This document shows, piece by piece, positions 1-33,060 of a stretch of DNA of 33,060 bases. Source of the DNA: Candidatus Uhrbacteria bacterium. Lineage in GTDB: Bacteria; Patescibacteriota; Patescibacteriia; UBA9934. The stretch covers positions 1 to 33,060 of the forward strand of contig JAUYIW010000032.1 of NCBI GenBank assembly GCA_030688135.1. Direction: 5' to 3'. The translations under genes and the position numbers were made by a program. The notes under the pieces are model-generated. The model was given only the letters and a program-made list of their open reading frames with translations, searched no databases and had not been told where the DNA came from. Every line of letters starts with the position of its first letter. Positions within the stretch are counted from its first letter, which is position 1.

Positions 1-771
1 ATCAGGAATTGTTGCCATTCCATTCTTGACAAAACGATTCTGATAATATCTCGGCTTACCAATAAACTCAAATACTTCCTGACCTGACTCTTCTAAAAGC
101 GAAGAACCTCCAAGCATAAAATTTTGCAAATCCCGAATTAGCAATAAAACAAGAGAAATGACAGTCATTAGCAATATACTCGATACTATAGAAAAAACAT
201 CATTGCCCTTTAAAAAGATTATGCTCGTTACGATAATCATCGCAAGCGATATAAGAGCAAGCCACTCACCGCCGCTTAGTCTTTCCGATGCGACCGCTGC
301 GGCAGAATTCCGTTTCACTTCAATACCTGTAAGCCTATCCAACATGGCGTCGTACGCCACTTGATTTAGCTTCTTTGCCTGAATAGTGGCATCCCAAATA
401 TCGAGAAATGGAGCTGCAGAAAACTTATACGCCGGTTCTGAAAGCGTAAAATCGTAAGAACGAATATAGTATATATCGATAAAATCTGAAATTTTCTTAG
501 AGAATCCCTTACTCACATGTTGAGAGATTTTAAATACAGCTAAAAATAGTGCGTCCTCTTCAGCTACGAATGTACGAACAGAATCGTATCTGTTTGCAAG
601 TCTCGATATATAAAATCCTGAAATGATAGCAAACAAAAAAGTACTTACTGTTAGCATTAATTCGACTCCTTTAAAAGAAAATCTTTCATTTAATGAAGGA
701 ACTAAAACAATAATAAGACTAAACACAACTAGCGCGAACGATGTTCCTTTTAATGCTGTTACGTATTTCAT
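1..771 (-). CDS. Membrane protein, 3'-truncated by the window edge (two N-terminal and two C-terminal hydrophobic segments; possibly DUF4239/bestrophin-like)
   Basis: Absent from the ORF track because no stop lies in the window. Reverse complement from 771 (GGAGGATATG) reads MKYVTALKGTSFALVVFSLIIVLVPSLNERFSFKGVELMLTVSTFLFAIISGFY..., open for 257 codons to base 1; RBS GGAGG. Confidence 0.8.
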   Translation of the reverse strand, partial: MKYVTALKGTSFALVVFSLIIVLVPSLNERFSFKGVELMLTVSTFLFAIISGFYISRLANRYDSVRTFVAEEDALFLAVFKISQHVSKGFSKKISDFIDIYYIRSYDFTLSEPAYKFSAAPFLDIWDATIQAKKLNQVAYDAMLDRLTGIEVKRNSAAAVASERLSGGEWLALISLAMIIVTSIIFLKGNDVFSIVSSILLMTVISLVLLLIRDLQNFMLGGSSLLEESGQEVFEFIGKPRYYQNRFVKNGMATIPD

Positions 772-817
772 ATCCTCCAATTATAGAAGGATAATAACAT
801 TAAAATATTTTGAGTGC

Positions 818-845
818 AATAAAACACCCGCAAAGGTGTTTTATT
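818..845 (-). terminator. Intrinsic (bidirectional-looking) terminator after rpsI
   Basis: AATAAAACACC-cgcaaa-GGTGTTTTATT hairpin with flanking A/T tracts just past the rpsI stop. Confidence 0.75.
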
Positions 846-855
846 TTGATATTGA

Positions 856-1251
856 TTATCGCTTTCTCCACTGTGGTGCTCGACGCGCTCCATGAAGTCC
901 GAATTTCTTTCGTTCTTTCTTGCGAGCGTCACGTGTTAGGAATCCATGTGCCTTTATTGTAGTCCTAAGTGATTCGTCTAGCATTACAAGAGCTCGAGCT
1001 ATTCCTAAACGAATTGCGTCGGCCTGGCCAACAGGACCACCCCCTACTGCTCGAACAGTTACATCAACTTCTTCATGCTTTCCAACTTCTCGCAATGGCG
1101 CAAGAGCGGTTTTTCGAAGCTGTGCTGTACCAAAGTACTCATTGATGTCTTTGTCATTCACAGTTACTTTTCCTGAACCACCGTTGAAAAGTCTAACCTG
1201 CGCAGTAGCAGTTTTTCTGCGTCCAATTGTTTGATAGTATTTTTCAGCCAT
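856..1251 (-). CDS. rpsI: 30S ribosomal protein S9 (uS9)
   Basis: MAEKYYQTIGRRKTATAQVRLF...KKERKKFGLHGARRAPQWRKR, classic S9 start and basic tail. Confidence 0.97.
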   Translation of the reverse strand: MAEKYYQTIGRRKTATAQVRLFNGGSGKVTVNDKDINEYFGTAQLRKTALAPLREVGKHEEVDVTVRAVGGGPVGQADAIRLGIARALVMLDESLRTTIKAHGFLTRDARKKERKKFGLHGARRAPQWRKR

Positions 1252-1319
1252 ATTTGATTTACCAGGTACCTTCTGATGTACTGATTGTTACAGATATACA
1301 GATAGGCGTGCCTGTTGTT

Positions 1320-1682
1320 TTACGATATTGTAAGTCTTTTCATCCTTTCAACACGATGCTTATTCTTTGGAAGCATGCGAGAAACAGCTTGCTTTAAAAC
1401 TTCTGCAGGATTTGATTCAAAAATCTTTCCCATTACTCGAGTTTTTAATCCACCCGGGTATCCGCTATGTTTGTAGTACTGCTTTTGTTCTAACTTGTTT
1501 CCTGTAATCTTTACCTTTGCAATATTTGTAACAGTAACAGTGTCGCCTGCATCGATATGACGCTCGAATGATGGCTTATGCTTACCAATGAGATGTGATG
1601 CGATATCTGAAGCCATGCGACCCAAAACTTTGTCGGTTGCATCGATTTCGTAAACGTCGCGTTTTATTTCAGTAGTTTTCAT
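1320..1682 (-). CDS. rplM: 50S ribosomal protein L13 (uL13)
   Basis: Motifs DATDKVLGRMASDIASHLIGKHKP, YYKHSGYPGGLK; precedes rpsI. Confidence 0.97.
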   Translation of the reverse strand: MKTTEIKRDVYEIDATDKVLGRMASDIASHLIGKHKPSFERHIDAGDTVTVTNIAKVKITGNKLEQKQYYKHSGYPGGLKTRVMGKIFESNPAEVLKQAVSRMLPKNKHRVERMKRLTIS

Positions 1683-1693
1683 AAATTTCAGAA

Positions 1694-2044
1694 CTATACT
1701 AGCTCAATTTGCACTACATCGGCACCATCACCCTGACGATGTCCAAGTTTAGTAATTCGAGTATATCCACCCTTTCGGTCTTTATATTTTGGTCCTATAA
1801 TATCCATCATCTTGTTAACAGGCTGTTCAGTAGTAAAAAAACTATACAGACGCCTTCTTGAAGCTAGATCACCTTTCTTAGCAATAGTGATCAAACGCTC
1901 TACCAAAGGCTGTACTGTCTTTGCCTTCACCTGTGTTGTCTTTATCTTTTCGTAGACAATAACACTTGTTGCGATATCGCGAAGCAAGGCCTTTCGTCCA
2001 GACATTTTTCTTCCAAGTGTTTTTGTTGTATTACGATGACGCAT
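1694..2044 (-). CDS. rplQ: 50S ribosomal protein L17 (bL17)
   Basis: MRHRNTTKTLGRKMSGRKALLRDIATSVIVYEKIKTT; follows rpoA. Confidence 0.97.
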   Translation of the reverse strand: MRHRNTTKTLGRKMSGRKALLRDIATSVIVYEKIKTTQVKAKTVQPLVERLITIAKKGDLASRRRLYSFFTTEQPVNKMMDIIGPKYKDRKGGYTRITKLGHRQGDGADVVQIELV

Positions 2045-2070
2045 ATTAAACTTTAATCCTAAATAACTAA

Positions 2071-2898
2071 TTACTCTTCTGATTCAACGGCCTCTTCAGC
2101 GGGCTCAGCAACTAGCTCGCTCACTTCTGCCTCTACTTCGTCCTGAACTTCTGGCTCTGTTTCCTCTTCTTTATCAGGTTTTACATCTTCTGTCAATGAA
2201 CCATGAGTAAGTTGACCATCGATCCAGTTAAAGTGATTCATTATAATCCTAGTGGCATCAACTACAGCATCCTGAGGTGTAATTGTTCCATCGGTTGTAA
2301 TGTACATTACCAACTTATCATAGTTAGTGATTTCACCAACTCGAGTATTTTCAACGTTCATACTAACGTTTACAACCGGACTAAATAGAGCGTCAACCGC
2401 CATTACGCCGATATCTCGCACATCTTCATCGCGCTCCTCTGTTGGAACGTACCCACGACCACGGCCTACAGTAATTTCTAATTGAAGTTTTGCAGTATCC
2501 GTTGTAAGGGTTCCAATTAACAAGTCACTATTGATAATCTCAACGTCTGCATTTGGAGAAATATCTTCAGCCCTTACCTCTCGTGCACTTCCGCTAACGT
2601 CAAGATTTAGCACGATTGGCTGGTCTGAGTGAACCTTAAGCCTAAGTTGCTTGAGGTTAAGGATGATATCGAGAACGTCTTCTTTTACTCCCTCGATTGT
2701 TGAAAACTCGTGCTGAGCACCTTTGACTTTTACTGCCGTTACAGCAGCACCCTCCAACGATGACAGCAAAACACGCCTAAGAGCATTTCCGATTGTGGTA
2801 CCATATCCCATGTGAAGCGGCTCGATTGTTAAAATCGCTTCGCTTTCTTTTGTACCTTCGGAGAAACTCATCTTTGATGGCAAAAGAATGTTTTGCAT
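2071..2898 (-). CDS. rpoA: DNA-directed RNA polymerase alpha subunit with N-terminal domains and a short acidic tail
   Basis: EPLHMGYGTTIGNALRRVLLSSLEGAAVTAVKVKGAQHEFSTIEGVKEDV; no recognisable alpha-CTD HhH sequence after the linker. Confidence 0.95.
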   Translation of the reverse strand: MQNILLPSKMSFSEGTKESEAILTIEPLHMGYGTTIGNALRRVLLSSLEGAAVTAVKVKGAQHEFSTIEGVKEDVLDIILNLKQLRLKVHSDQPIVLNLDVSGSAREVRAEDISPNADVEIINSDLLIGTLTTDTAKLQLEITVGRGRGYVPTEERDEDVRDIGVMAVDALFSPVVNVSMNVENTRVGEITNYDKLVMYITTDGTITPQDAVVDATRIIMNHFNWIDGQLTHGSLTEDVKPDKEEETEPEVQDEVEAEVSELVAEPAEEAVESEE

Positions 2899-3011
2899 AT
2901 TGTATTAATTACCAGGTTCCTACCGATGTACTGGTAGCTACTGATTTACTTATCCTATTCGGTAGGTATCTCAGTACTTATCAGCACAACAGTGGGTTCC
3001 TTGTTAATATT

Positions 3012-3644
3012 TTACCGTGAGTAAAACTCAACGATTAATTTTGGATTATAAATTTCCTTCAAGTCTTCGCCCTCTGGAATGCTTACCACTTTACCAACCT
3101 TGGTCTTAGCATCGATATGCAACCAACCTGGAGCGTTATGCTGAGCAAGACGCTCTTCTAAATCGTTAAAGATAGGCTTTGCTGCCTTGTTTCCACGAAG
3201 CGCGATTTCATCGTTAATACGAACTTGATAAGAAGGAATATTTAGCTTCTTCCCATTTACCGTAAACATTGCGTGGCTCACCATTTGTCTTGCCTGAGGA
3301 CGAGTTTTAGCAAATCCAAGTCGAAATACAGTGTTGTCTAGGCGTTGCTCTAAAAGTCGTGGAAAATTTTCTGCAGTGTTACCAGGCATTCTTGTAGCCT
3401 TATCAAAATAATTTCTGAACTGCTTTTCCATTATACCGTAAAGTCTCTTTGCTTTCTGTTTTTCACGCAATTGCTTACCAAAAGTTGAAAGTCGTGAAGG
3501 ACGACCGCCAGCCTTTGCTACACCGCCATGAACACCAGGTGCAAAAGGACGCTTTTGCATCAAACGTAATACACTCTCGCTAGTCGAGAGGGCTACGCCT
3601 TCACGTCGGCTCATTTTTCCAATTTTCTTAAGAGTCTTTCCCAT
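3012..3644 (-). CDS. rpsD: 30S ribosomal protein S4 (uS4)
   Basis: S4 domain RLDNTVFRLGFAKTRPQARQMVSHAMFTVNGKKLNIPSYQV; operon position. Confidence 0.96.
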   Translation of the reverse strand: MGKTLKKIGKMSRREGVALSTSESVLRLMQKRPFAPGVHGGVAKAGGRPSRLSTFGKQLREKQKAKRLYGIMEKQFRNYFDKATRMPGNTAENFPRLLEQRLDNTVFRLGFAKTRPQARQMVSHAMFTVNGKKLNIPSYQVRINDEIALRGNKAAKPIFNDLEERLAQHNAPGWLHIDAKTKVGKVVSIPEGEDLKEIYNPKLIVEFYSR

Positions 3645-3657
3645 AAGGTCAAATACT

Positions 3658-3872
3658 AGGGATCTATGTTAAAGTAAGTTCGAGTTGAAAGCGAGGGATT
3701 TTTTTCAAGATTACGTGTCCCGCCTACGGGTAATCTGCAGACCTTCGGACGGGATCCCGCCAGAGGCGGGAAAGGATGACAGGGTAATACCGGTGTATTA
3801 TTGAGGAATCCTGAACGTAAGCTTGGAAAAAATGATCGCTTTCGGCCGGACATGACTTTTACAGAGGTCCCT
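3658..3872. repeat. AGGGATCT-family inverted-repeat element, copy A
   Basis: Ends AGGGATCTATGTTAAAGT and (reverse complement) AGGGACCTCTGTAAAAGT; shares the interior cccgcctacgggtaatctgcagacctt-ggacggga-ccgccagaggc-ggaaaggatgacagggtaataccgg with 16130-16343. Confidence 0.85.
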
Positions 3873-3877
3873 ATAAA

Positions 3878-4336
3878 TTAAACTCTCCTCTGTCGTGGCG
3901 CACGACAACCGTTATGCGCAAGCGGAGTTACTTCCTTTATAGATAAAATATTGATTCCTTTAGAGTTAAGCGATCGAATAGCTGAATCACGTCCGCTACC
4001 TATGCCCTTCACTATTAGGTGAACCTCTTTTACTCCAAGCGGTTCAATTTTATCTACAATCTTATTTACAACTATACTTGCAGCGTATGGAGTTGCCTTC
4101 TTAGGCCCCTTAAATCCACAGTTACCGGCTGTTGCCCAAGCCAATGTATTTCCATTTGGATCAGTAACAGTAATAATTGTGTTGTTTAAAGATGCATAAA
4201 TGTAAGCGCGTCCTCGTGGGACTTGCTTTACTGTGCGCTTTTTTCCTTTAGCAGTTCTAATATACTTAGTCTGCTTCTTTTGCGCCTTGGCTGGAACAGC
4301 CTTTTCCTCAATTATTGGCATTACATCATCTGTCAT
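3878..4336 (-). CDS. rpsK: 30S ribosomal protein S11 (uS11)
   Basis: GRAYIYASLNNTIITVTDPNGNTLAWATAGNCGFKGPKKATPYAA...HNGCRAPRQRRV. Confidence 0.97.
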   Translation of the reverse strand: MTDDVMPIIEEKAVPAKAQKKQTKYIRTAKGKKRTVKQVPRGRAYIYASLNNTIITVTDPNGNTLAWATAGNCGFKGPKKATPYAASIVVNKIVDKIEPLGVKEVHLIVKGIGSGRDSAIRSLNSKGINILSIKEVTPLAHNGCRAPRQRRV

Positions 4337-4337
4337 A

Positions 4338-4724
4338 CTATGTCTTTGTTAGTACGCGTCGTCCACTTCCTGCTGTGCTACGAACATTTCCCCTAAGAGT
4401 TCGTGAGTTTGTTTTTGTTCTCTGACCACGAGCTGGAAGCCTTTTTATATGTCGCAATCCTCGGTAACTGCCGGTTTCCTTTAGTCGTTTAATATTTCCC
4501 ATTATGTCTCGACGTAGCTCACCTTCAACATGATATTTCTTCTCTACGATTTCTCTAACTGTGTTTACCTGATCTTCTGTTAAATCTTTTGTTCGAATAC
4601 TCTCATCCACTTTTGCCTCTGCGAGTATCTTTTTTGAATATGTATCACCAATACCATAAATGTATGTGAGTGCTATCACAATTCTTTTTTCATTTGGTAT
4701 TGTTATTCCGGCGATTCTTGCCAT
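4338..4724 (-). CDS. rpsM: 30S ribosomal protein S13 (uS13)
   Basis: MARIAGITIPNEKRIVIALTYIYGIG...GSYRGLRHIKRLPARGQRTKTNSRTLRG. Confidence 0.97.
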   Translation of the reverse strand: MARIAGITIPNEKRIVIALTYIYGIGDTYSKKILAEAKVDESIRTKDLTEDQVNTVREIVEKKYHVEGELRRDIMGNIKRLKETGSYRGLRHIKRLPARGQRTKTNSRTLRGNVRSTAGSGRRVLTKT

Positions 4725-4773
4725 ATCTTTCTGGGTTTTAGGTTTTAGATGTTAGGTTTTAGGTTATATAGAT

Positions 4774-4825
4774 ACCGCAGTTATCGACTAACAGATCGCG
4801 ATTTAAACCACTTTAGACTACCCTT
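4774..4825. repeat. 52-bp direct repeat, copy 1
   Basis: accgcagttatcgactaacagatcgcgatttAaaccactttagactaccctt; one mismatch to 4914-4965. Confidence 0.9.
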
Positions 4826-4913
4826 TGTCTGCGTATAAAGTGAGATTAAATCGATGAGATGTTAGTTGAGAACGAGGAGCGGAGTAAACCGTAATTACTG
4901 TACGGTGTCGAGC

Positions 4914-4965
4914 ACCGCAGTTATCGACTAACAGATCGCGATTTGAACCACTTTAGACTACCCTT
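4914..4965. repeat. 52-bp direct repeat, copy 2 (overlaps the 3' end of rpmJ)
   Basis: accgcagttatcgactaacagatcgcgatttGaaccactttagactaccctt; includes the rpmJ stop codon. Confidence 0.9.
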
Positions 4966-5071
4966 GGCGCTGCTTATGCTTAGGATTCTTACATACAACC
5001 TGAACACGACCCTTTCTTCGGATCACGCTACAATCTCTACACATTTTCTTTACAGATGCTCGAACTTTCAT
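4958..5071 (-). CDS. rpmJ: 50S ribosomal protein L36 (bL36), 37 aa, not in the ORF track
   Basis: Reverse complement reads [37 protein letters not shown]; Zn-binding C/C/C/H pattern; between infA and rpsM. Confidence 0.97.
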
Positions 5072-5351
5072 ATGTTCGGGAAGTGAGGTTTATTATCAAT
5101 CTGCTAAAGGTTTATTTGCTGATGGCCTAGTTTATTATATTACGTCTTATGTTATTGTTTGACCAATAAACATTCGCTCTTCGCAATAAATCAGGTCGCC
5201 AGCCAATAAACTCAACTTCTTAACGATTCAAATATCACCCAAAACAGGATGATATCATTCAAAGTCGACATGTCGTGCCTGCTCTTTAAACCGATATAAA
5301 ATTAGTGAGATATCGGTCGAATAACTGATAGCTCGCGTTTTTATGCCGTTT

Positions 5352-5567
5352 TTAGAACCGGTACGTGATGCGACCCTTTGTGAGATCGTAAGGGCTGATC
5401 TCAACTTTGACGTCGTCTCCAGGCATAATACGTATGCGAAATTTTCGCAAACGACCTGAAAGATGAGCGATGATTTCCTGTTCGTTTTCGAGTTTTACTC
5501 GGAACTGCCCGCTTGGTAAAGACTCCTCTACCGAACCGCGCATTTCTATGAATTGTTTTTCTGCCAT
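5352..5567 (-). CDS. infA: Translation initiation factor IF-1
   Basis: [71 protein letters not shown]. Confidence 0.97.
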
Positions 5568-5784
5568 ATTTACGTCGGAATGATACCAGAATGCGCAAAT
5601 TTTGGCAATAAACTCGATGGCGGAAGTTTACTATATGAGCCATTTTAAGTCAAGAATACCCATGCACAACTCTATATTTAGCAATATTTGGCTAATATTT
5701 AATAAAATTGTACCCCAGCCAGAGGCTATTCCATTCCATAAACTTAAACCTTAACAACGTTGAGGGTTAAGGAATTACAAACGA

Positions 5785-6108
5785 TTAGAAGAATATATAC
5801 CCAATTGCTGCCGTGGTAAAATTCATAATCAGCCCTGTGCCAGCAGCCAATAACCACTTCTTTCTAAACATAATCGCCAGAGTCAGCGCTTCGAAAACAG
5901 CCACGCACGCCTCAATAAAAAACCAATTCATACCATAACCATATACTAACTCCCAAAAAATTGGATGCGAAATCAGGTTCAGGCCGACTACCAACAAAGC
6001 TACGCATCTATCATCAACGCACTTAAGCAAAGCTAACGCAATAGGAAGCTCAACTATAATCGTGAAAACAAGGAATACTATTTCTTCCATCTCTTTACCG
6101 ATAACCAA
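5785..6108 (-). CDS. Small polytopic membrane protein
   Basis: 107 aa with several hydrophobic helices; 31-bp overlap with the upstream gene. Confidence 0.7.
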   Translation of the reverse strand: MVIGKEMEEIVFLVFTIIVELPIALALLKCVDDRCVALLVVGLNLISHPIFWELVYGYGMNWFFIEACVAVFEALTLAIMFRKKWLLAAGTGLIMNFTTAAIGYIFF

Positions 6109-6737
6109 ATTAGAAAGAATCCGGTGCCAACCAATACTATCGTTAGAATTATGGAAGATCGTGAATTGCCCACCGCCGAATCCTCTACTACCTCCATACT
6201 AATTAGCTGCTGACTCTCATCATACATCGACTCGCTAATTAAACTAACCTCGAATGAATCAGCGTCAAGATTATCTATATGATAAATTGAAGCCCTAGCG
6301 TATATGGGATTAGAATCAGGAATAAAGCCATTTACAAATTCATCGCTAATATCGCTCAGTGAGCCGGTTACGGATGAGTGAATAAAGTACTGCTCATTTT
6401 CAGGGAGTGTATCCCACAGATCACCCCTCTCATCATCATCCTTATGAACGATTAGGTCCTGATTGTCTTTCACGATCGCAAGAAAAGGCGCACTCGTCCT
6501 ATTTCGATACTCACAGGAATCATTGAATATCTCCGAAGCATCATATGCCAGAATCAGCGAAGGACCGAACCGCCAATTTAAAGTTGAATAAATATCATAA
6601 TCTGGATAATCGTTAATGTTGTCAACGTAAGCACAGTAATAATATTCATGGAATCCTGGATCCGGACCAATATCAGCTAACGCTACCGCTGGCATAAATA
6701 GGATCAATATAAATATTGAGAGAAATATTTTTTTCAT
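6078..6737 (-). CDS. Secreted/anchored protein with signal peptide and C-terminal TM helix
   Basis: MKKIFLSIFILILFMPAVALADIGPDPG...SSIILTIVLVGTGFFLIWLSVKRWKK. Confidence 0.75.
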   Translation of the reverse strand: MKKIFLSIFILILFMPAVALADIGPDPGFHEYYYCAYVDNINDYPDYDIYSTLNWRFGPSLILAYDASEIFNDSCEYRNRTSAPFLAIVKDNQDLIVHKDDDERGDLWDTLPENEQYFIHSSVTGSLSDISDEFVNGFIPDSNPIYARASIYHIDNLDADSFEVSLISESMYDESQQLISMEVVEDSAVGNSRSSIILTIVLVGTGFFLIWLSVKRWKK

Positions 6738-6753
6738 AAAGGAATTACATTAC

Positions 6754-6882
6754 CTTGAATTACGAAACTCGATGAGATTTGCGTGAACGGGCTGTCGATC
6801 CCCGTGAACCCTACTAAAACGTAGGGAGAATGGGGGCGACGGGCGCCCGTGAACGCAAAGATCGCGAGTTTCGTAATTCAAG
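6754..6882. repeat. 129-bp nearly fully self-complementary palindromic element
   Basis: CTTGAATTACGAAACTCG ... CGAGTTTCGTAATTCAAG perfect 18-bp ends; inner GCGTGAACGGGC/GCCCGTGAACGC, GTCGATCCCC/GGGGGCGAC and CCCTAC/GTAGGG stems. Confidence 0.85.
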
Positions 6883-7001
6883 ATTTATTAATTGGTAAAA
6901 TTCTGTAGTTAATCACAATGTTGATGTAAGCGAAAGATCCTTCGGCTCAAGTCCCAGTTTAACCCTTAACGTTAAACGTTGAGGGTTAGACATGTTACCA
7001 T

Positions 7002-7035
7002 CGCCTGCCGGCAGGCAGGCTCAGGATGTCAGAGT
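7002..7035. repeat. cctgccggcaggcaggctcaggatg-cag repeat overlapping the alaS 3' end
   Basis: gcctgccggcaggcaggctcaggatgtcag; related copy gcctgcctgccggcaggcaggctcaggatgacag near 21315-21348. Confidence 0.7.
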
Positions 7036-8811
7036 GGCCTTTATCCTCCGTACTCCGGCGGAGGAGGCTTCTTGTTTCTCAATCTTGAATTTACCCAAAT
7101 CGCCAGTATTCTCCACATGAGGCCCACCGCAAATCTCACTTGATAAATACCCACGCTCGTCATCACCTACAAAATAAACTTTAATCTTCCCACCCATTTG
7201 AGCGTATTTGTCCTCAAACATTCCAATTGCTCCACGTTTCTTAGCTTCCTCGATCGTCAAAAGCTCGTATCTCACTGGAAGTTTTGCATCGATCGCATCG
7301 TTTACAACCTTCTCTACCCTTTCGATCTCCTCGTCAGTCAATTTAGAATCATGCGAAAAATCGAACCGTAAACGATCTTTTGTAATATTAGAACCTTTCT
7401 GACAAACATGATCACCTAAAACCTCTCTTAATGCTTCCAGCATTAAATGCGTAGCAGTGTGTAGTTTTGTTGTTTCGGTTGATGTATCGGCAAGTCCGCC
7501 TGCAAACTTCTCGCTCGCACCAGCACGCGATAAATATTGATGTTTTTTAAACTCAGCGCCAAACGCAGCACGATCCACTTTTTGACCATGCTCCCCTGCC
7601 ACTTCCTCAGTTAACTCAAGCGGAAAGCCGAAACTCTGATACAAATCAAACGCATCCTGCCCGGTAATCTCGCCAGTCTTTTCCCAGATTTTCTGAATCT
7701 GCTTTAAGCCTTTTTCTACCGTTGCGTAAAACTTCCCTTCTTCTTTTTTAATTACTTCTTGGATGTGATCCTTGTTTTCGAGCAAATCAGGATAGGCATC
7801 GGAAAGTGAGCTAATGCTTGCTTCGGTAACAAGTGATAATGACTGCTGAGTCTCAGTAATCTTCAACATCTGTCTCACTGCCCTACGAATCAACCTACGT
7901 AAAATATAACCCTGATCCTTGTTCGATGGTTCAATACCATCGTTAATAATCATCACAGCTGAGCGTACATGATCTGCAATGATGCGCATTGATCGAGTCG
8001 TATTGTCGTCAGATCCATATTTCTTACTCGCTACTGACTCAATCGCACTAATAATCCCTGCAAACAAATCAGTATCAAAAACGCTCTTCTTTCCTTGTAA
8101 AACAGCCACGGTGCGCTCGAGCCCCATTCCAGTATCAACATTTCTTTTGGCAAGTGGTTCAAGCATCCCGTCATCAAGTCTATTAAACTGCATGAACACA
8201 TCATTCCAAATCTCAACCCAATGCGAGTCTTCCGGATCAAAAACCTCTGGAGCGTCCCCAACTCCGGTCCAATAAAACATTTCACTGTCTGGCCCTTGAG
8301 GTCCTGTGTGTTTTCCACCTGCTGGCCACCAGTTATCTTCTTTTCCAAGTTTTGCAATTCGAGATTCAGAAATCCCAAGACTTACCCACTTATCAAATGC
8401 TTCTTGATCAAATTCGGCATCATCATCACCTGCAAAAACACTCACAGCAAGCTTATCAAGCGAAATTCCAAGCCACTCCGATGATGTTAGAAAATCAAAA
8501 CTCATCTGAATAGCATCATCCTTAAAGTAATCACCAAGCGACCAATTTCCAAGCATCTCAAAGAAAGTAAGATGAGTGTTGTCACCAACTTCATCTATAT
8601 CGCCAGTTCGTACGCATTTCTGATAATCAACAAGTTTTGTCCCAGAAGGATGCTCCTCGCCCATCAAATAAGGCACCAACGGATGCATTCCAGCCGTGGT
8701 GAACAAAACTGACGGATCGTTTTCAGGAATCAAAGACGCAGAAGAAATTTGTGTATGTCCCTTTGAGACAAAAAAATCAATGTATTTCTTTCGTAATTCG
8801 TTTGCTTTCAT
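7021..8811 (-). CDS. alaS: Alanyl-tRNA synthetase, short form (catalytic, tRNA-binding and editing domains; no C-Ala)
   Basis: MKANELRKKYIDFFVSKGHTQISSASLIPENDPSVLFTTAGMHPLVPYL; editing motifs HTATH and CGGPH; ends GVRRIKATLTS. Confidence 0.96.
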   Translation of the reverse strand: MKANELRKKYIDFFVSKGHTQISSASLIPENDPSVLFTTAGMHPLVPYLMGEEHPSGTKLVDYQKCVRTGDIDEVGDNTHLTFFEMLGNWSLGDYFKDDAIQMSFDFLTSSEWLGISLDKLAVSVFAGDDDAEFDQEAFDKWVSLGISESRIAKLGKEDNWWPAGGKHTGPQGPDSEMFYWTGVGDAPEVFDPEDSHWVEIWNDVFMQFNRLDDGMLEPLAKRNVDTGMGLERTVAVLQGKKSVFDTDLFAGIISAIESVASKKYGSDDNTTRSMRIIADHVRSAVMIINDGIEPSNKDQGYILRRLIRRAVRQMLKITETQQSLSLVTEASISSLSDAYPDLLENKDHIQEVIKKEEGKFYATVEKGLKQIQKIWEKTGEITGQDAFDLYQSFGFPLELTEEVAGEHGQKVDRAAFGAEFKKHQYLSRAGASEKFAGGLADTSTETTKLHTATHLMLEALREVLGDHVCQKGSNITKDRLRFDFSHDSKLTDEEIERVEKVVNDAIDAKLPVRYELLTIEEAKKRGAIGMFEDKYAQMGGKIKVYFVGDDERGYLSSEICGGPHVENTGDLGKFKIEKQEASSAGVRRIKATLTS

Positions 8812-8812
8812 A

Positions 8813-8955
8813 CCCTGTAGTGAAAACTTTGATTTATGTGTATTTACTAAAACTTATAAGATTATCTAAACTATAACTGCCATGTTCTTCTTCGAGCTAA
8901 GATACCGGAACTACTACAAACTTCAAAAACGTTTTTCAAAGTTTCTACTACGGGG
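8813..8955. repeat. CATA/CCCTGTAG inverted-repeat element, copy 1 (complete)
   Basis: CATA|CCCTGTAGTGAAAACTTTGA ... TCAAAGTTTCTACTACGGGG|CATA; the left CATA contains the alaS start codon (minus strand). Confidence 0.8.
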
Positions 8956-8988
8956 CATATGGCTAAATTGTATCGGAATGCTTCTGAC

Positions 8989-9017
8989 TTGGCAATGTCT
9001 TAAATTTATGCTAGATT
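8989..9017 (+). promoter_or_regulatory. Sigma70-type promoter TTGGCA-17-TAGATT (extended TGC)
   Basis: TTGGCA 8989-8994, 17-nt spacer, TAGATT 9012-9017. Confidence 0.65.
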
Positions 9018-9046
9018 TTTGTATCACGTTCTTTCATGGAGAAAAA

Positions 9047-9475
9047 ATGCCACGCGTAGATAGGCGTAAGATTGTTCCAAAACAAAAAAAAGAACCGGTC
9101 CCAGACACCCGTCCTAAAGTTGATAGAAGGGTTTGGAGAATGCTCGAGGAGCTGGATCACTATCGACATATTATGTGCGAATTCGATAATGGTTACGAAT
9201 ACTGGCAGTGGAGATTATTCGCACTCTGGCATCTGGGGAATGATTACGCTTTGGGTAGCCCGCTCATACTACATGGGCCAGATCTGTCCTACAAAGAAAA
9301 TGGTAACCAGTGGAAGCCATTCAGATTACGTCAGCGCGAGTACAACATTATAGAGTGTGCATGCGAACGAGATATACTTCCGAGCATAGTGACGTTATGG
9401 ATAGCTACAGGAAATCGCCGTAAGGCAACACAGGCAGTTCAACAAGAGCTCAGTCGTCGCACTTCTCGCAAATAG
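9047..9475 (+). CDS. Hypothetical protein (ORFan transcription unit 1)
   Basis: RBS GGAGAAAAAATG; MPRVDRRKIVPKQKKEPVPDTRPKVDRRVWRMLEELDHYRHIM...; own promoter and terminator. ORF track start 8882 is upstream of the promoter and unlikely. Confidence 0.75.
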   Translation: MPRVDRRKIVPKQKKEPVPDTRPKVDRRVWRMLEELDHYRHIMCEFDNGYEYWQWRLFALWHLGNDYALGSPLILHGPDLSYKENGNQWKPFRLRQREYNIIECACERDILPSIVTLWIATGNRRKATQAVQQELSRRTSRK

Positions 9476-9499
9476 CAAATAATAATCACCAAAACGTAA

Positions 9500-9524
9500 G
9501 CCGGCAGAACTTGCCGGTTTTTTT
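9500..9524 (+). terminator. Intrinsic terminator
   Basis: gCCGGCAgaactTGCCGGtttttttc. Confidence 0.85.
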
Positions 9525-9861
9525 CTTACAGCAAAGCCCGCATTTTAATGTAAAGGGGTCAGGTCTTCGATCGTCGATTTTGATGATTCACTATATCGCT
9601 TAGTGTAGAAATAAAGGGTAAAGGTAAAGGGGTCATATCCGGAATCCGGAATTATATAGAGTTTGGTTTGTCTTGTATCGCTCATAACCTCACCAAACTC
9701 ACCAATTGGCTCAAAATACACAAAACAGACAACAATTCGAAGCTCTGCTATTGCAAAGAGCGATCAATTAGGACACTCGCGCGTCTTTTTGTTTAGAGTT
9801 TTGTTTTTTGAAAAGGAGTTTTTAGACAGCCTGCGGTGTTGTGTGATGTTGTACTGATTTT

Positions 9862-10542
9862 TCATTCTATTAACTTGGCGCTTTTAACTATATTTTCAAG
9901 ATACTCAAAATCTCTTTCTGTATTATTGCTACAGACTGGCACGAACTCATAATTATATTTTTCTCCAATAACTTGAAGTGCTGGATAAGAACACAAGCCT
10001 AAAGTAGCATATTTAACTACCGTGAGACCATTCAGTTCTATGGTGGTTGGCGGCACTGGAATTAATTCCGGCGGATCGGATGCTTGTATCTGCCTAATGA
10101 CTTCTTCTGCGCTGAGCTGTGGTCGAAAGTGGACAAAATCAGACCTAACCCACGTACATGCTTCAAATCCGCCAATGTCACCGAATGCTACTTGATTTTC
10201 ATATTCCCAGTAGGGATCGATTCTGAATTTTGTGCTTCCCCAGTTGGGATTATATGGAACATCGAAAGCAATACCCTTTTCCGGATTGGAGTAGCGAACC
10301 CCAGTGTTCGGCAAATCATTATTAAATTGTTCATCGCATTGTGGATTTTGAGGTGAATTATATTGCGAAAGATTTTCTGCTGTAAGCAAAATTCTTTCGT
10401 CAGCCACAGTGTTTGTGGTTTCTATTGTGGTAGGTACTTCAGCGAGCGGTTCTGATTTTGTCCACAAATAGATGCCGCCAACCACCAGAATAATTACAAT
10501 TACCCCAATTGCTACTGAAATGTTTTTGGATGTATTGGTCAT
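9862..10542 (-). CDS. Hypothetical protein with N-terminal membrane anchor
   Basis: 226 aa; MTNTSKNISVAIGVIVIILVVGGIYLWTKSEP. Confidence 0.75.
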   Translation of the reverse strand: MTNTSKNISVAIGVIVIILVVGGIYLWTKSEPLAEVPTTIETTNTVADERILLTAENLSQYNSPQNPQCDEQFNNDLPNTGVRYSNPEKGIAFDVPYNPNWGSTKFRIDPYWEYENQVAFGDIGGFEACTWVRSDFVHFRPQLSAEEVIRQIQASDPPELIPVPPTTIELNGLTVVKYATLGLCSYPALQVIGEKYNYEFVPVCSNNTERDFEYLENIVKSAKLIE

Positions 10543-10604
10543 AGATTTTGAGTTAAGTATTATGATTTTAGTTTATTTTAAGAGAAAAATCAGCACAATT
10601 TCAC

Positions 10605-10993
10605 ACAATGTGCCGCGGATGATGCGATGTTTGTGAGTATAAAATTGTAGCATTGCTACAATTTTTTGCGAGCAAATGTCGCATATCCCGCTGTTGTCCG
10701 AAGTTCGCGAAGCGAAGCGAGCGGACTGAAGGACACAGTGGGATGAACATCCGCGGCACATTGTCCTAAATTCGAGAGTGGAGTGAACGACCGGAGGGAG
10801 TGAGTGAAGCGAGCGAATTTAGGACAACGTGCGCGGGTAATCCAATGTTTTTTGGAGCAAATCCCGAAGGGTTTGCGGAGAAAAATTTTGGATAGCCGTT
10901 GTTACACGGAGTTCCGCGAAGCGGAATGGAGTGGAACAGCGGCGATAGCCGCGCACGTTACTCGTAATGAAGCGAAGCGGAATTGCGAGTAAC
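10605..10993. repeat. Contiguous chain of four long inverted repeats (stem units A, B, C, D) with repeated three-way-junction architecture
   Basis: A outer stem 10605-10621/10748-10764 (17 bp perfect); B 10761-10774/10814-10827 (14 bp perfect); C outer 10826-10836/10949-10959 (11 bp perfect); D 10957-10964/10986-10993 (8 bp). Confidence 0.9.
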
Positions 10994-11034
10994 TCGTTGA
11001 TATCCAAACTTTCCTTCTCAAGGATAACCATATC

Positions 11035-11063
11035 TTGTGTATTATGCAAACCTTGAGTATTAT
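11035..11063 (+). promoter_or_regulatory. Putative promoter TTGTGT-17-TATTAT, 6 nt before ATG (leaderless)
   Basis: TTGTGT 11035-11040, TATTAT 11058-11063, ATG 11070. Confidence 0.4.
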
Positions 11064-11069
11064 TTAATC

Positions 11070-11315
11070 ATGGAAAATATTTTGAATAAAACGGAGCAAG
11101 TTTTGCGATTGCACAACTATAGTCCCGGAACGCGAAAAGCATATCTGCTCTATATAAAGGAATATCTCGCCTTTGCGAAAAAAAGAGTATCGCCTACGAA
11201 GTGGAAAAATTTCGACACCGGGTTTCGAAAATCCGACAGCGGGTTTCGAAATTTCGTGAAGCAAGAGAGAAAGTTGAACGTGTGCCTAAACCCCGTTCTA
11301 CTCGTAAATAATTAG
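11070..11315 (+). pseudogene. Remnant of a tyrosine recombinase (N-terminal SAM-like core-binding region), truncated and possibly fused to another gene's tail
   Basis: MENILNKTEQVLRLHNYSPGTRKAYLLYIKEYLAFAKK then unrelated sequence; no catalytic RHRY domain. A different frame gives KFRHRVSKIRQRVSKFREAREKVERVPKPRSTRK*. Confidence 0.65.
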
Positions 11316-11332
11316 AGCTTCTAAAACCGTAA

Positions 11333-11356
11333 ACCGGCAAATTCTGCCGGTTTTTT
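11333..11356 (+). terminator. Intrinsic terminator, near-duplicate of that at 9500
   Basis: aCCGGCAaattcTGCCGGttttttc followed by cttacagcgaagcccgcattttaatgcggg. Confidence 0.85.
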
Positions 11357-11397
11357 CTTACAGCGAAGCCCGCATTTTAATGCGGGTAATTTCATTT

Positions 11398-13014
11398 TTA
11401 TTGGTTTGAAATTGTAACCACAGTCTCTTCCGGATGAGCCTTTTTAAATAGCCGTTTTTTAAGCCCGCGTACAAATTCACTAAGCTCTTCACTTTTGAAC
11501 ATATATGCGGAGGCAACGTACACTGCAAGGCCTACCATGCCGGCAATAAAACCTTGCGCGAAAACTGCAAAAAAAGTATCGAGCGTAATTACTTTTACCA
11601 CAATTAACTTCATTCCCTGCGTAGCAAGGCCGCCAAATATTCCAGCAGTAGATAAAATCACAAGCGAACGTGCAATGCGTAACTCATCGAGTGATCCTAC
11701 ACGAGCGCGCAGTGGCGCCCAGAGTAAAATCAACTGAAACATAACAGCAATCGAATAAGCCATTGCCAATCCTACAACTCCATATGTTTGCGTCAGAGTT
11801 AATGCGGCAGCGACATTAATAAGTGCAGCAACAAGCCCGACTACAAAAGGAGTTAGCGTGTCGTTCTTTGCAAAATACGCGCGCACAATTACAAAAATCA
11901 ATGATTGTGCAAAAAAGCTCAAAGCGAATAACCCAAGTGTATCTGCAGTAAGAATTGTGGCCTCCCAATCAAATGCACCAGCGCCCAAGACAACTCGAAC
12001 AATTTGAGCGCGAAGTAATAAGAATAGAACACTTGCTGGAATAATAAAGAAAAGAATTTGTCTTATGGTTCCAGAAAAAGCGTTAATGAAATCTTGCTGA
12101 TCTTTCCTGTGTGCAAGTTCACAAAAAGTAGGAAACGCAGCAACTGCGTATGAAACGGCGATTACTCCAACTGGAAAAAAGTTTAGGTTATACGCAAATT
12201 GAATAATTGTTACCGATCCTACCGCCAAGGTTGAGGCAAGAATTGTCATTACCAAAAAGTTGACCTGATTTACCGCTAACCCCATAACACGCGGAATCAT
12301 ATGTTTCAGCGTATATTTAACGTCAGGATCTTTAACTTGAAATGTAAATTTAAATTTGTATCCCAATGAATAAACACCGACTATTTGTATTAGTAGATGT
12401 AAAATTGCACCAAGTACTACTCCCCATGCAAGCCCCATTGGCCCAAGTATTGGAACAAATGCGATTGCACCAAGAATAATTCCCAGGTTATAAAAAATCG
12501 GTGCAGAAGAATAAAGCACAAAACGCTTTGCACTTTGCAAAACCGATCCGTAAACCATTGAAATAGAAAGTATAAACTGCGCTAAAAACATTACACGTGC
12601 CATGTCAGCAACAGCGGACTGCTTTGCAGGATCAAAGCCCGGAGCGATTAAAGGAGCAAGATCGTGCGCAAATATTGCTGCTAAAATAAGAAATACACCA
12701 AATACAACAGCTAAGATGTTCAAAAGATTATTGGTCATCTGCCAGGCTTTCTCCTCCTGCTTCTTCTCAACATACCGTGTAAAAAGCGGTATAAAACTGG
12801 CCGAAAGCGCACCTACAACAAGAAGTTGAAACAATAAATCAGGAACCCTAAAAGCTGCAAAATAAATATCGAGTGTGTCAGACGCTCCAAATTCACCAGC
12901 CAAAATTCTATCCCGAATAAAACCAACAAAACGGGAAAGAATAGAAAACGAGGCGACAATTACTGCCGCACTCGTTATTGTGTTCGACTTTCCGTTCAAA
13001 AATCTCTTGAACAT
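11398..13014 (-). CDS. murJ: Lipid II flippase MurJ
   Basis: 538 aa; AAVIVASFSILSRFVGFIRDRILAGEFGASDTLDIYFAAFRVPDLLFQLLVVGALSASFIPLFTRY; MVF family pattern. Confidence 0.95.
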   Translation of the reverse strand: MFKRFLNGKSNTITSAAVIVASFSILSRFVGFIRDRILAGEFGASDTLDIYFAAFRVPDLLFQLLVVGALSASFIPLFTRYVEKKQEEKAWQMTNNLLNILAVVFGVFLILAAIFAHDLAPLIAPGFDPAKQSAVADMARVMFLAQFILSISMVYGSVLQSAKRFVLYSSAPIFYNLGIILGAIAFVPILGPMGLAWGVVLGAILHLLIQIVGVYSLGYKFKFTFQVKDPDVKYTLKHMIPRVMGLAVNQVNFLVMTILASTLAVGSVTIIQFAYNLNFFPVGVIAVSYAVAAFPTFCELAHRKDQQDFINAFSGTIRQILFFIIPASVLFLLLRAQIVRVVLGAGAFDWEATILTADTLGLFALSFFAQSLIFVIVRAYFAKNDTLTPFVVGLVAALINVAAALTLTQTYGVVGLAMAYSIAVMFQLILLWAPLRARVGSLDELRIARSLVILSTAGIFGGLATQGMKLIVVKVITLDTFFAVFAQGFIAGMVGLAVYVASAYMFKSEELSEFVRGLKKRLFKKAHPEETVVTISNQ

Positions 13015-13018
13015 GTTG

Positions 13019-14560
13019 CTATTTCTTCTTCGTTATCTTTTTCTTCGCTGTCTTTTTTGGCTCCGAAACGCTTGCGCTTTTCTCCGCACTCTTAGATTTA
13101 GGCTTTGCTTTCATTTTTCCGCTTGCAGTCTTCTTAACTACCGATACCGGAGCTAAAGAATCAATATCTATAAATTCCTCCTCATCGAGACTGTCTACCT
13201 CAGGCTTGTCCTCGTCAATCTCCTCGTCAATTTCCTCCTCAGTCTCTTCCTCAGAAGATTCGTCTTCTTCGGGCTCGTCTTCTTCTTCAAGAGCATCATC
13301 ATCTGCGACTGTATTTTCCTCTGGCACTGGATTGCTTAACTCATCCGAAGTCACATGAACCCTAGCAACGTCTGAAGAATCAACCTTTTTCAATCGCTGT
13401 CTTCCACTTCTTTTCAGGGCTAAAATTGACGACCCAATAAATATTAATGCTAAGAGTCCAATAGTTATTTTAACAAGTGGATTGGCAATATGGAAAAATG
13501 AAATATTTAATGCTTTTGAGTCAGTAATAGAGTTACCTTCACTGTCTGTAATAACTAGCGTCACTACGTACTTGCCAGCACTTCTAAACTTGTGACTAAC
13601 TGTTGATTGAGCAGAAGTAACGCCATCTCCAAAATCCCACAAAAATCGCATGCCCGATAAATTAGGCGCTAAAACTTCAAAATTATAAGTCTTCCAATCC
13701 TCCTGAGTATATCCAAAAGTGGTATTTGAAGAAACAACCATGTTTGAGTCAGCGTCTACCTCAACATCTGAATCAGAAGTAACTTCGACTAACAAATCTT
13801 CCACGTCTGAATTTTCACCTGCAATAACAGAATCGGCAGAGCTGTCTGCGAAGGTGTCTTCTTCTACGGTAACAGTCGAGTCGTCCACTAACGTTGGCTC
13901 TGCTTCGGCAATCAACACCGGTTCAGCATTTTGCACCTCTGGGTCAAGAGGGCTTGAGTCTTGTGCGTCCATAGACCCGTCATTGTCGGTGTCAGCATCT
14001 TTTGGATCTGTGCCAAGCTCGGCTTCAACATCATCGGTTAAACCGTCGTTGTCATCGTCGTCATCGCATACATCACCTATTCCATCGCTATCTGCATCGG
14101 CTTGATCGGCATTTGATATTTCCGGACAGTTATCTGTTTCGTCCTCAATCCCATCTCTGTCTTCATCAACAATCGGGTAAAAAAGCGATGTAATAGCAAG
14201 ATCGTTGTCGGGATTTACATCTTGAGGTTCGCTTCCCTTTACCTCAGCCCGAATGTTAAATGCGTTATAAGGAACTGTAAAATCAACCCAAACTTCTTCG
14301 TTCTCACCTCCAGCCACCAATGTTACCACCTGACTTGCGCCAATTGGCTGAACTCCTTGATAAAAGAAAATATACCCGGTTATATCGGTATCGCCCATGT
14401 TTCTAAGAGTTGAGTAAATGCGAATTTGATCTCCGGAAACAAGAACAGCCTCTGAAAAACTAATGTCAGCTGCCCTAACCCCAATGTCAGGCGTTGCAGC
14501 GTGCATTGCAACAGGCGCTAGAAATAATATTGAAACAATGAAGAAAAATCTGCGAATCAT
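13019..14560 (-). CDS. Surface protein: signal peptide, CARDB-like region, thrombospondin type 3 Asp-rich repeats, PKD domain, TM, acidic then Lys-rich tail
   Basis: DEDRDGIEDETDNCPEISNADQADADSDGIGDVCDDDDDNDGLTDD; FLWDFGDGVTSAQSTVSHKFRSAGKYVVTLVITDSEG; tail SEEETEEEIDEEIDEDKPEVD...KKTAKKKITKKK. Confidence 0.85.
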   Translation of the reverse strand: MIRRFFFIVSILFLAPVAMHAATPDIGVRAADISFSEAVLVSGDQIRIYSTLRNMGDTDITGYIFFYQGVQPIGASQVVTLVAGGENEEVWVDFTVPYNAFNIRAEVKGSEPQDVNPDNDLAITSLFYPIVDEDRDGIEDETDNCPEISNADQADADSDGIGDVCDDDDDNDGLTDDVEAELGTDPKDADTDNDGSMDAQDSSPLDPEVQNAEPVLIAEAEPTLVDDSTVTVEEDTFADSSADSVIAGENSDVEDLLVEVTSDSDVEVDADSNMVVSSNTTFGYTQEDWKTYNFEVLAPNLSGMRFLWDFGDGVTSAQSTVSHKFRSAGKYVVTLVITDSEGNSITDSKALNISFFHIANPLVKITIGLLALIFIGSSILALKRSGRQRLKKVDSSDVARVHVTSDELSNPVPEENTVADDDALEEEDEPEEDESSEEETEEEIDEEIDEDKPEVDSLDEEEFIDIDSLAPVSVVKKTASGKMKAKPKSKSAEKSASVSEPKKTAKKKITKKK

Positions 14561-14595
14561 ATAATAAAATTATATCACATTTAACTGCCTTTAAA

Positions 14596-15168
14596 CTAAT
14601 CTCGTAGTCTGGCATGAGTTGGACGAGTTATCCACATGTCGCGGGCGGTATCTTGATTTATTTCAAGACGTAATCTAAAAGTTGGATGCACGCGTACTAA
14701 AATGTCTTCTAATATTCTGGTCTTCTCACCAATAATATCAACAGCGACTTTTTGACCGTTTCTAATGTTCATAGAATCAGCTTCATCTGGAGAACACATA
14801 AGATGCGCAAAAGGAATCGAGACTGCGTTTTTTAAATCTACCTCGCCATCTGGTCCAACAAGTTTACATGGCGCTGATAATGTTGTATCTCCGGTTTTTG
14901 CAATAGGCGCATTCAATCCCAAAAATACTGCTTCGGTTGACGTGACTTCTACAATTGAGTTTTCCCAATTTGGACCCAATACTCGTAGGTTAAGCGAACG
15001 CTTTAACTTACCAAGGATTTCAACAGACTCCTCGTACACGTATTGTCCTGCCTGGCTTCTTTCTTGCGCGATTGTCATTGGATGCCCCACTCCAAAAAGA
15101 ACAGCCTGGTCGGCCTGAGACAAATACACGTGGGATGGAATTACATCAACCGGAATAGGTTTTGACAT
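14596..15168 (-). CDS. PduL-like (phosphate propanoyltransferase fold) protein lacking several metal-ligand His residues
   Basis: IPVDVIPSHVYLSQADQAVLFGVGHPMT...RSQAGQYVYEESVEILG...LRVLGP...LVGPDGEVDLKNAVSIPFAHLMCSPDEADSMNIRNGQKVAVDIIGEKTRILEDILVRVHPTFRLRLEIN matches the PduL layout. Confidence 0.8.
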   Translation of the reverse strand: MSKPIPVDVIPSHVYLSQADQAVLFGVGHPMTIAQERSQAGQYVYEESVEILGKLKRSLNLRVLGPNWENSIVEVTSTEAVFLGLNAPIAKTGDTTLSAPCKLVGPDGEVDLKNAVSIPFAHLMCSPDEADSMNIRNGQKVAVDIIGEKTRILEDILVRVHPTFRLRLEINQDTARDMWITRPTHARLRD

Positions 15169-15169
15169 A

Positions 15170-15187
15170 CCCTGTAGTGAAAACTTT
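15170..15187. repeat. CATA/CCCTGTAG element, solo end (copy 2)
   Basis: CATA|CCCTGTAGTGAAAACTTT directly before the 15168 start codon; no partner arm found before corA. Confidence 0.75.
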
Positions 15188-15237
15188 AATTATGTTAGTT
15201 CGTTTAAGCTCTTAAGAAAATTGAAGCAACAGCACGC

Positions 15238-16143
15238 TTAGCGTCGATCTATTCGCTGGATAAATAACCAAAATGCGATCATTGAGATTACAATAATCAA
15301 ACTTACAATCGCAATGTCTTCTACAAAAGGAATGTTATTTACATTCATGCCAAAGTATCCCGTGATAAGCGTAGGAGGCATAAGTATCACGGAAATTACT
15401 GTAAGAATACGAATAATTGAGTTTGTTCTATGCGACAAGAATGCCTCATTAACATCGAATAATCCTTCAACGATATTTTTCAAATTCTCTCCAACTATAC
15501 TTACTTCGTTTAGAGTATCCTTAATATCCTCAAAATAAATATTTAAATCATCTGAAAGAAAAGTTTTGTGAGCATTTATAATATGGTCAATAACTAACCT
15601 TTGAGGATCCATAATATGCCTTAGAAACAACACATTCCTACGGAGCGATCCTAAACGAGTGGTAGTAACTTTAGTGTGTTCATCGTAAACCAACAGCTCA
15701 ACCTCTTGAGTTTCCCGTGCTAACTCACGCAATACAACCTTTGCGTCACGAAATGCGTAATCGAGCAACTTGTACAAAAAGAAACCGGTTGATTTGCTCA
15801 TTACCTCTTTCCTCAAACCATTACTGCGACTAGCGCGGGCAAAATATCTATCTACAGCTTCAATTTCATCACGCGTAATAGTTACAACATAGTCTTTACC
15901 AACAAAAATTGCTAAATTTGATTTTACAACTCGTAAACCTACGCCGTTTAGTGCAGGAATGTTTAGAACTAGAAATATATAGTGCTTATAAATATCAATC
16001 TTGGGTAGTTCAACCTCTTCACGAAGATCATCAAAATCTAGTGGGTGAAATTTAAACTCATCTTCGAGTACCTTAAAATCAGCCTCCTCTATTTTTGAGA
16101 AATGCCACCAAACAAAATTCTTTCCTTTTAGGGATCTGTGCAT
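15238..16143 (-). CDS. corA: CorA-family Mg2+/Co2+ transporter
   Basis: C-terminal TM1-GMN motif: MPPTLITGYFGMNVNNIPF. Confidence 0.93.
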   Translation of the reverse strand: MHRSLKGKNFVWWHFSKIEEADFKVLEDEFKFHPLDFDDLREEVELPKIDIYKHYIFLVLNIPALNGVGLRVVKSNLAIFVGKDYVVTITRDEIEAVDRYFARASRSNGLRKEVMSKSTGFFLYKLLDYAFRDAKVVLRELARETQEVELLVYDEHTKVTTTRLGSLRRNVLFLRHIMDPQRLVIDHIINAHKTFLSDDLNIYFEDIKDTLNEVSIVGENLKNIVEGLFDVNEAFLSHRTNSIIRILTVISVILMPPTLITGYFGMNVNNIPFVEDIAIVSLIIVISMIAFWLFIQRIDRR

Positions 16144-16343
16144 AGTCAGTTCGAGTCAAAAGCGAGTGAGTTTTTCTGAGATTACATGTCCCGCCTACGG
16201 GTAATCTGCAGACCTTAGGACGGGATTCCGCCAGAGGCAGGAAAGGATGACAGGGTAATACCGGCGTATTATCGAGGAGCCCTGAACGTAAGCTCGGGAA
16301 AAGTAACCGCCTTAGACCAGATATGACCACTGTATAGATCCCT
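16130..16343. repeat. AGGGATCT-family inverted-repeat element, copy B (overlaps the corA start codon)
   Basis: AGGGATCTGTGCA ... TGTATAGATCCCT ends; interior closely matches 3658-3872. Confidence 0.85.
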
Positions 16344-16357
16344 GAATTTTTTGTAAC

Positions 16358-17071
16358 TCATTTTTTATTTCCTTTGAGTACTTTTTCTTCTTTATCAACA
16401 GCTGATCTAAGTTCATGATGATGTCTTCTAAATCCCAGCAACCAGAAAATAACAAAAGCTGTTAAAATAATTCCAAAAAGGTTTATAAAGAAAAGTTCAG
16501 TTGCATCACGCATAAGGGACCAATCGGTTCCACCTAAGCCAATACCTATTGTTACAAGCGGAGGTAGTAATGCCACCGAAATAGCGACCCCGGTAACTGC
16601 CTCTTTGATTGTTTCATATGACATTGCAAATGCAGCCGCAGCACCTGCCGCAATAGCAACCGGTATCATAAAACCAAAATTCGTCTGTCTTAAAATTTCA
16701 GTTGAAGCGCCAAGTGGAATATAAAAGAATGTAATTGCTATGGCTGTTATTACTGCTACGAATACAGAAAATAAAATACTAACAGATGCTAATTTAACCA
16801 TTCTAAAGTCGCCAACAATCATACCCATGCTAATACCGAGCACTGACCAAAGAAGTGGTGAAACAAGCATGGCGCCAATAACAATTGACGAACTATCATT
16901 TAGAAGTCCGAGCGTTGCCAAAACACTCGAAATCAAAATCATTGTAAGAAAAGTTCTTCTTGGCGAACTTTCAATAACAAGTTTATCAATCACGTCTTTA
17001 TGATTGACTATTTGCGGATTAAATAATTGGTTTACCTCTCGCATAGTCCTCCTTTTTTGACTCGTGTCCAA
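16358..17071 (-). CDS. DUF389 family membrane protein
   Basis: SSVLATLGLLNDSSSIVIGAMLVSPLLWSVLGISMG...VAISVALLPPLVTIGIGLG. Confidence 0.9.
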   Translation of the reverse strand: MDTSQKRRTMREVNQLFNPQIVNHKDVIDKLVIESSPRRTFLTMILISSVLATLGLLNDSSSIVIGAMLVSPLLWSVLGISMGMIVGDFRMVKLASVSILFSVFVAVITAIAITFFYIPLGASTEILRQTNFGFMIPVAIAAGAAAAFAMSYETIKEAVTGVAISVALLPPLVTIGIGLGGTDWSLMRDATELFFINLFGIILTAFVIFWLLGFRRHHHELRSAVDKEEKVLKGNKK

Positions 17072-17759
17072 AAGTATAATTAAATTTGCTGTGTCGGATT
17101 GGGCCGATCGTTAACAAGTGAAGTTCGGCTAAAATATATTTCACCCCAATAATAAATCTTCCATCGCGATCTTGCCGTCTTGTTGAAACACGTACCGGAG
17201 CAGTTGAAAGAAATCCAAACTTCCCTTTTTGTCCTGCACGATTCGCATAATCGTGGTCTTCTGCAAATATCACGGCTTCATCAAATCCACCTATTGCATA
17301 GTGAAGACTTTTGCGAACGAAAATGCAAAATCCCGGTGCGTGCGGACGCTTACTTCCCCACATTCTGGCGTACCGGTTATAAACCCTGTGAGAGATCACG
17401 TCATAGCGAGTTCCGCCAAGCGGTGCGACGTCAACAGTGGCAATATCTAAATTTCTAAACTCAAATTCCTCCAACGCAACTTGTAAAAAATTTGGATTAG
17501 TTAACTCCACATCTGCGTCGAGAAATAAGAGTACATCTCCTGTAGCAATGCTTGCGCCAATATTTCTGCCAACTCCGGGAAGCCCACCGTTAACTACCTT
17601 TGCGCCAAGCCCTGACGCAACCTTCCGCGTGTTGTCGGTAGAGTTAGCATCGGCAACAATAATTTCCACAGGCTGCATGGTCTGTTGATCAATAGACCTT
17701 AGCAGTTGCGGTAAGCAGTCCTCTTCATTTTTTGCAGGAATTATTATTGAAAGCTTCAT
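17019..17759 (-). CDS. Family 2 glycosyltransferase
   Basis: MKLSIIIPAKNEEDCLPQLLRSIDQQTMQPVEIIVADANSTDNT...GDVLLFLDADVEL. Confidence 0.93.
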   Translation of the reverse strand: MKLSIIIPAKNEEDCLPQLLRSIDQQTMQPVEIIVADANSTDNTRKVASGLGAKVVNGGLPGVGRNIGASIATGDVLLFLDADVELTNPNFLQVALEEFEFRNLDIATVDVAPLGGTRYDVISHRVYNRYARMWGSKRPHAPGFCIFVRKSLHYAIGGFDEAVIFAEDHDYANRAGQKGKFGFLSTAPVRVSTRRQDRDGRFIIGVKYILAELHLLTIGPIRHSKFNYTFGHESKKEDYARGKPII

Positions 17760-17760
17760 A

Positions 17761-17898
17761 CCCTGTAGTGAAAACTTTAATCACGTTCCATTATTAAAGC
17801 CTTTTATAAAATTATCGGTGACTGAATGTCATAACTATTACGTAGGCCCTCTATTAAGACGATCGCCCTTCGAGCTTTTTAAAGTTTCTACTACAGGG
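17761..17898. repeat. CATA/CCCTGTAG inverted-repeat element, copy 3 (complete)
   Basis: CATA|CCCTGTAGTGAAAACTTT ... AAAGTTTCTACTACAGGG|CATA; the left CATA contains the glycosyltransferase start codon. Confidence 0.82.
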
Positions 17899-18055
17899 CA
17901 TACAAAACTCTGAGAATATAATATCAGATTTTTTTGTTAATGGCGAGTTTGTAATAACACAATGATTAAGTTTGAGTTATTACGGATCGGTAAGTGTATA
18001 GTCCAAGCTTTCCAACTGTAAACTTTCCGACTTTCTGACCTTAGACTTTAGACTC

Positions 18056-18487
18056 TCAACTACTCAACACGTACATCGCAACTCCACTTGCAACAGAAAC
18101 ATTTAAGGATTGTTTAGCGGCCATAGGAATCTGAACCAATCCATCGAGTAACATAATTGTTTCGGAATCAATTCCTTCCACTTCATTACCAAGCACAAGC
18201 GCTATCTTTTCATAATCAACAGAAGATATATTCAAGGCCTCATCCCCTATCTCTAGCCCCAGCACTTTAAAACCGTCTGCTTTAAGATTTTCCACGATCT
18301 CGCCAATACTACCTTCTTCCCAATCAACCAAATCGACCGAGCCCAGAGCAACTTTGGCGATTTCTTTACGAGGAGGAGTTGCGGTGTATCCTGTCAAAAA
18401 TAGCTTTTCAATTCCAAAAGCTGCGCAATTCCGAAAAATCGAACCAACATTATGAAGGCTTCGTATATTATGTGCAATTACTATCAT
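18056..18487 (-). CDS. SpoU/TrmH-family RNA 2'-O-methyltransferase
   Basis: MIVIAHNIRSLHNVGSIFRNCAAFGIEKLFLTGYTATPP...ALVLGNEVEGID...IPMAAKQSLNVSVASGVAMY. Confidence 0.92.
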   Translation of the reverse strand: MIVIAHNIRSLHNVGSIFRNCAAFGIEKLFLTGYTATPPRKEIAKVALGSVDLVDWEEGSIGEIVENLKADGFKVLGLEIGDEALNISSVDYEKIALVLGNEVEGIDSETIMLLDGLVQIPMAAKQSLNVSVASGVAMYVLSS

Positions 18488-18534
18488 ATTGCTACTATAT
18501 AGTGTTGCCGGCTCTGAATCAAGTACAAGTCACC

Positions 18535-18563
18535 TTGACCAAAATGAATTTCAGTCTTATAGT
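18535..18563 (+). promoter_or_regulatory. Putative promoter TTGACC-17-TATAGT, 7 nt before ATG (leaderless)
   Basis: TTGACC 18535-18540; TATAGT 18558-18563; ATG 18571. Confidence 0.5.
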
Positions 18564-18570
18564 CAGCGCT

Positions 18571-19704
18571 ATGAAATCAGAATGTCCAAATAAAGAACAC
18601 TGCGGAAGCTGTGGATGGAGTCACATTCCATACGATAATCAGTTGCAGCAAAAATTAAGCGATATTAATGGATCTTTTAAATTGAAAGGTCTTGATCTTC
18701 AAGTTGAAGAGATTATGCCATCGCCACAGACTAGCCACTACCGAAATCGAATGGATTTTGTGATTGATTTTGAAGGTCGTGTGGGACTTCGTGAAAAAGG
18801 AAAATGGTGGCGTGTAATTGACGATCATACCTGTTTCATTGCTGATGAGATCATTGAAAAGGTATTTAGTATTATTAGAATATGGTCTAAAGAATCAGGT
18901 CTTAGCTATTTTGATCGCAAGTCTCATGCTGGGTTTTTGCGCTATGCCGTTGTTCGATCAACCTTGACCGGTGAAGTGATGGTAAACATTGTTACGAGCG
19001 CTCCAAATGGTGAAGAAGGGCTTGCGGAACTAAAAAAACTAGTAGATTTAGTTAATGCAACTACTGTGATTTGGTCTGTGAACAATACAGTGAGCGATGT
19101 TTCCTATGGTGATGACGTTCGTGTGATTTCTGGTCCTGGCCATATTGAAGAAAGTATTAACGGCTTTAAATATAAAATCAGTCCTAACGCATTTTTCCAA
19201 ACAAATCCACATGCTGCTCCATTGCTTATGGATACTGTTCAAGAGTTTGCAGGCGACATATCAAATAAAACTGTACTCGATCTTTACTGTGGAACAGGAT
19301 TTTTCTCTATTCCGCTAGCTAGAGTAGCTGGCAAAGTTATTGGCGTTGAGCTAGTTGCCGAAGCAATCGCTGACGCTAGGGCAAACGCAGAGATGAATCA
19401 GGTTAATATTGAATTCCATGATGCTAAAACAGAAGAGTTTGACTGGCAGTCTTTGAATCCTGATATTGTAATAATCGACCCTCCACGAAGTGGAATGCAC
19501 GACAAAGCGCTTGCCGATCTAATTCAGGCAAAGCCACCGACGATCGTATACGTTTCGTGCAACTATAAAAATCTAGCGCGCGAGCTATTGATATTGCGAA
19601 AATATTATGATGTTCAGGAAATCCGCGCAATCGATATGTTCCCACACACTCCACACGTTGAGGTGGTTGTTAAGCTGGAATTGGCAGATGCCGAAGAAAT
19701 TTAA
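18571..19704 (+). CDS. RlmD/TrmA-type RNA m5U methyltransferase (4Fe-4S)
   Basis: CPNKEHCGSCGW cysteine cluster, NAFFQTNPHAAPLL, LDLYCGTGFFSIPLA, DPPRSGMH, YVSCN, FPHTPHVE. Start moved to 18571 from the track's 18379, which overlaps the SpoU gene. Confidence 0.9.
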   Translation: MKSECPNKEHCGSCGWSHIPYDNQLQQKLSDINGSFKLKGLDLQVEEIMPSPQTSHYRNRMDFVIDFEGRVGLREKGKWWRVIDDHTCFIADEIIEKVFSIIRIWSKESGLSYFDRKSHAGFLRYAVVRSTLTGEVMVNIVTSAPNGEEGLAELKKLVDLVNATTVIWSVNNTVSDVSYGDDVRVISGPGHIEESINGFKYKISPNAFFQTNPHAAPLLMDTVQEFAGDISNKTVLDLYCGTGFFSIPLARVAGKVIGVELVAEAIADARANAEMNQVNIEFHDAKTEEFDWQSLNPDIVIIDPPRSGMHDKALADLIQAKPPTIVYVSCNYKNLARELLILRKYYDVQEIRAIDMFPHTPHVEVVVKLELADAEEI

Positions 19705-19865
19705 AAGACTAGGTGTTAGCTTATAGGTGATAGAGACTCGGGTTTGTTAGCGTCAATTATATGTGTGGCACTTTTCGTCCGATCGGTCACTTTATGCCAC
19801 ACTTGTTAAACTACGAATCGACAACTATCGACTTTTATATATCTTACCTCTTTTCAACCTTTCGG

Positions 19866-19990
19866 AACCTAATAAACCTCCCCGTTAATCGTAAAACCTC
19901 TCTTTAATCTCTCCGTTCTTCGCATAACCTCCTAGTAATCAGATGAACCTCTCGATTCTCGTATAGCCTCCTCAGCCCGTAACTTCACTA
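19866..19990. repeat. Degenerate array of about 20-bp repeats with core AACCTC
   Basis: Core AACCTC/AGCCTC at about 19875, 19895, 19926, 19946 and 19965 (spacings 20, 31, 20, 19). Confidence 0.55.
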
Positions 19991-20027
19991 AAATCCTTAA
20001 AATTCTCTGACCTTTAGCGCAAAGTCC

Positions 20028-20056
20028 TTGACAGGGGCTGTTTTTTATGATATTGT
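20028..20056 (+). promoter_or_regulatory. Sigma70-type promoter TTGACA-17-TATTGT
   Basis: TTGACA 20028-20033, TATTGT 20051-20056. Confidence 0.7.
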
Positions 20057-20096
20057 ATATTGTCGAGTGGTCACCTACCTCAACAAAGGACTCTAA

Positions 20097-20126
20097 ATGT
20101 TGGCAATTTTGCCACAACTGAGGTGA
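20097..20126 (+). CDS. Candidate leader peptide / interrupted N-terminus MLAILPQLR*
   Basis: AAAGGA RBS, ATG 20097, in-frame TGA at 20124-20126, same frame as the downstream 20205 ORF. Confidence 0.4.
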   Translation: MLAILPQLR

Positions 20127-20204
20127 CCCATCTCCGACAACAACATCGCGTCGCCCGCAACTGGCGACATCATACGATCTGACGACCTCGAACTCCTAAT
20201 TCTT

Positions 20205-20564
20205 ATGCGCTTTGAAGACGGCATGTGGTACGCCTTCCCGGTGGACTCCATTCCCTACTGGGGCACGCAAGATGAAGAGATCGGCGAGATAGACAAACCT
20301 CAACGGTTTGTTCGATTCTCAAGGGGCGTGCAGCTTACAACAAAGCAGCTCCAAAAAATGGAGCGTAGTGAAAGAGTGTCTCGACAAGCACTCGACATCG
20401 CTATTTGTAAGTTCCGCTTGCTTTGGGGATATACTCCACTTTGTTGCATGCGTTGCAGCGACCCGTGGTTTGAAGATCGTGTTGCGATCGATGACCTTCC
20501 CGTTTACCAGTGCCTCTTAGACTGGATCCGGCAGAGGGTCGTCAAGATCGAACAAGCGCGTTAG
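20205..20564 (+). CDS. Hypothetical protein (ORFan transcription unit 2)
   Basis: 119 aa; MRFEDGMWYAFPVDSIPYWGTQDEEIG...; frame open back to 20127. Confidence 0.6.
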   Translation: MRFEDGMWYAFPVDSIPYWGTQDEEIGEIDKPQRFVRFSRGVQLTTKQLQKMERSERVSRQALDIAICKFRLLWGYTPLCCMRCSDPWFEDRVAIDDLPVYQCLLDWIRQRVVKIEQAR

Positions 20565-20576
20565 CGTAATCGTTCT

Positions 20577-20603
20577 GACCTACTTCGGTGGGTCAGTTCT
20601 TTT
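20577..20603 (+). terminator. Intrinsic terminator with TTCG tetraloop
   Basis: TGACCTAC-TTCG-GTGGGTCA then gttcttttta. Confidence 0.85.
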
Positions 20604-20605
20604 TA

Positions 20606-20634
20606 TTGACAAAATCATAAATTAATGATAGTCT
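20606..20634 (+). promoter_or_regulatory. Sigma70-type promoter TTGACA-17-TAGTCT
   Basis: TTGACA 20606-20611, TAGTCT 20629-20634. Confidence 0.65.
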
Positions 20635-20665
20635 CGTTCTAGACATTTTCAACCTGGAGAGAAAA

Positions 20666-20911
20666 ATGCGACAGCTGGAACTTTTTACAAGAACACACAT
20701 CAGCGATCAGATTGAGCTACAGAAAATTCATGCCACCGAGCACCACGGCGAAAGCGGACAGGTTATTTCGCTCGACAATGCTCGCAGGAAACAAGCACTC
20801 CGAAAAATACTCAAGAGCTATGGACTCACAATCGAACAAGCGAGATGCCTCCCGCCTGAACGCGCAATCAAACTCGCGCTAGCGGTACAGCGCGAACTGC
20901 GCAAGGGCTAG
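20666..20911 (+). CDS. Hypothetical protein (ORFan transcription unit 3)
   Basis: RBS GGAGAGAAAAATG; MRQLELFTRTHISDQIELQKIHATEHHGESGQVISLDNARRKQALRKILKSYG... Confidence 0.7.
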   Translation: MRQLELFTRTHISDQIELQKIHATEHHGESGQVISLDNARRKQALRKILKSYGLTIEQARCLPPERAIKLALAVQRELRKG

Positions 20912-20920
20912 ACCCTACCT

Positions 20921-20953
20921 AAAACCCGCCTCGTAAAGGTGGGTTTACTATTT
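20921..20953 (+). terminator. Probable intrinsic terminator
   Basis: AAACCCGCCtcgtaaaGGTGGGTTTactattt. Confidence 0.65.
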
Positions 20954-21542
20954 CCAAAAGATATTTCGCATTTCACCATTTCGAATTGATTTACTCCGAG
21001 TATGAACTGCTGCCCAAGTTGATAATCGATAAAAAATCCATTCATCGCTAGATCACAAAGCTCCTCAGGATGACAGTGGTCGAGAAATTCTGGCCTCTTA
21101 TTCTAATCGTTATATACTTTTTACTCATTTAGTAGCTCAATTCTTGCACTGTAAAACCGCCGCCTTTCCGAGCACGCCCGGCTTTGGTAGGGCAGGAGTC
21201 AGGAAATAGCATTTTTAACCCTTTCATAACAAAAATCAAGATCTACGTCTTGAAAATATATAATGCAAGGTGTCCAAAATGCCCTGACGTATGCCTGACC
21301 TAATGCCGGGCGAGCCTGCCTGCCGGCAGGCAGGCTCAGGATGACAGCAACTAGAAGATTTCTCCTCGCGACCTACAGACTCGTCGAAATGGTAACTTTC
21401 TACTTATTAAATAGATCAAACAAATCCTAACCTGGCAGATTAGATGACTCCTCCACCCAAATTGCGTATGATCCCAAACGACCTTGTCGAAATGGTATTT
21501 TTTTTGCCTCCTCCCACTTCTTTCCCTTTTTTTCACCTCATC

Positions 21543-21788
21543 TCACACTCTCTTGATTCTCTTCACGATATGAGTCCAGCCACAACTTGAGCATGTTAGT
21601 GTTATTAGCTTTTCCTCAATATCAACTTTAACAGGTACACCACAAGACCGATTTGGACAAGTAACAATGTCTGAGTACCTATCTATACCACGTGATAATT
21701 TATCTAAAATCTTTTCCTCTATTTCCAGAGTATATTCATTTTGTTTACGATATTTTTCAGTCTTTTCTTTATACTCAGGGTTTGTCAT
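21543..21788 (-). CDS. Small zinc-ribbon protein
   Basis: CPNRSCGVPVKVDIEEKLITLTCSSCGWTHIVKRI (two CxxC-type pairs). Confidence 0.7.
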   Translation of the reverse strand: MTNPEYKEKTEKYRKQNEYTLEIEEKILDKLSRGIDRYSDIVTCPNRSCGVPVKVDIEEKLITLTCSSCGWTHIVKRIKRV

Positions 21789-22036
21789 ATCTAAAAATGA
21801 AAAATTTCTGGATAAACTCTATACGCAGCTAACAGAAAAATAATAGTGATTACTATCACGGATAGTACTGCTACTAGACGCCATATGTTAAAACTTTTTG
21901 GTGTGTCCTCCATATAATCTTTGTTGGAGTTATTATATCACGGTTACAATCAATCCAAAAAAAGGACGAGCAAAACGCCCATACTTTCTTATACCTGTCG
22001 TTCTGTACTACTTACTACTAACTTCTTACTCCGCGA

Positions 22037-22456
22037 TTATTTAAACATCTTCCATGTTGGTCGCATAAACAAATATGTAGCAAGCGGGCCAAGAAGACCA
22101 AGAAGTGACGATCCAACGCCTAAGCCACTAACAATATTTATGATTACAGCAAGCGCTGCTACTACAAGCATTCCGTAAAAACCCATTAACTTCCACTTAA
22201 ATAACATTACAATAAAAACAATATTCGCAGCTGAGAAAATTGCCAACACATAACTAGCCCATGCTGGAATTATCATCATGACTTCTGTTGACGATGGAGC
22301 CGCAAGATTACCAATAAATCCTAAAACTGCGCCGATTAGAATTAAAACAAGCCATGCTGTAAGCCAAAAACCACGTTGACTCTTTCCTTCGGGTTTTGAC
22401 ATAGCCCCAGCTGGCCTGCCTGACATCTGGCTAGACTCTGGATTTAAACTATCCAT
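22037..22456 (-). CDS. Small multi-TM membrane protein
   Basis: 139 aa with about four hydrophobic helices. Confidence 0.75.
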   Translation of the reverse strand: MDSLNPESSQMSGRPAGAMSKPEGKSQRGFWLTAWLVLILIGAVLGFIGNLAAPSSTEVMMIIPAWASYVLAIFSAANIVFIVMLFKWKLMGFYGMLVVAALAVIINIVSGLGVGSSLLGLLGPLATYLFMRPTWKMFK

Positions 22457-22485
22457 AAAAAAAATTATTAACTTATGTGACTAAA

Positions 22486-22938
22486 TCATACCATGTTAGC
22501 GAAATACGCAATAGAACCGTAGAGCTCAATTGACTTCATGCCTAATATTTCTTCACGGGACTCAATATTGGGAATCTTATTCAATAAATAAATTGGCTTC
22601 CCCAAATGAAACGCTAAGCCCATCTCGAGCAACGTATTTGCTCCTATGTAACTCTGAATCCCACGCTTATCTTCATTCGCCACCAATATTACGTCTGCCC
22701 ATTCAACTTTTTTAAAATGACTTCGCATTGCCTCGCTTTTCCTTTGCCAAATCCAACTATCGTCATTTGCTTCTTTCTTTCGCTGCGTATAATAGTCAAG
22801 CACAGAGATCATTTGACCGTGATCGTCTTCAATCATCGACGGCGGCAACTTCACCTCATGTCCAAACGATTCTAACTCTGCGCAGATTTCCTGCATACGA
22901 TTATAAAATGCAATGCTACCGCAAAGAGTAATTTTCAT
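22486..22938 (-). CDS. Nucleoside 2-deoxyribosyltransferase-like protein
   Basis: MKITLCGSIAF...WADVILVANEDKRGIQSYIGANTLLEMGLAFHLGKPIYLLN. Confidence 0.7.
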   Translation of the reverse strand: MKITLCGSIAFYNRMQEICAELESFGHEVKLPPSMIEDDHGQMISVLDYYTQRKKEANDDSWIWQRKSEAMRSHFKKVEWADVILVANEDKRGIQSYIGANTLLEMGLAFHLGKPIYLLNKIPNIESREEILGMKSIELYGSIAYFANMV

Positions 22939-22939
22939 A

Positions 22940-23350
22940 TTATTTGAATGGCGAATACCCAGTTAACAAAAGATTCTCATTGGAAAGAAGTAGCGGTTCT
23001 GGTAGATCACCCCAATCAAACCAATGCCAGCCTTCGCATTTATGAGGTTCGCAATTTTGTACTTCCCCGCTCTTCCAATCAGCGACCATCCAAACAGTTA
23101 TGTAGTGAACGCCTTCTTCATGGCCACAATCATTTGTTGTATGAACGTGCCTAATATTGTCAATTTCGACTCCTGCCTCTTCCATTGTTTCCCGCCGAGC
23201 GCATTGCTCAAAAGATTCAAACCACTCTAAATGACCTCCTGGAGTTGACCACTTACCACCGCCAGCACCAATTCTTTTACCAAACAAAACCATGCCGTCT
23301 TTAACGATTAGTACTCCAACACCGACCTTTGGACGTCGACTCTCATCCAT
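22940..23350 (-). CDS. NUDIX hydrolase
   Basis: Nudix box GGHLEWFESFEQCARRETMEEAGVEI. Confidence 0.93.
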   Translation of the reverse strand: MDESRRPKVGVGVLIVKDGMVLFGKRIGAGGGKWSTPGGHLEWFESFEQCARRETMEEAGVEIDNIRHVHTTNDCGHEEGVHYITVWMVADWKSGEVQNCEPHKCEGWHWFDWGDLPEPLLLSNENLLLTGYSPFK

Positions 23351-23353
23351 AAA

Positions 23354-23866
23354 CTATAAAGCTTTATAATATTTTAGCACGTCTCCACCAGTCCAAGGCT
23401 TTGCGTCATCACGACTAAATCCAAGCTTTTCCACCCACTCAAAGACCGCCTGTTCATCTTTACCTTCTATTTCCATTAACGTAGGAACTCCTGGGATTGT
23501 ATCGAACTCAAATAACACGCCTTCCAAAGAATAAGATAAACGATGCTTCTTATAACTATCAACTTCTGCATAGTCTAGCCTACCCATAATCTCCTTCATG
23601 ATCTCAAAATTATCAACGCTTACCTGAAGCTCTTCTTCAATTTTAACACCCTTTTTACTAATCTTGTGTTTGAAAGTGAGTTCATTAGTCTCTCCCTTTG
23701 TTCTCAACCGAAGTCTGTAATCCTGATTTTTTAGAGAGCGACTCGCAGTGTCATAATATATTACATCCATGTCTCCTTCAAAAAATTTCTTTGCCCCTAA
23801 AGCTAAAAGCTTAGCTACAACATCATCAACATTTACTTCTAGAATTTTTACTTCTACTTCTTTCAT
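23354..23866 (-). CDS. CYTH-domain protein (class IV adenylate cyclase/ThTPase-like)
   Basis: MKEVEVKILEVN...DYRLRLRTKGETNELTFKHK...FEFDTIPGVPTLMEIEG. Confidence 0.9.
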   Translation of the reverse strand: MKEVEVKILEVNVDDVVAKLLALGAKKFFEGDMDVIYYDTASRSLKNQDYRLRLRTKGETNELTFKHKISKKGVKIEEELQVSVDNFEIMKEIMGRLDYAEVDSYKKHRLSYSLEGVLFEFDTIPGVPTLMEIEGKDEQAVFEWVEKLGFSRDDAKPWTGGDVLKYYKAL

Positions 23867-23891
23867 AGTGATAGCTTATAGGTTTTAGGTG

Positions 23892-23982
23892 TTACCACCT
23901 TTCGCCAAGCTGAAGGTGGTCCGCCCACGTTCTGCGTGGCGGAGGGATTAGGCTCGCGTAGGGGCAACCCAATGTGGTTGCC
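23892..23982 (+). repeat. Triple-hairpin element, copy 1
   Basis: ttACCACCTTtcgccaagctgAAGGTGGT CCGCcCACGttctgCGTGgCGG agggattaggctcgcgtagg GGCAACCcaatgtGGTTGCC. Confidence 0.92.
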
Positions 23983-24000
23983 CGGTGGGTATTAGGTTTT

Positions 24001-24055
24001 ACCACCTTTCGCAAAACCGTTGGTGGTCCGCCTACGTTATGTGTGGCGGAGGAAT
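24001..24055 (+). repeat. Triple-hairpin element, partial diverged copy 2
   Basis: accacctttcgcaaaaccgttggtggtccgcctacgttatgtgtggcggagga. Confidence 0.8.
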
Positions 24056-24303
24056 CACCAAATGCCGAGTGTGATCGGAAGGCGGAAGCAGTTTCTTTCC
24101 TCCATTTCTTTGCTGCTTCAAAGAAATAGGGCCTGGGGGTTTGGGGGACGGAGTACCCCCATTGGTTAATCGAGATGTGTAGGAGTTGGGTTACAGAACC
24201 CTTTTGACAAGAGGGCGTGGAACCCCCGCCCCTACGGTTAGGATAATAACTCCGTTGTGACTTTAGACTTTCGGCCTCCTTAGTGTGCCTCATACTCGTA
24301 TAT

Positions 24304-24332
24304 TTGACAAATTCGATAATTTGCTGCATTAT
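24304..24332 (+). promoter_or_regulatory. Sigma70-type promoter TTGACA-17-CATTAT
   Basis: TTGACA 24304-24309, CATTAT 24327-24332. Confidence 0.65.
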
Positions 24333-24379
24333 CTTCTTGCGCCGGGAAACGCCACATCAAACCATTAGAAAAGAGAAAA

Positions 24380-24895
24380 ATGAAGGTCTTCCTTTTTTAC
24401 CTCGCAGATCGCGATTTCTTCAACTGTTGCCTAGCGCACATAGGGGGCCAAAAGTTCAAAACCAAGGGATACGATCCATGTCGAATGGACAAGATCATTG
24501 ACGCTCGCTACAGAAGACGGGGCTATCAAGTATATTGGTTACTACTAGGTAGGCCAAATAACAAGGCTATACCTTTTCTCGACAGATTCCCTGACCAGCT
24601 GAGTCCAGCGGATGAAGACGTCATCATCCCTGCTGGAATCTGCTTCCGTAGCCTCACATTACAACGCATAAAGCCAAAGCCTAGCTATGTGCTAAAGCAA
24701 CTTCCACGACCAACGTCACACCTAGTACTTGGTGGTTTTCACAGATATGAATGCGTGGAGCAGTTTGCAACGTCCGCAAGGGTCTCTGGCGTGAACACCG
24801 ACATCGACGACGACCTTACCGACCAATTCTTCAGAATCACAAATGAACAGGGAGAAATCCCGCTGATTCGTCAAGAAATTCGCCCTGTTTACTGA
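24380..24895 (+). CDS. Hypothetical protein (ORFan transcription unit 4), inside a 91-bp inverted repeat
   Basis: Purine-rich leader AGAAAAGAGAAAAATG; MKVFLFYLADRDFFNCCLAHIGGQKFKTKGYDPCRMDK... Confidence 0.72.
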   Translation: MKVFLFYLADRDFFNCCLAHIGGQKFKTKGYDPCRMDKIIDARYRRRGYQVYWLLLGRPNNKAIPFLDRFPDQLSPADEDVIIPAGICFRSLTLQRIKPKPSYVLKQLPRPTSHLVLGGFHRYECVEQFATSARVSGVNTDIDDDLTDQFFRITNEQGEIPLIRQEIRPVY

Positions 24896-24904
24896 CAGGC
24901 ACTT

Positions 24905-24937
24905 ACTGTCGTACTTGCGACAGTTTTCTTTTTTCAC
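24905..24937 (+). terminator. Intrinsic terminator
   Basis: ACTGTCGtacttgCGACAGTtttctttttt. Confidence 0.85.
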
Positions 24938-24979
24938 GATTTGAGCTATGGTGGAGTCCATAATACCTATATTCTACCT

Positions 24980-25070
24980 GGCAACCACATTGGGTTGCCA
25001 CTACGCGAGCCTAATCCCTCCGCCACGCAGAACGTGGGCGGACCACCTTCAGCTTGGCGAAAGGTGGTAA
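24980..25070 (-). repeat. Triple-hairpin element, copy 3 (inverted)
   Basis: Reverse complement matches 23892-23982 at 90 of 91 positions. Confidence 0.95.
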
Positions 25071-25087
25071 AACCTATAACCTAACCT

Positions 25088-25945
25088 ATGAAATCAGGAT
25101 TTGCGGTCATGATTGGCCGATCAAACGTTGGAAAATCAACTTTACTTAACTCCCTTGTTGGCACAAAAGTGGCAATTACAACTCCAAAGCCACAAACCAC
25201 TCGCAAGCCAGTTCAAGGAGTGCTCACAACTGACGAAGGTCAGGTTGTTTTTGTGGATACTCCTGGAGTAATGCAAAAAGCAAGAGATCCACTTACAAAA
25301 AAATTATTGCAATGGGTTGAAGATTCACTAAGAGATATTGAAGTAATACTTTATGTTGTCGATCCTACTCGTCCAATTGGAAATGAGGAAAAGAAAGCAA
25401 TGCAGTTAATAGCAGGTGTTCAAAAACCAAAACTACTCGTAATTAATAAAATCGATGAAAAATCATCAAATAGAAACATAGCCTTTTATAGAGATCTTTT
25501 TAATAACGATACCTTTGACGCAATGGTTGAAGTTTCAGCGATTCGAGGAACAAATTTGGATCTTATAAAGCGTTGGATTTTTGAAAACTTACCCGAAGGA
25601 GAATTAATGTATCCAGAAAGTGACATTTCAAATATGCGGAAAGAGGAGCAAATCGCTGAACTCATTCGTGAAAAACTATTTCTGCGTTTGCGCCAAGAAG
25701 TTCCCTACTCTACTCATGTTGAGGTAGAAGAGATTGACCAGCGAAAAAATGGAGTTGTCTATATTAAGGCAGTTATATACACAACAGACGAAAGATATAA
25801 AAGTATGATAATCGGAAAAGAAGGACGCGGTATTTCCGAAATCGGACGCGCAACGCGTAATGAACTTGAAGCTGTAACGCAACAAAAATTCTACCTAGAT
25901 CTTAATGTCCAGGTAGATTCTAGATGGCTTGATCGACTTGTTTAG
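25088..25945 (+). CDS. era: GTPase Era
   Basis: GRSNVGKSTLLNSLVGTKVAITTPKPQTTRKPVQGVLT, DTPGV, NKID, C-terminal KH region IIGKEGRGISEIGRATRNELE. Confidence 0.97.
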   Translation: MKSGFAVMIGRSNVGKSTLLNSLVGTKVAITTPKPQTTRKPVQGVLTTDEGQVVFVDTPGVMQKARDPLTKKLLQWVEDSLRDIEVILYVVDPTRPIGNEEKKAMQLIAGVQKPKLLVINKIDEKSSNRNIAFYRDLFNNDTFDAMVEVSAIRGTNLDLIKRWIFENLPEGELMYPESDISNMRKEEQIAELIREKLFLRLRQEVPYSTHVEVEEIDQRKNGVVYIKAVIYTTDERYKSMIIGKEGRGISEIGRATRNELEAVTQQKFYLDLNVQVDSRWLDRLV

Positions 25946-26206
25946 CTACTCGCCCTTTGCCCAAGCAACCAAAGCGTCGTAATCAGACGAACCACATAAA
26001 AACTTCTTTGAGTCAGTATTGTAGAAAAATGGAACGCCTCCGCAAAGTCCGGTATCGTACTCTTCCATCTTTTTGGCGTTTTCATCACTATTCCACACCT
26101 CGAACTTCTCTACATTAACCTTATTTTCCTTTTCCATTTTTTCAACTAAAGGTATCATTTCGATACAATGCGGACATGTTTCGCCAAAAAATTCAAGTAA
26201 AGACAT
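25946..26206 (-). CDS. Small thioredoxin-like protein (CPHC)
   Basis: MSLLEFFGETCPHCIEMIPLVEKMEKENKVNVEKFEVW...GLCGGVPFFYN. Confidence 0.85.
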   Translation of the reverse strand: MSLLEFFGETCPHCIEMIPLVEKMEKENKVNVEKFEVWNSDENAKKMEEYDTGLCGGVPFFYNTDSKKFLCGSSDYDALVAWAKGE

Positions 26207-26242
26207 AGTGTGTAAGTTATAATATCAAATTAGAAGATACAA

Positions 26243-26806
26243 ATGGAACGCATAAATTCTACCACATTGATGCTGATCTTGACCATTACAATGCTGTCAG
26301 CCGTGCTTTTAGTTGGGAATCGGTTTGATGCAAAGTGGGCAGGAGGCGAAGGCTACGAAGCTCATGCTACTGCAATCGTTAATGATAATCTGTATTCTCG
26401 AGGTGAAATAATTTCAAGTGGAGACGAATGGCTGGAAGTTAATTTCGATAATACTAAGATTTTGATGTATAAAGACTCTGAAATCAAGCTTGTCGACGGT
26501 CGACCGAATAAACTAGAAGTTTCACTTATTCAAGGCAGGATTGTAGTAATTGGAAATCTAACTGTGAGCACACGTGACGTTCGCACAGTAGTAGATGGAA
26601 CGGCATCGATTGTGCATTATAGCTGGCTTGATCAGATCGAAATTGTAAGCATTGATGGTTCGCTAAAACTTTACCGAGATGACCGCATTGAAGACTTTTC
26701 AGGAAAGGCACTTCAAACAGCAACACTATCGCCATATACCGATGAAGAAATCGATTTTGACGCTTCCACATCTTCGGCATCGGATTTTTACGACTGGGCA
26801 TTGTAG
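26243..26806 (+). CDS. FecR-like membrane-anchored protein
   Basis: N-terminal TM; LEVNFDNTKILMYKDSEIKLVDG...LEVSLIQGRIVVIGNLTVSTRDVRTVVDGTASIVHY. Confidence 0.65.
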   Translation: MERINSTTLMLILTITMLSAVLLVGNRFDAKWAGGEGYEAHATAIVNDNLYSRGEIISSGDEWLEVNFDNTKILMYKDSEIKLVDGRPNKLEVSLIQGRIVVIGNLTVSTRDVRTVVDGTASIVHYSWLDQIEIVSIDGSLKLYRDDRIEDFSGKALQTATLSPYTDEEIDFDASTSSASDFYDWAL

Positions 26807-26859
26807 CCTACCTTCACTACTAGTCCCGAGCCAATAACTAGCCATAGCATAGCGCCAGC

Positions 26860-26888
26860 TTGACATTCTGGCATTTTTTTGATACCTT
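26860..26888 (+). promoter_or_regulatory. Sigma70-type promoter TTGACA-17-TACCTT
   Basis: TTGACA 26860-26865, TACCTT 26883-26888. Confidence 0.6.
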
Positions 26889-26943
26889 AGGCCCTCGATT
26901 AAAATCGTGGTCGAGAAACAAAACAACCAGAAGCGGAGGGAAA

Positions 26944-27732
26944 ATGGTTTACCACCCAACCTGGATTATAACCGAAAGTATCTACGCAAATCCAAACAGG
27001 ATCGTACTAGAGCATGTGCGTGGCGACATCTTTGTTGACCGTACAACGTTCCGGCACACTGACGAACGGATCGTACCAGTCTACTTCGAAGTCAAGCCAG
27101 AGCATAGCCCATGCGTCTTCTTCGTACCCGAACTCCCAGACGGCGGAAGGATGAGGATTATCTTCGCAGCCTGTCGCAAAGCTCTAATCGAAGGTACGTG
27201 TACAGATATTCGTACAATCGGCAAACTGAACATAGGCAGATGGCAAAGGAAGTCAATCTTCGTGCAAGTAAGAAAAGAGGAGGCTCTTGACCGCTATCCG
27301 CCAGTTGTTGGTAAGTTCATCATTGACTGTTCAGGAATCACCAAGGCACGCTATTTACGTGACCAGGTTATTAATGGAAAAATGAATCAACTTTGTCTTT
27401 CTGGTGAGTGCGATCAAGAGTTGCTGTCTGGTGTGACTGGAAACTTTGAAAGCAACGAAGGATTTCAAAAGCTTCTGAAAATAAAATCCACGGAACTCAA
27501 GGCAGAAATTAAACCCGGCGAATACAGCAGCAACCATGTAAAAGCCTATGTTCACCGTGCACGAATAGCCGATGAAACTGTTTACCGAATCTTTGTAACA
27601 GGTAGCACAGAAGTGATTGTGACCAAATTCCTTTTTGCCCTTGTAAGCGGATCTTGCGAACCCACAGGGAATCTTGGAAAAGTAAATCGCGCAAAAGTAC
27701 TTGCTTTGCACCTGCGTGCTCAAGTTCTCTGA
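26944..27732 (+). CDS. Hypothetical protein (ORFan transcription unit 5)
   Basis: RBS GGAGGGAAAATG; MVYHPTWIITESIYANPNRIVLEHVRGDIFVDRTTFRHTDERIV... Track start 26860 overlaps the promoter. Confidence 0.75.
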   Translation: MVYHPTWIITESIYANPNRIVLEHVRGDIFVDRTTFRHTDERIVPVYFEVKPEHSPCVFFVPELPDGGRMRIIFAACRKALIEGTCTDIRTIGKLNIGRWQRKSIFVQVRKEEALDRYPPVVGKFIIDCSGITKARYLRDQVINGKMNQLCLSGECDQELLSGVTGNFESNEGFQKLLKIKSTELKAEIKPGEYSSNHVKAYVHRARIADETVYRIFVTGSTEVIVTKFLFALVSGSCEPTGNLGKVNRAKVLALHLRAQVL

Positions 27733-27740
27733 TCTAACTC

Positions 27741-27794
27741 AAAACGCCTCAGTCAAAGGACAGCTGTCCTACGGCTAGAGGCGTTCTTTTTTTA
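27741..27794 (+). terminator. Intrinsic terminator with nested palindrome
   Basis: AAAACGCCTC...GGACAGCTGTCC...GAGGCGTTctttttttat. Confidence 0.85.
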
Positions 27795-27813
27795 TCTACG
27801 TTTAGCGTTAATC

Positions 27814-27849
27814 AAAAACGGTTCGTCACCGAGTGAAGGACCGTTTTTT
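27814..27849 (-). terminator. Intrinsic terminator for the MBL nuclease gene
   Basis: AAAAACGGTtcgtcaccgagtgaaggACCGTTTTTT. Confidence 0.8.
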
Positions 27850-27858
27850 AAAGCTATA

Positions 27859-29232
27859 CTAAAACTCAAAGCTCTCGTAAATCTTCGGTATTATAATTTC
27901 TGACTTAATCTTGTCACTTAAAAACTTCTTAAACTCCTCTTTTACTTCTGGATCTCCGTGAACTAAAAAAATTTTTGCAATGTCCCCTTTTTTAGGTTTA
28001 AGCCATTTTGCAAGTTTATTTCTATCGCCATGCGCAGAAAAAGAGCTAATCACAGACACCTCAGCGTTTACCGCAACTTTTTCACGAAATATTGAAACTT
28101 CTTTAGCTCCATCTTGAATCTGCCTTCCCAAAGTCTCCTCAGCCTGAAATCCAATAATCAATACCCCACTCTTCTTATCCTCAAGATATCGTTTTAAATG
28201 ATGTAGCACTCGCCCACCTGTCATCATGCCGCTTCCGGCAATAATAATTTTTGGACGTGTGTCATCGTTTATTGTTTTTGAACCTGCTACATCTAATGTT
28301 AAAATCAAATTTTTAAAACTAAAAAAATCTTTATCTGGACTTAGAACAATTGACCTATCAAAATCAAGATAGTCACTATATTGCTGATATGCTTCAGTTG
28401 TACGAATTGCAAGCGGACTGTCTAGATAGATTGGAACCTTTGGGATTTCGTTTTTGTCTATTAATTCATCCAACTCATACAATAACTCTTGCGTTCTTTC
28501 AATTGAAAAAGCTGGAATTATTAATGTGCCACCTCGCTCAATTACTCGTTTTACATTATCTACCAATAATCCACCTCGCTCGGCAACTGGCGCATGGTCT
28601 CTGTTGCCATATGTTGATTCAACAATAGCAATGTCAGCTTTTGAAATCGATTCTGTTCCAGGTAAAATTGGAATATTGTCGTTTCCAACATCGCCACTAA
28701 ACAAAAAACGTTTTTGCTCTCCGCCCTTCAATTCTGAACCGGGTACGTCAATCGTTACATAAGCAGATCCTAGAATATGTCCAACGTCATGAAACATCGC
28801 TTTAAGTCCTGGCGCTGGTTCAAACTCTGCGTGATAATTAATAGTAGTAGACAGCTCAAACATTTTTGCTACTTCATCTTCCGAGTACAAAACTTCATCC
28901 CTACACTTAATAGCATTTTCGCGCATAACATTTAGCGCATCCTCGAGTACTAATCTAGAAAGAGTTTGTGTTGGCGGAGTCATAAATACCTTGCCTGTAA
29001 AGCCTTCGCGTACAAGCTTTGGAATTCTTCCTATGTGATCAAAATGAGCGTGCGTAACGATTACAGCATCGATAGATTTTGGTTCAAACTGAAATTCTTC
29101 GTAATTCTTTTTTCCGCACATGCGTTCGCCCTGAAACATTCCACAATCTACTAAAATCTTTGCGTCGGAAGTTTCCAATAAAAAACAAGACCCTGTCACG
29201 CCACGAACCGCTCCGTGAAAGGAAATATTCAT
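27859..29232 (-). CDS. MBL-fold beta-CASP RNA-processing exonuclease (YSH1/COG1236-like)
   Basis: MNISFHGAVRGVTGSCFLLET...VIVTHAHFDHIGRIPKLV...SGMMTGGRVLHHL...SSFSAHGDRNKL. Confidence 0.93.
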   Translation of the reverse strand: MNISFHGAVRGVTGSCFLLETSDAKILVDCGMFQGERMCGKKNYEEFQFEPKSIDAVIVTHAHFDHIGRIPKLVREGFTGKVFMTPPTQTLSRLVLEDALNVMRENAIKCRDEVLYSEDEVAKMFELSTTINYHAEFEPAPGLKAMFHDVGHILGSAYVTIDVPGSELKGGEQKRFLFSGDVGNDNIPILPGTESISKADIAIVESTYGNRDHAPVAERGGLLVDNVKRVIERGGTLIIPAFSIERTQELLYELDELIDKNEIPKVPIYLDSPLAIRTTEAYQQYSDYLDFDRSIVLSPDKDFFSFKNLILTLDVAGSKTINDDTRPKIIIAGSGMMTGGRVLHHLKRYLEDKKSGVLIIGFQAEETLGRQIQDGAKEVSIFREKVAVNAEVSVISSFSAHGDRNKLAKWLKPKKGDIAKIFLVHGDPEVKEEFKKFLSDKIKSEIIIPKIYESFEF

Positions 29233-29283
29233 ACGATTAGCTTTTAGCTGTTAGCTCTGTAAGCGAGCTGATTTATAATATAA

Positions 29284-29673
29284 CTATTTGCTTAATCGAC
29301 TAGTAAACCTATTAAGCATCTTAGCAATAACCGATGCTTTTTCAAGACACTCGCGATAAATAGCTTCTGATAGATAAGCATCGTCTAGGGCACAATCCAG
29401 TATTGCGACTACTTCGTCCAATGAGGTCCGAGAACGATTAATAAAGACTACCATGTCCCGATCAGTCCTTCTGTTCGCGCCTTCTGCAATATTTAAAATT
29501 ATTGAGCCCAATGCACGTCTGGCCTGGTCTTTCAATACGAATCTTTCATCAACAGGGAAAGTATTTACAATTCCTAAAATAAAAACACGAAATGACCTTG
29601 CTTCCCTGTATACCTCCCAATTCTGAAATCTAAAACCGTATTCACTAGTTTCCATGCTAATTGCTAATAGCAA
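29284..29673 (-). CDS. Four helix bundle (S23/IVS-encoded-type) protein
   Basis: FQNWEVYREARSFRVFILGIVNTFPVDERFVLKDQARRALGSIILNIAEGANRRTDRDMVVFINRSRTSLDEVVAILD; start may be the METSEYG Met at about 29655. Confidence 0.88.
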   Translation of the reverse strand: MLLAISMETSEYGFRFQNWEVYREARSFRVFILGIVNTFPVDERFVLKDQARRALGSIILNIAEGANRRTDRDMVVFINRSRTSLDEVVAILDCALDDAYLSEAIYRECLEKASVIAKMLNRFTSRLSK

Positions 29674-29684
29674 AATGCTAAAGG

Positions 29685-29915
29685 CTAACTGCGCTTATCT
29701 AATTCTGCAGCAAACTCATCCCATCTTGCTTTAATTGCATCCTCCATGTCTTCGATAGGCTGATCAGCGCTTAACTCGCCAACTTCACGATGCTCTTCTA
29801 GCACGGTTTCTACAAGCTGGTCAAACGCTTCACGGTCTGCAACGCCATTCGCGATTGCAAGTTCAACCACTTCTTCAAATAATTCTTGATTTGATGTAGC
29901 TAAATTCTCAGTCAT
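29685..29915 (-). CDS. Hypothetical small acidic protein
   Basis: 76 aa MTENLATSNQELFEEVVELAIANGVADREAFDQLVETVLEEH... Confidence 0.7.
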   Translation of the reverse strand: MTENLATSNQELFEEVVELAIANGVADREAFDQLVETVLEEHREVGELSADQPIEDMEDAIKARWDEFAAELDKRS

Positions 29916-29924
29916 AAATATATT

Positions 29925-30380
29925 TTAGTCATGGATTATTTCTAACTTTGGTTTAATGTGATCTATGTGACGTAACCGGAATAATGAAACTGCAATGACT
30001 AAAATGCTCAGCTGTGAAGCTAAACACAACAAACACCAAGTGTATAAAACAAGCGCCTCAATGAAAGTGAGATATAAGCTAAAGAAAAGTCCCACTATTG
30101 CAAACACCGTCATTGCGGTTATTGCCGACTCTTCATTTCTGAAAATATAAATTATTGTGGATATAAACAGAAATATGTACGCGCCAAATCCCATAAGTGA
30201 AACCGGAATACCTAAAAACTCCGAATAAGAGCTTTTGTTTACAACTTCGCAATCAAACGTTTCGTTAATTGAGCAAAATGAAGAATCGCCAAGATCAAAA
30301 TGAGCAAGCGCAGCGTAAACCGAGGCCGTGCCTCCAAATATTGAAAATATTAATATTGCTCCTATTAACCATTTACGCAT
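29925..30380 (-). CDS. Vitamin K epoxide reductase (VKOR) family protein
   Basis: FCSINETFDCEVVNKSSYSEFLGIPVSLMGFGAY...YTWCLLCLAS. Confidence 0.9.
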   Translation of the reverse strand: MRKWLIGAILIFSIFGGTASVYAALAHFDLGDSSFCSINETFDCEVVNKSSYSEFLGIPVSLMGFGAYIFLFISTIIYIFRNEESAITAMTVFAIVGLFFSLYLTFIEALVLYTWCLLCLASQLSILVIAVSLFRLRHIDHIKPKLEIIHD

Positions 30381-30383
30381 AAC

Positions 30384-30917
30384 TTATTCTTCACCTGTAG
30401 TTGAGTCGTCTTCCACTACCACCACATCTTCCACGATTACATCTTCTCCCTCAATTGTAACTTCCGCATTCACAGTTCCGTCTCCATTTTCACCTGTAAC
30501 TTCTACCGTAGTTGAAGTACCTTCATCTTCTATGCCAGGTGTAGACTCTCGATTAAGTAAAACTCCAAAGGTATCTGCAAGTGTTTGCAATGACACCTTT
30601 CCGGTTAAATTAACGCCTTCTTCATTCACCCAGTACGGAACAGACTTGATATCTGGACAAAGATCAAATGTTTTTGAACCTGGTGATGAACACTCAATAT
30701 ATTCAATATGACGAAACGATGAACCAAATGCCTCTTTTTGAGCTGCGCAGTTTGGACACCAATAAGTGCCGTACATGACAACTCCAGCCTCGGTTAGGTC
30801 TTTTGCAAAATCGTCATACTCGCCAGGTGCATAATTTTTCCACATGCCAGCGACTATTAGTCCTGCTATTACTAAAACTGCCAAACCTATCATTGATGTT
30901 GTTGAAGATATTTTCAT
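30384..30917 (-). CDS. Membrane-anchored thioredoxin-like protein (WCPNC) with acidic tail
   Basis: VVMYGTYWCPNCAAQKEAFGSSFRHIEYIEC...VPYWVNEEGVNLTGKVSLQTL; adjacent to VKOR. Confidence 0.88.
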   Translation of the reverse strand: MKISSTTSMIGLAVLVIAGLIVAGMWKNYAPGEYDDFAKDLTEAGVVMYGTYWCPNCAAQKEAFGSSFRHIEYIECSSPGSKTFDLCPDIKSVPYWVNEEGVNLTGKVSLQTLADTFGVLLNRESTPGIEDEGTSTTVEVTGENGDGTVNAEVTIEGEDVIVEDVVVVEDDSTTGEE

Positions 30918-31033
30918 AAAATTTATGATTTTTAAGATGTGGACTTCTTTATAAGCCCATTAAGTATTATAATACGCAAAGAACATGCTGACAACTTTAA
31001 TCAAGAATGACCTTGCAGTCAAATTAACTGTGC

Positions 31034-32014
31034 ATGGAAATCGACTGGATATCGCAAGTTAGACCAATATTAGCGCTTTCGCCAATGGCGGACATGACCG
31101 ACTCACCATACTGTCGTACTGTTAGAGCTGTTGTAGATCAAACCATACTAGATTCTAAGCTGATTCTTTTCCGTGAAATGGTATCAGCAGAAGCTGTCGT
31201 ACGTAAAAACGAAAAGACGCTAGCCATGGCCGAGCTACATGCAGAAGAAAGGCCAATAGTGCAACAAATATTTGGAGCTGATCCAAAAGTAATGGCAGAA
31301 GCAGCGCGAATCATTGAAGAATCTTTTGCGCCGGAAGCAATCGACATCAACATGGGATGTCCGGCATACAAAATTACATCGAGCTTTAACGGTGCAGCTT
31401 TAATGCGCGAACCGGAACTTGCGGCTAAAATAGTTCGAGAAGTAAAAGCCGCTGTGGGCGTTCCTGTCTCTATTAAAATTCGAGCTGGGTGGTCCGAGCA
31501 TACTGAGTGCATTGAATTTTCTAAAGTGTTAGAACAGGCTGGTGCAGACTTAATTTCAATTCACGGAAGAACAAAAATTCAAGGCTATGCCGGACTAGCG
31601 GACCGAGAAGCTGTGCGTAAAGCAAAAGAAGCAGTTTCCATTCCTGTTTTGTACAATGGTGACATTTTTACTTGGCAGGATTATTTTAGTGCGCTCGAAG
31701 AAACTGATTGCGATGGAGCACTTATCGCCCGCGGAGCGCTTGGCAATCCATGGATATTCAAACAGATCGAAGAAAAGCTAGACGGCAAAGAACCTAGCAT
31801 AACATCTCTAACTGAAAGAATCAGCCTTGTGCAATATCACCTAAATCTGCATCTAATTCAGTATGGCGAACGATCTGCTCCAACTTTTCGCAAACATTTA
31901 TCTTGGTATTTTAAAGGCGTGCCTGGTTTTAAGGAATATAAGCAAAAATTAATGACAGCCCTTACCCACGACGAAATAAACGACATACTTCTTGAAATCA
32001 CTGAACACTATTGA
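31034..32014 (+). CDS. dus: tRNA-dihydrouridine synthase
   Basis: LALSPMADMTDSPYCRTVR...EAIDINMGCPAYKI...ISIHGRTKIQGYAG...NGDIFTW. Confidence 0.93.
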   Translation: MEIDWISQVRPILALSPMADMTDSPYCRTVRAVVDQTILDSKLILFREMVSAEAVVRKNEKTLAMAELHAEERPIVQQIFGADPKVMAEAARIIEESFAPEAIDINMGCPAYKITSSFNGAALMREPELAAKIVREVKAAVGVPVSIKIRAGWSEHTECIEFSKVLEQAGADLISIHGRTKIQGYAGLADREAVRKAKEAVSIPVLYNGDIFTWQDYFSALEETDCDGALIARGALGNPWIFKQIEEKLDGKEPSITSLTERISLVQYHLNLHLIQYGERSAPTFRKHLSWYFKGVPGFKEYKQKLMTALTHDEINDILLEITEHY

Positions 32015-32059
32015 CCTGTTGCAATATAATGGTTATCATACCGATACTTAAACCAATTT

Positions 32060-33004
32060 ATGAATATTGGAATTTTAACATTTGTAAATTCACAGAAGAG
32101 CCTTGCCATTGGCACAAAACGTATCATAAAATTAGCTAAGACTCGCGGACACAACGTAAAGGTTTTTTATAGTCCACTGATTGGACTATCTTTCGGTAAT
32201 GATAAGTCGCTGACCTACAAAGGTAGAAAATTAAATCCTGAAAAGTACGATGTAATATTAGTAAGACCTGGATTTAGTAGCGAACCAAGTATTCATGCAT
32301 CATTCATTAAACAATTTCAACTCGCTGGCTTTTACGTTCTGAATGGCTACATTGGAGTGTTCCGTGCAAAAAATAAAATTCGAACACTTCAAATGCTCGA
32401 CCATTTTGGAGTCCCAGTACCTAAAACGCTTGTTGTTAAAGATGCGAGTCTAATTGCTGACGCTGCTGAAGATTTCCGTTTTCCGGTAATCGTAAAAGTA
32501 ATTTTCGGCACTCATGGTAAAGGAGTATTTATCGCTGAATCAAAAAGATCTCTGAAACCAATTGTTGAATATCTTGTTGATAAAGAAAAAGGACCTGTTT
32601 CTTTGCAAGAGTATATTCGTGAAGCGAAAGGTCAGGACTTGCGAGTTTTTGTACTTGGAAAAAAAGTTGTTGCTGCCATGGAGCGAATTGCTAAAGGTGG
32701 AGAATTTAGAGCTAATTTCCATAAAGGTGGTCATGTAAGATTGGCAGACCTTTCAATCAAAGAAAAGAAAATGGCAATTCGGGCCACTCAAGTTATTGGC
32801 CTCGATATTGCAGGTGTTGATATTCTTCGAACTAACTCTGGCCCTAAGGTAATTGAAGTAAATTCTAACCCTGGACTAGAGGGCATAAGCAAAGCTTCAA
32901 AAGTAGACGTTGCTGAAAAAATTGTAGACTTCATTGAGCATCGAGTTGAAAAATACGGACACAAATACAAACGACCACTTCCAAAAAGAAAGATGATTGA
33001 ATAA
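32060..33004 (+). CDS. RimK-family ATP-grasp alpha-L-glutamate ligase
   Basis: ATP-grasp motifs FPVIVKVIFGTHGKGVF, LQEYIREAKGQDLRVFVLGKKVVAAMER, GVDILRTNSGPKVIEVNSNPGLEGI. Confidence 0.92.
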   Translation: MNIGILTFVNSQKSLAIGTKRIIKLAKTRGHNVKVFYSPLIGLSFGNDKSLTYKGRKLNPEKYDVILVRPGFSSEPSIHASFIKQFQLAGFYVLNGYIGVFRAKNKIRTLQMLDHFGVPVPKTLVVKDASLIADAAEDFRFPVIVKVIFGTHGKGVFIAESKRSLKPIVEYLVDKEKGPVSLQEYIREAKGQDLRVFVLGKKVVAAMERIAKGGEFRANFHKGGHVRLADLSIKEKKMAIRATQVIGLDIAGVDILRTNSGPKVIEVNSNPGLEGISKASKVDVAEKIVDFIEHRVEKYGHKYKRPLPKRKMIE

Positions 33005-33038
33005 ATAGTCACCGCTTACGCGGTGACTATTTATTTTC
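33003..33038 (+). terminator. Intrinsic terminator
   Basis: AAATAGTCACCGcttacgCGGTGACTATTTattt. Confidence 0.85.
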
Positions 33039-33060
33039 AAATTTATTTAGCATCTCTCGT

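Follow-up and report, generated by a model that had tools for sequence, protein, structure and literature searches.

Integrons are the best-known platform for gene capture. Their cassettes are circular and each carries its own recombination site; within an array, the two halves of that site sit at the two ends of the cassette. Integron integrases, including those of archaea, are defined in part by the I2 region (PMC9668308), which has been credited with their shift to recombining single strands (PMC7790495). In known integrons the bottom strand of attC is the only one used (PMC2727003), and clusters of attC sites without integrases are termed CALIN elements (PMC9668308). Patescibacteria go unmentioned in the IntegronFinder 2.0 survey (PMC9024848), and the portion of a groundwater survey that counts integrons describes none in CPR (PMC12259885). 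Our own searches of the open-access journal literature for integrons in CPR found no report.

The window considered here, meaning the whole stretch of DNA that was analysed, comprises 33,060 nt of a Candidatus Uhrbacteria bacterium (GTDB lineage Bacteria; Patescibacteriota; Patescibacteriia; UBA9934; assembly GCA_030688135.1, contig JAUYIW010000032.1, positions 1-33,060 of the forward strand). Judged from sequence, its feature at 9815-11315 is very probably the attI-proximal end of a decayed integron-like platform, belonging to a CPR recombinase family that would capture cassettes at folded attC-like sites. We call the system integron-like rather than an integron because all the sequence evidence points to integron organisation and a single defining feature, the IntI-specific domain, is missing. 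The parts of the window are:

9815-9848, + strand: CAGCCTGCGGTGTTGTGTGATG, probably the right half of another, truncated attC-like site, recognised by its sequence and without a model match
9838-10609, - strand: third cassette, with an ORF at 9862-10542 (226 aa) reading away from the integrase
10602-10766, + strand: site A, attC-like with a three-way junction (covariance model match, alignment, covariation)
10602-10609, + strand: left box of site A, CACACAAT
10605-10621 / 10748-10764, + strand: outer stem of A
10693-10703, + strand: inner GTT box of site A
10760-10766, + strand: outer right box of site A, ATTGTCC
10761-10828, + strand: B, body of a tiny ORF-less cassette, whose ends TTGTCCTAAATTCG and CGAATTTAGGACAA pair over 14 bp
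10761-10774 / 10814-10827, + strand: stem of B
10826-10959, + strand: site C, attC-like with a three-way junction, AACGTGCGCGG ... CCGCGCACGTT (model match, alignment, covariation)
10826-10836 / 10949-10959, + strand: outer stem of C
10901-10909, + strand: inner GTT box of site C
10957-10993, + strand: D, body of a second tiny ORF-less cassette, with matched ends GTTACTCG and CGAGTAAC
10957-10964 / 10986-10993, + strand: stem of D
10991-10998, + strand: attI-like core AACTCGTT, 72 bases before the integrase remnant
11070-11315, + strand: truncated integron-type tyrosine recombinase, 81 aa (N-terminal domain Phage_int_SAM_4, PF13495, just under its cut-off; alignment with intact relatives)
11207-11254, no strand assigned: short palindromic repeat of the TTCGAAACCGGGTTTCGAAA type inside the integrase remnant, dispersed in the host genome

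An initial annotation had placed four stem units, A to D, at 10605-10993, read them as repeats of one architecture under selection for folded structure, and proposed folding both strands. The stems of all four units are real and lie at the coordinates given above. Folded as RNA, the + strand of 10595-11000 reaches -209.2 kcal/mol against -121.8 for shuffles (sd 5.7, z -15.2), and as DNA -113.5 (z -14.1); the - strand folds less strongly (z -11.8 and -11.1, respectively). The same stretch has a higher G+C content than its flanks and, on the + strand, a greater excess of G over C. The annotation had also staked its reading on covariation in homologues, and this is present. When A and C are aligned with five three-way sites from other CPR genomes (loci L014, L081, L135, L112 and L143), 93.9% of cells pair over the 27 base pairs that make up the outer stem and arm 2, and 14 of the 27 pairs have changed on both sides. 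None of 500 shuffles attained this level, slid controls gave two to five such pairs, and RNAalifold concurs with the structure of the alignment. A and C are covarying homologues; selection on a folded structure is thereby upheld, and the idea of one architecture stands for these two. B and D turned out to be something else, the paired ends of two tiny ORF-less cassettes lying between sites, with bodies so small that their ends pair into a hairpin. The bases shared at unit boundaries are the recombination boxes AAC and GTT, the AAC of site A reading AAT, and the feature extends beyond D to the attI-like core.

A and C are most likely attC-like sites of an integron-like cassette array and not an RNA, so that the comparison with attC suggested by the annotation holds. 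Sites of this type have the AAC...GTT boxes, inverted-repeat stems and folded structure of attC, with stem and spacer details that differ from the canonical ones. A pattern search (AAC, spacer, stem ... stem, spacer, GTT) found 66 sites in the 311 kb that lie upstream of recombinases against 5 in 645 kb downstream, and 12 upstream in the reverse orientation. The spacer list of this search was set after four loci had been seen, with all spacers tabulated afterwards; the 4/1 spacer pair occurs 42 times upstream and 0 times downstream. Sites are 70-190 nt long with branched arms and bulged spacers of 4 and 1 bases, their conserved inner arms carry compensatory changes, and the integrase coding strand is the better-folding one in 59 of 66. 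An alignment of 18 sites shows 100% pairing and both-side changes in 12 of 17 pairs; pairing of the outer helix, which was used to find these sites, arises partly by selection, and the inner helix, unused in finding, is likewise fully paired.

A covariance model built from these 18 sites, all from other CPR genomes, recovers the window, which the pattern finder, needing simple AAC/GTT stems, had missed along with locus L015. It makes exactly two matches in the 33 kb, both on the + strand and both modest in score: A (10599-10703, E 0.003, 21.4 bits) and C (10818-10911, E 0.015, 18.5 bits). The annotation had tied the stems to the adjacent truncated tyrosine recombinase, and the model bears this out: across 62 loci that supplied no training sequence, at E up to 0.001, all 46 matches fell upstream of a recombinase and on its coding strand, upstream DNA making up 202 of the 727 kb searched. 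Of the held-out loci with at least 1 kb upstream, 20 of 28 have a match. Run on Vibrio integron and class 1 integron arrays, the model found 0 matches.

The 5' part of a three-way unit is an ordinary site up to the inner GTT box, after which come arm 2 and the half that closes the outer stem; several loci have such a unit closest to attI. Which GTT ends the cassette was decided by comparing both with the next left box. In C, L081 and L014 the outer GTT fits better and is the cassette end; the inner one, considered as the true end, was rejected. In site A both fit the next left box, and the outer is preferred because its fit spans 14 bp. Of 64 CPR loci, 43 have the attI-like AACTNGTT no more than 350 bases upstream of the recombinase, mostly as AACTCGTT, the form that precedes the integrase remnant in the window.

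If the halves of a site lie at the two ends of a cassette, a right box should match the left box of the next site and not that of its own. Scored on bases that were not used for site finding, the ends of neighbouring sites match at a mean of 3.98 of 5 (24 of 44 perfect) and those of site and attI at 3.96 of 5 (14 of 23 perfect), against 2.71 of 5 inside one site and 2.57 at random. A canonical Vibrio array, taken as a control, gave 10 of 11 perfect matches between sites and a mean of 2.25 within them. The window follows this rule in B, in D and in the third cassette, where GTTGTGTG at 9838 is complementary to CACACAAT at 10602 in seven of eight bases; in each, the two cassette ends match as halves of one site should. 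Among 48 cassettes of relatives with matched ends, an ORF of 60 aa or more is present in 39 and absent from nine. The ORFs read away from the recombinase in 34 of the 39, the direction also taken by the ORF at 9862-10542 on the - strand, whose membrane-anchored product has no Pfam match.

ORF-less cassettes similar to B and D, of 32-106 nt, occur in loci L013, L081, L102, L112, L135 and L151. Locus L081 (G039:C4) has at least 10 sites in 10 kb, mostly near-copies of one 136-nt three-way unit and some with a body of about 30 nt; its ORF-less cassette appears to have multiplied. Cassette ORFs are also shared: one from an array on another contig of the host, C57, is common with L095 at 90% protein identity, and a 2H-phosphoesterase ORF of L016 is common with L124, on a Komeilibacteria contig, at 87%. 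These figures are no more than consistent with exchange between CPR.

Similarity of the integrase remnant to intact relatives ends near 11200, leaving about 45 recognisable residues, and we found no further integrase pieces in the window. Its relatives elsewhere in the order are intact, with lengths of about 260-278 aa. Counterparts beside intact genes, which the annotation had recommended seeking, do exist: L014 has a three-way unit, a GTT...AAC hairpin and then AACTCGTT upstream of an intact recombinase, and L013, L016 and L081 have the same boxes with ORFs between sites. In L014 and L015 the recombinase gene is directly followed by trmD, an order which suggests that the platform keeps a conserved chromosomal position within this family.

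The CPR recombinases have 58 residues between the KGxKDR and LRHSF motifs (maximum 73 over 88 proteins) against 100-101 in IntI1, IntI4 and IntIA, and so are without about 43 residues of the IntI-specific region, I2. The TIGR02249 profile scores 198-207 bits on them against a cut-off of 265, with the match split into two pieces, and it is at this same region that both the PDB and the TIGR02249 alignments break. In an AlphaFold model (mean pLDDT 86) the extra helix is absent at the I2 position; in fold, the closest structure is IntI4 (2a3v; TM-score, normalised by query length, 0.69), with XerA behind. XerA, XerC and XerD resemble the CPR proteins in overall size and in the distance between the two motifs (60-62 residues in the Xer proteins). 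Unlike them, the CPR proteins score 202-218 bits on the XerA profile NF040815 (best 218.3, cut-off 220) and far under the cut-offs of the XerC and XerD profiles, and their patchy presence and association with arrays are ill-suited to a chromosome-dimer resolvase. In a phylogenetic tree the CPR proteins and the IntIs each have a clade of their own (100/98 and 100/99, respectively); a sister relationship of the two is neither shown nor rejected (p-AU 0.216, in a tree with long branches).

Compared with chromosomal integrons such as that of Vibrio (NZ_CP049914.1), the CPR arrays are alike in layout: the recombinase reads away from the array with an attI-like site between, sites are folded and bounded by AAC and GTT, cassette ends are matched and the halves of one site unmatched, cassettes mostly hold one ORF in one direction, and the integrase coding strand folds better. 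They are unlike in the missing residues of I2, in having 11 perfect pairs in the site stem, 4/1 spacers and a conserved GATGTTT...AAATATGGG arm, and in that some sites are three-way junctions. The remark in the annotation that no named family with this layout is known needs qualifying; the integron cassette array is its counterpart, and the departure lies in the defining protein domain.

We propose a model in which the CPR recombinase would recognise attC-like sites folded as single strands and join them to the attI-like AACTNGTT, whereby circular cassettes would be captured, excised and reshuffled. Each cassette would comprise one site and usually one ORF reading away from the recombinase. 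Recombination would take place on the folded strand, which is the integrase coding strand and so the equivalent of the attC bottom strand in known integrons, with the crossover presumably between AA and C and between G and TT. The observations behind the model are the structure, orientation and location of the sites, the matching of cassette ends and the association with the recombinase. Against it stands the lack of I2, a region held necessary for single-strand recombination. The window itself adds a truncated integrase, modest scores for A and C, the AAT in A and a third site that is a half. This copy has no intact integrase and would be inactive in cis because its integrase is broken.

It is also conceivable, though unlikely, that the same cassette array is served by a recombinase whose substrates, like those of Xer enzymes, are palindromic sites in double-stranded or cruciform form. 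An enzyme without I2, the region credited with single-strand recombination (PMC7790495), would fit such chemistry, and archaeal XerA is among the PDB entries nearest to it in sequence. However, branched sites of 70-190 nt, the 4/1 spacers, the strand bias in 59 of 66 sites and compensation within the inner arms would all be superfluous for a duplex substrate. Keeping to recombination of folded single strands, it is tempting to speculate that CPR hold a separate integron lineage, one that achieves it without I2, by descent from a pre-I2 ancestor or as an independent solution, and that has three-way-junction sites and gene-less hairpin cassettes; we put this forward tentatively, as possible but short of probable. 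A wide CPR lineage with the full cassette layout and no I2 helix makes the I2 account directly testable. The system gives genome-reduced CPR bacteria a plausible route for sharing genes, and integron searches that require the IntI domain would be expected to miss it.

A profile scan with the recombinase alignment over genome contigs found at least 514 relatives, in over 500 contigs. Of these, 80 were kept, nearly all of them from CPR groups (Uhr-, Portnoy-, Nomura-, Dojka-, Peregrini-, Gracili-, Moran-, Woese- and Kerfeldbacteria, WWE3, SR1 and others), and the single relatives among them that bear the labels Actinomycetota, Margulisiibacteriota and Micrarchaeota may reflect errors of binning. 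Many recombinase contigs stop just upstream of the gene, as repetitive arrays would produce. The window host belongs to the same family as genome G009, whose recombinase contig shows no difference from PFJC01000023.1 (Candidatus Uhrbacteria) across the matched region. Among 73 genomes of the order, model-found sites are present in 13 of the 16 genomes with a strong recombinase match (E below 1e-90), the other three having none at the model threshold, and in 9 of the remaining 57 (Fisher p 2e-6). Two of these nine, the host genome and G058, have truncated recombinases. At E up to 1e-40 the recombinase is patchy, present in 18 of 73 genomes. The host genome has further model matches on contigs C57, C47 and C30, and no intact recombinase was found in its assembly, which is 92% complete. 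These sites resemble CALIN elements (PMC9668308) in having no intact recombinase found, and differ in being of the CPR type and on contigs that may be cut before a recombinase.

A structured non-coding or cis-regulatory RNA upstream of the recombinase would account for the very stable RNA fold (z -15.2) and for covariation, yet we regard it as highly improbable: one array has many such sites, separated by unrelated ORFs and often distant from the recombinase, they occur in genomes without a recombinase, and the cassette-end rule is meaningless for an RNA. The Rfam comparison that the annotation had called for gave no family at the gathering threshold in the window; the sole loose match in the region, to a microRNA family, was not credible, at 23 bits where 92 are required.

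A chance cluster of dispersed palindromes (REP, MITE or IS200/IS605 ends) beside a dead recombinase is scarcely credible, for although dispersed palindromes exist in this genome and a 32-nt inner piece of A has an exact copy on contig C67 of the host, sequence-diverse sites share one architecture, orientation and position relative to one recombinase family across many CPR groups, with 46 of 46 placements in held-out loci. The C67 piece had first suggested a dispersed repeat, a reading dropped once relatives showed the array layout. The whole 406-nt stretch has no copy besides itself in the host's own genome, of which 428 kb were read directly.

Dispersed repeats do touch the locus. Palindromes of the TTCGAAACCGGGTTTCGAAA type occur at about 18 places in the host genome, against 0 for a reversed control pattern; the copy at 11207-11254, which has mismatches, is probably associated with the loss of the integrase. 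A terminator-like direct repeat of about 60 bp (9491-9550 and 11324-11382, 1.83 kb apart) brackets the whole integron remnant. Elsewhere in the window, 6760-6880 is an imperfect intergenic palindrome of about 120 nt, TGAATTACGAAACTCG ... CGAGTTTCGTAATTCA, with near-identical copies in the same genome (L056 at about 5280, L058 at about 9100, L042 at about 2050 and L037 at about 1280); this family is dispersed and MITE- or REP-like. Another nested palindrome family, CGCCAAACC ... GGTTTGGCG, lies at L056 2580-3080 and L060 10330-10640, and insertion of a second long hairpin into the L056 copy yields a 500-nt branched fold. In L038, a perfect repeated hairpin, CCGTCACTCGGTGACGG ..., with near-identical stems at 4780-5060 and 5520-5820, lies near the start of a REP-associated-like ORF (TGCGAAAAATATGCTTTTATAACGATGGC...).
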